Source: Paractinoplanes lichenicola (lineage in GTDB: Bacteria; Actinomycetota; Actinomycetes; Mycobacteriales; Micromonosporaceae). Taken from it: a stretch of 64,000 nucleotides of DNA. The stretch's first letter is position 1. The number at the start of each line of letters is the position of its first letter. This document shows, piece after piece, positions 1 through 64,000 of this stretch. The stretch spans positions 124,001 to 188,000 of the forward strand of contig NZ_JAENHO010000009.1 of NCBI RefSeq assembly GCF_016785085.1. Direction: 5' to 3'. The translations under genes and the position numbers were made by a program. The notes beneath the pieces are model-generated. The model was given only the letters and a program-made list of their open reading frames with translations, was not told the DNA's origin and did not search any database.

Positions 1-2559
1 CCCGGCGCGGGCTTCCAGGCCTGGCCGGCCGACCCCTCGCGACCGCCTGCGCGCCTGCGCCGCCCGGGCGCCGGCGTGGCCGCGCCCCTGGGCCGCGAAC
101 GCCAGATCGCCCTGACCCTGGAGGCATTGGCGCGCGGCCAGGTCGTCAACGTCCGTGGCCCGTGCGGCATCGGCAAGTCCACGCTGTTGCGACACCTGGC
201 CGCGGTGGCCGGCGCCGCACTGCCCGCCGTCCCCGGTCCCGCTTTCAGCGACTCGGCTCTCTTCGACGATTCGGCGTTTCTGGACGATCCGACTTTCCTG
301 GGCGGCCTGACTTTGCCGGGCGGTCCGAGCCGTCCTCATGCCTTCGCGGGCAGTCGCGGTGGTTCGACACGCGTTCGTCCTGGCGTTTATCTGCAGGTGA
401 GCGCGGACGACGACCCAGCCGACGTGGTGGAGGCCGTGCTCGACAACCTCGGCTATCCCGGACGCCCCGAGGCGCTGGCGACCCTGCGCCCGGTGGTGGC
501 CCTCGACTGCGACGCCGGCGGCGCGGCCGGGGTGGAGGCCCTGCGGCCGCACTGCGCGGTGATCGTCGGCTCCGAGCAGCCGATCACCGGCGTGCCCTGC
601 GAGCTGCCCGGACTCGCCGAGGACGACGCCCTCCTGCTGCTGACCCGCGAACTCGGGCACGACCTGAACGCCTTCGAGCGGATGGCCGCCGCCCGGCTCG
701 TGGTGGCCGTCGACGGCAGCCCCCTGCGTCTGCGTCAGGCGGCCGCCGTCGTACGGGCCGGTTTGCGGACCCTCGAAGACCTGGCCGACGTCGTCACCCG
801 CGACCCGGCCGCCCTGACCCGGATGACCCTGCTCGGCCTCGACCGCGCCGACCGTGGCGCCCTGACCGTGCTCGGCGTGCTGGCCGGCATGCACCTGCCG
901 GCCGACCTGGTCGAGATCATCACCGACACCGGCAACACCCGCGCGGCCCTGCTCAAGCTGCGCGACCGCCGCCTGGTCGACGCCGAGTGCGACCGGTTCG
1001 GCCTGCCCGTCTGCCGGGCGCCCGAGAACGCCGCCCTGCTGTTCCGCACGATCGACCTGTCATCGGCGGTCCGCGACATTGCCGAATTCGTCCACGAGGC
1101 CGACCTCAACGCCGACGGCACGATCACGCTGGCCAAGGCCCTGGTCACCCTGACCGGCGAACTGGCCCGCCGCCGACAGTGGACAGCGGTCGTGACCCTG
1201 GTCGAAGCGGCCGAGCCCATCCTGACAGTCGCTGGCCGCTGGTCCACCTGCCAACGGCTGCTCTCGCTGGGCATTAAGGGTGCCCAACACGCCGGGGACC
1301 TGGCCTCGGAGGCACTGTTCCACCACGAACAGGGCACCCTGGCCTTGGCATCGGGCGATCATGCCCAGGCCCGCGAGCAGCTCACCCAGGCCCACGACCA
1401 ACGCGCCCGGCTGGGCGACACCCAGGGCATGGAAGTGAGTGCTCACAACCTTGGCCTCGTCCCAGCGATCCCGGCGGCCGACGACGAGCGCGGTGACGAC
1501 TCGGGCGAACGCGGGCGCTCAGGGGTGAACCGCGCCCGCGAGGGCTCCCCGTGGGCGCCGGCCGCACGGGTGGGGCCGGTCTCGGGAGCGGAGGCCGCCA
1601 CGCCCGAGCCGCCCGCGCCCCGGCCGGCGAAGCAGCGCGGCCGTCTGAAGGCGGCCGCGGGCACGCTCATCGCGGTGGTCATCCTGGGGCTCGGCGTGGT
1701 CGACGCGCTGTGGGACACCAGCGAAGATGCGAAGGGCTCGGCTGCCCCGGCGACCTCGGCAGGTCCGACAGCGACGGCAACCCCGACGCCGACGACCGCC
1801 GCGCCGACGACCGCCACGCAGGCGCCGTTCACGCGGGCGCCGTTCACGCAGCAGCCGTTCACGCGGGCGCCGTTCACGCAGGCGCCGTTCGTTACTCCGC
1901 CGCCGCCCACCACGCCGGTGCCGACCCCGTCCCGGCGGGAGCCGCCCCCGGTCACGAGCCCGCCGACGCCCGGCACCTCCTCGCCGCCACCGAAACTGCC
2001 CGCGCTCGCCCCGGACGGCCTCGATTTCGGAGAGGTCCAAGTGGGCGAGTCGTCGGGGCAGCGTCTCCTGGTCCTACGCAACGACCAGGACGTTCCGGCC
2101 GTCTACGGCAAGCCGACGGTGACCGACCCCGCGTTCGTCGTGCCGGCCTCGGACCCGTGCGCGGGTGTCGTGCTGCCGCACAGTTCCTGCACGTTCGCGA
2201 TCGCGTTCGCGCCCACCGTGCCGGGTGTCGTGCGGGCCGCCGTGCAGATTCCCATGACGACCTTCCCCGACGTACGGAGCAGCCTCGTGGCCACCGGCTA
2301 CTGGGAGTTCACGGTGAACGTGCTTACCAGCCAGGGCAGGGTGACCATGACGTCTCCCGTGCAGGCGTGTGCCAAGACCGAATGCGTCTTCCGGGCGACT
2401 CGGACGCCGGTCGAGCTCAGAGCCGAGGACTGCACGCGGTGTCGGGTCACCTGGCTCAACTGCGTGCAGTCCGAGGATCACCGGACTTGCCGTGCCGATC
2501 TGAAGGCCGGCCTGCAGGTGTTCGCGGGCTTCGCCGGCCCGCAGACGGGGCCCGACTAG
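1..2559 (+). CDS. membrane-tethered STAND/NB-ARC-like ATPase with extracytoplasmic Ig-like (ASH) domain, 5' partial
   Basis: The frame is open to the left window edge; the first candidate start is a GTG at 76, but it has no ribosome binding site and the upstream 25 codons read as coding, so the gene probably begins outside the window. Counting from GTG 76, residues 28-36 form a Walker A motif (GPCGIGKST) in an NTPase of the STAND type, followed by helical repeat-like sequence to about residue 455. A single hydrophobic segment lies near residues 529-550, followed by a Pro/Thr-rich linker with tandem PFT repeats (about 584-605) and a C-terminal all-beta domain starting DFGEVQVGES, like ASH/choice-of-anchor modules, with several Cys. 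I infer a cytoplasmic nucleotide switch linked to an extracytoplasmic domain. The signal is unknown. Confidence 0.7.
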   Translation, partial: PGAGFQAWPADPSRPPARLRRPGAGVAAPLGRERQIALTLEALARGQVVNVRGPCGIGKSTLLRHLAAVAGAALPAVPGPAFSDSALFDDSAFLDDPTFLGGLTLPGGPSRPHAFAGSRGGSTRVRPGVYLQVSADDDPADVVEAVLDNLGYPGRPEALATLRPVVALDCDAGGAAGVEALRPHCAVIVGSEQPITGVPCELPGLAEDDALLLLTRELGHDLNAFERMAAARLVVAVDGSPLRLRQAAAVVRAGLRTLEDLADVVTRDPAALTRMTLLGLDRADRGALTVLGVLAGMHLPADLVEIITDTGNTRAALLKLRDRRLVDAECDRFGLPVCRAPENAALLFRTIDLSSAVRDIAEFVHEADLNADGTITLAKALVTLTGELARRRQWTAVVTLVEAAEPILTVAGRWSTCQRLLSLGIKGAQHAGDLASEALFHHEQGTLALASGDHAQAREQLTQAHDQRARLGDTQGMEVSAHNLGLVPAIPAADDERGDDSGERGRSGVNRAREGSPWAPAARVGPVSGAEAATPEPPAPRPAKQRGRLKAAAGTLIAVVILGLGVVDALWDTSEDAKGSAAPATSAGPTATATPTPTTAAPTTATQAPFTRAPFTQQPFTRAPFTQAPFVTPPPPTTPVPTPSRREPPPVTSPPTPGTSSPPPKLPALAPDGLDFGEVQVGESSGQRLLVLRNDQDVPAVYGKPTVTDPAFVVPASDPCAGVVLPHSSCTFAIAFAPTVPGVVRAAVQIPMTTFPDVRSSLVATGYWEFTVNVLTSQGRVTMTSPVQACAKTECVFRATRTPVELRAEDCTRCRVTWLNCVQSEDHRTCRADLKAGLQVFAGFAGPQTGPD

Positions 2560-2560
2560 G

Positions 2561-2668
2561 GCATCCGCATTCCCCGGCCGCTACCTGCGGCACGTCGACT
2601 ACCTGCTGCGACTCGAGCCGGCGGCCGATGCTACGAGCCGCGGCGACGCCACCTTCCACCTGGAGTGA
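2561..2668 (+). pseudogene. remnant of an AbfB (arabinose-binding) domain
   Basis: A 35-codon open stretch ending in TGA at 2666-2668 has no start codon and lies in a different frame from the preceding gene. It reads FPGRYLRHVDYLLRLEP and ends DATFHLE, which resembles the end of one beta-trefoil repeat of AbfB carbohydrate-binding domains (pattern PGRYLRH...LR...DATF). I interpret it as the 3' relic of a secreted arabinan- or xylan-binding enzyme. Its short length limits certainty. Confidence 0.45.
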
Positions 2669-2682
2669 GGGCGGACTCCGGC

Positions 2683-2701
2683 TGCGGTTAGGCTTTCCTA
2701 A
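2683..2701 (+). promoter_or_regulatory. iron-box-like operator (DtxR/IdeR/DmdR type)
   Basis: TGCGGTTAGGCTTTCCTAA matches the actinobacterial iron-box consensus TTAGGTTAGGCTCACCTAA at 15 of 19 positions. It contains GGTTAGG/CCTAACC arms around a 4-base centre. It lies 22 bases upstream of the DUF3159 gene start, where a bound repressor would block transcription. Confidence 0.6.
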
Positions 2702-2723
2702 CCTTGGAGGAACGGGGTTGGGG

Positions 2724-3392
2724 ATGACGCAGCCGGAGTCGCTCGCACAGTTGCTGAACGGGCGGCGCGCCGCGATCGACGCGACCCTGCCGACCGTCGG
2801 GTTCGTGGCCGGTTGGCTGGTCCTCGGCCAGTCGATCATCGCCGGCGCGATCGTGGCCGTCGTCGTCGCGCTGGCGATCTCGGCGTGGCGGCTCCGCAAA
2901 GGGGACAAGCCGCGCGCGGTCGTGATCGGCCTGCTCGGCGTGTGTGTGGCCGCGCTGATCGCGCTCTACACCGGCAACGCGGCCGACTTCTTCCTGATCC
3001 AGCTGTTCAGCAACGCGGCCAGCGCCCTGGCCTGGGCGGTCAGCATCGTGATCCGGTGGCCGCTGCTCGGGCTCGTGGTCGGCGGCGTGCTCGGGCAGAA
3101 GACCCGCTGGCGGCGCGACCCGGCGCTACTGCGCTCGTACGGGTTGGCCAGCTGGGTTTGGGTGCTGCAATACGTCGTACGGGTGGCGGTCTTTCTGCCC
3201 CTGTACGCCGCCGGCCAGGTCTTCGCCCTCGGTGTCATGCGCGTCGCCCTGACCTGGCCGCTGGTCGCCGCATGCCTGGCCGTGAGCTGGTGGGTCATCC
3301 GCCGCACGCTGCCGCCCGGCCACCCCGGCCTGCGCCACCCGGTGACCTCAGTAGTGCCGGATCCCCTTGGTGAGGGTTCGCGCCCAGCCTGA
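2724..3392 (+). CDS. DUF3159 family membrane protein
   Basis: A 222-residue polytopic membrane protein with about six hydrophobic segments, matching the DUF3159 family of actinobacteria (for example TVGFVAGWLVLGQSI near the N-terminus and GQKTRWRRDPALLRSYG in the centre). Its function is unknown. ATG 2724 is used; a TTG at 2718 in the same frame is better spaced from GGAGG (2706-2710) and could be the true start. The iron-box-like operator directly upstream suggests expression under iron limitation and a possible role in metal or siderophore handling, which is inference. The 3' end overlaps the convergent TetR gene by 45 bases. Confidence 0.8.
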   Translation: MTQPESLAQLLNGRRAAIDATLPTVGFVAGWLVLGQSIIAGAIVAVVVALAISAWRLRKGDKPRAVVIGLLGVCVAALIALYTGNAADFFLIQLFSNAASALAWAVSIVIRWPLLGLVVGGVLGQKTRWRRDPALLRSYGLASWVWVLQYVVRVAVFLPLYAAGQVFALGVMRVALTWPLVAACLAVSWWVIRRTLPPGHPGLRHPVTSVVPDPLGEGSRPA

Positions 3393-3869
3393 CTCGTCGT
3401 GCAGCACGCCCAGCGCCACGACGAAATGGCACAGCTGCCCCCGGGCGAAGAACTGCTGAACGTCGTCGTCGGAAGCGCCCGACTGCTGCTTCACGTGCTC
3501 GACCAGGCGGCCCTGCGCGGCCTGCAACTCGTGCCGGACCGACTCGTCGTCGCAGGCCGCGAGCGCCTGAATCTGGATCATCATGAGCTCGCGGCTGGTG
3601 ATCAGTTGGGCGTACTGATCGGCCATGCCGTCGAGCGTGGTGGCGGTGAGCGCCCCGATGATCTGCTCGAAGCAGTCGTGCAGGACGGTGATGAACAGCG
3701 CCTGCTTCGTGCCGAAAAGCCGGAAGACGTACCCCTCGGAGATGCCCGCACCGGCGGCGATCGTCTTGGTCGACGTGCCGTGATAGCCGGTGCGAGCGAA
3801 CGCGTCGATCGCCGCCTGCATGACATCGGCGCGGCGGACGTTGGCGGTGGAGCGTACGCGAGGGGGCAT
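3348..3869 (-). CDS. TetR/AcrR family transcriptional regulator
   Basis: A 173-residue TetR-type repressor. The N-terminal helix-turn-helix is clear (TIAAGAGISEGYVFRLFG), followed by an all-helical ligand-binding domain. ATG 3869 begins MPPRVRSTANVRRADVMQAA, typical for the family; longer upstream frames run into the cupin gene. It lies 10 bases downstream of the cupin gene on the same strand, so the two are likely co-transcribed. Five copies of a palindrome containing GTGAGTACTCAC beyond the cupin gene are the obvious candidate operators, giving an autoregulated cupin-TetR unit. The inducer is unknown. Confidence 0.88.
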   Translation of the reverse strand: MPPRVRSTANVRRADVMQAAIDAFARTGYHGTSTKTIAAGAGISEGYVFRLFGTKQALFITVLHDCFEQIIGALTATTLDGMADQYAQLITSRELMMIQIQALAACDDESVRHELQAAQGRLVEHVKQQSGASDDDVQQFFARGQLCHFVVALGVLHDESGWARTLTKGIRHY

Positions 3870-3879
3870 TCGCGAGATT

Positions 3880-4413
3880 CTAGAGGCGACGCGGTTCCGG
3901 CTCCACAAACTCCCACCCCATCGCCTCGCCACCCTTGAGCAACTCCTCGGGCGAGGGGTTCCGCGTCTCGTGGGTCGGCATCGAGGGGCTGGTCGCGGGC
4001 TCACCCATGTCCTCGAAGAACTTCTCGAACCCGGCCGGCGTGACCATGCAAAAACCGCGGCCACGCTTCGACCGTACGAAGATGGAATGCGGGGTGGCCT
4101 GCGGAATCCACACCGTCGACCCGGGCGTGACCAGGTGCACGGTGTCGTTGACGAAGACCTCCCACTCGCCCTCGGTGATGAAGAAGAGCTCGCTCTCGTT
4201 GGCGTGCCGGTGCACCGGGGCCTGCCAGCCGTGGGGGACGTCGCACTGGAAGAACGAGAGGACGCCCTTGGTGTCGGCGGCCTTGGCCTTGAAGGTGATC
4301 AGCGCGCCGGCGAACCAGGTCATCGAGCCTTCGTCGGGCCCCAGCATGTAGCCGCTGGGATCGGCCCCGGGCACGGGAGTCCCATTGTGCGGCGCTCGGT
4401 AGTCGAACGACAT
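3880..4413 (-). CDS. cupin-domain protein (quercetin 2,3-dioxygenase-like)
   Basis: A 177-residue cytoplasmic protein with one cupin barrel. The metal-binding motif reads PVHRHANESELFFITEGEWE, followed by the second motif PQATPHSIFVRS. Such proteins bind a divalent metal through His/Glu and act as dioxygenases, isomerases or small-molecule sensors; the substrate here cannot be told. The ribosome binding site GGAGG lies 7 bases before ATG 4413. It is the first gene of an operon with the TetR regulator. The most proximal operator palindrome (4428-4451) overlaps its promoter or leader region, so repression by the neighbour is likely. Confidence 0.82.
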   Translation of the reverse strand: MSFDYRAPHNGTPVPGADPSGYMLGPDEGSMTWFAGALITFKAKAADTKGVLSFFQCDVPHGWQAPVHRHANESELFFITEGEWEVFVNDTVHLVTPGSTVWIPQATPHSIFVRSKRGRGFCMVTPAGFEKFFEDMGEPATSPSMPTHETRNPSPEELLKGGEAMGWEFVEPEPRRL

Positions 4414-4427
4414 GACACCCTCCAGTT

Positions 4428-4451
4428 ATGTAAGTGAGTACTCACATACAT
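4428..4451. promoter_or_regulatory. operator palindrome copy 1 (GTGAGTACTCAC core)
   Basis: A 24-base palindrome with one mismatched pair, core GTGAGTACTCAC at 4434-4445. It lies 14 bases upstream of the cupin start, where a bound TetR protein would block transcription. Confidence 0.75.
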
Positions 4452-4499
4452 CTCCGGCCGGGGTAAGCCCAAACGTGTCGATCGATGGTTGTGTGCCTA

Positions 4500-4519
4500 G
4501 TAAGTGAGTACTCACGTAC
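4500..4519. promoter_or_regulatory. operator palindrome copy 2
   Basis: The same 12-base core at 4504-4515, with matching outer bases GTA/TAC. The centre lies 70 bases from copy 1. Confidence 0.7.
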
Positions 4520-4723
4520 CGCGCATCCGAGAGCGCCGACCGGCGCGTAGCCGGGGCCGGCGTTCTTTTAGGACGCCGCGACCGGTGCCCGCTGCTGCTT
4601 GCCGTCCACTGCGGCCGGGGCCGCTGCGGCTCGCTGCCGCTCGGATCCGGCCAGCTGCGGCTCGCTGCCCGCTTCGGCCCGCCGCCGCTCGCCGTCCCGC
4701 TACGGTCCGCCGGTCCTGACGGT

Positions 4724-4739
4724 AAGTGAGTACTCACAT
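4724..4739. promoter_or_regulatory. operator palindrome copy 3
   Basis: The same 12-base core at 4726-4737, with fewer conserved flanking bases. It starts the first of two roughly 115-base imperfect direct repeats. Confidence 0.7.
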
Positions 4740-4840
4740 CGGCTCTGCGGGTTGTAGCGGTCGATGGGGCGAGTTGGGCTTCGTTGAGAGGGATGCCGTC
4801 TGGTTTGGCCCGGTCGGCGCATCCGTCGGCCTTCGCTTGT

Positions 4841-4856
4841 AAGTGAGTACTCACAT
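4841..4856. promoter_or_regulatory. operator palindrome copy 4
   Basis: The same 12-base core at 4843-4854, 117 bases from copy 3. The sequence after it (ACATCGGC...GCGGGTTGTA) repeats that after copy 3, so the operator and its flank were duplicated together. Confidence 0.7.
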
Positions 4857-4951
4857 CGGCCCGGCGGGTTGTAACGGTCGGCGGGGCGAGTGGGACGTCG
4901 TTTAGTGGGCGCCGTCTGCCTACTCGCCCGCCGCCCGCCGCCCGCCGCTTG

Positions 4952-4969
4952 TAAGTGAGTACTCACTTA
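4952..4969. promoter_or_regulatory. operator palindrome copy 5 (perfect 18-mer)
   Basis: TAAGTGAGTACTCACTTA is a perfect 18-base palindrome, the best copy. It lies 100 bases upstream of the CsbD gene and could place that gene under the same regulator. Confidence 0.72.
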
Positions 4970-5068
4970 AACGTCGGCGGTCGGTGAGTTCGGACACCGC
5001 GATCAATGGTTGCCGTTTGGCAAGTACGGGTATCAGTAGTGCGTTGGCACGACGATGTGGAGGCTGTC

Positions 5069-5242
5069 ATGGCATTCGACGACAAGGTCGACAACAAGGC
5101 CGAAGAGGTTGGCGGCAAGGTCAAGGAGGGCGTCGGCCGCGCGACGGACGACGAGCAGCTCGAGGCTGAGGGCCGGGCCGACCAGAGCAAGTCGAAGCTC
5201 AAGCAGGCCGGCGAGAACATCAAGGACGCCTTCAAGTCCTGA
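5069..5242 (+). CDS. CsbD family stress-response protein
   Basis: A 57-residue, highly charged, Cys- and Trp-free protein with the CsbD pattern (FDDKVDNKAEEVGGKVKEGV, ending QAGENIKDAFKS). Family members are small, abundant, largely helical general-stress proteins of unknown mechanism. ATG 5069 is preceded by GTGGAGG with a 5-base spacer; a longer frame from 5006 adds non-family sequence and is rejected. The gene is monocistronic: it ends in a strong terminator at 5260. The operator 100 bases upstream suggests coupling to the TetR circuit. Confidence 0.88.
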   Translation: MAFDDKVDNKAEEVGGKVKEGVGRATDDEQLEAEGRADQSKSKLKQAGENIKDAFKS

Positions 5243-5259
5243 GCTCGCTGAGAACGACC

Positions 5260-5292
5260 AGGCCCCGGCCCGCGATCAAGCGGCCGGGGCCT
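5260..5292 (+). terminator. intrinsic-type hairpin after CsbD gene
   Basis: An 11-bp perfect stem (AGGCCCCGGCC / GGCCGGGGCCT) with an 11-base loop starts 17 bases after the CsbD stop. Bases AGAACG and CGTTCT outside extend the pairing. There is no U-tract, as is usual in actinomycetes. Confidence 0.75.
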
Positions 5293-5300
5293 CGTTCTGC

Positions 5301-5419
5301 GCGAGTAAGCACGAGAAGCGAGCAGGCGCGAGTAGCGAGCAGGCGCGAGTAGCGAGCAGGCGCGAGTAGCGAGCAGGCGTGAAAAACGAGCAGGCGTGAA
5401 AAACGAGCGGGCGCGGGCG
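5301..5419. repeat. 17-bp tandem array, seven units
   Basis: Seven consecutive 17-base units (consensus GCGAGCAGGCGCGAGTA) fill the gap between the CsbD terminator and the end of the convergent SnoaL-like gene. Units 2-4 are identical and the outer ones have diverged. No coding potential. Confidence 0.85.
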
Positions 5420-5420
5420 A

Positions 5421-5786
5421 TCAGGCTGCCGGGGCCTCGTTCACGATCGTGTAGAGCTTGACCACCACGTCGTTCTCGACGAGCAGGATGTCCACGCCGG
5501 TGACGACCGCGGGCGCGTCGGCGGGGCCTAGTTCCCAGGCCAGCATCGCGAGGTTGCCCACCGTCTGCACCGGGCCGGCCGGGCGGAAGACGAAACCCGG
5601 GGTCCGGTCGAGCAGTTTCTGTGCCTTGGCGTCGAGCGCGTCGCGGCCGGTCAGTTCTTCCTCGGAGTCGGTGAATACGACGTTCTCGGCGTACGTCTCG
5701 GCGATGACCGCGGCCCGCGCCTGCGGGTCACGCTCCCCGAAGACGCGCAGCAGGTTGTTGGTGGCGAGTTCCGTCAGGCGATCCAT
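5421..5786 (-). CDS. SnoaL-like / NTF2-fold protein
   Basis: A 121-residue single-domain protein with the pattern of SnoaL-like NTF2 folds: an N-terminal helical region (LTELATNNLLRVFGERD), then AAVIAETYAENVVFTD and a C-terminal sheet ending LLVENDVVVKLYTIVNE. Members include polyketide cyclases, isomerases and ligand-binding stress proteins; the substrate is not evident. It faces the CsbD gene and has no close co-directional neighbour. Its last codons share a 26-base near-repeat with the CsbD terminator (5273-5298). Confidence 0.75.
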   Translation of the reverse strand: MDRLTELATNNLLRVFGERDPQARAAVIAETYAENVVFTDSEEELTGRDALDAKAQKLLDRTPGFVFRPAGPVQTVGNLAMLAWELGPADAPAVVTGVDILLVENDVVVKLYTIVNEAPAA

Positions 5787-5870
5787 GATCCTGATCGTGG
5801 CAGCGTTCCGCTGATCGCGCCGTCGCCTGCGTCACGGTTCGGGGTGGCGTCGCGGTGGTAACCCGGACCT

Positions 5871-6524
5871 ATGAAGCGTTTTCTCGCGATCCTCGCCGCG
5901 CCCGCCCTCCTAGTGGTCGGCTGCGGCACGACCGGCGCCACGAATGGCTCAGCGCCGGAGCCGAGCAAAGCAGTGCGAACTGCGCCGGAGTCGAGCGAGG
6001 CTGTGCGAAGTGCGCCGGGCCCGAGCGAAGCGGCGGAAAATGCGCTGGAGTCGAGCAAAGCGTCGCAAAGTACAACCGGGGCAGGGGGTGGTCCGGCCCG
6101 ATGTCACACCGCGGATCTCGACGTCACAACCGGCGTTGGCGGCGCCGCGGCCGGCACGCACTCGATCAATCTCCTCTTCACCAACAAGACCGGCAAAACC
6201 TGTTCCCTGTACGGCTATCCGGGCGTCTCCTGGGTCGCAGGCGACAACGGCACGCAGGTCAACGCGGCGTTCGCCCGTGAGCCCGGTGAGACGGCCGCGA
6301 AGACGATCACGGTGAGGCCCGGCGCCAAGGCGTACGTGCTTCTGCTCTGGCCGTATTACGCCAACTGCGACTCCGCGAAGTGCCGCCCGGCGCAGGTCCG
6401 GGGTTACCGTGTGTATCCGCCCGACGAGACCGCGGCGATCTTCGTGAGCGATCAGCAGACGGTCTGCGCGGCGCCGGGCGTCGGCACCGGCCGCGTCCGC
6501 CCGGTTGCCGCCGCGGCAAAGTGA
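5871..6524 (+). CDS. DUF4232 secreted lipoprotein
   Basis: A 217-residue lipoprotein. The signal peptide MKRFLAILAAPALLVVGC ends in a lipobox with lipidated Cys18. Residues about 27-70 hold four imperfect 10-residue repeats (pattern SAPEPSKAVR) made by 30-base DNA repeats, acting as a hydrophilic spacer. The C-terminal domain matches DUF4232 (CHTADLDVTTG, LLFTNKTGKTCSLYGYPGVS, final Cys pair), common in actinobacterial lipoproteins and of unknown function. It is expected to be anchored on the outer face of the membrane. A 21-base tandem array starts at its stop codon. Confidence 0.85.
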   Translation: MKRFLAILAAPALLVVGCGTTGATNGSAPEPSKAVRTAPESSEAVRSAPGPSEAAENALESSKASQSTTGAGGGPARCHTADLDVTTGVGGAAAGTHSINLLFTNKTGKTCSLYGYPGVSWVAGDNGTQVNAAFAREPGETAAKTITVRPGAKAYVLLLWPYYANCDSAKCRPAQVRGYRVYPPDETAAIFVSDQQTVCAAPGVGTGRVRPVAAAAK

Positions 6525-6668
6525 CCGACCGCCGCGGCGAGGTGACCGGCCGCCGCGGCGAGGTGACCGACCGCCCCGGGGAAGTGATGGACCGCCCCGG
6601 GGAAGTGATGGACCGCCGCGGCCAAGTGAACGACCGGCGCCGTGAAAGTGACTGACCGGCGCCGCGGA
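6500..6668. repeat. 21-bp tandem array starting at the DUF4232 stop codon
   Basis: Seven degenerate 21-base units (consensus GTGACCGACCGCCGCGGCGAG) run from 6521, with a related half unit just before. The first unit contains the TGA stop of the DUF4232 gene. No coding sequence follows until 6852. Confidence 0.8.
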
Positions 6669-6746
6669 GTGGTAGGTTACTGAAGAGTTAATTAGGGCTG
6701 ATTTGGCCAGCATAAATACAGACTCGCCCGTTCGTACCACTCCGCG
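6663..6746. promoter_or_regulatory. AT-rich promoter region bracketed by a 12-bp inverted repeat
   Basis: CGCGGAGTGGTA (6663-6674) and TACCACTCCGCG (6735-6746) are perfect inverted copies 60 bases apart. The spacer is far more AT-rich than its surroundings (GAGTTAATTAGGG, CATAAATACAG). It lies about 105 bases upstream of the DUF3455 gene and probably holds its promoter. Confidence 0.5.
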
Positions 6747-6851
6747 TGGGACGAACGGACCTCATTGATGCTCGTCGTGATCTGCCGGGGCCGGAGATCC
6801 GTGTTGGCGGGCGAAGGGGCGACGCTCAGCGCCCCCAAATGAGGAGATCTC

Positions 6852-7433
6852 ATGCTCAACACGAAGCGTTCTCGTGTCCGCGCCGCCGCTGGGGTGGGGA
6901 TGGCGGCCGTGATCGCCACCGTCGGCGCCGTGACCTTCAACGCCTCAGCGGCGGAGCAGGCGCCCGTCGCGCCCGCGGCCGTCGGGCCCGAAGCACGCGC
7001 GGTCTCCATCCCGGGCATCCCCGCGGCCATCAAGCCGCCCAAGGGTTCCAAGCCGATCGGAGCCTACATCGTCGCGAGCGGCACCCAGACTTACACCTGC
7101 AGCACCAACCTCAAGTACGAGGGCGCCTCCACCCCCGAGGCGCAGCTGATCGGCACCGGCGGCCGCGTCCACCACTTCGGCGGCCCGAGCTGGCAGTCCA
7201 CCCGCGACGGTTCCAAGGTCACCGCCAAGAAGGAGGCCGAGAGCCCGCGCACCGGCACGATCCCGGAGCTGCTGCTCAAGGTCGACACCTCCACCGGTGG
7301 CGGCGTGCTCGGCAAGGCCACCTACATCAGCCGCCTGCTCACCTCGGGCGGCACCGCGCCCACCGAGGCCTGCACCGCGGGCCAGACCAAGGCCGTCAAG
7401 TACGGCGCGGTCTACGTCTTCTGGACCAACTGA
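6852..7433 (+). CDS. DUF3455 domain secreted protein
   Basis: A 193-residue protein with a Sec signal peptide (N-terminal RSRVR, a hydrophobic core, then an ASA-A cleavage region near residue 33). The mature part matches DUF3455: GAYIVASGTQTYTC, then the aromatic HHFGGPSWQS and a C-terminal AVKYGAVYVFW. Function is unknown; the domain is found in secreted fungal and bacterial proteins. GAGGAG lies 6 bases upstream of ATG 6852. It has its own promoter region and terminator, so it is monocistronic. Confidence 0.85.
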   Translation: MLNTKRSRVRAAAGVGMAAVIATVGAVTFNASAAEQAPVAPAAVGPEARAVSIPGIPAAIKPPKGSKPIGAYIVASGTQTYTCSTNLKYEGASTPEAQLIGTGGRVHHFGGPSWQSTRDGSKVTAKKEAESPRTGTIPELLLKVDTSTGGGVLGKATYISRLLTSGGTAPTEACTAGQTKAVKYGAVYVFWTN

Positions 7434-7450
7434 CCCAACGCGATTCTTCC

Positions 7451-7481
7451 CGGGGCGTCGGCCGACCAGGCCGGCGCCCCG
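7451..7481 (+). terminator. hairpin terminator after DUF3455 gene
   Basis: A 13-bp stem (CGGGGCGTCGGCC / GGCCGGCGCCCCG, one G-T pair) closes a 5-base loop. An outer CCAACGCG/CGCGTTGG pair can extend it. Confidence 0.75.
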
Positions 7482-7539
7482 CGTTGGTGAACCGAACCGG
7501 CGCTCCCGTGCTACCCACCTCTGAGAGGGGGAGGTGGCG

Positions 7540-8085
7540 ATGGCACAAGAAGACCACGAATTGCTGCGCTCGATCGCCGCCGGTGACGCCGCCGCGCTCT
7601 CCCTCCTCTACGAGCGCCACTCCGGCCCGCTCTTCGGCTATCTGCTGCGCCTGGCGGGCGACCGGATGACCGCCGAGGAGATCCTGCAGGACACGATGCT
7701 CGCCGTCTGGCGGTCAGCCGGGGCGTTTCAAAGCCGCGCCAAGGTGTCCACCTGGCTGTTCGGCGTGGCCCGTCGTCAGGCCCACAACAGGCTGCGCCTG
7801 CGGTCCGCGCCCGAGCCCGCCGCCGAGCTGCCCGACCCTGCCGACCAGGGCGCCGGTCCCGAGGAGCTCGCGATCGCCGCCGCCGGTGGCACCCCGGTGG
7901 CCGTCGCCGTCGACCGGCTGCCCGCGCATCACCGCGACGTCATCGCCCTGGTTTTCGTGGCCGGGCTGCCGCTGTCCGAAGTGGCCGAGATCCTCGCGAT
8001 CCCCGTCGGCACGGTCAAGAGCCGCCTGCATCACGCCCGGGCCGCCGTCGCCGCGGCGCTCGTAGCCCAGGAGGTGCCCGAATGA
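7540..8085 (+). CDS. ECF-family RNA polymerase sigma factor (cassette 1)
   Basis: A 181-residue sigma-70 factor with regions 2 and 4 only. Region 2 contains LYERHSGPLFGYLLRLAGDR and EEILQDTMLAVW; region 4 is LPAHHRDVIALVFVAGLPLS through GTVKSRLHHARA. ATG 7540 lies 7 bases after GGGGGAGG; GTG 7534 is possible. It starts a five-gene operon with its zinc-finger anti-sigma, two permeases and an ABC ATPase. The stop codon originally overlapped the anti-sigma start (ATGA); a 35-base duplication now separates them. It probably controls its own operon. Confidence 0.9.
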   Translation: MAQEDHELLRSIAAGDAAALSLLYERHSGPLFGYLLRLAGDRMTAEEILQDTMLAVWRSAGAFQSRAKVSTWLFGVARRQAHNRLRLRSAPEPAAELPDPADQGAGPEELAIAAAGGTPVAVAVDRLPAHHRDVIALVFVAGLPLSEVAEILAIPVGTVKSRLHHARAAVAAALVAQEVPE

Positions 8086-8137
8086 AAGACCACCTTCCCG
8101 CGCAGGAGGTGCCCGAATGAAAGACCACCTTCCCGCG
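8068..8137 (+). repeat. 35-bp perfect tandem duplication across the sigma/anti-sigma junction
   Basis: Bases 8068-8102 and 8103-8137 are identical. The unit holds the last sigma codons, GGAGG, the ATGA stop/start overlap and the first seven anti-sigma codons. Copy 1 leaves a 12-codon open frame (8082-8120) whose TGA overlaps the ATG of the anti-sigma gene at 8117, again as ATGA. Confidence 0.95.
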
Positions 8138-8974
8138 TACGCCGCCGGAGTGCTCGACGCCGCCGAGAGCGCCCGGGTCAGCGAGCACCTGGCCGACTGC
8201 CCCGATTGCCGCGCCGACCTCGCCGCCTGGCAGTCGATCGCCACCGCGGCCCCGCCCGCCCGGCTCTCCCCGCCCGACCCGGCCCGGCTCGTGCGCACGG
8301 TCCTGACCCGCAGCGCGACCGAGCCCGTACGGGAATCCGGTCGTCCCCGGCGGCTGCGGCACCTGGCCGCGCTGCTGCTGGCCGAGGCCCGCCTCATCCG
8401 TCCGGCCGTGCCGATCGCGTCGGCCCTGGTGATGGCGCTCGGCGTGGCCGTCGTGCTGCTGCAACCCGTCGCCGGCTCGGCCGGTCTCGTGCTGTCGCTG
8501 ATCGCCCCGCTGGTCGCGGCGGCCGGGGTCGCGGGCACCTACCGCGCCGGCCCGGAGCTGATCGCCTCGCTACCCACGTCCGGCCGCCTGCTGTTGCTCG
8601 TACGGCTGGCCTTGGTCTTCGGGTACGACCTGGTGCTGGCGACGGCGGCGTCGGCCGTGCTGGCCGCGGGCAGCCTGCACACGCTGATCGCGGCCTGGCT
8701 GGGCCCGATGGCGCTGCTGGCCTCGCTGAGCCTGCTGGTCGCCGTCCGGTTCGGACCCGACGTCGCGCTCGGCGTGGCCGTAGGCCTGTGGTCCGTTCGC
8801 GTGCTGGCGGCCGGCGTGTTGCTGCCCGACGGCTGGCCGGCCCGGTTCATCGTGGCGTCCTGGTCGACGACTGCGCCCGTCCTGGCCGTCAGCGCCGCGG
8901 CCGCGATCGTCGCCGTCGCCGTCCCGGGTCGCGGTGAACCCGGGGGCGGCCGGCGCGCTACCCATTCGATGTGA
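8117..8974 (+). CDS. zinc-finger anti-sigma factor fused to a polytopic membrane domain (cassette 1)
   Basis: A 285-residue membrane protein. The N-terminal zf-HC2 module has the zinc ligands H24, C28 and C31 (HLADCPDC). After a cytoplasmic linker come about six hydrophobic segments from residue 95 on. The anti-sigma module should hold the cognate sigma factor at the membrane. The large membrane part is unusual for single-pass anti-sigmas and resembles that of the second cassette (20778-21575). ATG 8117 is used because it is coupled to the mini-frame made by the duplication. It overlaps the next gene by 4 bases. Confidence 0.85.
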   Translation: MKDHLPAYAAGVLDAAESARVSEHLADCPDCRADLAAWQSIATAAPPARLSPPDPARLVRTVLTRSATEPVRESGRPRRLRHLAALLLAEARLIRPAVPIASALVMALGVAVVLLQPVAGSAGLVLSLIAPLVAAAGVAGTYRAGPELIASLPTSGRLLLLVRLALVFGYDLVLATAASAVLAAGSLHTLIAAWLGPMALLASLSLLVAVRFGPDVALGVAVGLWSVRVLAAGVLLPDGWPARFIVASWSTTAPVLAVSAAAAIVAVAVPGRGEPGGGRRATHSM

Positions 8975-9666
8975 GACCGAAAACCCTTTGGCGGTACGAG
9001 ATACGCCGCGCGGGCTGGACGGCGGTGCTCGGCCCGCCGATCGCCGTCGCCGTGGGCGTGCTGGCCGCCGTCGCGAACCCGGTGCCGAGCGACACCAACA
9101 CCGCACGTGTCCTGATCGGCGCCCTCGAGATGGCCCTGCCGCTGACCGCCGGGGTGGCCTGCGCCTCGCTCGTCGGACGCGACCCGGCGGTCGAGATCCA
9201 GCTGGCCGTGCCCACGCCGTACCGGGAAACGCTTTTGCGCCGGACCGTGGTGACCCTGGGCTGGGCCGCGCTGGTGGCCGCCCTGACCGCCGCGGTGCTG
9301 ATCGCGACCGGCTGGTGGGCCCGCTGGCCGGACAACCACGGGGTGATCGCCGGGCAGCTCACGTGGGCCGCGCCGACCCTCGCGCTGGGCGGCCTGGGCC
9401 TGGCCGCGGCCGCCGTGAGCCGCAGCCCGGGTGCGGCCGGGGCGCTGGTCACGACGGTGTGGGCGATCCAGCAGTTCTTCGCCGGGCTCGCGCAGCAGCA
9501 CCTGCCGGGCCGCATGCTCTACCTGTTCGCGACCACCCGCGGCGCCGACCCCGCCGACTGGACGGCCAACCGGCTCACGCTGATCGCCGTGGCGGTCGCG
9601 CTCGTCGCGCTGGCGCTGGTCGTGCTGGGCCGCTCCGAACGACTCATCTCCGAGGACGACGAATGA
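8971..9666 (+). CDS. ABC-2 type permease-like membrane protein
   Basis: A 231-residue protein with about six transmembrane segments, starting at a GTG inside the 4-base overlap with the anti-sigma gene. The pattern (charged MRPKTLWRYEIRRAGW start, then alternating hydrophobic segments and a loop with VEIQLAVPTPYRETLLRRT) fits ABC-2 exporter subunits. It is tightly coupled on both sides and probably forms a transporter with the next permease and the ATPase at 10472. The substrate is unknown. Confidence 0.75.
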   Translation: MRPKTLWRYEIRRAGWTAVLGPPIAVAVGVLAAVANPVPSDTNTARVLIGALEMALPLTAGVACASLVGRDPAVEIQLAVPTPYRETLLRRTVVTLGWAALVAALTAAVLIATGWWARWPDNHGVIAGQLTWAAPTLALGGLGLAAAAVSRSPGAAGALVTTVWAIQQFFAGLAQQHLPGRMLYLFATTRGADPADWTANRLTLIAVAVALVALALVVLGRSERLISEDDE

Positions 9667-10475
9667 TCGCGACCCTGCTCTACGAGTTCCGCATGCAGAT
9701 CCGCAAGCGCTCGGTGTGGATCGTGCCCGCGCTGACCCTCGTGCTGTTCGTGCTGATCGGCGGCAGCCTGCTGCGCGACCTGTTCGACCCGGCCGAGCGG
9801 CCCCCGGAGGCCCGGCTGGCCGTGGTCGGGCTGGCCGTGCAGATCCACGCCCTGCTGTCGATCGGGTTCGGCTGCCTGCTGGCCGACCGGCTCGTGCGCG
9901 ACGACCGGCTGCGCGTCGCCCCGATCCTCGATGCCACCCCCGCCTCGCCGGGCGCCCGGCTGGTCGGCAAATACCTGGGCGCGGGCGCGGCGACCGCGGT
10001 GCCGATCGCCGTGGCCTTCTTCGGCTTCGCCACGGCGTACGCGGGCAGCTCTGGATCTTGGAGTGCCCTGCCGTGGGCGCTGGCCGTGTTCGGTGCCGTG
10101 ATGGTGCCGGGTCTGCTCTTCGTGGCGGCGTTCGCGCTGACCGTGCCGCTGATCATGCCGGCCCCGCTGTTCCGCGTGCTGTTCGTCGGCTACTGGCTGT
10201 GGGGCAACGTGGTCACGCCCGACCTGATGCCGACGCTGTCGCGGACCGTGCTCAACCCGCTCGGCGGCTATCCGATGGCCGCCCTGTTCGACTTCGCGGG
10301 CATCGACGGCGACGACCAGTGGGCGGGGCCGTTCCCCGGCGCCACGCTCAACTTCCTGCGGCCCGAACCGACCCCGCTGATCGCCTGGCTGTCGATCGCC
10401 CTGCTGCTCGTGCTCGCCGCGGCCGCCCTGACCGGCGGTCACCTGGCCCGCCTCGCCGAAAGGACCCGCTCGTGA
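9663..10475 (+). CDS. ABC-2 type permease
   Basis: A 270-residue polytopic protein beginning MIATLLYEFRMQIRKRSVWI, a typical ABC-2 permease N-terminus with a cytoplasmic amphipathic helix before the first membrane segment. A large loop with YPMAALFDFAGIDGDDQW precedes the last segment. ATG 9663 overlaps the previous stop by 4 bases and the stop overlaps the ATPase GTG by 4 bases, so the genes are translationally coupled. The substrate is unknown. Confidence 0.82.
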   Translation: MIATLLYEFRMQIRKRSVWIVPALTLVLFVLIGGSLLRDLFDPAERPPEARLAVVGLAVQIHALLSIGFGCLLADRLVRDDRLRVAPILDATPASPGARLVGKYLGAGAATAVPIAVAFFGFATAYAGSSGSWSALPWALAVFGAVMVPGLLFVAAFALTVPLIMPAPLFRVLFVGYWLWGNVVTPDLMPTLSRTVLNPLGGYPMAALFDFAGIDGDDQWAGPFPGATLNFLRPEPTPLIAWLSIALLLVLAAAALTGGHLARLAERTRS

Positions 10476-11356
10476 GAATCGAGATCGCCGGCCTGACCAA
10501 GACGTTCCGCGGGGGAGTGGCCGCCCTCGACGGGCTCGACCTGACCGTGCCGACCGGCATGTTCGGCCTGCTCGGAGCCAACGGCGCGGGCAAGACGACG
10601 CTGATGCGCATCCTGGCCGGCATCGCCCGCCCGACCGCCGGCCGCGTCACCGTGGGCGGGCACGACCTGGCCACGACGGCGGGCCGCCACGCCGTGCAGC
10701 GCGGCCTGGGCTACCTGCCCCAGGATCTGGGCGTCTATCCCGACCTGACGGCCCGGCAATTCCTCGACTACGTCGCGCTGCTGAAAGGCCTGGACGACCC
10801 CACCGTACGGCGTCGTCGCGTCGGCGAGCTGCTCGAAGTGGTGGCCCTGACCGGCCAGGCGAACCGCCGGCTGCGCGGCTTCTCGGGCGGCATGCGTCAG
10901 CGCGTCGGCATCGCCCAGGCGCTGCTGGCCGACCCGCGACTGCTGATCGTCGACGAGCCCACGGCCGGGCTCGACCCCGAGGAGCGCATCCGCTTCCGCA
11001 CGCTGCTGTCCCAGTTCGCCGGCGACCGTACGGTGTTGCTCAGCACCCACATCGTCGACGACATCGCGCAGACGTGCCGCGAGGTCGCCGTGCTGTCCCG
11101 GGGCCGCCTGGCCTTCCGCGGCACCGTCGAGTCGCTGACCCGCGAGGCCGCGGGCCGGGTCTGGTCGCTCACCACCGCCGGCCCGCCGCCGCCGGACGGC
11201 ACGGTCGTCTCGGCCCTGCCCGCCGCGGAGGGCGGCATGCGCTATCGGATCGTCGCCGCGACCGCCCCCGGCCCCACCGCCCAGCCGCTCGAACCGGCCC
11301 TGGAGGACGGCTATCTGACGGTGGCCGCCCCGGAGCGATCCGCGCTGAACGCATGA
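10472..11356 (+). CDS. ABC transporter ATP-binding protein (cassette 1)
   Basis: A 294-residue ATPase of the ABC-2 exporter class. Walker A GANGAGKT is at residues 35-42, the signature is FSGGMRQRV, and Walker B is LLIVDEPTAGLDP, followed by the switch His in LLSTHIVDD. The last 70 residues are an extra C-terminal domain seen in drug-exporter ATPases. The GTG start overlaps the permease stop. It powers the two preceding permeases. Confidence 0.9.
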   Translation: MRIEIAGLTKTFRGGVAALDGLDLTVPTGMFGLLGANGAGKTTLMRILAGIARPTAGRVTVGGHDLATTAGRHAVQRGLGYLPQDLGVYPDLTARQFLDYVALLKGLDDPTVRRRRVGELLEVVALTGQANRRLRGFSGGMRQRVGIAQALLADPRLLIVDEPTAGLDPEERIRFRTLLSQFAGDRTVLLSTHIVDDIAQTCREVAVLSRGRLAFRGTVESLTREAAGRVWSLTTAGPPPPDGTVVSALPAAEGGMRYRIVAATAPGPTAQPLEPALEDGYLTVAAPERSALNA

Positions 11357-11818
11357 CCCAGACTGGGTGGATGACTGGCCATGTGGTGTTGCTCGCCGGA
11401 TACAGCGAGCAGCAACCGGTGAATGAGGTAGTGCCCGCCACCCTTGTCGAGGACGGTGTGTACGACGTTCTGGGCAGCCCCGCGATGGCGTACGGCTGCG
11501 CGGCCGGCGACCGGGTCCGGGTCGCCGCCGACGGATCGTTCGAGGTGCTGCGCCGCGGGGGGCAACGTTTGCCTTTCGGTGCTGCCCGAGACGACGCCTG
11601 ACGACGATGACGTGGCCGAGCTGCGGGACGCCTTCGACCGGCTGGACGGCCTCGTCGAGCTGCCCGCGGACCGGCGCTTCATCGTCATCACCGTGCCCCT
11701 GACGGCCGGCTTCCCGGCCATCGAGGCTGCCGTGAACGCGTGGACCGCCGCCCGTAACTGTGGCTGGGAATACGGCAACGTCCACGATGAGGACTGGTGG
11801 GTCGGGGAGCCGGGCTGA
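11353..11818 (+). pseudogene. DUF4265 gene, frameshifted at a G6 run
   Basis: Two overlapping frames together give one DUF4265-like protein of about 154 residues. Frame 1 starts at ATG 11353 (overlapping the ATPase stop) or 11371 and runs through EDGVYDVLGSPAMAYGCAAG to VLRRGG. The match then continues in the next frame from NVCLSVLPE to DEDWWVGEPG at 11818. The break falls on six consecutive G at 11557-11562; removing one G restores a single frame. It may be a sequencing error, a real decay or a slippery site. The in-frame product as given ends at 11601. Confidence 0.75.
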
Positions 11819-11824
11819 CGGGTG

Positions 11825-11998
11825 CTATTTGGCGCGGAGGCGGAGCATCCCGCGCGCGGTCCAGAGTAGACCGATGAGCAGGGCGCCGACGATGGCTACC
11901 GTGCTGACCGGGCCGTCGAGCACGGAGACCAGCCCGACCGTGATGCCGTAGGCGATGGAGAGAAGGACGAGCAGGCGGGTGGAGAGAATCCCGTTCAT
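11825..11998 (-). CDS. small two-helix membrane protein
   Basis: A 57-residue protein with two predicted membrane segments (LLVLLSIAYGITVGLVSVL and VAIVGALLIGLLWTARGML) and a basic C-terminus (RLRAK). No family recognised. ATG 11998 is chosen; ATG 12010, four codons upstream, is equally possible. There is no clear ribosome binding site. It is divergent from the histidine kinase gene at 12110, with about 110 bases between the two starts. Confidence 0.55.
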   Translation of the reverse strand: MNGILSTRLLVLLSIAYGITVGLVSVLDGPVSTVAIVGALLIGLLWTARGMLRLRAK

Positions 11999-12109
11999 GT
12001 GAGTCAGCATGGCCGTGGGGGTGGCCCGCGCGGTGCCACCGGTCGGGGGGATTTCGATTCCGACGACAGTTGGATGCGCCGGGTCGCGGGCGGCTGCGAT
12101 CCTATGGGG

Positions 12110-13252
12110 ATGGCCGACCTCGCGGGGCGTGACGAGTGGCGTCGTCATACCGGTGTCTGGCACGCCGGGTTCGGGTTGCTGGCCGCGGTCACCGGGGCCT
12201 TGCTGGTCACGCAGGGACGCCCGATCGGCCTGCCCCTGCTCGCGGCGCTGGGCGTCTGGTATGCGGCGGTCGGGGCGCGGGCCGTGCGGGACGGGGAGCA
12301 GGGGGCCGCCGGTCTGCTCTACGTCGCCGGGGCGTTGCCGCTGACGCTCGCGCTGTTCGCGGTGCACCCAGTGTGCGCGGTGCTGTTGTTCTGCCTCTAT
12401 TCGCACATCTGGGCGGTGCTGCCGCCGCGCCGCGCGCTCGTCGCGACCGTGCTCGCACTGGTCGGCACGGCCGCGGTGACGGTGGTCAGCGGCGGGCTGA
12501 CCGCCGAAGTGTTCGTCACCGCCGCGGCCGGCCTGTTCATCGCGGCCGGGCTGGGCCTGTGGATCACCCGGATCATCCAGCAGAGCCAGGAACGCGCGGG
12601 CCTCGTCGCCGACCTGACGCGGACCCGGGCCGCACTGGCCGACATGAGCCGCCGGGCCGGTGCGCTGGCCGAACGTGAGCGGCTGGCCCGCGACATCCAC
12701 GACACCCTCGCGCAGGGTTTCACCAGCGTGTTGCTGCTGCTGGAGGCGGCCGAGGCGGAGCCGGAGCCTGAGTCCGCGCGGCGGCACCTGACCCGGGCCC
12801 GGCACACGGCCAAGGAGAATCTCGACGAGGCCCGCGCCCTGATCGCCGCGCTGGCCCCACCGGCGCTGCGCGACGCCACCCTGCCCGACGCGCTGCGCGT
12901 GCTCGTCGGCCGGGTCGGGGCCGACCTGCCCGCCCCGCCCGCCCTTGCCGTCACCGGGACACCGCGACCGTTGCCCGCCGATCAGGAGGTCGCGCTGTTG
13001 CGGGTCGCCCAGGAGGCGCTGACCAACGTACGCCGGCACGCCGCGGCCGCCACCGTCGGCGTGGAGCTGGAGTACGCGGACGGCGTCGTGCTGCGGGTGA
13101 CCGACGACGGCCGCGGGTTCGACCCGGCCGCGCTCACCGGCGGTTTCGGCCTGTCCGGCATGCGCGAACGCGTGGCGCAGGTCGGCGGCGTGCTGGCGGT
13201 GCGATCGGGACCGGACGGCACCACCGTCACGGCCGAACTGGTGGCTCCGTGA
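12110..13252 (+). CDS. NarL-type sensor histidine kinase
   Basis: A 380-residue kinase. Residues 15-155 carry five or six membrane segments with almost no extracytoplasmic domain. The HisKA_3 dimerisation region follows (LAERERLARDIHDTLAQGF) with phospho-acceptor H197, then the HATPase domain with an N-box in RVAQEALTNVRRHA and G-boxes DDGRGFDP and GGFGLSGMRER. ATG 12110 is chosen because the family N-terminus starts there; ATG 12104 is two codons upstream. It overlaps the response regulator by 4 bases. The signal is unknown, perhaps membrane stress. Confidence 0.88.
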   Translation: MADLAGRDEWRRHTGVWHAGFGLLAAVTGALLVTQGRPIGLPLLAALGVWYAAVGARAVRDGEQGAAGLLYVAGALPLTLALFAVHPVCAVLLFCLYSHIWAVLPPRRALVATVLALVGTAAVTVVSGGLTAEVFVTAAAGLFIAAGLGLWITRIIQQSQERAGLVADLTRTRAALADMSRRAGALAERERLARDIHDTLAQGFTSVLLLLEAAEAEPEPESARRHLTRARHTAKENLDEARALIAALAPPALRDATLPDALRVLVGRVGADLPAPPALAVTGTPRPLPADQEVALLRVAQEALTNVRRHAAAATVGVELEYADGVVLRVTDDGRGFDPAALTGGFGLSGMRERVAQVGGVLAVRSGPDGTTVTAELVAP

Positions 13253-13875
13253 CGGTCCGGGTGTTGCTGGTCGACGACCACCCGGTCGTACGGGAAGGGT
13301 TGCGGGCCGTCCTCGAGGCCGAGCCGGACATCACCGTCGCGGGCGAATGCGGTTCCGGCGACGAGGCCGTACGGGAGGCCGCCGCGCTCCGGCCCGACGT
13401 CGTGCTGATGGACCTGCGCCTGCCCGGCCTCGACGGCGTGGCCGCGACCCAGCGGATCGTGGCCGACCGGACCGCGGCGGTGCTGGTGCTCACCACGTAC
13501 GACACCGACGGCGACATCACCCGGGCGGTCGCCGCCGGGGCCGCGGGCTATCTGCTCAAGGACAGCTCGCGGCAGCAGCTGGCGGCCGCCGTACGGGCCA
13601 CCGCGCGGGGCGAGACCGTGCTGGCCCCTCGGGTCGCCGCCAAGCTGGCCGACCACGTACGCGGCACCGGCCCGGAACTGACCCCGCGCGAGCTGGAGGT
13701 GCTGCGCTGCGTGGCGACCGGCATGTCCAACCCGGAGACCGGCCGCCACCTGTTCATCAGCGAGGCGACCGTGAAGAGCCACGTGATGCGCATCTTCGAG
13801 AAGCTCTCGGTGCGCGACCGCACGGCCGCCGTCACCGCCGCCATCGCCCGCGGAATCCTGCCACCGCCGGGCTAG
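13249..13875 (+). CDS. NarL/FixJ-type response regulator
   Basis: A 208-residue two-domain regulator. The receiver domain has the acidic pocket D9/D10, phospho-acceptor D55 (VLMDLRLPG) and Lys in YLLKDSS. The C-terminal LuxR helix-turn-helix reads LTPRELEVLRCVATGMSN through EATVKSHVMRI. The GTG start is coupled to the kinase stop (GTGA). It is the cognate partner of the kinase. Its TAG stop now lies at the outer edge of a MITE-like element. Confidence 0.92.
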   Translation: MTVRVLLVDDHPVVREGLRAVLEAEPDITVAGECGSGDEAVREAAALRPDVVLMDLRLPGLDGVAATQRIVADRTAAVLVLTTYDTDGDITRAVAAGAAGYLLKDSSRQQLAAAVRATARGETVLAPRVAAKLADHVRGTGPELTPRELEVLRCVATGMSNPETGRHLFISEATVKSHVMRIFEKLSVRDRTAAVTAAIARGILPPPG

Positions 13876-14039
13876 GTCCTGTTTCGTAGTGGGGGTGGGT
13901 GCGAGGCCGGGTCCAGATTTCGTCTGGTGGTGGCCCGGGGAAGCCTGGCTCCCGGGGTTGGAACCTGGCTTTCCCGGGACGCCGCCAGGCGGGATCTGGG
14001 CCCTGCCGCAGCCCCGCCCCCACTACGAAACAGGGCCTA
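13873..14039. mobile_element. MITE-like element, copy 1 (IS5/IS427-like ends)
   Basis: A 167-base element including TA at each end. The ends are near-perfect inverted repeats of about 26 bases (GGTCCTGTTTCGTAGTGGGG against GGCCCTGTTTCGTAGTGGGG). Internal hairpins include CCAGA/TCTGG. A second copy at 39603-39770 is about 96 % identical. The end sequence and TA target duplication resemble the IS427 group of the IS5 family. It encodes nothing convincing and would need a transposase in trans. It supplies the outer stop codons of both flanking convergent genes. Confidence 0.85.
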
Positions 14040-15110
14040 AGCCGCGGCGGCCATCGTGCGGCGGTATTCGTGGACCGGGCGCCAGCGGTCGTGCAGGGTT
14101 GTGATCAGCGAGATCATGACCAGGAAGAACAGGGTGTCGTAGCCGTCGAGCTGGTTGTCGAGGATCCAGTTGGCCACCGTGGCGAAGGCGACGTTGAGCA
14201 GCAGGCGGGCCAGGAACGAGAGCACAGTGTTGCGGATCGTCCAGCTGCGGCGGGCGACGGCCAGCGAGATGGCCGCGTTGACGACGACCGTGATGGCGAC
14301 GCCGACGATCAGGTTGCTCGTCGAGCCGGTGTAGTCGGGGAGCATCTGGGCGAAGATGGTGCAGAGCAGGCCGAGCAGCACGGCCTTCTCGAAGGTGTTC
14401 CACGACCAGACCTTGTCGTTCTGCACGCGCCAGGCGCTGCGCTCGTGCGGCTCGTCGATGGCCTCGGGCTGCGGCTCGGGACGGAACTGCCACGACCAGT
14501 CGGTGGGCCGCAGCCGGGGCCGCACGGCCCGCTGGAACACCACGACGAGCCCGGCCAGCAGGGCGATCAGCAGCCCGATGGCCCACTGGTGCTGGGCAAG
14601 CTGGTCGGTCACGTCGAGCTGGGCGACGTGCAGCCACCACTCCTGCGGCAGCTTGATCACCACCCAGATCACGCCGGCCAGGCTCAGCCACCAGCCGATC
14701 AGCAGGGTCACCGGCGACCAGCGCGAGCGAATGGTCTCGTACGCGATGAAGAAGTACTCGAAGACGTTGGGGAACACGAGCAGCAGCCAGCGCAGCTGCG
14801 TGAGCTCGAAGACCAGCGCCCCGGCCAGCCGGTAGTAGAACAGGAACCGGGAGATGCGGAACGCCGGCTCGCTCGTCCAGTTGCGCAGCGTCGACAGGTA
14901 CGCGATGGACAGGTAATACACGTCCATGGCCTTGTCGTACGACTGATAGCCGGGCGGGTCGTAGCCGAACGCCTGGAAGATCGTCTGGTCGACCCCGTCG
15001 AGCACCAGGCAGGCGATGACGGCCGGCAGCGGGTAGTAGGGGATGGCCAGCGGCAGCAGGAACCGCGCCGCCACGACGGCGACGAAGGCCAGCGCGGCTC
15101 CCGTGCTCAC
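14037..15110 (-). CDS. polytopic membrane protein of unknown function
   Basis: A 357-residue protein with eight to nine hydrophobic segments. Conserved-looking loops include GVDQTIFQAFGYDPPGYQSY near the N-terminus and DWSWQFRPEPQPEAIDEPHE before the last three segments. No family recognised. The start MSTGAALAFVAVVAARF is read directly into the first membrane segment. It lies 12 bases downstream of the secreted protein gene at 15123, so both are probably one operon. Its TAG stop is shared with the MITE edge. Confidence 0.72.
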   Translation of the reverse strand: MSTGAALAFVAVVAARFLLPLAIPYYPLPAVIACLVLDGVDQTIFQAFGYDPPGYQSYDKAMDVYYLSIAYLSTLRNWTSEPAFRISRFLFYYRLAGALVFELTQLRWLLLVFPNVFEYFFIAYETIRSRWSPVTLLIGWWLSLAGVIWVVIKLPQEWWLHVAQLDVTDQLAQHQWAIGLLIALLAGLVVVFQRAVRPRLRPTDWSWQFRPEPQPEAIDEPHERSAWRVQNDKVWSWNTFEKAVLLGLLCTIFAQMLPDYTGSTSNLIVGVAITVVVNAAISLAVARRSWTIRNTVLSFLARLLLNVAFATVANWILDNQLDGYDTLFFLVMISLITTLHDRWRPVHEYRRTMAAAA

Positions 15111-15122
15111 ATACGCAGACTG

Positions 15123-15695
15123 TCAGAGACAGGGCGGCGTGTAACGGTCGACCCGCAGTCCGTGAAAAGCGAGCTTGTTCGGGGTCTTGCCGACGAACAC
15201 GAAACCGCGCGCCTCGCTGACGGCCGTCGCGAAGCTGTGGGCGGGCTGGCCCAGCTCGGCCACCGGACCCCAAGCGGACGGGCGGAAGCTGAAGAACCTG
15301 GTCACCGTACGGCCGTGGGTGGACGGGATGCGGGTGGCCCACTGGGCGCCGCCGCTCCAGTGCGAGGCCGGGCGCAGCTGCAGGTAGACGTCGTCGGTGG
15401 CGCTGTACGTGAGCCGGAACCCGGCCGAGCGCGACAGGTCGGCCTGCGCCTCGAACTCGTTCGCCAGCCACAGCACCGCAACGTGCCACTCGTCGTTCAG
15501 GAACTCGATCTTGGCCGTGTAGCCCCGGTGGCGGGCCGGGACCAGCATGCTGCCGGTGGCCGGCACGGTGGTGCCCTCGCCGCTCGCGATCCACTGCTGG
15601 TAGCGGTCGATCGACGGGGTCGCGCACTCGCGCGCGGAGCCGGCATGCGGCAACGGACTGGCCAGCATCACCACGGACAACAGCGCCGCAAGCAT
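15123..15695 (-). CDS. secreted protein of unknown function
   Basis: A 190-residue protein beginning MLAALLSVVMLASPLPHAGS, a Sec signal peptide, followed by a mature domain rich in beta-type sequence with two Cys at its ends (RECATPSID, YTPPCL). ATG 15695 is chosen because GGGGG lies about 8 bases upstream and the signal peptide starts there; an upstream-extended frame lacks such support. It is the first gene of a likely operon with the membrane protein 14037. The family is not recognised. Confidence 0.65.
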   Translation of the reverse strand: MLAALLSVVMLASPLPHAGSARECATPSIDRYQQWIASGEGTTVPATGSMLVPARHRGYTAKIEFLNDEWHVAVLWLANEFEAQADLSRSAGFRLTYSATDDVYLQLRPASHWSGGAQWATRIPSTHGRTVTRFFSFRPSAWGPVAELGQPAHSFATAVSEARGFVFVGKTPNKLAFHGLRVDRYTPPCL

Positions 15696-15835
15696 CAGTA
15701 AACCCCCACAAGATGAGCGGATCAGTAAGGTTTGTTCAGAGTAAACTGCAGTCAAGTTTATCGATGGAATTGGCATAGTCGGATGAGCCCGGATTGGCGT
15801 GTCAGAAACTTCGCGAAGCAAGTACTTTGGGGGAT

Positions 15836-16435
15836 GTGACGAAAGTTGACTTCTACTTCGACCCGGCCTGCCCCTTCGCCTGGATCAGCTCCCGCTGGAT
15901 CCTCGAGGTTGAGCAGCAGCGCGACCTCGACCTGCGCTTCCGTGTGATGAGCCTGTACGTGCTCAACGAGAAGCGCGACCTTGACGACTGGTACCGCGAG
16001 CTGATCAACCGGGCGATCGGCCCGGTCCGCGTGCTGACGGCGGCCGCCCAGCAGCACGGCGAGGGAGTGCTGCGGGACCTCTACACCGCCATGGGCACCC
16101 GCATCCACAACCAGCAGCAGAAGGACTTCGACGTCGTCGTCCGCGAGGCGCTGGCCGAGGTGGGGCTGCCGGCCGAGCTGGCCGAGGCCGCGAGCAGCAC
16201 CGACTACGACGAGGCGCTGCGCAAGAGCCACCACGAGGGCATGGACCCGGTCGGCGAGGACGTCGGCACCCCGACCATCCACATCGACGGGGTGGCGTTC
16301 TTCGGCCCGGTGCTCAACAGCATCCCGCGCGGCGAGCAGGCCCTCAAGATCTTCGACGGCGCCGTGGCCCTGGCCGGCTATCCCGACTTCTTCGAGCTCA
16401 AGCGCACCCGTACGGGCGACCTCAAGTTCGACTGA
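15836..16435 (+). CDS. DsbA-family thioredoxin-fold protein (Rv2466c-like, mycothiol-dependent nitroreductase type)
   Basis: A 199-residue protein with the pattern of the Rv2466c/FrnE-like branch of DsbA ([18 protein letters not shown]). These actinobacterial enzymes use mycothiol and reduce disulfides or nitro groups in the cytoplasm. The active site here is C12-P-F-A: the second Cys of the usual CPWC is Ala, so a monothiol mechanism is expected. A cis-Pro loop is present (GTPTIHIDG). The GTG at 15836 is the best start, but GGGGG is only 2 bases away; TTG 15827 is an alternative. Confidence 0.8.
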
Positions 16436-16439
16436 GCTG

Positions 16440-16850
16440 TCAGGCCGCGAACCGGTTGACCTTCTCCGGGTGCAGCACGATGCGGGTCATTCCCGAGGCC
16501 TGCCACTCCTCGAGCAGCTGCCGGTGGCCCGGGTCGCTCATGTCGTAGTAGCGGTCGGCCAGCCGGGTCGCCAGCTCGATCCCGTCGTCGTGCAGCGTGA
16601 CCGTGCCCTCCACCGACACCCAGTGCTCGGGTTCGCCGACCGGGGCGGCCACCACGACCGACGCCCGGGGCTGTTCGCGCAGCCGCGCCACCTTGGGCGC
16701 GCCCGGGTCGGAGAACAGGTGCAGGGTGCCGTCGGCGGCCTGCTCGAACCACACCGGACGGGGTGCGGGCCAGCGCTCGCCGCGCGGCGCGACGGTCAGG
16801 AAGGCGTAGAGCGGGCGGGCCAGCAGCGTCAGATCCTCGTCGCGAAACAT
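16440..16850 (-). CDS. pyridoxamine 5'-phosphate oxidase-fold protein
   Basis: A 136-residue split-barrel protein (LTLLARPLYAFLTVAPRGER, RPVWFEQAADGTLHLFSDPG, KVARLREQPRASVVV). The pattern fits PNPOx-like/F420-dependent reductases of actinobacteria, which bind FMN or F420 as dimers; the substrate is unknown. ATG 16850 is used; GTG 16865 (VTVDRMF) is also possible. It converges on the DsbA-like gene with 4 bases between their ends. Confidence 0.78.
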   Translation of the reverse strand: MFRDEDLTLLARPLYAFLTVAPRGERWPAPRPVWFEQAADGTLHLFSDPGAPKVARLREQPRASVVVAAPVGEPEHWVSVEGTVTLHDDGIELATRLADRYYDMSDPGHRQLLEEWQASGMTRIVLHPEKVNRFAA

Positions 16851-16872
16851 GCGATCAACAGTGACACATGGA

Positions 16873-16908
16873 AAGGCCCGGCCCTCCCGCTCGGGAGAGC
16901 CGGGCCTT
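16873..16908 (-). terminator. hairpin terminator after the GH2 gene
   Basis: AAGGCCCGGC and GCCGGGCCTT form a 10-bp perfect stem, with further internal pairing CTCCCG/CGGGAG. It begins 9 bases after the GH2 stop codon on the minus strand. Confidence 0.75.
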
Positions 16909-16916
16909 GGGCCCAA

Positions 16917-19900
16917 TTACGGCTTCTCGGCCGTGTGCAGGGCCGCGACTTCCGCGTCGGTCAGCGCGCGGTTGTAGGCGTGCACCTCGTCGACCGAGCC
17001 CGACCAGTAGTCGGTGCGGTTGCCGGCATACTTGGCCCGGCCCACCGCCAGCGGACCGGTGCTGACCACGTCCGGACCGGCCGGAACCGCGGCCGCCCGC
17101 TGCCCGTCGACGTAGAGGCGTACCTCACCGCCGGCGTGGTCGCGCACGCCGACCAGGTGGTACCAGCGGTTCAGCTCGGGCGTGACCGCCAGCCGGGCCC
17201 GGTTGCCGCCGGGGGTGCTGAAGGCGAACGCGCCCTGCCCGTACTGCAGGTAGAACGGGTTCTCGGTGACCCGGCCGTCCTGGCTCACCGCCGAGGCGTA
17301 GTTGCCCGGCAGCTTGTCGAGCGTGACCCAGGCCGCCACCGTGTAGTCCTTCGTGGTGTCGAGCACGGGCCCGGCGGTGTCGGCCGAGTCGCCGTCACCG
17401 TCGAACTTCAAACCCTTCCCCCGTACGCCGTCGGTCCACGCCGTGTTCCCCGAGAGCGCCAGATCGGCCTTGCCCCCGCTGGAATCGCGAGCCGTGGTGC
17501 CGCTGCCCTCGTCGAGGGTCCAGTCGCCGCGACCGGGGTACGACGCCTCGGTCACCGGATTCGCGCCGGCCTCGATGATTTTGAGGTTGACCGCCCGTAC
17601 GGGACCGGGGTTGACCTTGATCTCCCGGCGGTCGTAGGTCCAGAGCCCGTTGAGCTCCGTCTCGAGGTCGGTGATCTGGGTGTAGACCGAGCCGGAGAGC
17701 TCCGCCCGGGCCGCGTCCAGATAGAACCGCTCGGTGTTGTCGACGTACTTGGCGGTCAGTGCGGCCTTGTCGGCGACCCCGCTGTAGATGACCGCCGGGG
17801 GACCGGGCCACATGTGCCCCGGGGTGCGCAGCGTGAAGCCGCCGTGCTCGCCGTCCATCGCGATGCGGGTCGCGTCCGGGAAGGCCGGGTCGGTGTTGTT
17901 GTAGTCGTGGTGGTCGATGACCTCGCCCTTGCCCGAGTCACCCTTGGAGGCGCAGCAGTTGACGCCGCTGTGCGCGTTGAGGATGCGCGACGGGTCGGCC
18001 GCCTTCATCTGCTCGGCGATGCGGCCGGTCTCCTCCCGGTTCCACTCGCCCCAGCCCTCGTTGAACACGATCCAGCCGATGATCGACGGGTAGCTGTGCA
18101 GCTGCTTCATCATCTCCTGGCCCTGGCTCAGGAACGCCTGCTGGCCGGCCGTGGAGTTGATGTCGGACGAGACGAAGTCCTGCCAGACCAGCAGGCCCAG
18201 CTCGTCGGCGTGGCGATAGAAGCGGGCCGACTCGACCTTGATGTGCTTGCGGACCGCGTTGAAGCCGAGCTTCTTCGTCTCCACCAGGTCGAACTTCAGG
18301 GCCGCGTCGCTGGGCTGGGTGTAGAGGCCGTCGGGCCAGAAGCCCTGGTCGAGCGTGGCCAGCGAGAAGATCGGCTTGCCGTTGAGGACCAGCTTCGGGT
18401 AGGCGCCGACCTTCTTCACCTCGACGGTGCGCAGACCGAAGTAACTGCGTACGGAGTCAGTGCCTTGCTTGACGTCGAGGTTGTAGAGGTAGGGGTTGTC
18501 GGGGCTCCACAGCTGCGGCTTCTCGATCTGGAGCGTCAACGGCGTGTTGGGCGCGCCCGAGATGGTGCCGACCTTTTTGCCCTTTTTGTCGACGGCCGTT
18601 GCGGTGATCTTTGCGGTCGAGGTCGAGTTGACCTGGACCGTAACGGAGGTCAGCGTCGGAGTCGTCACCACGGCGTCGATCCCGCCGGGGGCCACCGGCT
18701 CCAGCCAAACCGTCTGCCAGATGCCCGACGACGGCTCGTAGACGATGCCCTGCGGGTTGAGCGACTGCTTGCCCTTGGGCTGGTTAGGCCCGGTCACGTC
18801 GGTGACGGCGACGACGATCTCCTGCTGCCCGCTCTTCTTGAGGGCGTCGGTGATGTCGGCCGTGAAGGCGTTGTAGCCGCCGGTGTGCTCGGTGACCAGC
18901 TTGCCGTTGACCCAGACCTTGGCCTGATAGTCGACCGCGCCGAAGTTGAGCTTGACCCGCTTGTTCTTCCAGCCGCCGGGCACGCTGACGAGCTTGCGAT
19001 AGAACATGTGGTCCTCGCGCCGCTCGATGCCGGACAGCTGCGACTCGACCGGGAACGGCACGGTGATCTTCTCGGCCAGCTTCTTGCCGAAGACCGGCTG
19101 CTCGCCCGCCTCGGCCCCGGCGAACTCCCACTGGCCGTTCAGGTTGAGCCAGTCCTTGCGGATCAGCTGCGGCCGCGGGTATTCGGGCAGCGGGTTCTTC
19201 TTGTCGACCTTGTCGCCCCACGGGGTGGTCAGGCGGTGGGCCGAGTTGTTGGTGGCCGAGCGCTGGAACTCGGGGACGGTCTCGCCGCCGACGACCAGGC
19301 CGCCGGTGCCGTCGTAACTGACCCGTACGCGCTGGTTCTTCTGAATCGTCGCGTCGAGCTTGATCACGATCTTCTTGCCGTCCCGCTTGACCGACTTGAT
19401 CGGGAACGGGGTGGTGTCGACCTCGACCTTGGCCTTGTCGGCGAACTGCCCGAGGGTGTCGACCCGCGCGTCGAAGTTGGCGGTCAGCGTGGTGCCGGAC
19501 TTGTCGACCGCGAACGCGACCGGGAAGACCTGGAAGCCGTCCGGCGGGGTGAACGCCGACTCGGGCACGATCTGCTTGGCGATCCCGGCGCCGGCCCAGC
19601 GCAGGAAGAGGTTCGCGCCGCCGACGTCCTGGAACATCTCGATCCGTACGGTGTGAGCCTCGCCGGCCACCAGCCGTACGGGGGTGCTGTTCTGCTCCAC
19701 GTCCCAGTCGCCGACCCAGTGGTCGATCACCGGCTGGTCGTCGAGGTAGAAGCGGAACCCGTTGTCGCCGATCATCGAGAACGTGTAGTCGCCGGTGGCC
19801 GGGGCGGTCAGCTTGCCGGTCCAGCGGGCGGTCGTGTGCTCGGTGCGGCCGGTCAGCGACTCGAACGTGCCGGCCAGGCCGGGCAGGTCGATGTTGGGGT

Positions 19901-20075
19901 CGAGTACGGTGCCGCCGAGCTCGGCGAAGTCGCGGGCCCCGGGCGCCGACATCCGGAAATACTCGCCCTTGAGGCCGTTGACGGTCACGGCGGCCTGGGC
20001 GGAGGCGGGGACCGTGAGGACGGAAGTTATCAGCAACAGGGCGAGCAGGAGTGGTCGCAGGAGCGATCGCGGCAT
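16917..20075 (-). CDS. secreted glycoside hydrolase family 2 protein with PA14 and LamG domains
   Basis: A 1052-residue exoenzyme. The signal peptide starts at ATG 20075 (MPRSLLRPLLLALLLITSVL), 9 bases after AAAGGAAA. A PA14 carbohydrate-binding domain occupies about residues 29-170 (LKGEYFRMSAPG, TGDYTFSMIGDNGFRFYLDD). The GH2 sugar-binding, Ig-like and TIM-barrel domains follow; the acid/base Glu is in IVFNEGWG near residue 671, and a later Glu in MDGEHGGF may be the nucleophile. A LamG/concanavalin-like domain ends the protein (about 870-1050). The family covers beta-galactosidase, mannosidase and glucuronidase; the substrate is not decided. It is monocistronic and divergent from ECF cassette 2. 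Confidence 0.9.
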   Translation of the reverse strand: MPRSLLRPLLLALLLITSVLTVPASAQAAVTVNGLKGEYFRMSAPGARDFAELGGTVLDPNIDLPGLAGTFESLTGRTEHTTARWTGKLTAPATGDYTFSMIGDNGFRFYLDDQPVIDHWVGDWDVEQNSTPVRLVAGEAHTVRIEMFQDVGGANLFLRWAGAGIAKQIVPESAFTPPDGFQVFPVAFAVDKSGTTLTANFDARVDTLGQFADKAKVEVDTTPFPIKSVKRDGKKIVIKLDATIQKNQRVRVSYDGTGGLVVGGETVPEFQRSATNNSAHRLTTPWGDKVDKKNPLPEYPRPQLIRKDWLNLNGQWEFAGAEAGEQPVFGKKLAEKITVPFPVESQLSGIERREDHMFYRKLVSVPGGWKNKRVKLNFGAVDYQAKVWVNGKLVTEHTGGYNAFTADITDALKKSGQQEIVVAVTDVTGPNQPKGKQSLNPQGIVYEPSSGIWQTVWLEPVAPGGIDAVVTTPTLTSVTVQVNSTSTAKITATAVDKKGKKVGTISGAPNTPLTLQIEKPQLWSPDNPYLYNLDVKQGTDSVRSYFGLRTVEVKKVGAYPKLVLNGKPIFSLATLDQGFWPDGLYTQPSDAALKFDLVETKKLGFNAVRKHIKVESARFYRHADELGLLVWQDFVSSDINSTAGQQAFLSQGQEMMKQLHSYPSIIGWIVFNEGWGEWNREETGRIAEQMKAADPSRILNAHSGVNCCASKGDSGKGEVIDHHDYNNTDPAFPDATRIAMDGEHGGFTLRTPGHMWPGPPAVIYSGVADKAALTAKYVDNTERFYLDAARAELSGSVYTQITDLETELNGLWTYDRREIKVNPGPVRAVNLKIIEAGANPVTEASYPGRGDWTLDEGSGTTARDSSGGKADLALSGNTAWTDGVRGKGLKFDGDGDSADTAGPVLDTTKDYTVAAWVTLDKLPGNYASAVSQDGRVTENPFYLQYGQGAFAFSTPGGNRARLAVTPELNRWYHLVGVRDHAGGEVRLYVDGQRAAAVPAGPDVVSTGPLAVGRAKYAGNRTDYWSGSVDEVHAYNRALTDAEVAALHTAEKP

Positions 20076-20162
20076 CGAGTGTGTTTCCTTTCGATCAACA
20101 GCGCGTTGCGACCACATTGAGGCATCGAAATGTGTGATGTCAACAGAAGGAAACAGACCCGG

Positions 20163-20190
20163 ACACGTTCGTACGTGTGACCGGCGTCAC
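20163..20190. promoter_or_regulatory. two adjacent palindromes in the GH2/sigma intergenic region
   Basis: ACACGT-TCGT-ACGTGT (20163-20178) overlaps GTGAC-CGGC-GTCAC (20177-20190). They lie between the divergent GH2 and sigma genes and are operator-like. No regulator can be assigned. Confidence 0.45.
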
Positions 20191-20235
20191 ATGATTTCGT
20201 GATCCATGGCGGTGGCTCCCGTCGTCTGACCGGAT

Positions 20236-20781
20236 GTGAGAGTGACCGAGCTGGACGAGGAGCATCTGCTGCGGCGCGTCGCGCGGGCCGATCGGGCCGC
20301 GTTCGACGAGCTGTACCGGCGCACGTCGCCGTGGCTCGCCGTCCGCCTGCGCCGGCGCTGTGCCGACGACGGCATGGTCGCCGAGGTCATGCAGGACACG
20401 TATCTCGCGGTCTGGCGGGCCGCCGGCACGTTCGCCGGGGTGCAGGGCGGCGGCAGCGCGGCCGGCTGGCTCTGGACCATCGCGGCCCGCCGGCTCGTCG
20501 ACGCGATGCGCAAACGGGCCCGCCGCCCGGAGACCCCGGCCGAGGAGCTGCCCGTACGCAGCACGCCCGCCGCCGAGGACGAGGCGCTCGCCGGCTCGAT
20601 CGGCGACGAGGTCGGCGCGGCCCTGGCCCGGCTCGCCCCCGAGCTGCGGGCCGTGCTGCACGCGATGGTGCTGGACGGCCTGACCGTACGGGAGACCTCG
20701 ATCCTCCTCGGCCTGCCCGAGGGAACCGTGAAAAGCAGGGCCCGGCGCGCCCGGACCACCTTGAAGGAGGCCCTGTCGTGA
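20236..20781 (+). CDS. ECF-family RNA polymerase sigma factor (cassette 2)
   Basis: A 181-residue ECF sigma. Region 2 reads AFDELYRRTSPWLAVRLRRR and EVMQDTYLAVWRAAGTF; region 4 reads LAPELRAVLHAMVLDGLTVR through GTVKSRARRAR. GTG 20236 or GTG 20242 is the start. The order sigma, zf-HC2 anti-sigma, ABC ATPase, permeases parallels 7540-11356 with the ATPase moved forward. The 4-base overlap with the anti-sigma gene indicates translational coupling. Confidence 0.9.
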   Translation: MRVTELDEEHLLRRVARADRAAFDELYRRTSPWLAVRLRRRCADDGMVAEVMQDTYLAVWRAAGTFAGVQGGGSAAGWLWTIAARRLVDAMRKRARRPETPAEELPVRSTPAAEDEALAGSIGDEVGAALARLAPELRAVLHAMVLDGLTVRETSILLGLPEGTVKSRARRARTTLKEALS

Positions 20782-21575
20782 GCAAGCACATCCCGGCCGC
20801 GTCGCTGGCCGCCTACACCGCCGGGGACCCGGCCCTGGACGACACCGCGGTCTGGACGATCGAGGTGCACCTGGAGAACTGCGGCGACTGCCGCGCGCAA
20901 CTGGCCGAGGCGGCCCCGCCCGCGCTGACCGCACTGCTCGACGACGTGCAAGTGATGATCGACAGGGGGGTGCGTACCGGGCCCGAGCCGGTCCGTCGAC
21001 GCGCCTGGCGTCACTTCGCGCACCGCTGGGCCATGTGGGATCTGGTCCCGTGGCTGGTCACCATCGGCGTCGCGGTGGCCGCCGCGTTCTTCCTCGACCG
21101 CACATTCCCGCAACGGCCGTCGCTGGTGCTGCTGCTGGCGCCCATCGCCCCGCTGGCGGGCATGGCCGCCGCCTGGTCCCGGCGCCGCGACCCGGGCTGG
21201 GAGATCGTGGCCGGCACCGCCCGCGCGGGCCTGGAGCTGATGCTGCGCCGCACCACGGTGATCCTCGCGCTCGTGCTCCCGCCGCTGGCCCTGGCCGGCT
21301 GGCGGCTGGGCATGTCGCCGGCGCTGTGGCTGCTGCCCGCCCTGACCTTCACCGCGGCCACGCTGCTGCTGGGTGGCCGGTTCGGGGTGGTGCGGGCGGC
21401 CGCGACCCTGGGCGGCGCCTGGTTCCTGGCCGTCGTGACCCCCGCCGTCATCACCGCCGACATCCCGGCCCTGATCGAGCCGGCCAGCGCCCCCGGCTGG
21501 GCCGTGGCCGCCGTCGCCGGCACCGTTCTCGCAGTCTGGCGCGCCGGCGACCACCGGCACACCAACCCCCGATAA
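20778..21575 (+). CDS. zinc-finger anti-sigma factor with membrane domain (cassette 2)
   Basis: A 265-residue protein. The zf-HC2 ligands are H31, C35 and C38 (HLENCGDC). Six hydrophobic segments follow from about residue 90. The membrane domain aligns in layout with that of the cassette 1 anti-sigma (segments and the central loop before LMLRRTTVILAL). It should anchor and inactivate the sigma factor at 20236. The start is GTG 20778, coupled to the sigma stop. Confidence 0.85.
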   Translation: MSKHIPAASLAAYTAGDPALDDTAVWTIEVHLENCGDCRAQLAEAAPPALTALLDDVQVMIDRGVRTGPEPVRRRAWRHFAHRWAMWDLVPWLVTIGVAVAAAFFLDRTFPQRPSLVLLLAPIAPLAGMAAAWSRRRDPGWEIVAGTARAGLELMLRRTTVILALVLPPLALAGWRLGMSPALWLLPALTFTAATLLLGGRFGVVRAAATLGGAWFLAVVTPAVITADIPALIEPASAPGWAVAAVAGTVLAVWRAGDHRHTNPR

Positions 21576-21588
21576 CTGGAGGAAAACA

Positions 21589-22386
21589 GTGGTACGCATG
21601 GTGAGCGCGACGGAGTTGCGTCCGTCGACCAACGCCTGGCCCATCGAGGCCGACCGGTTGAGCGTCAAGGCCGGCAAGCACCTGGCCGTCGACGGGCTCG
21701 ACCTCAAGCTCGGCGTCGGCGTGCACGGCCTGCTCGGCCCGAACGGCGCCGGCAAGACCACGCTGATGCGCGCGCTGTCGACAGTCGAGCGCCCGTCCGG
21801 CGGCCGGCTGCGGCTGCTCGGCGAGGACGCCACGGACGGCCGGGCGCTGCGCGCGCTGCGGGCCCGGCTCGGCTACCTGCCGCAGCACTTCGGCTTCTAC
21901 CCCCGGTTCACCGTGCGCGAATACGTCGAATACGTGGCCTGGCTGCGCGAGATGCCCAAGGCGGACATCCCCGAGGCCGTGCAGCGCGTGATCGACCGGG
22001 TCGGGCTGGCCGACCGGGCCGACTCGCGGCTCAGGACGCTCTCCGGCGGCATGCTGCGCCGCGTCGGCGTGGCCCAGGCCATCGTCAACAGCCCCGACGT
22101 GCTGCTGCTGGACGAGCCGACCGTCGGGCTCGACCCCGAGCAGCGCGTCGAGTTCCGCACCCTGCTGCGCGACCTCGGCACCGACAGCTGCGTGCTCGTC
22201 TCGACCCACCTCGTCGAGGACGTGGTCGCGGCCTGCTCCGACGTCGTGATGGTCAACCTGGGCAAGCTCGTCTGGCAGGGTGTGCCGGCCGAGCTGATCG
22301 CCCTGGGCGAGCAGGGCGGCGTCGGCGACAGCCCGGCCGAGCGCGGTTACAGCACCATCCTGGCCAGCCACCGGAGTGCGGCATGA
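21589..22386 (+). CDS. ABC transporter ATP-binding protein (cassette 2)
   Basis: A 265-residue ATPase with Walker A GPNGAGKT, signature LSGGMLRRV, and Walker B VLLLDEPTVGLDP followed by LVSTHLVED. GTG 21589 is 7 bases after GGAGG. The first 17 residues precede the ABC fold and may be a short leader or an over-called start (an ATG lies four codons in). It overlaps the next permease by 4 bases and drives it together with 23735. Confidence 0.9.
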   Translation: MVRMVSATELRPSTNAWPIEADRLSVKAGKHLAVDGLDLKLGVGVHGLLGPNGAGKTTLMRALSTVERPSGGRLRLLGEDATDGRALRALRARLGYLPQHFGFYPRFTVREYVEYVAWLREMPKADIPEAVQRVIDRVGLADRADSRLRTLSGGMLRRVGVAQAIVNSPDVLLLDEPTVGLDPEQRVEFRTLLRDLGTDSCVLVSTHLVEDVVAACSDVVMVNLGKLVWQGVPAELIALGEQGGVGDSPAERGYSTILASHRSAA

Positions 22387-23738
22387 GGCGGATGCTGGGA
22401 ATCGAACTGCGCCGCTCGAACGCGCTGACCCTGGTGCTGCTGCTGGTCGCGGCCAGCATCGCGGGCCTGCTGCTGTCCGGCAACGACTGGTACGCCACCT
22501 GGATCCGGCTCTCCTACCTGCACGGCTCCTCGCTGTTCCTGCTGCTCCCGCTGGCCCTGGCCGGGGGTGCGGTGCTCGGGCGGCGCGAGAAGCGCACCCA
22601 CGCCGCCGAGCTGATCGCCAGCACCGGGCGGCCCAAGGCCCAGCGGCTGCTGCCCGGCCTGCTCGCCGTCGGTCTCGCGGCCGGCCTGACCCACCTGGTG
22701 TTCTTCGCCGCGGCCGGGATCGTGCCCGCGACGACCGGCAGCTACGCGGGGCTGACGGCCCTGCTGTGGCCGCTCACCGGCACCCTCGCGCTGATCGGCG
22801 GCGTCTGGCTGGGCCTGGCGGCCGGCCGGGCGTGGGCCTCCCCGCTGGTGCCGCCGCTGGTCGCGGTGCTCGCGCTGATCGCGCAGATCGGCCTGTCCGA
22901 GGTCGGCGGGCCCGGCGGGTCGTCGCCGCTGCGCAACCTCTCGCTGCTGGGCCAGCCGCCGAGCTACGACTGGGAAGCCATCACGCCCCGCACGCTGATC
23001 GGCTGGACGCTGCTCGGGCTCGGCCTGGCCGCCGGCGGTTACCTACTGTCGACGGGCCGCACCTGGCTGCCCCGGGTGGTCGCCGTGGCGGTGATGGGCG
23101 TCGCCTTCACGGCCGCCGCGATCATCCCGGGCACGGAGCAGACCGACCACTACCGCATCGACGCCGGCGCGCAGAAGCTGGTGTGTGCCGACGGCGCCCC
23201 GCAGGTGTGCGTGACCGCGGTCCACGCGTACGTTCTGGACGACGCCGCACCCCAGGTCCGCAAGGCGATGGAGATCCTGGCCAAGCTGCCCGGCGCCCCG
23301 ACCAGGGCCGCCGAGTGGCGCGCCGACGAGGTCTACGGCTTCGGGAACGCGAACTGGATGAACGGCGGCACGACCCGCCCCGAGCCGGGCACGCTCAACT
23401 TCGACCTCGTGCTGGACGACAACAAGATCAGCGAGCAGCTGGTCGAGAACATCGTCGTCGGCGCCGGCACGTACTGGAACGGGTGCGAGCAGGGCTGGGA
23501 CACGGTGGCCGGGCACGCGGCCGGGGCCTGGCTGATGGGCTCGGACAAGCTCGAGGGCGTCGACGACGGCTCCGACAACTACCCGGAGCAGCAGGAGGAG
23601 GTCGCGAAGGTGCTGGCCGCCCTGCGCGCCGCGCCCGAGCAGGAGCAGATCCGCCGGGTGGCGGCCATGCGTGACGCCGCGCTGAGCTGCAGCGGCGCCG
23701 ACCAGACGGCCATCCTCACCGGCAAGGCGTCGGCGTGA
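22383..23738 (+). CDS. ABC-2 permease with a Cys-containing extracytoplasmic C-terminal domain
   Basis: A 451-residue protein. Residues 1-255 carry six or seven membrane segments of the ABC-2 type (LHGSSLFLLLPLALAGGAVLG, GRREKRTHAAELIAST). The remaining 195 residues are hydrophilic, with Cys in KLVCADGAPQVC, GCEQGWD and LSCSG, and probably fold outside the membrane. This large outer domain is unlike simple permeases and could sense or bind the substrate or signal of the linked sigma system. The start overlaps the ATPase; the end overlaps 23735 by 4 bases. Confidence 0.78.
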   Translation: MRRMLGIELRRSNALTLVLLLVAASIAGLLLSGNDWYATWIRLSYLHGSSLFLLLPLALAGGAVLGRREKRTHAAELIASTGRPKAQRLLPGLLAVGLAAGLTHLVFFAAAGIVPATTGSYAGLTALLWPLTGTLALIGGVWLGLAAGRAWASPLVPPLVAVLALIAQIGLSEVGGPGGSSPLRNLSLLGQPPSYDWEAITPRTLIGWTLLGLGLAAGGYLLSTGRTWLPRVVAVAVMGVAFTAAAIIPGTEQTDHYRIDAGAQKLVCADGAPQVCVTAVHAYVLDDAAPQVRKAMEILAKLPGAPTRAAEWRADEVYGFGNANWMNGGTTRPEPGTLNFDLVLDDNKISEQLVENIVVGAGTYWNGCEQGWDTVAGHAAGAWLMGSDKLEGVDDGSDNYPEQQEEVAKVLAALRAAPEQEQIRRVAAMRDAALSCSGADQTAILTGKASA

Positions 23739-24349
23739 TGCGCTGGCTCACCCTGTACGCACGCTCCCGGCGCCTGCCGCTGGCGGTGCTGGTCTCGATC
23801 GGCGCGGTCGCGCTGGTCTGGGGCGGCTGGGGCCTGTTCACCGACCGGCGCGAGATCAACGAGAGCCTGGCGCTGATGACCGTCCTGCTGGCCCTGGCCC
23901 CGCTGATCCCGACGATGGCCGGCGACGACGACTCGCTGGAATCGGGCGCGGCCCTGCCCTGGCCGCCGCGGCGGGCGCTGCACGTGCTCGCCTTCGCCGC
24001 CCTGGCCTGCGTGCCGCTGCTGGCCAGCGCGGCCACCGGCGCCTGGTTCGGCCCGCCGGGCACGGTGCTGCGCAACGTGGCCGCGCTGACCGGGCTGATC
24101 GCCCTGAGCGTCGCCCTGGCCGGCATCCGGATGGCCTGGCAGCTGCCGCTGTGCTGGACCGTCCTGCAGATGCTGTTCGGCGGCCTGGCCGAGCCGGGCT
24201 GGAAGGAAGCACCGTTCCTGCTGCTCCAGCCGGCCGGCAGCGAGACCGCCGCGGTCACCGCGATCGTGCTCTTCGCCGCCGGGGTGCTGGCCTACGCCTG
24301 GCGGGCCGGCCCGCGCGTCGCCCCGGCCGAGGTCGCGTTCGGTCAGTGA
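23735..24349 (+). CDS. membrane protein, probable second permease subunit (cassette 2)
   Basis: A 204-residue protein with six hydrophobic segments and no recognised family beyond an ABC-2-like layout. GTG 23735 overlaps the previous stop; ATG 23738 is one codon further. It closes the operon of sigma, anti-sigma, ATPase and permease. It runs 7 bases into the convergent gene 24343. Confidence 0.7.
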
Positions 24350-25578
24350 CCGTCCTTGCGGCTGATCGCGTAGTGCAGCGTGAGGAACGGCATCCCGTAC
24401 AGGGAAAAGGAATGCTCGGCCTTGAGCTCCTGGTCGTCGACGAAGACGTCGAGTTGCTCGGTGAAGCCGTGCACGGCGAGGGTGGTGAGCTCGCGGGTGC
24501 CGGGGTCGATGTAGGTCAGGTAGTGGCCCGGGTGGGCGAGCTCGCTGCGGCTGGTCAGCACGAGCCCGCCGCCCGGGCGGGGGAGCGGCAGCAGGGTGGC
24601 CGTGAAGCTGCCCTGCGGCACCGGGAAGCCGACGCTGACGAAGCCGCGATCCTCGTGCCGGTAGGTCGTGTAGATGCCCACATAGATCGGCTCGTCGGTG
24701 TCGGCGAAGGACCGGATCCACCCCCGTACGCCGATCAGCTCCGCGCCGTCCGGGGTGATCGTGTCGATGCGGCTGCGCACCCCGCGCAGCGTCTCCCGCT
24801 GGTTCATCGGCACGTTGGCCTGACCCAGCGGCCGCGCGACGAGCGTGCGATAGAGCAGATAACCCGGGCGCACCCAGAGCTTCCACTCGGGCACGATGTC
24901 GAGCTTGAACCGGGTGGTGTGCTCGTAGAACTCGCGGACCAGGGGATCGACCCAGTCGGGCTCGAACTGGGGGCCGGCCAGGTCGTCGAGCGACGCGACG
25001 ATGCCCACGTCGCCGGCGTCGGCCTGATACTTCCCGCCCAGCACCTCGGCCAGGCCGCGCACGTAGTCGGTGCCGACATAGCCCGTACGGGCCTCGAGCG
25101 GGACGACGAACGGCAACTCGTCGGCCGCCACCCGCTCGGCCAGCAGGTCGACCTGGGGATCGCGGAACAGCAGCGCCGACAGCACCCGGAAGCCGACCAC
25201 GGTCGTCGCCGCGACCACGGCCGGGTTCGCTTTCGTATTGCGGAAGGCCGCGCCCGCGACTGCCCCGACGACCGGGCCGAGCGCCACCTTCTGCGGGCGC
25301 AGGCCGAGCCCACCGGCGACCGTACCCGCGGCCAAAGCCACCGGAAGCGGCCTGGCCTTGGTCACCCAGCCCGCCTGGGCCGCGATCGCGCCGCTCATCA
25401 CCACGCGCGACCACCAGGGCGGAATCTCGCCCGGACGCTGCCGAGCCCGGGCCACCCCTTCGACCGCGGCCAGCGCGGCCGCCCCGGCCAGCGCCCCTGT
25501 CACCCGGCGACGGGTGAGCGCGGCCCCGGCCAGGGCACCCACGGCGGCGGCGAACGCGATCCCGGCGGCTTTCGTCAT
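24343..25578 (-). CDS. conserved hypothetical protein
   Basis: A 411-residue protein. Residues 1-135 hold several weakly hydrophobic Ala/Gly-rich segments ([34 protein letters not shown]) that may be membrane helices. The rest is soluble with no catalytic motif I recognise ([52 protein letters not shown]). Similar proteins occur widely in actinobacteria as hypotheticals. It lies 13 bases upstream of the alpha/beta hydrolase stop's far side on the same strand without overlap, so an operon link is possible but unproven. Confidence 0.7.
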
Positions 25579-25591
25579 GCGCGCATGGTAG

Positions 25592-26317
25592 TCACTCCAC
25601 GTGCGCGGCCGCGGCCAGGATCGCGTCGATGGCGGCCTGCGGCTGCGACACCATCGAGACGTGCGACGCCGAGACGTCGGTGATCTTCGCGCCGGCCCGC
25701 TCGGCCATCGACCGCTGCGTGTCGGGCGGGATCACCCGGTCCTCGAGGCCGATGACCGCCCAGCTCGGCAACGTCTTCCAGACCGCCGTGACCGACGGGG
25801 CGGTGTTGGCGCTCAAGGTGATCGGCCGCTGGCCCGCGGCGATCAGCCACCGGTCGGCCTCGGGCAGATCTTGGGCGAAGGCGGTGTGCACGGTCTCGGG
25901 TTTGAGGAACGCCTCGACGTCGCCCTCGGGCCCGCCGGGATAGCCCGCCAGGTCGAGCACCGTGGTGGGATCGGGCACGGCCAGCGCCGACCCCGAGTCG
26001 CCGAGGATCCCGAACGTGGTCTCGCCCTCGTCGGGGATGAACGCGTCCACATAGACCAGCGCCCGCACGTCGCCGCCCCCGGTCGCGGCGTTCGTGATGA
26101 CAAAACCGCCGTACGAGTGGCCGGCCAGCACGACCGGCCCGCTCGTGCGCTGGGCCAGGAACGAGGAGATGTACGCGGCGTCACCGGCGGGGCCGCGCAA
26201 CAGGTTGGTCGGCGCGAGGACCGTGAACCCCTGACCCTGCAGGGCGGAGGCGACGGCATTCCAGCTCGAGGCGTCGGCCCAGGCGCCGTGTACCAGAACG
26301 ATCGTAGGTTTCGACAT
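25592..26317 (-). CDS. alpha/beta hydrolase
   Basis: A 241-residue hydrolase of the salicylate-esterase/EstC-like type. The oxyanion motif is [11 protein letters not shown], the nucleophile elbow is AGHSYGG, an acid Asp lies in [19 protein letters not shown] and the His in [14 protein letters not shown] 26317 is preceded by AGGGGGA with 6 bases spacing. Substrates are likely small esters or lactones. It lies 23 bases downstream of the histidine kinase 26341, so it may be the last gene of that two-component operon. Confidence 0.85.
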
Positions 26318-26340
26318 GACTGTCCCCCTGAACGTCGTAG

Positions 26341-27429
26341 TCACCGGTGATCGTAGGAGCCCGGCAGCGCCGCCTCCACCACCCAGCCACCGCCTGGGAG
26401 CGTTCCCGCGTCGAGCCGGCCGCCCTGCTCCCGTACGCGTTCCCGCAGCCCATCCAGGCCGTGACCGGTGCCGCCGAGCTCCAGCCGCGCCTGCGTCGAC
26501 GGGTCGTTTTCCACGCGTACGGATAAACGCCGTCCTTCCCCCGTGACAAGAACCCGCACCGGGGCTCCGGGCGCGTGCCGCAGCGCGTTGGTCAGGCTCT
26601 CCTGCACCACCCGGAAGGCGACGTGCGCGACCGGCGCCGGCACCCCGTCCCGGTCGCCGGTGAACCGGCACGTCACGTCGAGACCGCTGCGAGCCGCGCG
26701 GGTCACGACCTCCTCGATCAACGACAGGTCCGGACCGCCGACCTCGGTGCCGCCCAACAGGTCGATCAGGCGCTTGAGGTCGGCCTGCCCCTGCCGCGCC
26801 GACTCGGCGATCGCGCCGAACGTCTCCCGGGCCCCCGCCGGATCGCGCTCGACGAGCCGCTGCCCGGCCGCGGCCTGGATGATCATCACGCTGATCGCGT
26901 GGCCGATGATGTCGTGCAGCTCGGCCGCTATCCGCGCGCGTTCGTGCCGCAGCGCCAGCTCGGCGAACAGTTCGCGCTCCTCCTCGAGCTCGCGCCCGCG
27001 CTCGGCCAGCTGCCGGGCGGCCTCGCGACGCAGGCGCAGCACCGTGCCCGCGAAGAAGGCCGGCACGCTGAACATGGCCAGCCCGATCGACGGGTCCACC
27101 AACGACCACAACGCCCAGAGGTACGCCACCAGCCCCGCTCCGGCCAGCCAGGCCGCCCGGCCGCCGAAGGCCAGGGCCGCCACCCCGGCCAGCAGGGCCA
27201 TGATGACCAGGGCCGGATCGGGGAACCAGCCGCGCCCGCCGAGCACCGCCGCCAGCAGCCACAACGAGCCACCCACGACCGTCACGACCTGCGGATGCTT
27301 GCGCCACCAGAGCAGCGTGAGCCCGCTGACGGTCAGCAGCACGATGGGCGGCGCCCACTGCCCGGCAACGGTCGCCGGCACTACGACCACCGCGATGACC
27401 AGCGCCGCGATCGCCGCCCGCTCCAGCAT
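26341..27429 (-). CDS. sensor histidine kinase, intact partner of a two-gene kinase pair
   Basis: A 362-residue NarL-type kinase. Residues 1-135 hold five or six membrane segments. HisKA_3 reads HERARIAAELHDIIGHAIS with H172; the ATPase domain has an N-box in VVQESLTNALRHAPG and a G-box in GGTGHGLDGLRER, all conserved. ATG 27429 follows the stop of the degenerate kinase 27430 with no gap. The likely response regulator is the divergent 29207. It probably works as a heterodimer or in competition with its degenerate neighbour. Confidence 0.87.
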   Translation of the reverse strand: MLERAAIAALVIAVVVVPATVAGQWAPPIVLLTVSGLTLLWWRKHPQVVTVVGGSLWLLAAVLGGRGWFPDPALVIMALLAGVAALAFGGRAAWLAGAGLVAYLWALWSLVDPSIGLAMFSVPAFFAGTVLRLRREAARQLAERGRELEEERELFAELALRHERARIAAELHDIIGHAISVMIIQAAAGQRLVERDPAGARETFGAIAESARQGQADLKRLIDLLGGTEVGGPDLSLIEEVVTRAARSGLDVTCRFTGDRDGVPAPVAHVAFRVVQESLTNALRHAPGAPVRVLVTGEGRRLSVRVENDPSTQARLELGGTGHGLDGLRERVREQGGRLDAGTLPGGGWVVEAALPGSYDHR

Positions 27430-28545
27430 CTACATCACCGGCAGCAGCGCCACGACCCGCGCCCGGCCCCGCGCCACCCGCACGTCGACCGACCCGCCCA
27501 GCAGCCGCGCCCGCTCCCGGGCCCGGGTCACCGCCGCGCGTACTTCGCCGCCCCGGCCGACCGCGCCGTTCACCCGGATCTCCAAAGCGTCGTTGTCGAA
27601 CCGGATCGCCACCTCGAGCCCGTCGAGCACGCCGACCAGATATTCGACGATCCGATAGGCCGACAGCTCCACCGTCGCCGGCAACGACCGCGGATCGCCG
27701 GTCACGGTCAGGCAGGAATCCAGGGCCAGCAGCGTTTCGAGATGCGCGACGCTCGGCGCCGGCGACAGGTCGACCTCCCCGCCGCGCAGCAGGCCCACGA
27801 TCTCGCGCATGTCGTCCATCGTCCGGCGGCTGTCACTCTCGATCGACTCGAGCAGCTGCCGGGCCCCCGCCGGTTCGAGCCCGTCGGCCGACTCGGCGGC
27901 CCGCCCGAGCTGGTCGAGCCGTTCCTGCAACAACTCGTCGAGCTGGCGGGAGAGGCGGGCCCGGTCGTCGGCCACCAGCAGCGCGGCCCGCTCGTCGCGC
28001 AACTGCCGCAACTCCTCGTCACGGCTGCGCAATTGCCGGTTGAGCATGCTGCGCTGCCGGGCCGCCCGGCCCACGCCGAACACGATCAGCGCGACCGGCA
28101 CGGCCAGGATCAACGCGCCCGGCCCGGCGGACGAGTCGACCACCAGGACGGCGCAACACAGCAACACATTCAAGCCAAAAGCCAACCAGGCCCTCGTACG
28201 GGGGTAGGAAAGCGCCCCGAGGAACGTCAAGGTGAACACGAGTGGCAGCCCCGCGCCGCACCTGGTGACCCAGCCGAAGAGCAGGTCGTGCAGAACCATG
28301 ACGACCAGCGCGACGCCGGTGACGGCCAGGACGCTGCGACGCCACCACAGCACCGGGATCGTGGCCGCGGCGAACAGCGGAACCATCCACACCGAATGCG
28401 AGTCGACCGGGTGCACCGCGGCGCCGGCGGCGATGTCGCGGGCCATCTGCGCGTCGTCGACCACCACCATGAAGACCATGAGCAGAACCCCGAGCGCCGT
28501 CAGGCACCCCGCCAGGAGCCAATCGCCGATCCGGATCCTGCTCAT
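27430..28545 (-). CDS. degenerate (pseudo-)histidine kinase with paralogous sensor domain
   Basis: A 371-residue protein built like a NarL-type kinase. Residues 1-160 form four or five membrane segments with the loop FGWVTRCGAGLPL, shared with 28560. The dimerisation region aligns with active kinases (DRARLSRQLDELLQ), but the phospho-acceptor His is Asp at position 203. The ATPase part has lost the N-box (EYLVGVLDG in place of QESLTNALRHA) and G-boxes. It keeps kinase-like folding length, suggesting a regulatory pseudo-kinase. It abuts 26341 (TAG next to ATG) and lies 14 bases after 28560. Confidence 0.78.
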   Translation of the reverse strand: MSRIRIGDWLLAGCLTALGVLLMVFMVVVDDAQMARDIAAGAAVHPVDSHSVWMVPLFAAATIPVLWWRRSVLAVTGVALVVMVLHDLLFGWVTRCGAGLPLVFTLTFLGALSYPRTRAWLAFGLNVLLCCAVLVVDSSAGPGALILAVPVALIVFGVGRAARQRSMLNRQLRSRDEELRQLRDERAALLVADDRARLSRQLDELLQERLDQLGRAAESADGLEPAGARQLLESIESDSRRTMDDMREIVGLLRGGEVDLSPAPSVAHLETLLALDSCLTVTGDPRSLPATVELSAYRIVEYLVGVLDGLEVAIRFDNDALEIRVNGAVGRGGEVRAAVTRARERARLLGGSVDVRVARGRARVVALLPVM

Positions 28546-28559
28546 CGCCGCACCCCTCT

Positions 28560-29069
28560 TCAGACTGTCGCGTGCTCGGCGGCCGGCTTCGTGGTCCTTC
28601 GATTCTGGACCGCGAGGCCGATGCCGTAGAAGAGGGCGGACCCCGGAAGAGCGATCTCGAGACCACCCGGCAGCCCGCCGATCGACGAGTCCCGCACGAG
28701 CACGAGCAGCAACAAGGCGACGATCCCGGCCGCCCCGATCGCCTGGTTCCGGACGTTACCGGCGAACCGGGCCACCGCGTACGAGAGGGCGAAGGCCAGC
28801 GGCAGCCCGGCGCCGCACCGGGTCACCCAGCCGAACGCCACCACGTGGATCGCCATCGCCGCCACCGTCACCCCGACGACGGCCAGAACGTTTCGCCGCC
28901 GCCACAGGATCGGCGCGGTGGCCAGCAGAAACACCGGCAGCATGACCCACGACGTGGTGGACAGCGGATGGGCCAGAGACTCGTCGTCGGCCCCCATCAC
29001 GTTCGCCACCATGAGCAGCGCCCCGGCCGCCGTCAGCAGCGCCGCCACAATCCAATCGGTCCTCTTCAT
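28560..29069 (-). CDS. sensor-only membrane protein, paralogue of the pseudo-kinase sensor domain
   Basis: A 169-residue protein with four or five membrane segments and no kinase module. It is clearly related to residues 1-165 of the gene at 27430: both contain FGWVTRCGAGLPL, a tryptophan near the N-terminus (TDWIVAALLTAAGALLMV), a preserved RR(N/S)VLAV and a late VRDSS/VVDSS. ATG 29069 lies 6 bases after AAAGGGGAAC, and the frame extended beyond it has no support. The ribosome binding site is part of an inverted repeat at 29071-29099. It leads the operon 28560-27430-26341. Confidence 0.8.
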   Translation of the reverse strand: MKRTDWIVAALLTAAGALLMVANVMGADDESLAHPLSTTSWVMLPVFLLATAPILWRRRNVLAVVGVTVAAMAIHVVAFGWVTRCGAGLPLAFALSYAVARFAGNVRNQAIGAAGIVALLLLVLVRDSSIGGLPGGLEIALPGSALFYGIGLAVQNRRTTKPAAEHATV

Positions 29070-29070
29070 G

Positions 29071-29099
29071 ACCGTTCCCCTTTCGTTTCCCGGAACGGT
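29071..29099 (-). promoter_or_regulatory. 8-bp inverted repeat enclosing the ribosome binding site of 28560
   Basis: ACCGTTCC (29071-29078) and GGAACGGT (29092-29099) are perfect inverted copies with a 13-base spacer, directly upstream of ATG 29069. In the mRNA the stem would mask GGGGAAC; in DNA it could be the site of the divergent response regulator. Confidence 0.55.
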
Positions 29100-29206
29100 A
29101 GGGATCCGCGGGGGTAGCCCTCGTCTTCCTCGAGGACGATGTCCCGGCCCCGCATCCTCCGCAGGGATGACCCGCCGTCGTCCGCCGGTTCGGCACAATC
29201 GCAGGT

Positions 29207-29863
29207 GTGATCCGGGTGCTGATAGCCGACGACCAGACCCTGGTCCGCACGGGCTTCCGCGTCATCCTGGAGGCCGAAGGCGACATCACGGTGGTGGCCG
29301 AGGCGGGCACGGGGACGGAGGCGATCCGCCAGTCCCAGCTCACGAAGCCCGACGTGATCCTGATGGACATCCGCATGCCGGAGCTGGACGGACTGGCCGC
29401 CACCGAAGAGATCCTGCGCCACCCCGACCCACCCACGATCGTCGTCCTGACCACGTTCGACCAGAACGAGTACGTCTACCGCGCGTTGCGCGTCGGCGCC
29501 GCGGGATTTCTGCTCAAGGACGCGCCGTCGACCCGCCTCCTGGCCGCGGTGCGGGCGGCGGCAACGGGGGACTCGCTGATCGAGCCGTCGATCACGCGTC
29601 GGCTGGTCGAACGTTTCGCCTCCCCGGTGGTGCCGGCCGGCCCGCCGGCGGAGTTGGCCGCCTTGACCGAGCGCGAGCGGGATGTGTTGCGCTCCATGTC
29701 GCGGGGGTTGTCCAACGCCGAGATCGCGGCCGAGTTGGTGGTGGCCGAAACAACGGTCAAAACCCACGTGGCTCGCATCCTGACCAAACTCAACCTGCGC
29801 GATCGGGTGCAGGCGGTGGTCCTCGCCTACGAGACAGGCTTCGCCACCCGCCGCGACCACTAG
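29207..29863 (+). CDS. NarL/FixJ-type response regulator
   Basis: A 218-residue regulator: receiver domain with D8/D9, phospho-acceptor D54 (ILMDIRMPE) and Lys in FLLKDAPS; LuxR helix-turn-helix LTERERDVLRSMSRGLSNAE through ETTVKTHVARI. The GTG start at 29207 reads VIRVLIADDQ. It is divergent from the 28560-26341 operon with a 137-base gap holding an inverted repeat, and is the natural partner of the intact kinase. It is followed by about 1.07 kb without genes. Confidence 0.9.
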   Translation: MIRVLIADDQTLVRTGFRVILEAEGDITVVAEAGTGTEAIRQSQLTKPDVILMDIRMPELDGLAATEEILRHPDPPTIVVLTTFDQNEYVYRALRVGAAGFLLKDAPSTRLLAAVRAAATGDSLIEPSITRRLVERFASPVVPAGPPAELAALTERERDVLRSMSRGLSNAEIAAELVVAETTVKTHVARILTKLNLRDRVQAVVLAYETGFATRRDH

Positions 29864-30330
29864 CCTCTACGCGTTGCGTTTGTCAGCCGCCGCGCCCACC
29901 TGCTGCTGCCACCATCCGCTACCGCCGTTTGCCACCCGCCGCGGTCGCCTGCCGCCACCCGCTGCCATCCGCCGTGGCAACCTGCGGTCACCACCCCGCT
30001 GCGGTCACCACCCACCACTCGCCGTGGCCACCTGCCACGCTGCCACCCGCCCGGCGCTGCCACTACCGGCCACCCGCAACCTGCTGTGACCCGCCGCTGC
30101 GGCGGCCGCCATCTCGCCGCGCCGTCGCGGCCGCCGCCCTGGGCCGCCGCCCCTGGGCCGCCGCCCTGGGCCGCCGCCCTGGGCCGCCGCCCTGGGCCGC
30201 CGCCCCTGGGCCGCCGCCCCTGGGCCGCCGCCCCTGCGCCGCCGCCCCTGCGCCGCCGCCCCTGCGCCGCCACCCTGCGCCGCCACCCCGCCGCGGCCAA
30301 CAAGGTGGGATCGCGCGCCCCTGGTGGGCG
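29864..30330. repeat. low-complexity region with a 14-15-bp GC-rich tandem array
   Basis: After the response regulator stop, irregular short repeats of CCGCC/CACCCG type run to about 30100. From about 30105 to 30295 a tighter array of roughly eleven 14-15-base units (GGGCCGCCGCCCCT and variants) follows. No gene is visible on either strand; apparent frames are Pro/Arg/Ala runs. Confidence 0.75.
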
Positions 30331-30334
30331 TCGA

Positions 30335-30755
30335 TGGTTCCTCGTGGTGGCTTGCGTGCGCTCGGTGGGCGTCAATGGTCACCCGTGGCGGCACGCCTGC
30401 GCTCGGTGGGCTGATGAGTTTCTTTGGTTGCGGTCAGGCGGTGGTTGCGGTGACTACTCGCGGCCGTAGTTTCGCCTGCGGTGGGTGCAACTCATCATGC
30501 TGTGGTCAAGGTTGAGTCCTGGGTAGGCGGGCCGCTCAGCCGCGGGATTCCGTTTGTCTGGGTCAAGGTCTTTGGCCTGGACCACCGAATGATGAGTTTT
30601 GCTCAGCCGCGGCCTGAAAACGGCATCGAGGGATCACCGCGACCACTATCAAAGCGTGACCAAAGGAATCATTGAACCTCTTCGCGCGGGCGCGCCGCCA
30701 AGCGTGACCGTTGACGCCCACCGAGCGCATGCAGCCCCGCAGGCCGCCACGGGAC
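30335..30755. repeat. imperfect inverted repeat, arms about 165-175 bp
   Basis: The left arm (about 30335-30510) matches the reverse complement of the right arm (about 30574-30755). The best block is 26 bases with one mismatch: 30357-30382 (TGCGCTCGGTGGGCGTCAAT...) against 30704-30729. ACTCATCAT occurs at 30490-30498 and inverted at 30591-30599. The spacer is about 60-90 bases. No transposase or coding frame is present. Confidence 0.7.
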
Positions 30756-30937
30756 ACCAATGGGCCCCCCGAGCGTGCGGCCGCCGAGTCGCTTCAGGTC
30801 ACCCGAGACTGACCGGCGTCCGGTGTTGGCTGTGACAGGCGTACGGGAATTGGTTGTTCATCACGTGTTCTGGTCCGTGGGCGCGCTCCCGGCATAGCTT
30901 GAGGTGGCACAGCACCAACCGCGAGGGGGAGTCCCAC

Positions 30938-31762
30938 ATGCCTTACGTGACCACGAACGACGGCGTCGAGATCTTCTACAAGGACTGGGGGACCGGTCAG
31001 CCTATCGTGTTCAGTCACGGGTGGCCGCTGTCCGCCGACGACTGGGACACGCAGCTGCTGTTCTTCGTTCAGAACGGTTACCGGGTCATCGCGCACGACC
31101 GCCGGGGTCACGGCCGGTCCACTCAGGTCAGCGACGGCCACGACATGGACCACTACGCCGATGACCTGGCCGCCCTGACCGCGCATCTCGACCTGCACGA
31201 CGCTATTCACGTCGGGCACTCGACCGGTGGCGGCGAGGTGGCGCACTACATCGCGCGGCACGGTGAGAGCCGGGTGGCGCGGGGTGTGCTGATCAGCGCC
31301 GTCCCGCCGCTCATGGTGCAGACCGAGGCCAACCCGGGTGGCCTGCCCAAGAGCGTGTTCGACGACCTGCAGGCGCAGCTGGCCGCGAACCGGTCGGAGT
31401 TCTACCGGGCGCTGCCGTCGGGCCCGTTCTACGGCTTCAACCGTGAGGGTGTCGAGTCGTCCGAGGCGATCATCGAGAACTGGTGGCGTCAGGGCATGAT
31501 GGGCGGCGCGAAGGCCCACTACGACGGCATTGTCGCGTTCAGCCAGACCGACTTCACCGAGGACCTCAAGAAGATCACCGTCCCGGTTCTGGTCATGCAC
31601 GGCGACGACGACCAGATCGTGCCGTATGCGGACTCTGCCCCGCTTTCCGCCGCGCTGCTGAAGAACGGCACGCTCAAGACGTACGCCGGTTTCCCGCACG
31701 GCATGCCCACCACCCAGGCCGACACCATCAACGCCGACCTGCTGGAGTGGCTGAAGTCCTGA
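30938..31762 (+). CDS. alpha/beta hydrolase, non-heme chloroperoxidase type
   Basis: A 274-residue cytoplasmic hydrolase. The nucleophile S95 lies in [10 protein letters not shown], the oxyanion region is [12 protein letters not shown], the acid is in [12 protein letters not shown], and the His is in FPHGMPTTQ. These features match cofactor-free haloperoxidase/esterase enzymes, which act as esterases or perhydrolases. ATG 30938 is preceded by GAGGGGGA with 7 bases spacing; the upstream frame is rejected. It follows the gene-free repeat region and has its own promoter in 30830-30920. Confidence 0.9.
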
Positions 31763-31822
31763 CCCCGCGCGACAACAGGGGCGCGGTCCGTAATTGGCGT
31801 TTTGTTACTACAGTCGTGGGCG

Positions 31823-32794
31823 ATGAAGTCGCTATCGAAGGTGGTCGTCGCGCTGGTGGCCGCAACGCTGGGTGCCGGTGTGTTGCCTGCGCCGGCCCAC
31901 GCGATCGCGAACGGTGAGGATGTCGCCGACGGACAGTACGAGTTCGCGGTCAAGCTGACCGACATCGGCATCCCCACCAAGGACGGCGGCAAGCGGAACA
32001 GCTCCTGCTCGGGCGGGTTGATCTCGCCCCGGTGGGTGCTGACCGCCGGCCACTGCTTCAAGGACGAGAACGACCGCCGGGTGTCGCGCCCGGTCGCCGA
32101 TCGCACGGTCGCCACGATCGGAAGAGCAGACCTTTCCGGTACGGCGGGTTTCAGCGCGAATGTCGTCGAGGTGCGCCAGCACGGGGACGCCGACGTCGCG
32201 CTGGCCCGCCTCGACCGGCCGATCACCGGCGTGCCGCTCATGCGCCTGAATCGCAAGAAGCCCGTCAAAGGCCAGACCGTGCGGCTCGTCGGGTTCGGCC
32301 TGACCGACGGCAAGGCCAAGCAGACCACGCTGCGCCTGCAGACCGGCCAGTTCGAGATCACGTCGACGTCGAAGCTCGAGATGGGCGTCATCGGCAAGGC
32401 CCCCCGCGAGGACACCAGCGCCTGCGAGCACGACTCCGGCGGGCCGTATTTCATCGGCGGCCCGACCGGCGCCCCCACCGTGGTCGGCGTGGTCAGCCGG
32501 GGCCCGGACTGCCCGCACACCGGCGCCGACACCTCGGCCCGGGTCGACGCGGTCGCCCCCTGGATCCTCTCGGTGATCGGCGCCGACCTGAAGGCCGCGG
32601 CGGCCAAGCCCAGCCCCAAGCCCACCGAGGCGGCCGCGGCGCCCGCCCGCCGGGCCGAGTCGCGGTCGGGTGAGCCCGCCGACGAGCCGGTTTCGCCGTT
32701 GCTGTGGGTGGCCGCGGTGCCCATCGTGCTGCTGATCGGCGCACTCGTGATGTGGGCCGCGAAACCGCGCAAGGGGTCACACCGCCGCCGCTAG
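31823..32794 (+). CDS. trypsin-like serine protease with C-terminal membrane anchor
   Basis: A 323-residue exported protease. A Sec signal peptide (MKSLSKVVVALVAATLGAGV, APAHA cleavage) is followed by IANGEDVADGQY, similar to the activated N-terminus of S1 proteases. The triad is H77 (LTAGHCF), D124 (DADVALARL) and S205 (EHDSGGPYF; the usual G before D is H). A Pro/Ala/Glu-rich stalk (about 255-290) leads to a membrane helix VAAVPIVLLIGALVMWAA and a basic tail. It should be tethered outside the membrane. ATG 31823 is chosen over 31802 for the signal peptide. Confidence 0.87.
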   Translation: MKSLSKVVVALVAATLGAGVLPAPAHAIANGEDVADGQYEFAVKLTDIGIPTKDGGKRNSSCSGGLISPRWVLTAGHCFKDENDRRVSRPVADRTVATIGRADLSGTAGFSANVVEVRQHGDADVALARLDRPITGVPLMRLNRKKPVKGQTVRLVGFGLTDGKAKQTTLRLQTGQFEITSTSKLEMGVIGKAPREDTSACEHDSGGPYFIGGPTGAPTVVGVVSRGPDCPHTGADTSARVDAVAPWILSVIGADLKAAAAKPSPKPTEAAAAPARRAESRSGEPADEPVSPLLWVAAVPIVLLIGALVMWAAKPRKGSHRRR

Positions 32795-32917
32795 CTGCGA
32801 AAACAGCGCCGTGTCAGGCCGTATCAGCGGTATGTGCGCGCGCTGTCAGCACCAGGCGCGAGTCTCTACGTCGAGGGCAGCCGTCACGCTGCCCGCGACG
32901 GAGGGGGACGGAACATC

Positions 32918-33907
32918 ATGAGCGATCTCGTGGTGCGCGCGGAGGGGCTGCGCAAGCGATTCGGCAAGACGCAGGCGCTCGACGGGGTGGACCTGGCGAT
33001 GCGACGCGGAACCGTGCTGGGCGTGCTCGGCCCGAACGGCGCCGGCAAGACCACAGCCGTACGGGTCCTGGCGACTCTGCTGCGGCCCGACGAGGGCTAC
33101 GCCGAGGTGGCCGGGATCGACGTGCTCAAGGAGCCCGCGCGGGTGCGCCGGCGGATCGGTCTGACCGGGCAGTACGCCAGCGTCGACGAGGACCTGACCG
33201 GCACCCAGAACCTGGTGCTGATCGGCCAGCTGCTCGACCTGCCGACCCGGGACGCGCGGAAGCGGGCGGCCGAGCTGCTCGAATGGTTCGACCTGGCCGA
33301 GGCGGCGGGACGGCCGGCCAAGACGTATTCCGGTGGCATGCGCCGCCGGCTCGACCTGGCCGCGAGCCTGGTCGGCCACCCCGAGGTGATCTTCCTCGAC
33401 GAGCCGACCACCGGCCTCGACCCGGCCAAGCGCGAGGACATGTGGGGTGTCGTGCGCAACCAGGTCGCCCAGGGCGCGAGCGTCCTGCTGACCACGCAAT
33501 ACCTGGAGGAGGCGGACGCGCTGGCCGACGAGATCGTGGTGGTCAACCACGGCCGCGTCATCGCGCACGACGATCCCGACGGCCTCAAACGGCGCGTCGG
33601 GGGACTGACCTTGCGAGTACGCCCGGCCGACGCGGCCCGGGTGCCCGAGGTGATCAGGGTTTTGGACGCCGTGGCCGCCCCCGGCACCAACGCGTCCTCC
33701 GACACCGCCGCCGGTGCCCGTCCCGGCGCGGTCAGTGTGCCGGTCAAGGACGACCTGGCCCTCGACGTGGTCGTGCCCGCGCTGCGCCGGGCCGGCGTCG
33801 AGGTCGTCGACCTCGGCCTGCACCTGCCCAGCCTGGACGAGGTCTTCCACTCCCTCACCGACGACGGTGACCCCACTGCTTCCGCCAAGGAGGATGAGCT
33901 CGTATGA
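32918..33907 (+). CDS. DrrA-type ABC exporter ATP-binding protein
   Basis: A 329-residue ATPase of the daunorubicin-resistance class. Walker A GPNGAGKT is at 38-45, signature YSGGMRRRLDLA, Walker B VIFLDEPTTGLDP, and the switch region is LTTQYLEEADALAD. The C-terminal region includes the DrrA-type LPSLDEVFHSLT motif. ATG 32918 follows GAGGGGGACGG. It overlaps the permease gene by 4 bases. The pair probably exports a hydrophobic drug or metabolite; the substrate is not known. Confidence 0.92.
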   Translation: MSDLVVRAEGLRKRFGKTQALDGVDLAMRRGTVLGVLGPNGAGKTTAVRVLATLLRPDEGYAEVAGIDVLKEPARVRRRIGLTGQYASVDEDLTGTQNLVLIGQLLDLPTRDARKRAAELLEWFDLAEAAGRPAKTYSGGMRRRLDLAASLVGHPEVIFLDEPTTGLDPAKREDMWGVVRNQVAQGASVLLTTQYLEEADALADEIVVVNHGRVIAHDDPDGLKRRVGGLTLRVRPADAARVPEVIRVLDAVAAPGTNASSDTAAGARPGAVSVPVKDDLALDVVVPALRRAGVEVVDLGLHLPSLDEVFHSLTDDGDPTASAKEDELV

Positions 33908-34731
33908 CCACGCTCGACGTTCCCGTTCGCAACATCACCGGCGACATCGACAAGCCCCGCGGCGGCGCGCTAGCCGCCCTTGTGCGCCACAGTGTGGCCC
34001 TGGCCCGGCGCAGCCTGATCAAGACCATCCGTACGCCGGAGGCCCTGATCGACGTCACCCTGCAACCAGTCATCTTCCTGGCGCTGTTCACCTACCTGTT
34101 CGGCGGCGCCATCGCCGGCGGTGACCGCAGCGCTTACCTGCAGTTCCTGCTGCCCGGCCTGCTCGCCCAGTCACTGTCCATGGGCAGCATCGCGCTCGGC
34201 CAAAATCTCAACGCCGACATCGAGAAGGGCGTGTTCGATCGCTTCCGGTCCCTGCCGGTGGCCCGCTCGGCTCCCCTGGTGGGCGCGGTGGCCGCCGACG
34301 TCGTCCGCTACATCACCCTGACCGTGGTGATGCTGGGCTTCGGCATGCTCATGGGCTTCCGGGTGCAGACCGGCTTCCTGCCCACCATCGCGGCGCTCGG
34401 GCTGGCCATCGCGTTCGGCCTGAGCTTCGGCTGGATCTCGGTGTGGGTCGGCATGATGGTCCGTACGTCGGGCGCCGTCCAAGGCGTGATGTTCCTGCTG
34501 GTCTTCCCGCTCGGCTTCGGCAGCAACGTCTTCGTCGCCACCGACACCCTGCCCGGCTGGCTGCAGGCTTTCGTCCATGTCAATCCGATCACGCCACTCG
34601 TCGCCACGATCCGCGGCCTCCTGATCGGCGGCCCGGTGGCCAACCACCTGCTGCTCACGCTGGCCTGGATGGCCGGTTTGCTGATCGTGTTCGTACCGCT
34701 GGCATTGCGCGCCTACAACCGCCGCGCCTGA
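33904..34731 (+). CDS. DrrB-type ABC-2 permease
   Basis: A 275-residue ABC-2 permease with six membrane segments. The family features are present: TIRTPEALIDVTLQPVIFLA, the ADIEKGVFDRFRSLPVARSA loop, and VNPITPLVATIRGLL near the end. It is translationally coupled to the ATPase at 32918. The gene ends just before a strong bidirectional terminator. Confidence 0.92.
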   Translation: MTTLDVPVRNITGDIDKPRGGALAALVRHSVALARRSLIKTIRTPEALIDVTLQPVIFLALFTYLFGGAIAGGDRSAYLQFLLPGLLAQSLSMGSIALGQNLNADIEKGVFDRFRSLPVARSAPLVGAVAADVVRYITLTVVMLGFGMLMGFRVQTGFLPTIAALGLAIAFGLSFGWISVWVGMMVRTSGAVQGVMFLLVFPLGFGSNVFVATDTLPGWLQAFVHVNPITPLVATIRGLLIGGPVANHLLLTLAWMAGLLIVFVPLALRAYNRRA

Positions 34732-34741
34732 CGCACACGAG

Positions 34742-34771
34742 AAAGGGCCGGCCCTTCGGGACCGGCCCTTT
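34742..34771. terminator. bidirectional hairpin terminator
   Basis: AAAGGGCCGG and CCGGCCCTTT form a 10-bp perfect stem around a 10-base loop, between the convergent DrrB-type and NlpC genes. The A and T runs at the base serve both strands. Confidence 0.85.
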
Positions 34772-34776
34772 CGGTG

Positions 34777-36153
34777 TCAGTACCGGTAGTAGCCCACCAG
34801 CCCGGAACGGCCGCTGACCGAGCTCTTCCGGATGTTCATCCCGGTCTGCGGCGCCTCGATCATCCGGCCGGCGCCGACGAAGATCGCCACGTGTGTCGTG
34901 TTGGTCGGGCCCGACCCGAAGTAGACGAGGTCACCGGGCTGCGGGGCGGTCACCCGCTTCATCCGCTTGAGATGCATGTTCGTGTTGCCGCCGCCGAGCA
35001 CATCCACCCCGTACGCCTGCCGGTAGACCCACCGCGTGAAGCCGCTGCAGTCGACCCCGACGGTCTTGGTGGCCGGGCACGGCTTGATCGAACCGGTGTA
35101 CCCGTCGCACGTACCCGTCGAGGGGCCGGCCACCGAGCCGTGCCCACCGCCCCACACGTACGGGACTGAGCCGCCCCGCCACGGCGAGACCGCCCGCCCG
35201 GCCAGCACGTCCTCGGCGATCCGGACGATCGCCGAACCGCCCGCCGGGGGCACCGTGACCGAGCACGACGGGTTGCTGACGGCGTTGCCGAAGAACCCCG
35301 CCCCGGCCCCGTACGCGAAGACACCGCCATCGGTCCCGGCCAGCCAGTAGCCACCTGCCCGAGGATCGGCCGCGATCCCGGTGATCGGCCCGCCCAGCCG
35401 CCGCCCCGCCGCGGACCCCCGGAAGGTCGCCCCGCCCAGCGCGAACACTCCGCCGTCGCCGGCCGTCAGCAGCAGCCCGAAGCCGTTGCCGTCCCGCGCG
35501 GCAGCGGTCACCGGCTGCGCCAGCCTCATGCCCGGCAGGGGATTGCTCGACGGCCCGCGGTAGTCGCCGAACGCGAACACCCCGCCGTCGGCCGCCACGG
35601 TCGCGTAACCCCGCCCGGTCGGGCTGGCCACGATGTCGACCATCGGCTTGTTCAGCGGCTTGCCACCCATCGACCCGAAGAACGGCGCCCCGCCCAGCGC
35701 GAACACGCCACCGTCACCGGCCACCAGCAGCAGCCCGTTGGCCCCGATCCGGGTGGCCTCCACGATCGGCTTGACCAGCTGACCGCGGCCCGCCATGGCC
35801 GGCAGCGGATTGGACGCCGGCGCCACCGCGTCGCCGTACGCGAACACACCACCGTCGGCCGCCACCGTCCAATAACCGGACCCCGACCCGGTCGGCACGA
35901 CCGCGACCATGGGCTTGTTCAGCGCCTTGCCGCCCATCGAGCCGTAGAACCGGGCGTCGCCGTAGCTGAAGACACCTCCGTCGGTGGCCGTCAGCCAATA
36001 CCCGTTGCCGGTCGGCGTGGGCGCCATGTCCACGATGCTGCCGGCCAGGCACCCCGGCAGGGCGGCCTGCGCCGTCGCGGGCGCGATGAGAGTGAGGGCT
36101 GTCGCCGCGAGCGCCACGGCACCCGTGCTCAACAGCTTGCGGTGAATGGACAT
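34777..36153 (-). CDS. secreted NlpC/P60 endopeptidase with N-terminal beta-propeller-like repeats
   Basis: A 458-residue exported protein. After the signal peptide (IHRKLLSTGAVALAATALTL) come about six repeats of around 45 residues with the pattern DGGVF-x-GDA-x-F-GSMGGKxLNKPMV and GYW, resembling a blade or bacterial repeat domain. The C-terminal NlpC/P60 domain has catalytic Cys in VDCSGFTRWVYR and His in NTTHVAIFVGAGR. It should cleave peptidoglycan stem peptides. The start ATG 36153 is preceded by GGACGGGAAA. It is convergent with the DrrAB-type operon, with a terminator between. Confidence 0.88.
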   Translation of the reverse strand: MSIHRKLLSTGAVALAATALTLIAPATAQAALPGCLAGSIVDMAPTPTGNGYWLTATDGGVFSYGDARFYGSMGGKALNKPMVAVVPTGSGSGYWTVAADGGVFAYGDAVAPASNPLPAMAGRGQLVKPIVEATRIGANGLLLVAGDGGVFALGGAPFFGSMGGKPLNKPMVDIVASPTGRGYATVAADGGVFAFGDYRGPSSNPLPGMRLAQPVTAAARDGNGFGLLLTAGDGGVFALGGATFRGSAAGRRLGGPITGIAADPRAGGYWLAGTDGGVFAYGAGAGFFGNAVSNPSCSVTVPPAGGSAIVRIAEDVLAGRAVSPWRGGSVPYVWGGGHGSVAGPSTGTCDGYTGSIKPCPATKTVGVDCSGFTRWVYRQAYGVDVLGGGNTNMHLKRMKRVTAPQPGDLVYFGSGPTNTTHVAIFVGAGRMIEAPQTGMNIRKSSVSGRSGLVGYYRY

Positions 36154-36316
36154 CGATTTCCCGTCCGGAAGCAGAAACGAACCTGGCCCCACCGAGAGAA
36201 CATCGCAGAACCGGCGGAATCCATACCGTGGCCCCAATATCGGGCGTTCGCCGCGAACCCCCGCTGCTCCGATTAACCCGTTCGGGTAGGCCGGCCCGGC
36301 GTGCCACACTGTCGCA

Positions 36317-36880
36317 GTGGATCTGTTCCGGTGCGCGACTTGCGGCAACACGCTGAGCGTCCCGATCCGCCTGGTGGAGCTCCCGGCCGGTCCACACTGG
36401 TCACTCCTGAGCTGCCACCACGTCAACCCGCCACGCCTGGCCCCCGGCACCTACGCGACAGACCCCAGCCCGTACGGCCGTGACCAGACGACCGGCACGT
36501 TCGTGCTCTCACCCGGCGACGTCCGCGGCACCCGCTTCGTCCACGACCACGTCCACATCGGCTGCTGGTCCCTGGCCGGCTGGGAACCCTGCATGGCCTG
36601 CGACACGTGCGGCACCCTGGTCGCCTCCCGCACGGACGACTGCAAGGTGGCCCAGGAGACACGCTTCGACCCGGCCACGGTCATCCGCGAGCCCCACAGC
36701 GGCGAGCCCGGCCTACCCGCGGACCAGTTCGCCTTGATCGCCGACTGGGACGACCCTGCCCCCGACACCCGCCGCAACTGGACACCTCGCCCGGTCCGCC
36801 CCCGCCCCGAATTGCTGGCAACTCGCTGGGGCGGCCAGGGCCTCGCCGAAGACCTCTACCGAGACGACCCACCGGCCTGA
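36317..36880 (+). CDS. hypothetical protein with Cys pairs, possibly zinc-ribbon
   Basis: A 187-residue protein starting at GTG 36317. Cys at 6 and 9 (CATCG) and at 92, 95 and 98 (CMACDTCG) suggest a zinc-binding fold. The sequence between contains SLLSCHHVNPPRLAPGTYAT and DVRGTRFVHDHVHIGCW. No catalytic motif was identified, and the family is not recognised. It is on its own transcription unit, divergent from NlpC. Confidence 0.65.
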   Translation: MDLFRCATCGNTLSVPIRLVELPAGPHWSLLSCHHVNPPRLAPGTYATDPSPYGRDQTTGTFVLSPGDVRGTRFVHDHVHIGCWSLAGWEPCMACDTCGTLVASRTDDCKVAQETRFDPATVIREPHSGEPGLPADQFALIADWDDPAPDTRRNWTPRPVRPRPELLATRWGGQGLAEDLYRDDPPA

Positions 36881-36998
36881 CCCCGACGGCTTCCAGGATG
36901 GCTGCGTTGCGGTTACCGCCCTCGCCGTCTCCTCATGGTTCGCGCTCAGGCAGGTTCGCTACGTCCGGCAGGCGAATCATCTGCCGCTGCTCGCGAAC

Positions 36999-37436
36999 GT
37001 GATCCAGGATTTCCGGACCGCTGACTTCATGCGCGACCTCGAATACGTCGAGGGACGGCTGGCCATCGAGCACGACCCGAGCCTCGGCATCGCCGACCTT
37101 CCCAGCCCGGCCAAGGAACGCGTCTTCAACGTGGCCTACTACTTCCAGTCGTTGGCCTCGATGGTGATCTTCGACGTGGTGGACGCCGACATAGTCGTTT
37201 ACATGATGAGGCACCGGGTCCGGCGAGTCTGGACCGCGATCGAGCCCTTCGTCTTGAACGAACGCGAGCACGGCCATCACAAGGGGCCGATGTTCTCCCT
37301 TCTGGAGGATCTCGCCGTCCGCTGCAGTGAGGTCGACGAGGAAGACGCCGCTCGCAAGCTTCGTCTCCGTTCGTTTCCTCGGCCCGAGCGGACCAGGATC
37401 GCGGCGGCGGCGAACAGCGACGCCGAGGAGCCGTGA
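36999..37436 (+). CDS. DUF4760-like protein, 5' end probably decayed
   Basis: A 145-residue frame from GTG 36999 (VIQDFRTADFMRDLEYVEGR, YYFQSLASMVIFDVVDAD, RVWTAIEPFVLNER). It resembles DUF4760-type membrane-attached proteins. The same frame upstream reads GCVAVTALAVSSWFALRQVR and YVRQANHLPLLA without any start codon, matching the usual membrane segment and linker of the family. The true gene therefore seems to have lost its start by mutation or frameshift, or uses an unusual start. Expression of the remaining part is uncertain. Confidence 0.55.
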   Translation: MIQDFRTADFMRDLEYVEGRLAIEHDPSLGIADLPSPAKERVFNVAYYFQSLASMVIFDVVDADIVVYMMRHRVRRVWTAIEPFVLNEREHGHHKGPMFSLLEDLAVRCSEVDEEDAARKLRLRSFPRPERTRIAAAANSDAEEP

Positions 37437-37446
37437 CCGGCAGCCA

Positions 37447-37475
37447 TTGACACTCTTCAATTAAAGGGTGACGAT
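37447..37475 (+). promoter_or_regulatory. sigma-70-like promoter of the SGNH esterase-pectinesterase operon
   Basis: TTGACA at 37447-37452 is a perfect -35 box; GACGAT at 37470-37475 after 17 bases is a possible -10. The CebR operator follows 6 bases later, over the expected start site. Confidence 0.55.
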
Positions 37476-37481
37476 GCAGTC

Positions 37482-37495
37482 TGGGAGCGCTCCCA
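37482..37495 (+). promoter_or_regulatory. CebR/CelR operator (perfect 14-mer)
   Basis: TGGGAGCGCTCCCA is the perfect palindromic consensus bound by LacI-family CebR/CelR, which represses (hemi)cellulase genes until cello-oligosaccharides are present. It lies 20 bases upstream of ATG 37516. Confidence 0.9.
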
Positions 37496-37515
37496 TCCTG
37501 AAGCGAAGGGGCTGA

Positions 37516-38592
37516 ATGGTGTCTCGATTTCGTACGCTGGTGCTCGCCGCGGCCCTGGGTGTAGCCACGGTCGTCCCCGCCGTGGTCGCGAGTTCCGGGC
37601 CCGCGCAGTCCGCCGATGCGCCCGTACGGGTCATGCCGCTCGGCGATTCGATCACCGCCGGGCCTGGTTGCTGGCGGGCCAAGCTCTGGAATCGGCTGCA
37701 GACCGCGGGCTACACGAACGTCGACTTCGTCGGCACCCAGTCGGATGGTGGTGGCTGCAACCCCGGCTACGCGTACGACTCCGATCACGAGGGGCACGGC
37801 GGCTTCTCGGCGACCGGCATCGCGGCCAACAACCAGCTGCCGCCGTGGCTGGCCGCCGCTCGGCCCGACGTCGTGCTCATGCACCTGGGCACCAACGACA
37901 TGTGGGGTGGCTACATCCCGCTGGCCGACAAGCTGACCGCCTTCACCAAGCTGGTCGGGCAGATGCGGGCGGCGAACCCGGCCGTGAAGGTTGTCGTCGC
38001 GCAGATCATTCCGATCAGTGCCGCCGCGTGTTCGACCTGTCCGGCCGACGTGCGGGCCCTCAACGATGCGATCCCCGGGTGGGCGGCCGGGCTCAGCACC
38101 AGTCAGTCGCCGATCACGGTGGCCGACCTGTGGACCGGCTATGACGCGGTGGCCGACAACACCGACGGTATCCACCCCAACGACACCGGCTTCCGCAAGA
38201 TGGCCGACGCCTGGTTTCCGGCCGTGGCGCGGGTATTGGGCGGCACCCCGCCGCCGACGACGACACCGCCCACCACGACCCCGCCGACGGGCACCTGCGC
38301 CGCGACCTACACCGTGACCGGCCAGTGGGCGGGCGGCTTCCAGGGCGAAGTGACCGTACGCAACACGTCCTCCGCGACCACCGCCGGCTGGACGGCGACG
38401 TTCGCCTTCAGCGCCGGCCAGCGGATCAGCCAGGCCTGGAACGCCACAGTCACCCAGACCGGCAGCACGGTGACCGCCCGCGACGCGAGCTGGAACGGCC
38501 GCCTCGCCCCGGGAGCCAGCGCCTCGTTCGGCTTTACGGCAACGGCGACGGGCAGCAATCCGAGCCCGGCGGTGACCTGCGCCCTGAGCTGA
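37516..38592 (+). CDS. secreted SGNH-family esterase with C-terminal CBM2
   Basis: A 358-residue exported enzyme. A signal peptide precedes the SGNH hydrolase domain: nucleophile S45 in PLGDSITAG, Asn/Gly in MHLGTNDMW, and DGIHPNDTGF with the acid and His. This arrangement is common in carbohydrate esterase family 3-type acetyl xylan esterases. A Pro/Thr linker (PPPTTTPPTTTPP) leads to a CBM2 module (about 257-358; TGQWAGGFQGEVTVRN). It removes acetyl groups from plant polysaccharide and binds cellulose or xylan. Expression is CebR-controlled. Confidence 0.9.
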   Translation: MVSRFRTLVLAAALGVATVVPAVVASSGPAQSADAPVRVMPLGDSITAGPGCWRAKLWNRLQTAGYTNVDFVGTQSDGGGCNPGYAYDSDHEGHGGFSATGIAANNQLPPWLAAARPDVVLMHLGTNDMWGGYIPLADKLTAFTKLVGQMRAANPAVKVVVAQIIPISAAACSTCPADVRALNDAIPGWAAGLSTSQSPITVADLWTGYDAVADNTDGIHPNDTGFRKMADAWFPAVARVLGGTPPPTTTPPTTTPPTGTCAATYTVTGQWAGGFQGEVTVRNTSSATTAGWTATFAFSAGQRISQAWNATVTQTGSTVTARDASWNGRLAPGASASFGFTATATGSNPSPAVTCALS

Positions 38593-38639
38593 CAACTGAC
38601 TCCCCGCCCCTCATCCGACGCAAGACAAAGGAGCGGACG

Positions 38640-39605
38640 TTGCGAGCACGAAGAATTCTCACCCTGGCGGCGGTGCCGATCGCGGTCCTCGGCGCTACCG
38701 CCGTCCCCTCGGAGGCGGCTACCACCCTGACCGTCGCCGCCGACGGCTCGGCCACCTACCGTACGGTGCAGGCCGCCGTGAACGCCGTGCCGGCCGGCAA
38801 CACCAGCCGCGTCACGATCACGATCAAGGCGGGCACATACCGGGAGAGTGTGGTCATCCCGTCGAACAAGCCGTACGTCACGTTGGAGGGTCTCGGCTCG
38901 ACCGCGGCGGCCACGGTGATCGTCAACAACAAGCCCGCGTCGACGGCCGGCACCACCGGCTCGGCCACGGTCTACGTGCAGGCCAAGGAGTTCTACGGCA
39001 AGAACCTGACGTTCAGCAACGACTACGACGAGGCCGCCAACGGCTCCTCGCAGGCGCTCGCGCTGGCGCTCTACGGAGACCGGGCGCGGCTGGGGAACGT
39101 ACGGGTGACTGCCGACCAGGACACGCTGCTCATCTACAACAAGGCCCGGGCGTACATCTGGAGCTCGTACATCGAAGGCACCGTCGACTTCATCTACGGC
39201 AACGGCGCGGCGGTCATCTACGCCAGCACGATCCACGAGAAGCGCAGCACCGGCGGCTACCTGACCGCGGCCAACACCGACGCGGCCTCCCCGTACGGCT
39301 TCTTGATCTACAAGTCGACGATCACCGGCGTGACCAGCAACGTCACCTATCTCGGCCGGCCGTGGGGCGCCGCCGGGCAGGTCACGGTCAGGGAGTCGAA
39401 CCTGAGCGCCACCATCAAGGTCGCGCAGCCCTGGACCGACATGTCCGGCAACGCCTGGCAGAACGCGCGCTTCTACGAATACAAGAACACCGGCGCGGGC
39501 GCGACGGTCAACAGCAACCGCAGGCAGTTGACCGACGCGCAGGCCGCGAACTACACCCCGCAGAAATACCTGGCGGGCTCCGACGGCTGGAACCCGGTGG
39601 GCTAG
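38640..39605 (+). CDS. pectinesterase (pectin methylesterase)
   Basis: A 321-residue secreted enzyme of carbohydrate esterase family 8. Motifs include GQALALALY-like SSQALALALYGD, the DQDTLLIYN region, DFIYGNGAAVIYA and YLGRPWGAAG, with the catalytic Asp residues and Arg. It demethylates pectin, opening it to lyases. The start TTG 38640 is chosen because AAAGGAG lies 6 bases before it and a signal peptide begins there (LRARRILTLAAVPIAVLG). It lies 47 bases after the CBM2 esterase, so it belongs to the CebR-controlled operon. Confidence 0.92.
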   Translation: MRARRILTLAAVPIAVLGATAVPSEAATTLTVAADGSATYRTVQAAVNAVPAGNTSRVTITIKAGTYRESVVIPSNKPYVTLEGLGSTAAATVIVNNKPASTAGTTGSATVYVQAKEFYGKNLTFSNDYDEAANGSSQALALALYGDRARLGNVRVTADQDTLLIYNKARAYIWSSYIEGTVDFIYGNGAAVIYASTIHEKRSTGGYLTAANTDAASPYGFLIYKSTITGVTSNVTYLGRPWGAAGQVTVRESNLSATIKVAQPWTDMSGNAWQNARFYEYKNTGAGATVNSNRRQLTDAQAANYTPQKYLAGSDGWNPVG

Positions 39606-39770
39606 GTCCTGTTTCGTAGTGGGGGTGGGAGCGAGGCCGGGTCCAGATTTCGTCTGGTGGTGGCCCGGGGAAGCCTGGCTCCCGGTGTTGGAACCTGGCT
39701 TTCCCTCAGGCGCCGCCAGGCGGGATCTGGGCCCTGCCGCAGCCCCGCCCCCACTGCGAAACAGGGCCTA
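39603..39770. mobile_element. MITE-like element, copy 2
   Basis: A 168-base element about 96 % identical to copy 1 at 13873-14039. Differences are a few substitutions and a small change after GGCTTTCCC. It sits between the convergent pectinesterase and acetylesterase genes, overlapping both TAG stop codons by their TA. The flanks read C-TA at the left and TA-G at the right, consistent with insertion into CTAG. Confidence 0.85.
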
Positions 39771-40595
39771 GGGCCAGACGATCAGGGAGTCGGCGACGTT
39801 CGAGGTCAGCCGCTGGAAGTCGCCGCCCGGCCGGAGCCCCTGGTTCTTGAGCTGGGTGGCGACCAGGCGGGCGACCTCGATCGCGCCGTGCGCCCGGAAG
39901 TGCGTGTTGTCCTCGATGCCGTCCGGGTAGTTGGGGCTCTGCCCGGCCGCCAGGAACAGGAAGCACTTGCGGGTGTCGTTCACGCCCAGCTTGTTCCACA
40001 GGACCAGGCTGAGCGCGGTCAGGTCGATGCACGGCACCTGCCTGGCCGCGGCCAGCTCCTTCATCGCGCCCGGGTAGGCGCCGTGCGACGACTGAGCCAC
40101 GCCGGCGCTGTCGAAGCGGCGCCGCTCGACCGGGGTGACCAGCACCGGGGTGGCACCCTTGGCCCGGGCCCCGTCGACGAACCGGCTCAGGTAGGTCTTG
40201 TAGGTCGTCGCCGGGATCGTGTAGCGCGCCGGGTCCTCGGCCTTCTCGTCGTTGTGACCGAACGAGATGAGCAGCAAGTCACCCGCCGTGATCGCGTTGA
40301 GGATCGGCGTGAGCAGCCCCGAGTCGACGAAGCTCTTCGAGCTCGCACCCGATTTGGCATGGTTGACGACCGTGACGCCCGACGTGAAGAAAACCGGAAG
40401 AGCCTGACCCCAGCCCGTACGCGGGGCGGCGGACTTGCCGTACGTCGAGGCGGTGGAGTCCCCGGCGACGTAGACCTTGACGGCGGCCGCGGCGGCCGAC
40501 GCGGGGCCGGTCAGCAGCGACGGGGCAACAGCGGCGAGTGCGCCGACGGCGCCGGCCCCGGCCAGAAAGGCCCGGCGGCTTGTGTGATCGGACAT
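39768..40595 (-). CDS. rhamnogalacturonan acetylesterase-like SGNH hydrolase
   Basis: A 275-residue exported esterase with a twin-arginine signal (SRRAFLAGAG). The nucleophile S47 is in VAGDSTASTYG, Asn in SFGHNDEKAED, and the acid/His pair is in DNTHFRAHGAIEVA. This pattern matches carbohydrate esterase family 12, which deacetylates rhamnogalacturonan. ATG 40595 follows GGGAGGA with 6 bases spacing. The gene is convergent with the pectinesterase and functionally related to it. Its TAG stop lies in the MITE edge. Confidence 0.9.
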   Translation of the reverse strand: MSDHTSRRAFLAGAGAVGALAAVAPSLLTGPASAAAAAVKVYVAGDSTASTYGKSAAPRTGWGQALPVFFTSGVTVVNHAKSGASSKSFVDSGLLTPILNAITAGDLLLISFGHNDEKAEDPARYTIPATTYKTYLSRFVDGARAKGATPVLVTPVERRRFDSAGVAQSSHGAYPGAMKELAAARQVPCIDLTALSLVLWNKLGVNDTRKCFLFLAAGQSPNYPDGIEDNTHFRAHGAIEVARLVATQLKNQGLRPGGDFQRLTSNVADSLIVWP

Positions 40596-40958
40596 GACAA
40601 TCCTCCCTGAAACGGACGGCGGGCGGACCCGGCGGGTCCGTTCAGTAGTGCGACCGTCCGGGAGTCGGATAACAAGAAATTCAAGCTCTCCGTAGCGAAC
40701 CGTTCGCTCAGTGATGGGCTCGAGGACGCCCGCGCCTGCCGGGAAATGTCTGTTCCTGCCCGTCCGGCCCGGTGGGCGGTAGCACCGCGAGTGGGATGGC
40801 GCAATTACCGAAAGTGACGGCCGCGGCGTGAGCTGGGACTGCGGAATCGATCCGGCCGAGAGCCGCCCGGCGCCGCGCCGAAAACCCTGATTCGATCTTC
40901 CAATTAGGCGCCTGTCGATGTTTGGCGCGGGCCCGCGCGGAGGGTACGGTCTGCGGTC
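40596..40958. other. gene-free region with two palindromes
   Basis: No gene is visible here. AGCGAACCGTTCGCT (40694-40708) is a perfect palindrome with a single central base. CGGACCC/GGGTCCG (40624-40630, 40634-40640) is a short inverted repeat. The region is the divergent promoter space of the acetylesterase and of the small gene at 40959. Confidence 0.55.
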
Positions 40959-41126
40959 ATGACCGAAAGCAACCAGCAGTCCGGCCGGCACGCCGCGAAG
41001 CCGGACGATCTCGGGGATCGTTCCACCGTCAACATCAAGAAGTATCTGTTGAAGGACGAGGAGCTGGAGCGTCGCGCGGCCACCGAGAGCAAGGGCCGGC
41101 ACTCCGCCCCGGAGCCGCAAAGCTGA
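40959..41126 (+). CDS. small hydrophilic protein, 55 residues
   Basis: ATG 40959 to TGA 41126 gives a 55-residue charged protein (MTESNQQSGRHAAKPDDLGD, KKYLLKDEELERR, ending RHSAPEPQS). Third codon positions are GC-rich, as in real genes here. It has no Cys, no membrane segment and no recognised family. It lies 54 bases upstream of the AfsR-like gene and may be co-transcribed. Confidence 0.5.
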   Translation: MTESNQQSGRHAAKPDDLGDRSTVNIKKYLLKDEELERRAATESKGRHSAPEPQS

Positions 41127-41180
41127 GCAACAACCTCCCCGGGTTGGGCGAGCTGGACCCGGCGCGGGAGGATCGACCAT

Positions 41181-44100
41181 GTGGGTGAGCACGGGGCTTC
41201 GGGCACGCGGCTGCGGGTGACGCTGCTCGGCGCCTTCGAGGTGCGGGCGGGCGACACTGTCGTGCCGGTTCCCGGGGCCCGGCTCAGAGGCCTTCTCGTA
41301 CGGCTGGCGCTCGCCGGCGGCCGTGCCGTCGAGCCCGCCGTCCTGGTCGGCACGCTGTGGCCCGGCGAGCGCCCGGCCGACCCCGCCAACTCGCTGCAGT
41401 CGCTGGTCTCCCGGCTGCGGCGGATGCTCGGGGCGGCGTCGCTGGTCGTGCAGAACGAGGCCGGCTATCACCTCACGGTGGCCCCGGACGACGTCGACGC
41501 CCTGCGTTTCGAGCGCCTGGCCGCCGAGGGGCGCGGCTGCCTGCGGGCCGGGGAGGCGTCCCAGGCCGTACGGGTGCTGGGCGAAGCCCTTGAGCTGTGG
41601 ACCGGGCCGCCCGTCACTCACGACAAGACCCGGCTGGAGACGATCCGGGCCGAGGCGATCGCCGACCTGGCCGAGGCCGAGCTCGCGTTGCGGCAACCGG
41701 CCGGGGCCGCCGCCCGCCTGACCGCCCTGCTGGCCGAGGATCCGGTGCACGAGCGGGCCGCCGCCCTGCTGATGGACGCGCTGGCCGCCCAGGGGCGTCA
41801 GGCCGAGGCGCTGGCCCTGTTCGAGACGGTCCGCGAGGCGCTGGCCGACCGGCTCGGCGCCGACCCGGGGGCCGCCCTGCGCGAACGCCACGTGCGGCTG
41901 CTGCGCGCCGAGCCGGCCGCGGCCGCGCCGGAGCCCGTACGGGATCATCGAAGCAACCTGCCCGAGCCGCTGACCAGCTTCATCGGGCGCGATCATGATC
42001 TGGCCCGGATCGACGGCCTGCTCGCCACCGGGCGGCTCGTCACCGTGCTCGGGCCGGGCGGCGCGGGCAAGACCCGGCTGGCGATCGAGGCGGCCCGGCG
42101 GCGGCGCCACGAGTTCCGCGACGGCGTGTGGCTGGTCGACCTGGCCGCGGTCACCGAGCCCGCGAAGGTCGGCGCGGCCCTGCTCACCTCGGCCGGGCTG
42201 CGCGGGGGTGCGCTGTTCGAGCCGGCGGCCCGGATCCGGGCCGAGGCGGGCGACATCGACGTGCTGGTCGAGCATCTCGACGGCCGCGAGACCCTGCTCG
42301 TGGTCGACAACTGCGAGCATCTCATCGACGCGGTGGCCCACCTGATCGCGTCGCTGCTGCCCCGCTGCTCGGGCATCCGGGTGCTGGCCACCAGCCGCGA
42401 GCCGCTCGCGGTGGACGGCGAGGCGCTGGTGCCGCTGGGCCCCCTCACGCTGCCCGGCCCCGACGACACCGTCCAAGAGGCCCGCCGTACGGCCTCGGTC
42501 CGGCTCTTCGCCGAGCGGGCGGCGGCCGTGCGTCCCGGCTTCGACGTCGACGAGAGCACCCTCGACGACATCCGGCGGATCACCACGGCGCTCGACGGCA
42601 TGCCGCTGGCCCTCGAACTGGCCGCGGCCCGGCTGCGAACGATGTCGCTGGCCGAGCTGACCGCGGGGCTGTCCGACCGGTTCCGGCTGCTCACCACGGG
42701 CAACCGGACCGCGGCGCCGCGCCACCGCACGTTACGGTCCGTCATCGCGTGGAGCTGGGATCTGCTCGGCGACCACGAGCGTACGGTGGCCGAAAGGGTC
42801 TCGGTGCTGCCCGGCGGCGTCACCCCGGCCACGGCGATCGCGGTCTGTGCCGGCACCTCCGTGCCCGCCGCCGAGGTGCCCGACCTGCTGGCCGCGCTGG
42901 TCGACCGCTCACTGCTGCAACTCGCCCCCGACCCCGGCCGTTATCGCATGCTCGAGACCCTGCGCGAGTACGGCACCGAACGCCTCGCCGAGCAAGGAGT
43001 GCTCGAGCAGACGCGGGGTCTGGCCGCCCGGCACCTGGCCGCGCTGATGGCCCGGCTCGACCCCGAGCTGCGCGGCCCCGGCCAGGTCGGCGCGCTGCGG
43101 GTGCTCGGCCCCGAATACGACAACATGCTGGCCGGCCTGCGCTACCTGTGCGACATCGGCGACGGCGACGCGGCGATCGCGCTGGCGCTCGACCTGGCCT
43201 GGTACTGGCAGATGTTCGGCCGGCACAACGAGGCCGCCTACTGGATCGGCGAGGCGCTGGCCCAGCCCCCGGGCCGCCCGTCGCTGCGCCGCGACTGCGC
43301 CGAAGCGTTGCAGCTGCTCAACCGGATCAGCACCCGCTCGCTGATGACCGCCGACGAGATCCACCGGCGCGAGACCGAGATGCGGGCGCTGGCCGACCGG
43401 CTGACCTCCTACCCCGACCTGCCCGGCCTGATGGGTGCCATGGCCGGCATGACCCTTTTCTTCGTCCGGGAGGACGAGGCCGCGCTGACCCTGCTCGGGC
43501 GGCTCGCCGACGGCCCCGACGTGTGGACGGCCGGGCTGGCCCACCTGATCCGCGCCCAGTTCGCCGAGAACGAGGGCAACCTGGCGCAGGTCCGCATCGA
43601 CCTGACCGCCGCGCTCGACTTCTTCGGCCGGGCCGGCGACCGCTGGGGTGTGGCCACCGCGCTGCCGATGCGCGCGATGCTGCGCCAATACGACGGCGAC
43701 CTCGACGGCGCCCTGGACGACCTGCGGCAGGCCCGCGCGCTGGCCCGCGAGTTCGGGTCGCTCAGCCTGACCGACGAGATCTTCATCGACCTCCGCTGGA
43801 TCGACCTGCACATGCGCCGCGGCGACGACGACCTGGCCATCGGCATGCTCGACGCGACCCGCGAACGGATGGCCCGCTCCTCCGCACCCGAACTGACCCT
43901 GCTGCTCAACGCCCTGGAATCCGGCCTGTGGATCCGCTTCGGCGACCTCGGCCGCGCGGGCCGCCTCCTCGACCGCGCCGAAGCCGAGATGGCCACCCAG
44001 CCCGACCTCGGCGGCGACCACGGCCGCGCGATCGCCGGCGCCATGCGGGCCGCCCTCTGCCTGGAACTGGGCGACGCCGACGGCGCCGAGAAAGCCCTGG

Positions 44101-44417
44101 TCCACGCGTACGCGGCGGGCCTGGAAACCCGCGACATGCCCATCCTGTCCCTGGTCGCAGTGACGGCGGCCGGCCTGGCCGAACTGCGCGACCAGCCCCA
44201 CGAGGCCGCCCGGCTGCTGGGCGCGGCGGCCCGCTTGCGCGGAGCCCACGACCGCACCGACCCCCGGATCCGCGAAATGACCAGCCGCGGACGACAGGCG
44301 CTGGGCGCGGACGGCTTCGACGAGGCGTACGGGGAAGGGTGGTCCTTGGACGGGAAGACGGCGTCGGTCGAGGTGGGCCGCTTCACCCCGCGCATCGACC
44401 CGTCACCCGGGCGCTGA
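41181..44417 (+). CDS. AfsR/BTAD-type regulator with NB-ARC ATPase and TPR-like repeats
   Basis: A 1078-residue transcriptional regulator. An OmpR-like DNA-binding domain (about 10-85; RLRGLLVRLALAGGRAVEPA, LVSRLRRML) precedes the BTAD (about 95-240). The NB-ARC ATPase starts with Walker A GPGGAGKT near residue 292 and continues with LLVVDNCEHLID and VLATSREPL. The C-terminal 450 residues are helical TPR-type repeats. The family regulates secondary metabolism or transport. The start is GTG 41181, 8 bases after GGGAGGA. There is no biosynthetic cluster next to it, so its target is unclear. Confidence 0.9.
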   Translation: MGEHGASGTRLRVTLLGAFEVRAGDTVVPVPGARLRGLLVRLALAGGRAVEPAVLVGTLWPGERPADPANSLQSLVSRLRRMLGAASLVVQNEAGYHLTVAPDDVDALRFERLAAEGRGCLRAGEASQAVRVLGEALELWTGPPVTHDKTRLETIRAEAIADLAEAELALRQPAGAAARLTALLAEDPVHERAAALLMDALAAQGRQAEALALFETVREALADRLGADPGAALRERHVRLLRAEPAAAAPEPVRDHRSNLPEPLTSFIGRDHDLARIDGLLATGRLVTVLGPGGAGKTRLAIEAARRRRHEFRDGVWLVDLAAVTEPAKVGAALLTSAGLRGGALFEPAARIRAEAGDIDVLVEHLDGRETLLVVDNCEHLIDAVAHLIASLLPRCSGIRVLATSREPLAVDGEALVPLGPLTLPGPDDTVQEARRTASVRLFAERAAAVRPGFDVDESTLDDIRRITTALDGMPLALELAAARLRTMSLAELTAGLSDRFRLLTTGNRTAAPRHRTLRSVIAWSWDLLGDHERTVAERVSVLPGGVTPATAIAVCAGTSVPAAEVPDLLAALVDRSLLQLAPDPGRYRMLETLREYGTERLAEQGVLEQTRGLAARHLAALMARLDPELRGPGQVGALRVLGPEYDNMLAGLRYLCDIGDGDAAIALALDLAWYWQMFGRHNEAAYWIGEALAQPPGRPSLRRDCAEALQLLNRISTRSLMTADEIHRRETEMRALADRLTSYPDLPGLMGAMAGMTLFFVREDEAALTLLGRLADGPDVWTAGLAHLIRAQFAENEGNLAQVRIDLTAALDFFGRAGDRWGVATALPMRAMLRQYDGDLDGALDDLRQARALAREFGSLSLTDEIFIDLRWIDLHMRRGDDDLAIGMLDATRERMARSSAPELTLLLNALESGLWIRFGDLGRAGRLLDRAEAEMATQPDLGGDHGRAIAGAMRAALCLELGDADGAEKALVHAYAAGLETRDMPILSLVAVTAAGLAELRDQPHEAARLLGAAARLRGAHDRTDPRIREMTSRGRQALGADGFDEAYGEGWSLDGKTASVEVGRFTPRIDPSPGR

Positions 44418-44550
44418 ACGCTCGGCTGATCTCTCCACCACGTTTCCGGCACCCTCCAAGCACGACATGGGATCGTCATGGCTTTGCGGGGCCTTCGAGA
44501 CACTGGGTGGGCAAGTACCTCTTCGACCAGAACGGTTGAGAGGAGCGAAC

Positions 44551-45489
44551 ATGACCACCAACGGGATCGTAGTAGGAGTCGACGGCTCGGCGGAGTCGCT
44601 GGCCGCGGTGCGGTGGGCCGGCCGGTACGCGGGGGAGATCGGCGCGCCGCTGCAGGTGATCCACGCGGCCGCGAGTCCCGAGACCGTGTCGATGATGCTG
44701 CCGGTGCCGGTCGGCATCAGCACGGCGGGTCTGCGGCGCGGCGGACCGACCGCACCCGACGTTGTGCGGACCGCGGGTGACGAGGCGAGCCGGTCGAACC
44801 CGCCGCCGGAGATCTCCTCGCTCACGGTGCCCGCCGAGCCGGTGAGCGCCCTGGTCGAGGCCTCGTCCGGGGCGGGTCTCGTGGTCCTCGGCGCGTCGCA
44901 TCGGCGCCGGTTCGCCGCCACGTTGTCCGGGTCGGTGTCGGGCAGGGTGGTCGCGGCCGCGCATTGCCCGGTCGTGGTGGTGCGGGAGGACGTCGATCCT
45001 TCCGGTCCCGTGGTCGTCGCCGTCGACAGTGAGGGCACCAGCGAGGCGGCGGTGCGGTTCGCGTTCGCCGAGGCGGCCCGCCGGGGTTGCGCCCTGCACG
45101 CCGTCCACGCGTGGCAGGTCCCGTCGATGCCGTCGGGAACCGGAAGCACCGCGGTCATGACGAACACGCGGTACCTGCCCGACGCGGCGCTGCGGGCGCT
45201 GTCCGCCGCCGTCGCGCCCGGGCGGGCCGCGTTTCCCGGCGTGGAGGTGCACGAGCGCCTGCTGACCGGCTCACCGCAGCAGGTTGTGCCCGGCGAGACC
45301 GACGGGGCCGCGCTGGTGGTCGTAGGGTCGCGGGGGCGCGCGCCGCTGACCGGTCTGCTGCTCGGTTCGACCAGCCAAGAGCTGCTGCACCGGTCGAGCA
45401 CCCCGGTCGCCGTCGTACGGGCGCCGGAGGAGGGGGCTGGTCTGCCGGCGGATGCAAGCCTAGGCTCGGCGGATGACCGAGGCCTTTGA
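44551..45489 (+). CDS. universal stress protein, two tandem UspA domains
   Basis: A 312-residue protein with two UspA domains (about 3-140 and 150-295). The first starts GIVVGVDGSAESLAAVRWAG; the ATP-binding loop appears as VVLGASHRRRFAA in the first and VVVGSRGRAPLTGLLLGST in the second. Such proteins bind ATP and act in dormancy or stress. GAGAGGAG precedes ATG 44551. Its end overlaps the methyltransferase gene by 17 bases. Confidence 0.9.
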   Translation: MTTNGIVVGVDGSAESLAAVRWAGRYAGEIGAPLQVIHAAASPETVSMMLPVPVGISTAGLRRGGPTAPDVVRTAGDEASRSNPPPEISSLTVPAEPVSALVEASSGAGLVVLGASHRRRFAATLSGSVSGRVVAAAHCPVVVVREDVDPSGPVVVAVDSEGTSEAAVRFAFAEAARRGCALHAVHAWQVPSMPSGTGSTAVMTNTRYLPDAALRALSAAVAPGRAAFPGVEVHERLLTGSPQQVVPGETDGAALVVVGSRGRAPLTGLLLGSTSQELLHRSSTPVAVVRAPEEGAGLPADASLGSADDRGL

Positions 45490-46264
45490 CACGGGACGGC
45501 CGCATCCGGCGCGGGTTTATGACTATCTGCTGGGCGGCAAGGACAACTTCGCCGCGGATCGGGCGGCTGCTCAGCAAGGGGTGGCGGCCAATCCGAATGC
45601 CGTGACCGCGCCCCGGCAGAACAGGGCGTTCCTGCAGCGGACCGTGCGCTGGCTGGCCTCCCGGCGCGACGTGAAGCAGTTCCTCGACATCGGGACGGGC
45701 CTGCCCACCCGGCCCAATGTGCACGAGGTGGCCCAGGGCATCGACCCGGCGGCGCGCGTGGTCTACGCCGACAACGACCCGATCGTGCTGGCCCACGCGC
45801 GGGCCCTGCTGACCGGGCGGGCGGAGGGGCGAACCGACTACGTCGAGGCCGATCTGCGCGACCCGAAGAGCATCCTGGCCGCGCCGGAGCTGCGGGCCAC
45901 CCTCGACTTCGATCAGCCGGTCGGGTTGCTGCTCTACGCGGTGCTGCACTTCATCGAGGACGACCAGGACCCGTACGGGATCGTCAAGGAACTGATGGAC
46001 GCCCTGCCCGCCGGCAGCTATCTGGTCGTCTCACACATCACCGCCGATCACGATCCGGAGTCGTGGGGCCGCTTCGCCGAGATCATGCGCGGCCAGGGCA
46101 TCCCGACCCGGCTGCGCTCGCGCGACGAGGTGGGCCGCTTCTTCGACGGCCTCGAGCTGGTCGAGCCGGGTGTCGTGCCGATCCTGCAGTGGCGCCCCGA
46201 CCAGGAGGTCCCGTTCACCGACACCCAGGTCGCCCTCTACGGCGGAGTCGCGAGGAAACCCTGA
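45473..46264 (+). CDS. SAM-dependent methyltransferase (DUF574/SCO-type)
   Basis: A 263-residue cytoplasmic protein of the actinobacterial methyltransferase family often named DUF574. The N-terminus HPARVYDYLLGGKDNFAADR is diagnostic. The SAM site is FLDIGTGLPTRPNVHEVAQ, then VYADNDPIVLAHARALL. Substrates are unknown. It overlaps the universal stress protein and so is part of the same transcript. Confidence 0.9.
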   Translation: MTEAFDTGRPHPARVYDYLLGGKDNFAADRAAAQQGVAANPNAVTAPRQNRAFLQRTVRWLASRRDVKQFLDIGTGLPTRPNVHEVAQGIDPAARVVYADNDPIVLAHARALLTGRAEGRTDYVEADLRDPKSILAAPELRATLDFDQPVGLLLYAVLHFIEDDQDPYGIVKELMDALPAGSYLVVSHITADHDPESWGRFAEIMRGQGIPTRLRSRDEVGRFFDGLELVEPGVVPILQWRPDQEVPFTDTQVALYGGVARKP

Positions 46265-46354
46265 GCATCCGGATTCGTCCGGGATATGCGCGTACCCCCG
46301 CCGGGCTGCCGAGACTCGCAGTGTCCTTGATGGCTCTCCTGAACGGGGAATGTC

Positions 46355-46864
46355 ATGCGCATGCGAAAGTTCGTCGCCCTGATCGCTTCCGTTTTGCTGG
46401 TGCTGGGAGTGTTCCCGGCCCGTCCGGCCGCCGCCGCGGAAACGCAGTGGTGGCTGGAAAATGTTCTCAGCGGGTGGTGCCTCCAGGGGAAGGGTCCACA
46501 GCAGCCGGTGGTCATGGACTACTGCGCGAACGACACCACTGGAGTCTGGTACCTGCGGCCGGTGGCCGGGCCGGTCAACGATTACACGATCCGGAACGGC
46601 GAGTATCCGAACCAGTGCCTCGACCAGCATTACGGAAGCAACGGCAGCACCGCGACGACGTTGCTGCGGATGTGGCCGTGCAGCGGGGTGAGCAATCAGA
46701 CCTGGGTCATCGAGCCCCCGACCGATCGTGGCAACACCATCCGCAACGCCCGCAGCCGCTGGTGCCTCGACCAGAGCCACACGAACAACAACACCGTTCC
46801 GACATCGACCGTGGTGGCCTATCCGTGCCATTACCAAAGGAATCAGCAATGGCTGAACTACTGA
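46355..46864 (+). CDS. secreted ricin-type lectin
   Basis: A 169-residue exported protein: signal peptide (RKFVALIASVLLVLGVFPAR), then a single ricin B-type beta-trefoil with repeated QW and Cys motifs (SGWCLQGKG, NQCLDQHYG, RWCLDQSH, ending NQQWLNY). It should bind galactose- or xylose-type sugars. No catalytic domain is present. ATG 46355 is used; ATG 46361 is two codons later. It converges on the GntR-type regulator with 4 bases between the stops. Confidence 0.88.
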   Translation: MRMRKFVALIASVLLVLGVFPARPAAAAETQWWLENVLSGWCLQGKGPQQPVVMDYCANDTTGVWYLRPVAGPVNDYTIRNGEYPNQCLDQHYGSNGSTATTLLRMWPCSGVSNQTWVIEPPTDRGNTIRNARSRWCLDQSHTNNNTVPTSTVVAYPCHYQRNQQWLNY

Positions 46865-46868
46865 CCTG

Positions 46869-47771
46869 CTAGTCGAGGCGGCGCTGCGTCTTCAGTGTGG
46901 TTTCGAGGCCGTCGAGGAGGCGTTGCAGGCCGAAGTCGAAGAGGGAGTCGAGGTCGAAGGAGCGGTCCTCGGCCGTGATGAAGCGGGCCATCTGCGGGAA
47001 CCGGCCGGTGGCGAGCACGGCGGCCATCCGTTGCTGCTGTGCCTGCATCCACTGTCGTTCGTCGATCCCCGACTCCTGCTCGGCCTGCGCCTCCTCCTCG
47101 AGGTTCACCGCGGTTCCCCGTACGTAATTCGCCACCGTCACCGCCGCGCGGAACTGCACGTTGATGTGCAGCCCATGGCCGTCCAGGGCGCGCAGCGTCC
47201 ACTCGGTGTGGGCCATCGCGTGCGGCGCCAGCAGCGGGCGGGTGAACGACACGGCCTGGGCCAGCCACGGGTGCCGCCGATACATCGACCACTGCAGCCG
47301 GGCCAGGGCCTCGACGCAGGCCCGCCAGCCGTCCTGTGCGGGCGTCAGGCCGGGCGGGGGAGGGTTGGCCGCCCACACCTTGTCCATCATCAGCAGCACG
47401 AGCTCTTCCTTGTCGGCCACGTGCTTGTAGATCGACATGGTGGGCATGCCGAGCTCGCCGGCCAGCCGCCGCATCGACAGCCCGGTCAGGCCCTCGGCGT
47501 CGGCGATCGTGATGGCGGTGCGGACGAGCAGGTCGCGGTCGGGGGCCGAGCCGGCGGGCACGGCGCCGACCGCCACCACGGTGCCGACACCCGGCTTGGC
47601 CCGCACGAGGCCCTCGTCGCGCAGGTGGGTGATCACCTTGGTCGCCGTGGCCATGGCCACGCCGTACTCGGCCATGATCTGACGGGTCGACATGATGCGC
47701 TGACCGGGGCCGGGTTCGCCCGCGGCGATGCGTGCGGCCAGCTCGTCGGCGATCCGGCGATAGACACTCAT
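46869..47771 (-). CDS. GntR/TetR hybrid transcriptional regulator
   Basis: A 300-residue regulator with two DNA-binding regions. Residues 1-68 form a GntR winged helix (YRRIADELAARIAAGEPGPG, STRQIMAEYGVAMATATKVI). A TetR-type helix-turn-helix follows at 80-130 (LSMRRLAGELGMPTMSIYKH) with a TetR-C domain. This is a known actinobacterial fusion that often represses a neighbouring efflux system. It is divergent from the ABC exporter 47875/48609 and has GTGCACTAG repeats in the shared promoter region. The inducer is unknown. Confidence 0.87.
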   Translation of the reverse strand: MSVYRRIADELAARIAAGEPGPGQRIMSTRQIMAEYGVAMATATKVITHLRDEGLVRAKPGVGTVVAVGAVPAGSAPDRDLLVRTAITIADAEGLTGLSMRRLAGELGMPTMSIYKHVADKEELVLLMMDKVWAANPPPPGLTPAQDGWRACVEALARLQWSMYRRHPWLAQAVSFTRPLLAPHAMAHTEWTLRALDGHGLHINVQFRAAVTVANYVRGTAVNLEEEAQAEQESGIDERQWMQAQQQRMAAVLATGRFPQMARFITAEDRSFDLDSLFDFGLQRLLDGLETTLKTQRRLD

Positions 47772-47784
47772 GCGACCTCCCGGT

Positions 47785-47837
47785 GGTGCACTAGAGCAGC
47801 CGTTCCCGGTGCACTAGCCGGATACGGGTGCTAGCAC
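47785..47837. promoter_or_regulatory. GTGCACTAG-type operator cluster
   Basis: GGTGCACTAG occurs at 47785-47794 and 47808-47817 (23 bases apart), and GTGCTAGCAC at 47828-47837. A further half site (TAGTGC) lies at 47852. They sit in the 103-base region between the regulator and the ABC exporter and are candidate sites for the former. Confidence 0.6.
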
Positions 47838-47874
47838 TACCGATTTCAGAATAGTGCGTTCGTACGGTGTATCC

Positions 47875-48612
47875 ATGACCGACATCGTCAGGGTAGAAGA
47901 GCTTTACAAGACGTACGAGGGCGGCGTCACCGCGCTGGACGGCGTCACGGCCGGGTTCGCCGCGGGCAGCTTCACGGCGGTGATGGGCCCGTCCGGCTCC
48001 GGCAAGAGCACGCTGCTGCAGTGCGCGGCCGGGTTGGACCGTCCCACCGGGGGCCGCGTGTTCATCGACGGCACCGAGCTGACGGCCACCAAGGACACTC
48101 CGATGACCAAGTTCCGGCGGACCCGGGTCGGGTTCGTCTTCCAGGACTACAACCTGCTGCCGTCGCTGACCGTCGAGCAGAACACCGTGCTGTCGCTGCG
48201 CCTGGCCGGGCGGCGTCCCGATCGCACGCGGGTGCACGCCGTGCTCGACCGGCTGGGCCTGGGGGACCGGCTGCACGAGCTGCCCGAGCGCCTCTCCGGC
48301 GGTCAGCGGCAGCGGGTGGCCGTGGCCCGGGCCCTGGTCACCGAGCCCGCCGTCATCTTCGCCGACGAGCCGACCGGCGCCCTCGACCTGCGCAGTGCGC
48401 GCGAAGTGCTCACTTTGCTGCGCTCGATCGTGCACGACCACGGCCGTACGGTCGTGATGGTCACCCACGACCCGGTGGCCGCCGCGTACGCCGATTCGGT
48501 CGTCTTCCTGGCCGACGGCCGGCTCGCCGGTTCGCTGCGCGCGCCGACCGCCGACGCCGTGGCCGAGCGCCTGGCCCACCTCGGCGACCGGGTCGGCGGG
48601 GTGCTCGCATGA
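47875..48612 (+). CDS. MacB-type ABC transporter ATP-binding protein
   Basis: A 245-residue ATPase of the LolD/MacB class. Walker A GPSGSGKS is at 39-46, signature LSGGQRQRVAVARAL, Walker B VIFADEPTGALDL, and switch MVTHDPVAAAYAD. ATG 47875 is used; the upstream frame is not supported. The gene is coupled to the FtsX-type permease by a 4-base overlap. It is probably repressed by the divergent GntR/TetR protein. Confidence 0.92.
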   Translation: MTDIVRVEELYKTYEGGVTALDGVTAGFAAGSFTAVMGPSGSGKSTLLQCAAGLDRPTGGRVFIDGTELTATKDTPMTKFRRTRVGFVFQDYNLLPSLTVEQNTVLSLRLAGRRPDRTRVHAVLDRLGLGDRLHELPERLSGGQRQRVAVARALVTEPAVIFADEPTGALDLRSAREVLTLLRSIVHDHGRTVVMVTHDPVAAAYADSVVFLADGRLAGSLRAPTADAVAERLAHLGDRVGGVLA

Positions 48613-49925
48613 TCGCCGTGGCCCTGCGCAACCTGCGCCACCGTCCGGGCGGTTTCATCGCCACGTTCCTCTCCGCCTTCCTGGGCGCGGCGCTGATCAT
48701 GGCGTTCGCGGCGCTGCTGGACACCGCCTCGGGGCTCTCGGCCGCCGAGGGCAACGACTCGCTGGTCACCACGGCCATGGTCGGCGGCGGCTGGTGCCTG
48801 GTCATCGTGGCGTTCGCGGTCACCTCGACGCTCAGCCTGGCCGTGCGGCAGCGCTCCGAGCAGATCGCGCTGCTGCGCCGGGCGGGCGCCACCGGCCCGC
48901 AGATCCGCCGGATGGTCGTGGGGGAGGCCCTCGCGGTCGCCCTGCTCGCGTCGGCGATCGCCGTGCCCGCGGGCTGGCTGCTCGGCCGGGTGCTGGTGTC
49001 GCTGCTCAAGGACACCGGACAGGTCGTCGCGGCGGTCTCGCCCGGCTTCGGCGGGATCGCCCTGGCCCTGGGCTTCGGCGTCACGTTGCTGGGCTCGTTC
49101 GCGGCCGGTCTCGCCACCGCGCGGCGGATCCTGGCCTCCTCGTCGCGGCGCGAGCGGCCCCGGCTGCGTCGCCTCGGCGCGGTGCTGTTCCTGCTGATCG
49201 GCGCGAACTGCGCGGTGCTGACCGCGACCCTGATGGACGGCAAGGGCATCGACGCCATGCAGACCGCCGGGCAGGCCGGCATCTGGGCCTCGATCGGCCT
49301 GGCCCTGCTCGCCCCCGAGCTGCTGCGGCTGGTCACGGTCGTGCTCGGCCCGCTCGTCCGGGTCTTCGGCGTCGCCGGTGACCTGGCCGTGACAGGCGTC
49401 CATTCCCGTACGCGGCAGCTCGCGTCGGCGGTCATGCCGGTGCTGCTGTTCACCGGGATCGCCACCGGCACCGTCTACATGCAGGGCATCGAGGATCGGG
49501 CGGCGGAGGGCCAGATCCAGCCCGAGTACGCCCAGGACATCCAGACCCTCAACTACGTCGTCGTCGGCATGATCACGCTGTTCGTGGCCATCATGCTGGT
49601 CAACACGCTGGTCGCCGCGACCACCCACCGCCGCCGCGAGTTCGCCCAGCAGCGCCTGGCCGGGGCGACCACGGGGCAGGTGCTGGCCATGGTCTCGCTG
49701 GAGGGCGTGCTGATCACGGTCACCGGCGTCCTGGGCGGGCTGGCGGCCTCGATGTTCACGATCCTGCCGTTCGGCTCGGCCCGCGCCGACCAGATCTGGC
49801 CGTCCGAGTCGCCGTGGGCGTTCGCGATCGTCGCCTGTTCCGCCGCGGTCCTCACCGCTTTCGCCACGATCCAGACCACCAGCCGTACGGTCCGGGGCCC
49901 GGCCACCACCGCAGTGCGCGCGTAA
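48609..49925 (+). CDS. FtsX-like ABC permease
   Basis: A 438-residue permease with about eight to ten membrane segments in two halves. The FtsX-like patterns are RQRSEQIALLRRAGATGPQI in the first and RRREFAQQRLAGATTGQVLA in the second half. It works with 47875, most likely exporting lipoproteins, peptides or antibiotics. It starts in the overlap with the ATPase and ends just before a terminator-like hairpin. Confidence 0.9.
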   Translation: MIAVALRNLRHRPGGFIATFLSAFLGAALIMAFAALLDTASGLSAAEGNDSLVTTAMVGGGWCLVIVAFAVTSTLSLAVRQRSEQIALLRRAGATGPQIRRMVVGEALAVALLASAIAVPAGWLLGRVLVSLLKDTGQVVAAVSPGFGGIALALGFGVTLLGSFAAGLATARRILASSSRRERPRLRRLGAVLFLLIGANCAVLTATLMDGKGIDAMQTAGQAGIWASIGLALLAPELLRLVTVVLGPLVRVFGVAGDLAVTGVHSRTRQLASAVMPVLLFTGIATGTVYMQGIEDRAAEGQIQPEYAQDIQTLNYVVVGMITLFVAIMLVNTLVAATTHRRREFAQQRLAGATTGQVLAMVSLEGVLITVTGVLGGLAASMFTILPFGSARADQIWPSESPWAFAIVACSAAVLTAFATIQTTSRTVRGPATTAVRA

Positions 49926-49937
49926 TGGCGTTTCGAG

Positions 49938-49972
49938 CATGGGCCGCGAACGGATAATGTTCGCGGCCCATG
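49938..49972 (+). terminator. perfect 14-bp hairpin after the ABC permease
   Basis: CATGGGCCGCGAAC (49938-49951) and GTTCGCGGCCCATG (49959-49972) are perfect inverted copies with the loop GGATAAT. It starts 12 bases after the permease stop. Confidence 0.8.
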
Positions 49973-49995
49973 TCGCTTCCGTCCGAGGAGCAGTA

Positions 49996-50358
49996 GTGAC
50001 GTCACCGAAGATCGTGTCCGTCGAGTGGGGCCACATGCAGGTGGAAGGCCTCCAACCCGGCAAGGACTTCAAGCTCTACCCCGGCGGCGGCCACGAATGG
50101 GACTGGTCGGAGACCGGCATGCGCCACCACCCCGGCATCCAGCCCGAAGACGTCGAAGAGCTCCTCGCCCACGGCGCCACGGTGATCGTCCTGTCCCGCG
50201 GCATGGACCTGAAACTCGAAGTGGACCCGGCCACCCTCGACTACCTGGAGTCCAAAGGCGTCGAGACCCACGTGGCCGAGACCGAGCTGGCAGTCGCCCT
50301 CTACAACGACCTGGCCGCCACCCGCCCGGTCGGCGGCTTGTTCCACTCCACCTGCTGA
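49996..50358 (+). CDS. Mth938-like domain protein
   Basis: A 120-residue single-domain protein (ISVEWG-like start SPKIVSVEWGHMQVEG, then GATVIVLSRGMDLKLEV and YLESKGVETHVAETELAVAL). The fold is shared with Mth938 and the mitochondrial assembly factor NDUFAF3, and function is unknown. GTG 49996 is 5 bases after GAGGAG. It is separate from the ABC operon by the 49938 hairpin. Confidence 0.87.
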   Translation: MTSPKIVSVEWGHMQVEGLQPGKDFKLYPGGGHEWDWSETGMRHHPGIQPEDVEELLAHGATVIVLSRGMDLKLEVDPATLDYLESKGVETHVAETELAVALYNDLAATRPVGGLFHSTC

Positions 50359-50393
50359 CGCGTCCAGGCCATCTCGATGACTGGGGCGCCTGT

Positions 50394-50760
50394 TTACCGG
50401 CCGACGGGCTCGCGCGTCCAGGCCATCACGGCGGTGGGGCGGGGAACGCGGCCGGTCCACACCTGCCGGATCGGGGACGACACACATTCGCCGATCCACC
50501 CGAAGGACCAGCCGTCACGCTCCCGGCGGGTCCAGCCGTCCAGGTCGTAACGCCACTCCCGGGCGGTGTCCCAACCGTTCCGCCCCGACCTGGGCACTTC
50601 GCCGCACGATGTAGCGCAGGCCGCCGAACCGGCTTACGAAGCTCCCGCGGCTTAAGGCAGATTCGAGTGGGCCGAGGACGGTGGGCTCGCGCCACGCCGT
50701 ACGGGTCAGGAACGCTCTTGCTCGGGGCGACAAACCGTCGAGATCGTCAAGAACGTGCAC
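50394..50760 (-). pseudogene. small conserved gene with a probable frameshift
   Basis: Two minus-strand frames form one coherent protein. The first (from GTG 50760) reads VLDDLDGLSPRARAFLTRTA to RYIVRRSAQVG. The second continues SGRNGWDTAREWRYDLDGWT to VMAWTREPVGR, ending at TAA 50394. The crossing falls near GGTCGGGGCGGAAC around 50575-50590. It lies 15 bases downstream of rph, on the same strand, and could have been part of its transcript. Family not recognised. Confidence 0.6.
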
Positions 50761-50775
50761 ATGGGCTTCCCGCTG

Positions 50776-53325
50776 TCAAGAGAGGAGCTCAATATAGCCG
50801 TCCGTGCCGTGGACGCGGATGCGCTGGCCGTCGCGGATCGTGCGGGTGGCGTTGTCGACGCCGACCACTGCGGGCAGGCCGTATTCGCGCGCGATCACCG
50901 CGCCGTGGGTCATCAGGCCGCCGACCTCGGTGACCAGGCCCGCGACCGAGACGAAGAGCGGGGACCAGCTGGGGTCGGTGTACGCCGTGACCAGGATGTC
51001 GCCCGCCTCCACGTTGGCCTGGACCATGTCGAGGATGACCCGGGCCCGGCCCTCGATCGTTCCGGCCGAGACGGGCACGCCGACCAGGGCCCCGGCCGGC
51101 ACGTCGTCGCGGCGGTACGCGCCCGAGATGCCCTCGCCCTCCGACGTGAGGATCCGCGGGGCGGCGAGCGCGGCGTACGACCGGTACGCCTCGGCCCGGG
51201 TGCGAATGAGCTCCTGGTCGACGGCTTGGACCCGTACGGCGTGGGAAAGTTCTTGGAAGGTGAGGTAGAAGATGTCGTCGCGGGCCCGCAGCGCGCCCGA
51301 CCCCACCAGGCGATCGGCCTCGGCCAGCAGCGCCTGCTTGTAGACGAAGTAGCGGCTGACGATGCCGTACTTGGGGAATTCGCGGTAGCCGATGAACGTA
51401 CGGACCCGGTCGATCATGTGTTTGGTCTCGGCCGCCTTTGCCTCCCCGTCGGGCAGGGCCCGCAGCCGCTCCAGCACGTCCTGCTCCTTGCGGGCCGCCT
51501 CCAGCCGCCCGCGCTCGAACCGCCGCGCCGCCTCGCCCGGCTCGAACGTCCGCACATTGTCGAGAATGAGCGGCACCAACGTCGACGGTTGCTCGCTCCA
51601 ACGCGGCCGGGTGATGTCGATCTCGCCCGCGCACCGCATTCCGTACCGCTCCAGATAGGCCTCGATCGCCTCGCGCGCGGCCTCGGGCAAGGCGTCCAGG
51701 AAATCGTCGTCGCGCACATTCTTCAGAAATTCCACCACTTCCCCGTACGGCCGGATCACGTCGGCGACGTCGAGAAGCGCGAGCCCCATCTCCGACGTGA
51801 TGTTGCCCGGCGCGGACAGCGTGAGCGTGTCGGCCGCGTTGCGTTCGCCCAGCGACTCGAACAGGTGGTCGTTGAGCCACCAGGTGGCGCCCATGCCCGC
51901 CATCAGCGCCTGCATGCTCAGCGGGTCGGTCAGCAGCCGCTTGTGCTCGTCGATGGCCTCGAGCAGGAAGTCGAACAGCTCCGGCCCGCTCTTCGTGGCG
52001 ATGGTCGCCTTCAAAGCGGCCAGAGAGTCCCCCGTACGTTTGATCAACTCGGCCACGATGCCCGGGTCGTTGGCGATCTCCTGGCCGGTCTGCCCACCCA
52101 GCGGCGGCGCGGCCGGGGTCGCGTCCGGGTTCAGGGGGACGAAGTCGCGGTCGAACAAGGTCCGCAGCGCGTCCCCGACCAGCGGATCCGACTTGCCCGC
52201 CATGTCCATCAGCCCGGCCCGGCCTTGAGGGGTGGCCACCCGCGCCGTGACGTCGACGAACAACCGCCCGCCGGCCGTGTGCATCGGGGCCAGCGCGGTC
52301 AACTGCCAAACCGAAATGCCGAGCGGCTTCATCGGATCGGTCATCATCTGCTGGTGCCCGACCGAGACGTAGACACGATTGCCCGGCCCCGCCGCCTCCG
52401 GAATCGGGAACAGCGTCGTGATCGGCCGGCTCTGCACGATTTGGAACTCGTCGCCGGCCAGACACCATTCGACGTCCTGCGGGCGGCCCAGATGCGCCTC
52501 GATGCTGCGGCCAAGAGCGGCCAGCCGTACGACTTGAGAATCCGTCAGCGCCGGTTGCGTTTGCTGCGCGATCTCGACCACTTCGGTGCCGCCTGCTTTC
52601 AGGGGGCGAACGGCACGTTGCTTGGCGGCGATCGCGCGCTCGACAATCTGGCCGTCACGCACTTTGAACACGTCCGGGTTTACCAGCCCCGACACGAGCG
52701 CCTCGCCCAGCCCGAAACTCGCGTCCACGGTGGTGACATGCCGATTGCCGCTCACCGGATCGGCCGTGAACAGAATGCCCGACGCCTCCGCCACCACCAT
52801 CCGCTGCACAACAACGGCCATCAGCACCCGGCGATGATCGAAGCCGTTGCGCAACCGATAGGCGACCGCCCGCTCGGTGAACAACGACGCCCAGCACCGA
52901 CTGACATGCTCGATAACCGAGGCCGCCCCGATCACATTCAAATACGTGTCCTGCTGCCCTGCGAACGAGGCCGTCGGCAGATCCTCGGCAGTGGCACTCG
53001 ACCGCACCGCGTAGGCGCCGTCGTCCAATGCTTCCGTGATCGCTTTGGCCAGTTCGCCGGGCACTTCGGTCTCCTCGATCGCCCGCCGGATCTCCGCGCT
53101 GCCGGTGCGAATCTCTTCGCGGTCGTCCGCCTTCAGCCCCGCCAGCCGCTCGAGCAGTTCGTCGACGCCCGCCGCCGCCAAGACCTGCCGGTACGCGTCG
53201 GTCGTCACACAGAAACCCCCAGGCACCCGTACGCCGTCAATCCGCGACAGCTCACCCAGGTGCGCGCCCTTCCCCCCGACGGCCGCCACCATCGTCCGAT
53301 CGATCTCGCCAAAGCCCACAATCAT
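50776..53325 (-). CDS. rph: rifampin phosphotransferase
   Basis: An 849-residue enzyme that inactivates rifamycins by transferring a phosphate from ATP, via a phospho-His, to the C21 hydroxyl. The ATP-binding domain starts VGGKGAHLGELSRIDGVRVP and contains AYAVRSSATAEDLPTASFAG. The rifampin-binding insert spans about 325-755. The swivelling His domain ends the protein with GGLMTHGAVIAREYG, catalytic His near residue 807. Domain order and length fit Rph rather than phosphoenolpyruvate synthase. ATG 53325 has GGAAGG 9 bases upstream. A rifamycin-associated element lies at 53379-53398. Confidence 0.88.
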   Translation of the reverse strand: MIVGFGEIDRTMVAAVGGKGAHLGELSRIDGVRVPGGFCVTTDAYRQVLAAAGVDELLERLAGLKADDREEIRTGSAEIRRAIEETEVPGELAKAITEALDDGAYAVRSSATAEDLPTASFAGQQDTYLNVIGAASVIEHVSRCWASLFTERAVAYRLRNGFDHRRVLMAVVVQRMVVAEASGILFTADPVSGNRHVTTVDASFGLGEALVSGLVNPDVFKVRDGQIVERAIAAKQRAVRPLKAGGTEVVEIAQQTQPALTDSQVVRLAALGRSIEAHLGRPQDVEWCLAGDEFQIVQSRPITTLFPIPEAAGPGNRVYVSVGHQQMMTDPMKPLGISVWQLTALAPMHTAGGRLFVDVTARVATPQGRAGLMDMAGKSDPLVGDALRTLFDRDFVPLNPDATPAAPPLGGQTGQEIANDPGIVAELIKRTGDSLAALKATIATKSGPELFDFLLEAIDEHKRLLTDPLSMQALMAGMGATWWLNDHLFESLGERNAADTLTLSAPGNITSEMGLALLDVADVIRPYGEVVEFLKNVRDDDFLDALPEAAREAIEAYLERYGMRCAGEIDITRPRWSEQPSTLVPLILDNVRTFEPGEAARRFERGRLEAARKEQDVLERLRALPDGEAKAAETKHMIDRVRTFIGYREFPKYGIVSRYFVYKQALLAEADRLVGSGALRARDDIFYLTFQELSHAVRVQAVDQELIRTRAEAYRSYAALAAPRILTSEGEGISGAYRRDDVPAGALVGVPVSAGTIEGRARVILDMVQANVEAGDILVTAYTDPSWSPLFVSVAGLVTEVGGLMTHGAVIAREYGLPAVVGVDNATRTIRDGQRIRVHGTDGYIELLS

Positions 53326-53378
53326 GCGCAAAAACCTTCCCCGTACTGGCCCCAAGCCGACGATTCTGCGCCCCGCCC

Positions 53379-53398
53379 CAGGCCTTGCCACAAGCCCC
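53379..53398 (-). promoter_or_regulatory. rifamycin-associated element (RAE)-like inverted repeat
   Basis: On the minus strand, GGGGCTTGTGGCAAGGCCTG closely matches the RAE as I remember it (GGGGCTTGCGGCAAGGCCCC), found upstream of rifamycin-resistance genes in actinomycetes and needed for rifamycin induction. It lies 54 bases upstream of the rph start. Confidence 0.75.
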
Positions 53399-53538
53399 CA
53401 GGTGCGATATACGTTAGAGGTGGCAGGGAGAGTCTTCTCCTTGCCTTTTGCTATTCGCACCCCCTCCACCCACAGTCACCCATCCGGCGCGCCTCCCGCC
53501 ACGGACCCATCGTGTATCGACCGCTCGCGCCCGTCCCG

Positions 53539-54019
53539 TCGCCCTTCCGGGACGTGTCGTCGGCTTGCCGCGCACTTCCGTCGCCCTTCCGGCGTGCGTC
53601 GGCCGCGCTGCGCGTTTGTGTCGCCCTTCTGGCGCGCGTTCGCCGCGCTGCGCGTGTGTCGCCTATCTGGCGCGCATCGGCCGCTTGCTGCGCGTTCGTC
53701 GTCCTTTCTGGCGCGTGTCGGCCGTTTGCCGCGCGTTTTTGTCAGCCGCCGGGCGCGCGTCGGCCGCTTGCTGCGCGTTTGTGTCACCCTTCTGGCGCGT
53801 CGCCGTGCTGCGCGTTTGTGTCGCCCTTCTGGCGCGCGTTCGCCGCGCTGCGCGTTTGTGTCGCCCTTCTGGCGCGCGTTCGCCGCGCTGCGCGTGTGTC
53901 GCCCATCTGGCGCGCATCGGCCGCTTGCCGCGCGTTTCCGTCGCCCTTCCCGGCGCGTGTCGACCGCTTGCCGCCCGTGCCTGTCACCCTTCCGGTGCGC
54001 GTCGCCCATCTCGTTGCGC
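53539..54019. repeat. degenerate tandem array, about twelve 38-43-bp units
   Basis: Units with consensus TCGCCCTTCTGGCGCGCGTC (first half) run from 53539 to about 54019, with 53821-53860 and 53861-53900 almost identical. There are no spacers of unique sequence, so it is not a CRISPR array. It sits between the rph promoter and the small membrane gene at 54064. It codes for nothing credible. Confidence 0.8.
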
Positions 54020-54063
54020 CGGTTGCTTCCACAACAGCTCGTTCACGGCGGTGGGAGCCAGCA

Positions 54064-54336
54064 ATGATCAGTCCGCAGGGCCAGCACCAGACCTACCTGC
54101 ACGGGTTCGCCGACCGGGTCAATAACGATCTCGCCACCGCGCGCCGTCCGATGCCGGCCAGGCAGCTGTTCGCCGGCATCGTGCTCTTCGCTGCGCTCGT
54201 CCTGGGTTGCGTCGGCTTCGGAGGCGCCATGCAGACCGCCAGCCTCTACTGCCACGACGTCGGCAAGCGGACCTGCCTGGGCTTGATCGTCAACGACCTG
54301 ACCGGCCAACCCATGCCCGCACGATCGGGCGACTGA
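54064..54336 (+). CDS. small single-pass membrane protein
   Basis: A 90-residue protein: hydrophilic N-terminus (SPQGQHQTYLHGFADRVNND), one membrane segment (LFAGIVLFAALVLGCVGFGG), then a short outer part with two Cys (LYCHDVGKRTCLG). ATG 54064 is preceded by GTGGGAG. It is an island between two tandem arrays. Family not recognised. Confidence 0.65.
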   Translation: MISPQGQHQTYLHGFADRVNNDLATARRPMPARQLFAGIVLFAALVLGCVGFGGAMQTASLYCHDVGKRTCLGLIVNDLTGQPMPARSGD

Positions 54337-54449
54337 GGGTGTCAGCCGCCCCAGATCACCGTTCCGTCCGCCGTCAGAATGGCCGGGTCGGGAACCGCGT
54401 GCTGCCGCCTTCCCTACTCGTCCACCCTGCGCGCACCCTGGTCGGCCGC

Positions 54450-55550
54450 ATCGCCGGCGACACGGTGACCCAGGCTGCGATCGACGTTGAGCGTTACTGT
54501 CGCATGTCGCGCGCTGCGATCAGGGTTGCGCGACTCTGCTCGTTTGTTGCGCATACGACCGCGCGTTGCTCGGCTTCCGTCAGGCACTGCACGTCCACTC
54601 GGGCGCTGCACGTCCGTTTGCCGCTGGCAATTCTGACCAGCGTGCCGCTCGAGCTGGTCGGCCACTGCGCGCATCGATCGGGTGTTGCGCGTTTCTTGTG
54701 CGTTTATCGTCGCGTCGTGCGCGCACTGATCGGCCGGTGCGTGGACCGCTCGACATTGCGCGTCGATCGACCATAGTTGCTCGCCCGTTGGGCTGCGCGT
54801 TTAAGGCCAGGCACTGCGCATGTCGGCCGGGCGTTGCGCAGGCTCGTCCTGCGGTGCGCATGTTGATCGGCTGGTGCGCGAGTTCGGTCAGGCGTTGCGC
54901 GTTGTCGGCGGTGCGCCCACGTTAATCGGCGGTGCGCGGGTTGGTCAGGTGTTGCGCATGTTGGCCGGTGTCGCGCGGGCTGGTCCTGCGGTGCGCATGT
55001 TGATCGGGCGGTGCGCGGGTTTGGTCGGGCGTTTCGTGTTGTCGGGCGGTGCGCGCCGGCTGATCAGGCGGTGCGCGTGTTGGTCGGTTCGTTGCGCATG
55101 TTGGCCGGGTGTTGCGCGGGCTGGTCGTGCGGTGTTCGGGCTGTTCGTGCGGTGTTCGGGCTGGGCCGGCTGGTTCGCGCGCTGGGCCGGGTGTTACGCG
55201 GGCTGGCCGGGTTGCGCGCGAGTTTGGTTGGGCGTTGCGCGCTGGTCGCGCGGTGCGCGCTCGTTGATCGGGCGATGCGCATGTTGGTCGGGTGTTGCGC
55301 GTTGATCGAGCGGTGCGCAGACGTTGATCGGGCGATGCGCATGTTGGTCAGGTAGTGCGCGAGTTTGGTCGCGCGTTGCGCGCTGGTCGCGCGCGTTGCG
55401 CGCTGGTCGCGCGGTGCGCGCACGTTGATCGGGCAGTGCGCGTGTAAGTCAGGCGTTGCGCGTTGATCAGGCGGTGCGCGTGTTGGTTGAGTGTTGCGCA
55501 TGTTGGTCGGGCGGTGTGCATGTTGGTCCGGGTGTTGCGCGTTTGCCGTC
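54450..55550. repeat. 1.1-kb degenerate array of about 20-bp units
   Basis: Repeated words TTGCGCGTGTTGGTCGGGCG and variants (GTTGATCGGGCGATGCGCAT) recur roughly every 20 bases with many substitutions and length changes. It is denser from 54830 on. No gene is present on either strand; apparent frames are runs of Arg, Val and Gly. It ends 60 bases before the GH9 stop codon. Confidence 0.75.
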
Positions 55551-55612
55551 GTTTGTTGACCGCTTAGATCGGAGGTTGCGCGGGTCGGCTTGGGGTTGGG
55601 CGTTTGGTGGGG

Positions 55613-57403
55613 TCAGGGTTGTCGGGATGTCAGGGCGAACGCCAGCAACCCCGTGGCACTGAAATCGATGGCCGGTTCGGTGTTGGCGGAGATGCGGCTG
55701 TCGTCGGTGAAGTGGGTGTCGGGGCGGTCGAAGGCGGCGAAAGCGTCGTTGCGACAGAGCGAAGGCCCGGCGGATTGCAGCGAGCGAACCCGGTCGGCGC
55801 GGTTGGGGCCGTTGACGACGGCGCCGGCCATGGGTAGCCCCTCGCCCGACAGGGTGGCTATCTGGTCGTGCGGGCAGCGGGGATACGTGGTGCCGACGCC
55901 GACGACCAGGGACGTGCCCCAGCCGTTGGCGCCCAGCACGACCCCACGCTGCGCGGTGGCGAAGGCGGCGTAGCGCGAGTCACCAGACGCACGCCCATAA
56001 AGCAGAGCCGTCGCCACATAACCCAGCTGGCGGGCCGCGTAGTCGTAGCCACCATCGCCCGCGGCGGCGCCCAGCGGGTTGGCCGCCGCCGCCCGCACTC
56101 CGGTGTCGAGGCGTTGGCGCAGGTCGGCCAGCAGCCAGGGGGCCGGGCCGGTGAGGCGGATCAGTTCGGCGTCGGCCAGGGCGCTGACGTCGTACACGCT
56201 CAGGGGGCCGCTGCCGCCCGCGTTCGAGCGCGTCCATTTGGTGGCGTCCGCTGTCCACTGCTGGGTGCGGGGGTCGCCGAGGGCACGGCCGGCCAGGGCG
56301 AGCTCGGTGGCGCCGAACGCGAGGTCGTCGGTCCAGCGGTCCTCGGGGTAGAAGCTGCGGGGCTCGGCCGTCACCAGTTCGCCGACCTCCGTCGTACGGG
56401 CAAGGCTGTAAATGCGCGCTGCGGCGTCGAGATGATCCTGGGCCCGGTCGGGGCGCACCTGGGCGGCCAGGGCGAACGCGGCGGCGACCCGGCCGGCCAG
56501 GTTGGGGCTGATCGGGTCGCCGGGGGCGGCGGCGCGAAAGACGGGACGGTATCGCTGGTAGTAGCGCCGGTCGCCGGGCTGCACCTCGAGCTGGTCGTCG
56601 GTCTCGGGCAGCCGCCACGTGTCGTGATCGCCGAGGAAACCACCGGTTCCGCTGCCGATGCCGACCTGCGTGTAGAGCACCTCGTCGGATGAGTCCCACA
56701 TCTTGCCGAGCCACGTCAGACCGTGGTCGATCTCCGGGGCCGCCCCGAGCAGGCCGTCACGCTCGGCCAGCAGCATCGCGCTGAGGGCGTACGCGGTGGT
56801 GTGGGTGAATTTGAGGAAGTCGCCGGCGTCGTACCAGCCGCCCTCGACGTCGACCGGCCCGCCGACGCGCGTCAGAACACGGTCGTAAACAAAAGCGGAG
56901 CGGTCGGAGAGATGAGCCGGCGGCCGGGCCCACGGAGTCGACGCCTGGTTCGCGCCGTCACGATGGTTCTCGAAGTAGGAAAGCGCGTCCCGGGCCGCCG
57001 GTCCGAACAGAGAGGCCGCGTCGGAAATCCGGAACGGCGGTGACGAGACGCCCGAGGCCCGCACCCGATAAACCCCGGGCGTCCGCAGCCCACTGAGGTC
57101 GATCGGCCGCACGTCCGCGAACCTCGCGTTCCACGCTCCCCGGCCGGCCCCCACCCGAGGCGTCAAAACCTGTTTCCCGTACGCATCCACGACCGTCACC
57201 CGCACGTCAGCGGCGTCACCCGGCCAGAGCAGGTACGCGATCTTCGCCTCGCCTGGCGCATACCCGACCTGGTCGACCCGGATCACCCCGCCGGGCGCCG
57301 ACGGCCGATCGCAGGCGCTGGACAGGACGAGCAACAGAATGCCGAGCGCGACAAGGACCGGTGATCTCACGCGCAACAGTCTGTTGTTTACGGTCCGACG
57401 CAC
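55613..57403 (-). CDS. GH9 glycoside hydrolase lipoprotein (endoglucanase type)
   Basis: A 596-residue exported enzyme. A lipobox-like signal (ILLLVLSSAC) predicts lipid attachment. An N-terminal Ig-like CelD_N domain (IRVDQVGYAPGEAKIAYLLW) precedes the GH9 (alpha/alpha)6 barrel. The conserved YDAGDF (nucleophile/base Asp) is in GGWYDAGDFLKFTH; the acid Glu is in SANTEPAIDFSATG near the end, and TQVGIGSG is also seen. It should hydrolyse beta-1,4-glucan. The GTG at 57403 is used; GTG 57370 gives a shorter leader. No CebR operator is visible here. Confidence 0.88.
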   Translation of the reverse strand: MRRTVNNRLLRVRSPVLVALGILLLVLSSACDRPSAPGGVIRVDQVGYAPGEAKIAYLLWPGDAADVRVTVVDAYGKQVLTPRVGAGRGAWNARFADVRPIDLSGLRTPGVYRVRASGVSSPPFRISDAASLFGPAARDALSYFENHRDGANQASTPWARPPAHLSDRSAFVYDRVLTRVGGPVDVEGGWYDAGDFLKFTHTTAYALSAMLLAERDGLLGAAPEIDHGLTWLGKMWDSSDEVLYTQVGIGSGTGGFLGDHDTWRLPETDDQLEVQPGDRRYYQRYRPVFRAAAPGDPISPNLAGRVAAAFALAAQVRPDRAQDHLDAAARIYSLARTTEVGELVTAEPRSFYPEDRWTDDLAFGATELALAGRALGDPRTQQWTADATKWTRSNAGGSGPLSVYDVSALADAELIRLTGPAPWLLADLRQRLDTGVRAAAANPLGAAAGDGGYDYAARQLGYVATALLYGRASGDSRYAAFATAQRGVVLGANGWGTSLVVGVGTTYPRCPHDQIATLSGEGLPMAGAVVNGPNRADRVRSLQSAGPSLCRNDAFAAFDRPDTHFTDDSRISANTEPAIDFSATGLLAFALTSRQP

Positions 57404-57425
57404 CCGGACGAAATGTGCGGATCAA

Positions 57426-58934
57426 CTACTTCTCGATCAGATCGACGAGCGGGGTCGGCTGGCTGATGTTGGCCGGCGCGTTCCACTTCTGCAGCTCCGA
57501 CGTGTTGCAGACCGAGACCTTGACCTTGCTCGTGCCGTCGCCGTGGAAGTCGTTCGCCACCCCGCTGGCCTGGTCGGTCGGCTGCAGGCAATACCCCCGG
57601 AAGTCCTTGATGCGGTAGCTGGTGCCGTAGTCGCCGGTGTCGTGATAGACGGTCCACTGCAGGTTGTTCGCGGTCTGCGAGGCGGGGGTCGCGCACTGCA
57701 CCACCGTCACCCACGAGGTCGCGTTGACCACGCCCGGCGAGCGCAGGCAGTAGTTGTTGGTGGCCAGCCCGTTCTTGCTGTTGCTGGTCGAGTTGGTGTT
57801 GTTGACGATGATCGGCCCGGTCGCGGTGACGGCCGGGATGACCGGTGTCGGGTGCACCCACTGCTGGTTGAAGTCGACGACGCCGCCGGGGTCCTGCTTG
57901 CAGAACCAGGCGATCATGTACGACGAGCCCATGTTCTTGCTCGTCACGTCGAGGCAGCGGCTGAACTGGGCGTAGTTGACCAGCTGGTTGGTGTTGTCGC
58001 CGGCCATGCCCGCGCCGACGCCGGTGGCCGAGCGGAACACCGTCGTGGAGTTGTTGGCCGAGCAGCCGCCCAGCACCACCGCCCGGTTCGCCGTCGAGCC
58101 CGGCGACTGCACGTTGACGCACGAGCTGCCGTCGGACTTGCTGGCCGTGGTCGTCGAGTGGAACATCGAGCTGCCGTCCAGGGCCCACTGGAACGTCGTG
58201 GTCCGCACGGCCGGGCAGGGCCGGAAGACCAGGGCCGTGCCCGACTTGCGGGCGTCGCTGGCCCACAGGCACATGCCCGAGGTCGCGGTGGACGACTCCG
58301 AGTTGATCCGCTTGAGGTAGAGGTCGGAGGTGTAGCCGAACTGCTGGCGGCTGCTGCCGTCGCAGGGCGCCATCAGCACCGGGGTGTCGGAGGCCGGGGC
58401 GCCGGCCGTGCCCGAGTCGAAGCACTGGTTGCCCAGGGTGGAGCTGGCGATCCGGATCTGCCCGCCCGGGATGTTGGTGTTGCTCGTCGAGAAGACGTAC
58501 GTGGCGGTCAGGGTCCGCTTGACCGCGCCGCCCGCGCCGACCGAGCTGACGACCGCCGTGGCCGGCACGTCGGTGGCCGGGCAGGGCATGTCCTTGCCGT
58601 CCTGATCGCGATAGGTCAAGGTCACCACGTACGTGAGAGTGTCGCCGGCCGTGCTCACCCCGGCGTCCCCGGTGAGCGTGCACGGCGGCAGGTTCTCCAG
58701 GTAGCCGCTCTGCGTGTCCTGGTCGGCGGCCGCCCGCACCCGGGCCATCATCACGTCCATGCCCGCCTGCGAGGCGTTGAGCGCGGTGTTGCGCTCGCCG
58801 AGGCTCTGGCTGGTCCTGATCTGCCGCACGACCATCGGGACGAGCACCGCCGACAGCGACATCACCACCGTCACGACGAGCAGCGCCATCAGCATCGAGC
58901 CGGTGTCGTCCGTACGGCGTCGAACGCGCATCAT
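57426..58934 (-). CDS. PilX-like prepilin fused to ricin-type lectin domains
   Basis: A 502-residue protein. A short basic leader (MMRVRRRTDDTG) is followed by a prepilin-like hydrophobic stretch (SMLMALLVVTVVMSLSAVLV) without Glu5. From about residue 150 the sequence is beta-trefoil-like with Cys and QW repeats (GNQCFDSG, GMCLWASD, SCVNVQSPG, RCLDVTSK, YCLRSPG), as in ricin-type lectins. It is the last gene of a three-gene prepilin operon. I infer a surface-exposed, sugar-binding minor pilin. Confidence 0.8.
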   Translation of the reverse strand: MMRVRRRTDDTGSMLMALLVVTVVMSLSAVLVPMVVRQIRTSQSLGERNTALNASQAGMDVMMARVRAAADQDTQSGYLENLPPCTLTGDAGVSTAGDTLTYVVTLTYRDQDGKDMPCPATDVPATAVVSSVGAGGAVKRTLTATYVFSTSNTNIPGGQIRIASSTLGNQCFDSGTAGAPASDTPVLMAPCDGSSRQQFGYTSDLYLKRINSESSTATSGMCLWASDARKSGTALVFRPCPAVRTTTFQWALDGSSMFHSTTTASKSDGSSCVNVQSPGSTANRAVVLGGCSANNSTTVFRSATGVGAGMAGDNTNQLVNYAQFSRCLDVTSKNMGSSYMIAWFCKQDPGGVVDFNQQWVHPTPVIPAVTATGPIIVNNTNSTSNSKNGLATNNYCLRSPGVVNATSWVTVVQCATPASQTANNLQWTVYHDTGDYGTSYRIKDFRGYCLQPTDQASGVANDFHGDGTSKVKVSVCNTSELQKWNAPANISQPTPLVDLIEK

Positions 58935-59569
58935 CAGACCGGCCTCGCCTTGCCGCAGTCGTTGTCGACGAGCTTGCCGTTGTCCGAGAAGACGTTGCTG
59001 GCGCTGGTGTTCTGGGCCGTGAAGAGCACGTCCAGCGGCAGGCTGGTCACGCCGGCCCGACCGGTGAACCGGAGCCGCACCTGGGTGTGCGCGAGCTGAT
59101 AGTCGCGCCCGACTCCGGAGACGCCGGGGCTGGCGGAGGCGTACGGGGTGGAATTGGGCAGGTAGACCGTGAACGGCGGCGTGGTGCCGGTCTGGGCCAG
59201 GTTGGTGGCGAGCGTCGTCGGTGTCCCCGGGGTGAGGCCGGGCAGCGTCCAGGAGGCCGTGGTCAGCACGCCGTTCTTGAGGATCAGCTGACGGCAGCCG
59301 GCGGTGGTGGCGTACTCGAGATACCAGGCGCCGCCGACCTGCCCGGGGGTGGCGACCCAGTTGGCGTAGCGCAGCTCCTTGTCGAGCCGGCGGAAGCTGG
59401 TGGTGAGCTGGTCGCGGACGAGGCTGGTGGTGTCGACCCGGTTCACGTTCGAGTAGATCTCGGTCAGCCCACCCAGCGCCATGACCAGCACGAACGACAG
59501 CAGGCCCATGCCGACCACGAGCTCGATGAGGCTGATCCCGCGGTCGTCGGTGTCGCGTTCCCCGGTCAT
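58934..59569 (-). CDS. PilW-like type IV prepilin
   Basis: A 211-residue prepilin. The class-III-like cleavage site is DDRG|ISLIELVVGMGLLSFV, with Glu5, followed by a membrane helix and a C-terminal globular part with two Cys (TAGCRQLIL, DNDCGKARPV). It resembles PilW/PulJ-type minor pilins. The start overlaps the upstream prepilin gene stop by 4 bases and its own stop overlaps the PilX-like start, so the three genes are coupled. Confidence 0.85.
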   Translation of the reverse strand: MTGERDTDDRGISLIELVVGMGLLSFVLVMALGGLTEIYSNVNRVDTTSLVRDQLTTSFRRLDKELRYANWVATPGQVGGAWYLEYATTAGCRQLILKNGVLTTASWTLPGLTPGTPTTLATNLAQTGTTPPFTVYLPNSTPYASASPGVSGVGRDYQLAHTQVRLRFTGRAGVTSLPLDVLFTAQNTSASNVFSDNGKLVDNDCGKARPV

Positions 59570-61251
59570 GTCACCGTCCAGATGAGGGTGAGGACGCTGG
59601 TGGCCGTCACGGTGGTGGCCGTCGCGGTGACGGTGTAGGCGCCGGCTGTCGTCGGCGTCCCGGAGATGGTGTTGGTCACCGCGTTGTAGGTCAGGCCGGG
59701 CGGCAGGCCGGTCACCGTGATCACCGGGCTCAGGCCCAGCAGCGCCCCGTTGGTGGCCAGCGTCATCGACGCCGCCGTGCCCCGGGCGGTGGTGCGGTCC
59801 GGCGCGGTCAGGGCGGGCGCCGTGAAGATCAGCGAGCTGGTGGTGTTGACCAGGACGACGATCCGCTGGCTGGCCGTGCCGGCGGTGCCGCCGAGGCCGT
59901 CGGTGACGGTGATCGTGGGCAGGAACCGGCCCGAGACGTTGACCTTGTCCTTGATCATGCCGTTGTTCTTGTTGATCGTCACGCCGGCCGGCAGGCCGGT
60001 GGCCGAGTAGCTGTACTTCCCGTCGCCGCCCGCGCCCACCGCGGTCAGGCTGAGTTGGTCACCCAGGTTGATCGACTGGTTGGCCAGGGGGTTGAGGGTG
60101 ACCGCCGGATACACCGTATGGGTGTAGGTGCCACTGCCCGGGATGCCGTTCTGGTCGGTGGCGGTGACCGTCGGGGCGAAGGTGCCGGCGTCGGTGACCG
60201 TGCCGGTGATCGCCCCGGTGGAGTTGTCGATCGTGAGCCCCGGCGCGAGCGTGGACGAGCCATAGACGTACGGGCCGACGCCGTTGGCCGCGGTGGCCTG
60301 CAGGCTGACCGCCTCGCCGATGTGGTTGCCGGTGTTGGGCGGCATCGTCACCGTGGGCGGCAGCACGACGGTGAACGTGATGTTCGCGGTGTCGCTGCGG
60401 TTCAGCTTGTCGGTGACGGTCGTGGTGGCCGGGGTGATGCCGGCCGCGGTCGGGGTGCCGGTGATCAGGCCGCCCGTCGTCATCGTCAGGCCGGCCGGCA
60501 GCTTGCTCACGGTCCAGGTGTTGGGCAGCTGACCGCCGCGCGCCTCCAGCTGGGCCGAGGCCGGGGTGCCCCGATAGAACGTGATCGCGGTGGTCATCAC
60601 GGTCGGCGACGGCCGCTTGAGGTCGAAGCTGGGTTCGGGGGCCCGCGAGACCAGCGTCGAGGTGACGTACGCGCAGGTGTTGGCGGGGATGCCGGCGGTC
60701 GTGGCGCACGAGTTGTCGGGCCAGGTGACCAGCACGACCGCCCGGAAGAACTTGAGGATCTTGGTCTTGTCGGCCGGTTCCGCGCTCTTGCCGACCGGAT
60801 AGACGCAGGCGCCCGAGCTCGACGTCAGATAGACCTCGCAGGCCCCGACATAGATCATCCGGGTGTACGCGGTGCCCTCGACGGTCGTGACCTGGGCCGC
60901 GGTCGAGATCGGGGCGTCGGCGCCGTCGGTGGTGAGCACCGCGCTGTCCTCGTCCCGCCCGACCTGCATCGTCGCCAGGTAGGGCTTGACGATGGCGGGG
61001 GCGGCCGCGAACTGGTCCTCGCCGGCCTGCTGGCCGTGCCCGCTCAGCAGCGAGCTGCCCTTGAGCCCGCGCACCTGCTCCATGGCGGTGTCGGCGACCT
61101 GGATGGCGGCCTGCCGGGTGCGCTGCTTGTTGACGCTCTGCAGGCTGTTGACGAAGAACGGGGTGGCGGAGAGCAGCGTGATGGCCAGGACGGCGAGTGC
61201 GACGATGATCTCGACGAAGGTGAATCCCTCGTCGTTCTCCGTATCGCCCAT
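59566..61251 (-). CDS. PilV-like prepilin with Ig-like (He_PIG) repeats
   Basis: A 561-residue prepilin. The N-terminal cleavage site is NDEG|FTFVEIIVALAVLAIT, with Glu5. A globular pilin part to about residue 210 (Cys in YVGACEVYL, SGACVYPVG) is followed by four or five Ig-like repeats of the PIG type (LPAGLTMTTGGLITGTPTAAG, GLTIDNSTGAITGTVTDAG, LPAGVTINKNNGMI). ATG 61251 has GAGGAGGG 6 bases upstream. It starts the operon, behind a WhiG/FliA-like promoter. The Ig domains suggest adhesion. Confidence 0.85.
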   Translation of the reverse strand: MGDTENDEGFTFVEIIVALAVLAITLLSATPFFVNSLQSVNKQRTRQAAIQVADTAMEQVRGLKGSSLLSGHGQQAGEDQFAAAPAIVKPYLATMQVGRDEDSAVLTTDGADAPISTAAQVTTVEGTAYTRMIYVGACEVYLTSSSGACVYPVGKSAEPADKTKILKFFRAVVLVTWPDNSCATTAGIPANTCAYVTSTLVSRAPEPSFDLKRPSPTVMTTAITFYRGTPASAQLEARGGQLPNTWTVSKLPAGLTMTTGGLITGTPTAAGITPATTTVTDKLNRSDTANITFTVVLPPTVTMPPNTGNHIGEAVSLQATAANGVGPYVYGSSTLAPGLTIDNSTGAITGTVTDAGTFAPTVTATDQNGIPGSGTYTHTVYPAVTLNPLANQSINLGDQLSLTAVGAGGDGKYSYSATGLPAGVTINKNNGMIKDKVNVSGRFLPTITVTDGLGGTAGTASQRIVVLVNTTSSLIFTAPALTAPDRTTARGTAASMTLATNGALLGLSPVITVTGLPPGLTYNAVTNTISGTPTTAGAYTVTATATTVTATSVLTLIWTVT

Positions 61252-61271
61252 ACCCACCCTCCTCACCGTGC

Positions 61272-61298
61272 TCATCGGCAGCGGGCAGGGGGCACTTA
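61272..61298 (-). promoter_or_regulatory. WhiG/FliA-type promoter of the prepilin operon
   Basis: On the minus strand TAAG (61295-61298), a 15-base spacer and GCCGATGA (61272-61279) match the motility/sporulation sigma consensus TAAA-N15-GCCGATAA at 10 of 12 defined positions. The expected transcript starts a few bases before the ribosome binding site, so the leader is very short. Confidence 0.55.
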
Positions 61299-61368
61299 GC
61301 CGATTCGGACATTTTGGTTGTCGGCCCCCAACGATTTGAGCGCTGGTCGGCATCGGTAGGTTCCAGGG

Positions 61369-61980
61369 GTGGTACGAGCTCTCGACGACGCGCAGCCGCC
61401 CGCCGACACGGTCTCGCTGGAGCACTTCAGCGGGCTCTACGAGGCCAAGGACGACCCGTGGGACGTCGCGGTCAGCTGGCACAACCAGCGCAAATACGCG
61501 GTCACCGTGGCCAGCCTGCCGCGCGAGCGCTATCGCCGCTGCTACGAGCCGGGCGCCTCGATCGGGCTCCTTACCCGGCTGCTGGCCGCGCGGTGCGATG
61601 AGGTGCTGGCCGTCGACAGCGTGCCGTCCGCGGTCGAGCAGGCCCGCGAGACAGTCAAAGACCTTCCCCACGTACGGGTGGAGGTGGCGAATCTTCCCGC
61701 CGAGCTCCCGGATCCGGCGTTCGACCTGATCGTCGTGGGCGACCTGCTGTATTACTTCTCGGCGGCCGACCTCGCGGCGGCGCTGGACGGCTTCGTGCGG
61801 CTGCTCGAGCCCGACGGCGACCTCGTGTCCGTGCACTTCCGCGATCGGGGCAACGGCGGGAACTACGACGGGTTCCAGGTCAGCGCGGCCCTCTCCGCTG
61901 TTGAGGGGCTTACAAGGGTCGTGCGGCACGAGGACGAGTGGTTCGTGCTCGACGTGTTCCGGCGCACAGTGCCGGTGTAA
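61369..61980 (+). CDS. class I SAM-dependent methyltransferase, NodS-like
   Basis: A 203-residue enzyme. SAM-binding motifs: [19 protein letters not shown] (motif I), [14 protein letters not shown] (motif II) and [17 protein letters not shown]. The pattern, with [20 protein letters not shown] at the front, fits the NodS-like family that methylates amino sugars or small molecules. GTG 61369 is the start. It is divergent from the prepilin operon and 23 bases ahead of the flavin oxidoreductase, so probably co-transcribed with it. Confidence 0.85.
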
Positions 61981-62003
61981 GGAGCGCGGAGTACGTTCGA
62001 GGA

Positions 62004-62988
<985 letters not shown>

Positions 62989-62999
<11 letters not shown>

Positions 63000-63127
63000 T
63001 TCCCAGACAGTGGTCGTTCGGGTCCAAAGCCGTGCGCGCCGGCGCCTGATTCCCCGACAGTGGTCGTTCGGATCCAAGCCGTGCGCGCCGGCGCCTGATT
63101 CCCAGATAGTGGTCGTTCGGATCCAAA
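62989..63127. repeat. 50-bp tandem repeat, about 2.8 units, starting at a stop codon
   Basis: GGCGCCTGATTCCC recurs at 62991, 63041 and 63090 (periods 50 and 49). Each unit continues with CAGTGGTCGTTCGG and TCCAA. The first unit contains the last codons and TGA of the LLM gene. Confidence 0.85.
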
Positions 63128-63452
63128 ATGGATATTCAGGTTTGTGTCAGCTGGGCGACAGTTAGATATCGAAAACTGTCGAACGGTCCGTTCTGGGGTG
63201 TTCATCATCACCCGAAACTCCTTTGTTTCAATGGGTGAAACACTGCGTCACGAGAACCTGAAAAATGTGACCCCGGTCGCCGTATAAATCGGGCGATTAC
63301 TGCATCATTACGACGGCCGATCGCCGCTGTGACCTGCGCGTCCGTACCGAGAGTTGCCGGGCGGGAAACCACGCCGCGCCGCTTGCCCCTAAGATCCTTT
63401 GAATTCGGAGAATGCATTCTGAGCTGACGTGGCCGAGGGGTGGAGTGAAGCT
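63128..63452. promoter_or_regulatory. promoter region of the YceI gene with two palindromes
   Basis: No gene is visible here. The stretch is distinctly less GC-rich than its surroundings. GAACGG-T-CCGTTC (63181-63193) and TGTTTCA-ATGGG-TGAAACA (63224-63242) are perfect inverted repeats, likely operators. The YceI gene start follows with GGAG 7 bases before it. Confidence 0.5.
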
Positions 63453-64000
63453 ATGGTCGACCGACCGATCCGTGAGTGGAACGGGCTGACCATTCCCGAC
63501 CCGGGTATGTACAAATTGGACGAGGCTCACAAGCGGCTCGGATTCCACGCCCAGCACATGATGGTGAGCCCGGTCCGCGGCGAATTCGCCCGGGGCAGCG
63601 CGACCATCTTCGTCGCCGAGGACCCCGCCCGCTCGTCGGTCACCGCCACCATCGACGCCACGAGCCTCAACACGCACAACCCCGACCGCGACACCCACCT
63701 CTCCAGCGCCGACTTCCTCGACGTGCAGAAATATCCGACCCTCGAATACCGCAGCACCGGGGTCGAATGGCAGGAGAACAATGACGCGATCTTCCTGTGG
63801 GCCCGGCTGCGCAACAACCCGCTGTCCCGCCGCCCCAACGCCGCCAACCTGCCCGCGGCCAAGCCGAGCGGCAAGTTCGTGGTCCACGGCCTGCTCACGA
63901 TCAAGGACGTGACCCGCCAGATCGACCTCAACGTCGAATACGGCGGCGCGCGCCGCGACCCGTACGGGCGCGACATCTTCGGCTTCAGCGCGTGGGCCGA
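63453..64000 (+). CDS. YceI family protein, 3' partial
   Basis: ATG 63453 (GTGGAGTGAAGCT upstream) opens a frame that runs off the window after 182 residues. It reads GMYKLDEAHKRLGFHAQHMM, DEDPARSS-like AEDPARSSVTATIDATSLNT, RDTHLSSADFLDVQKYPTLE and FVVHGLLTIKDVTRQIDLNV, the lipocalin-like fold of YceI proteins, which bind isoprenoid-like or amphiphilic ligands. There is no signal peptide, so this is the cytoplasmic actinobacterial type. The end is not visible. Confidence 0.9.
   Translation, partial: MVDRPIREWNGLTIPDPGMYKLDEAHKRLGFHAQHMMVSPVRGEFARGSATIFVAEDPARSSVTATIDATSLNTHNPDRDTHLSSADFLDVQKYPTLEYRSTGVEWQENNDAIFLWARLRNNPLSRRPNAANLPAAKPSGKFVVHGLLTIKDVTRQIDLNVEYGGARRDPYGRDIFGFSAWA

What the first reader, a model, noticed from the sequence alone, without database searches (positions are those of the whole stretch)
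26341..29863. Two-component locus with a sensor-only paralogue, a pseudo-kinase and an intact kinase
28560-29069 is a stand-alone membrane sensor; 27430-28545 has the same sensor (shared FGWVTRCGAGLPL) fused to a kinase-like region whose phospho-acceptor His is Asp and whose N-box and G-boxes are lost; 26341-27429 is a fully conserved kinase; 29207 is the divergent regulator. Spacings of 14 and 0 bases point to one operon. This suggests a signalling complex in which a catalytically dead subunit and a free sensor domain tune one active kinase. I know of no described system with this composition.
Basis: partly seen in the sequence, partly recalled or inferred. Interest (0 to 1): 0.78.

Follow-up and report, generated by a model that had tools for sequence, protein, structure and literature searches.

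The report
Dead-kinase partner conserved in sensing operon
Soil actinobacteria of several families carry a four-gene signalling cassette in which a working sensor kinase travels with a sister protein that has lost the kinase machinery and with a free copy of that sister's membrane sensor, which suggests that a dead kinase and a loose sensor were built in as control parts.

Summary
Regulator D (29207-29863, +) is divergent from C-B-A (29069 to 26341, -): free six-helix sensor, pseudo-kinase, intact HisKA_3 kinase. The same order holds in 33 of 34 loci found (Actinoplanes/Paractinoplanes, Kribbella, Marmoricola, Aeromicrobium, Intrasporangiaceae and others). B's phospho-acceptor position is Asp in 33 of 34 and Glu in 1, never His. 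Its G-box is gone in 32 of 32 loci aligned; its N-box Asn is gone in 28 of 32 but kept in 4, and the N-box Glu is kept in all 32. A keeps His and Asn in 32 of 32. B is under the same purifying selection as A (median dN/dS 0.23 each). At the thresholds used, A and B were found in exactly the same genomes (15 of 354; 3 of 394). Two palindromes 31-33 bp apart lie between D and C. B is not a broken gene; most likely it is an obligatory pseudo-kinase partner of A, and C a modulator of B's sensor. Physical contact and sign of control are inferred. The principle is known (RocA-CovS, FasB-FasC, DivL, RetS-GacS); I found no description of this composition. New variant of a known kind.

The parts
26341..27429 (-). 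Gene A: intact HisKA_3 sensor kinase (H172, D173...H177, E277, N281, G320/G322/G324)
   Evidence: Pfam HisKA_3 58 bits and HATPase_c 31.9 bits, above cut-offs; the named residues identical in 32 of 32 loci
27430..28545 (-). Gene B: six-helix membrane sensor fused to a degenerate DHp-CA module; D203 at the phospho-acceptor position, no N-box Asn in the window copy, no G-box (pseudo-kinase)
   Evidence: 32-locus alignments: Asp 31, Glu 1; model pLDDT 78.7, CA domain like DosS/DesK
28560..29069 (-). Gene C: free six-helix sensor, paralogue of the sensor of B, no kinase part
   Evidence: hhalign E 4e-45 to B; model with six helices, pLDDT 87.0, pTM 0.83
29207..29863 (+). Gene D: NarL-type response regulator (receiver + LuxR/GerE HTH), divergent
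   Evidence: Pfam Response_reg 95 bits, GerE 71 bits; D8, D9, D54, T82, K104 identical in 32 of 32
29153..29170 (-). Candidate operator 1 (palindrome TCATCCCTGCGGAGGATG)
   Evidence: conserved block in the D-C intergenic alignment of 32 loci; exact place; binding not tested
29122..29139 (-). Candidate operator 2 (palindrome TCGTCCTCGAGGAAGACG), 31 bp from operator 1
   Evidence: strict tandem pair matched once in the own genome, here; binding not tested
28258..28260 (-). Codon of the only invariant cysteine of B (C96, in FGWVTRCG), at the start of helix 4, predicted outer end
   Evidence: Cys in 32 of 32; helix limits from the model; side of the membrane inferred
28815..28817 (-). Codon of the only invariant cysteine of C (C85, same motif)
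   Evidence: Cys in 32 of 32; helix limits from the model; side of the membrane inferred

Best explanation
The locus encodes a two-component system with two extra input subunits. A autophosphorylates and phosphorylates (or dephosphorylates) D. B cannot by the canonical chemistry carry a phosphoryl group on His, and very likely cannot make or remove one; it is a dedicated pseudo-kinase that joins A through its stalk/DHp helices, as an A:B heterodimer or by pairing an A dimer with a B dimer. It passes the state of its own membrane sensor to A and so sets A's kinase/phosphatase balance. C is a free copy of that sensor domain which pairs with B's sensor (or competes for its ligand) and so titrates or resets B. 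The input is likely read on the outer face, where B and C share an Arg-Cys-Gly motif and an Asp loop. D~P binds two palindromes about three helical turns apart between D and C and controls both transcripts. Shown here: composition, conservation, loss of motifs, purifying selection, co-occurrence, tandem palindromes. Inferred: physical contacts, direction of control, the role of the cysteine, and that D is what binds the palindromes.
For: Same gene order in 32 of 32 distinct loci plus L127; only L128 deviates. A orthologues (limit E 1e-60) and B orthologues (limit E 1e-25; weakest kept 1.2e-89) lie in the same 15 of 354 family genomes and the same 3 of 394 class genomes (limits 1e-40 for B, 1e-60 for A). 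B's dN/dS equals A's (medians 0.233 and 0.231, 14 chosen pairs). B is one clade on a long stem (quick tree). B's CA fold is kept in the model (DosS Z 15.2 over 109 residues; DesK, VraS). C shares the sensor with B and not detectably with A. No neighbour family in more than 6 of 32 loci, so the four genes are the unit. Tandem palindromes in the D-C gap. Precedents for a pseudo-kinase working with a kinase: PMC7028121 and PMC12675982 (passages).
Against: No interaction, phosphorylation or expression data. Four of 32 copies of B keep the N-box Asn, and all 32 keep the N-box Glu, so some remnant of the ATP site may still matter. In L128 (G407) there is no C; A, B and D suffice there, or an unrelated hydrophobic ORF upstream of B does C's work. 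In one genome (L023) C carries an in-frame stop at codon 41 while B, A and D remain open, so C may be dispensable or the read wrong. A and B diverge strongly (29% identity), so heterodimerisation cannot be assumed. The signal is unknown.
Confidence: 0.57

Rival explanations
1. B is a repurposed transmitter that reads the phosphorylation state of D (as DivL reads DivK~P) and feeds this back to A; the sensor is secondary.
For: DivL lacks kinase and phosphatase activity and binds DivK~P through the docking interface (PMC4211667, abstract and section headings). B's DHp is the best conserved part of B (0.737 mean pairwise identity, against 0.594 for the sensor and 0.697 for CA).
Against: B's first DHp helix around D203 differs from A's (LDGLLQERL against LHDIVGHAIS), so docking of D in the same way is not evident. 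B's membrane sensor is also conserved and is duplicated as C.
Confidence: 0.15
2. B and C form a module of their own (an anti-kinase): B sequesters A in inactive heterodimers and C releases A by pairing with B; control is by stoichiometry more than by ligand.
For: C is the first gene of the presumed operon, and B and C share the sensor; RetS inhibits GacS autophosphorylation as one of three mechanisms (PMC5992135, abstract).
Against: RocA and FasC act positively (passages); nothing in the sequence tells the sign.
Confidence: 0.2
3. B is a decaying or functionless relic kept by linkage.
For: Key catalytic motifs are gone or degraded.
Against: Open in 32 of 32 loci; dN/dS equal to A's; the dead CA domain is as conserved as the live one (0.697 and 0.682 mean pairwise identity); in these searches never missing where A is present.
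Confidence: 0.02
4. B still binds nucleotide or has catalysis by other means (another phospho-acceptor, an HPt-like or phosphatase role).
For: The N-box Glu is invariant and 4 of 32 copies keep the N-box Asn; the acidic residue at the His position is kept without exception (33 Asp, 1 Glu of 34); RcsD shows that an inactive kinase domain can sit in a phosphorelay (PMC13317618, passages).
Against: No HPt domain in the Pfam scan; the G-box is gone in 32 of 32; A's Asp173 and His177, which by recall form the phosphatase motif of HisKA_3, are Gly and Glu in most copies of B (29 and 24 of 32).
Confidence: 0.06

Closest known systems
FasBCA of group A Streptococcus (PMC12675982, passages read)
   Same: Two kinase-like six-helix membrane proteins and one regulator in one operon; one of the two is proposed to be a pseudokinase; they interact with each other and not with themselves in two-hybrid tests.
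   Different: FasC keeps the likely phosphorylated His (H246) and only its CA domain is dispensable; here B has no His. No free sensor gene described; output is a small RNA; ComE-like regulator site.
RocA with CovRS, group A Streptococcus (PMC7028121, passages read)
   Same: Membrane pseudo-kinase with six putative helices modulates an active kinase and co-precipitates with it.
   Different: RocA is described as an accessory protein of CovR/S and keeps a dispensable His (H246); no free copy of the sensor is described in the passages read.
DivL-CckA, Caulobacter (PMC4211667, abstract and headings; PMC9491836, discussion passage)
   Same: Pseudo-kinase controls another kinase; DHp-CA region kept without activity.
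   Different: His replaced by Tyr (recalled; PDB 4q20 is titled tyrosine kinase DivL); PAS sensors; part of a cell-cycle phosphorelay.
RetS-GacS, Pseudomonas (PMC5992135, abstract)
   Same: One sensor kinase controls another by direct contact.
   [quoted passage not shown] no free sensor described in the abstract.
AbrC1/C2/C3, Streptomyces coelicolor (PMC3098853, passages read)
   Different: Described as two histidine kinases; no dead kinase and no free sensor described in the passages read.
RcsC-RcsD-RcsB (PMC13317618, passages read)
   Same: An inactive-kinase homologue with its own membrane part works beside an active kinase.
   Different: RcsD carries an Hpt domain that transfers phosphate; none was found in B.
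DesK-DesR, Bacillus subtilis
   Same: Among the closest solved HisKA_3 folds for B; membrane sensor coupled by a connecting two-helix coiled coil (PMC6879721, passages).
   Different: DesK is an active kinase/phosphatase.

Membership tests
HisKA_3 (NarX/DesK-type) histidine kinase, for A | HisKA_3 and HATPase_c profiles, phospho-acceptor His, N-box, G-box | tested here: met
   (both above cut-off); H172, E277, N281, G320, G322, G324 identical in 32 of 32
HisKA_3 histidine kinase, for B | phospho-acceptor His | tested here: not met
   Asp 31, Glu 1 of 32; Asp in L127 and L128
HisKA_3 histidine kinase, for B | N-box (Glu and Asn) of the ATP site | tested here: not met
   Glu kept in 32 of 32, but Asn kept in only 4 of 32 (L077, L079, L083, L084); Gly in the window copy
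HisKA_3 histidine kinase, for B | G-box of the ATP site and HATPase_c profile | tested here: not met
   A's G320 and G322 face a gap, G324 and G327 are replaced in 32 of 32; HATPase_c not among the 13 families hit by any of 32 members at E<=0.1
HisKA_3 histidine kinase, for B | DHp-CA fold and descent | tested here: met
   29 of 32 members hit HisKA_3 at E<=0.1, window copy below the curated score; DosS CA Z 15.2, rmsd 2.3, 109 aligned; hhalign to A E 1.6e-21
Pseudo-histidine kinase (functional class) | no kinase or phosphatase activity while modulating a partner kinase | not testable with these tools
   needs purified B, A and D
FasBC-like heterodimeric sensor pair | the two kinase-like subunits heterodimerise | not testable with these tools
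   no complex prediction available here
FasBC-like heterodimeric sensor pair | the pseudo-kinase subunit donates the phosphorylated His | tested here: not met
   B has Asp/Glu there
NarL-type response regulator, for D | receiver with phospho-Asp and GerE HTH | tested here: met
   D8, D9, D54, T82, K104 in 32 of 32
DUF7134 sensor domain (Pfam PF23539), for C | profile match above the curated score | tested here: not met
   window copy 16.7 bits against 27; 20 of 31 members match at E<=0.1, best 3.5e-5, their scores against the cut-off not shown
LiaFSR-type three-component system | accessory membrane protein of the LiaF family | not tested
   C is a paralogue of B's sensor; no LiaF family among the 7 listed in the Pfam scan of C, but no direct comparison was made

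The most novel reading that the evidence does not exclude
A three-subunit sensor kinase in which the pseudo-kinase carries a permanently acidic residue at the phospho-His position, so that it stands for a fixed phospho-like half of a kinase dimer, while B and the free sensor C form a thiol switch on the outer face through the single invariant cysteine of each (C96 and C85); the state of that switch decides whether A works as kinase or phosphatase. This would be a new way to build a sensor kinase: fixed-state subunit plus free sensor plus one live kinase.
Probability: 0.12. Interest if true: 0.82.

Novelty: new variant of a known kind. Interest (0 to 1): 0.62.

Why it matters
In the papers I saw, pseudo-kinases of the histidine type are few, and most still hold a His (RocA, FasC), act in another kind of network (DivL, RcsD) or arose in the laboratory (ChrS). 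Here a dead kinase, a live kinase and a free copy of the dead one's sensor are tied in one compact cassette conserved across several families, with no commonly shared neighbours. That makes it a small and portable system in which to ask how a dead subunit controls a live one, why an acidic residue replaced the His and was kept, and what a sensor domain does without an output. Natural variants are at hand for comparison: one Glu form, four copies that keep the N-box Asn, and one lineage without C.

Tried and rejected
Strain-specific broken gene: rejected by orthologues, dN/dS and co-occurrence. Recent duplication of A giving B: not supported; A and B are each one clade with long stems (1.12 and 1.67) and A falls on the side of the outgroup kinases (quick tree with long-branch warnings; 39 rows: 17 of 32 loci, and 5 outgroup kinases of 13 stretches tried, 8 dropped because my motif filter did not find a canonical His box). 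A shared sensor in A: no evidence. A neighbouring target gene: none shared by more than 6 of 32 loci (ORFs of 100 aa or more, E 1e-15, flanks of a few kb, a crude ORF caller whose clusters include antisense frames). 'N-box lost in all copies': I first took this from the printed alignment; one search showed Asn kept in 4 of 32 and Glu in 32 of 32, and the text was mended. I lowered the main confidence from 0.58 to 0.57 and raised the residual-catalysis rival from 0.05 to 0.06 for that reason. A regulon from the single palindrome: 62 matches with up to 1 mismatch in the own genome against 17 for the control; the excess may come from coding stretches of the TCGTCCTCGAGGCCGACG kind as well as from regulation (not tested), so I drew no regulon; 2 of the 4 exact matches lie outside the module and were not followed up. 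The two sites per locus were fitted by a script that takes the two best sites in each locus, without a shuffled control, so their presence is partly by construction; the constant spacing and the alignment are the evidence; the second site is weak in L032, L030 and L027. Tandem palindrome: 8 of 15 genomes have one match each, by position all between D and C; 7 of 15 have none. Plasmid spread: no match of B in PLSDB at E<=1e-20. Rv0600c/Rv0601c as a precedent (recalled): two papers listed, not read. Phrase searches for pseudo or heterodimeric histidine kinases gave 0 papers or papers that did not describe this system by title and abstract. The genome search scored only a few first-look candidates per genome (4 or 5; 8 in 65; 29 in 8), so very diverged copies could be missed.

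Rows set aside: 12 of 29 loci were taken as copies of loci because the contig lengths agree; C of L023 (in-frame stop) was left out of alignment A4 and A of L075 (frame break) out of A5; both are in the 32-row scripts, the stop as X. D of L025 and L032 showed split matches and were kept as their best piece. L127 and L128 are not in the 32-row counts and were read by eye.
Full report
What is there. The window lies in a 10.67 Mb genome in 35 contigs, close to Actinoplanes/Paractinoplanes by the named relatives. I call the genes A (26341-27429, -), B (27430-28545, -), C (28560-29069, -) and D (29207-29863, +). B stops where A starts, and 14 bases separate C from B. Across 32 loci the B-A gap is -4 to 41 bases in 30 of 32 (113 in L021; 284 in L075, where A has a frame break) and the C-B gap 4 to 53 in 32 of 32; A, B and C share a strand and D is divergent in 32 of 32.

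What each protein is. A passes the Pfam cut-offs for HisKA_3 and HATPase_c, and D those for Response_reg and GerE; B reaches only 17.3 of 24 bits for HisKA_3 and has no HATPase_c match; C gives only sub-threshold matches, the best to DUF7134. Profile-profile comparison shows B homologous to A through stalk, DHp and CA (E 1.6e-21) and C homologous to the sensor of B (E 4e-45). C against A gives nothing (probability 1.4). So C is a copy of B's sensor, not of A's membrane part.

The dead kinase is real and conserved. Orthologues of B were found in 13 of 67 genomes of the genus at E<=1e-30 and 15 of 354 of the family at E<=1e-25. The remaining 17 plus the 15 of the family make 32 distinct loci, in Actinoplanes/Paractinoplanes, a record titled Micromonospora, Kribbella, Marmoricola, Aeromicrobium, Phycicoccus and several MAGs. 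All 32 have D, then C-B-A divergent. At A's phospho-acceptor column all 32 have His; in B 31 have Asp and 1 (L032) Glu. A's Asp173 and His177 are invariant in A, while B has Gly in 29 and Glu in 24 of 32 there; by recall these positions form the phosphatase motif of HisKA_3, so B should lack that activity too.

The ATP site of B is degraded but not wiped out. In three joint alignments of A and B the N-box Glu (A E277, B E301) is kept in 32 of 32 copies of B. The N-box Asn (A N281) is Thr, Gly, Ala and others in 28 of 32 but Asn in 4 (L077, L079, L083, L084). Of the G-box, A's G320 and G322 face a gap and G324 and G327 are replaced in 32 of 32.

Two further loci came from a class-wide profile search (3 of 394 genomes, own included). 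L127 has all four genes in the same order. L128, from another family, has B-A-D on one strand and no C; another ORF with several hydrophobic stretches lies upstream of B and does not resemble C (hhalign probability 0.2). Its B is only about a third identical (hhalign 32%, E 1.6e-36) and still has Asp at the His position and the RCG motif. Over 34 loci: Asp 33, Glu 1, His 0. The acidic character is kept without exception.

Selection and history. Median dN/dS over 14 chosen pairs is 0.231 for A, 0.233 for B, 0.27 for C and 0.115 for D. Mean pairwise identity is 0.642 (A), 0.653 (B), 0.552 (C), 0.812 (D); B's dead CA domain (0.697) is as conserved as A's live one (0.682). In a quick tree of DHp-CA regions B is one clade on a long stem, and so is A; I read this as one old loss followed by constraint, but the tree carries long-branch warnings and no root. 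A orthologues at E<=1e-60 lie in exactly the 15 of 354 family genomes that hold B; in the class sample A and B are in the same 3 of 394, and C in 2 of those 3. No gene family in the flanks is shared by more than 6 of 32 loci. The four genes are thus the unit, patchily spread over several families, either by transfer or by much loss; I did not decide between these.

Structure. The model of B (pLDDT 78.7, pTM 0.50) has membrane helices, a long stalk and a CA domain that matches HisKA_3-type CA domains: DosS Z 15.2, rmsd 2.3, 109 aligned; DesK and VraS 13-14 (Foldseek; sequence profile also finds DesK, E 0.0013). The model of C is a six-helix bundle (pLDDT 87.0, pTM 0.83). Both models show one bridge residue in the loop before helix 4 (93 in B, 82 in C) and one in the loop after helix 5 (137 in B, 127 in C), as if the two loops pair; the partner is not given by the tool. 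B has one invariant cysteine (C96) and C one (C85), each in 32 of 32, at the start of helix 4; R95/R84, G97/G86, P101/P90 and D137/D127 are invariant too. From the positive charges of the alternate loops (my reading, not a topology program) this site faces outward. A's only invariant cysteine (C254) is in its CA domain.

Regulation. The D-C gap holds two copies of a palindrome, consensus about TCRTCCYYGMGGMNGACG, whose starts are 31-33 bp apart in 31 of 32 loci and 22 in L075 (the script takes the two best sites per locus, with no shuffled control, and the second site is weak in L032, L030 and L027; the plain alignment shows the same blocks). A strict tandem pattern occurs once in each of 8 of 15 carrier genomes, between D and C by position, and nowhere in the other 7; the reversed control pattern gave 0 in 15. 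Palindromes three helical turns apart between divergent genes fit a regulator that controls its own locus. That D binds them is inferred.

How it most likely works. A and D do the chemistry. B, without the His, is tied to A by a shared distribution, tight gene order and equal constraint; the simplest role is an allosteric partner that brings its own sensor to A. C, a free copy of that sensor, most likely pairs with B's sensor or competes for its input. The sign is open. RocA and FasC are positive partners (PMC7028121, PMC12675982, passages read), RetS a negative one (PMC5992135, abstract). In C. glutamicum an evolved ChrS pseudokinase raised output that depends on HrrS, and the native kinases, though not significantly the truncated one, heterodimerised in two-hybrid tests (PMC9491836, passages).

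What is known and what is not. The principle of a dead kinase controlling a live one is established (DivL, RocA, FasC, RetS as a related case, RcsD with an Hpt domain). New here, as far as I could find: the His is gone by natural replacement with an acidic residue kept in every copy seen, within a HisKA_3/NarL system, in one cassette with a free copy of the dead kinase's sensor, conserved across several families. Ten literature searches found no description of this composition; most subscription papers are not in that library.

Limits. No experiment; no complex prediction; C is broken in one genome and absent in one lineage; a remnant of the N-box persists; the signal is unknown.

Noticed in passing
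30129-30289: GC-rich 14-bp tandem array (11.9 copies, 94% matches; GGCCGCCGCCCCTG) downstream of D, flanked by two weaker arrays (29930-29992, 30323-30411).
   Followed up: no
L128 (G407:C62:11000-22000), B 4928-6022, A 3742-4920, D 3067-3732, all -: Divergent relative of the cassette: B-A-D on one strand, no C, a different hydrophobic ORF (6091-6855, -) upstream of B; the B copy still has Asp at the His position.
   Followed up: partly
L077, L079, L083, L084 (gene B): These four copies of B keep Asn at the N-box column beside the invariant Glu, while His and G-box are gone; possible intermediates or a partly kept nucleotide site.
   Followed up: partly
L023, 7242-7757 (+): C has an in-frame stop at codon 41 in this one genome (G001) while B, A and D stay open; either C was lost there or a sequencing error.
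   Followed up: no
L025 6553-7197, L032 9775-10423, L075 7795-8780: Matches to D (L025, L032) and A (L075) are split, apparently between frames, which suggests frame breaks or sequencing errors in single genomes.
   Followed up: no
G000:C1:200774-200791 (+) and G000:C31:35734-35751 (-): The two exact matches of the single palindrome outside the cassette in the own genome; what lies beside them was not looked at.
   Followed up: no
25592-26320 (-) and 30854-31762 (+): An alpha/beta-hydrolase-like gene (my reading of the sequence) on each side of the cassette; the one on the D side recurs near the cassette in 6 of 32 loci.
   Followed up: partly
26341-27429, residue C254: A has one invariant cysteine, in its CA domain (32 of 32), role unknown.
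   Followed up: no
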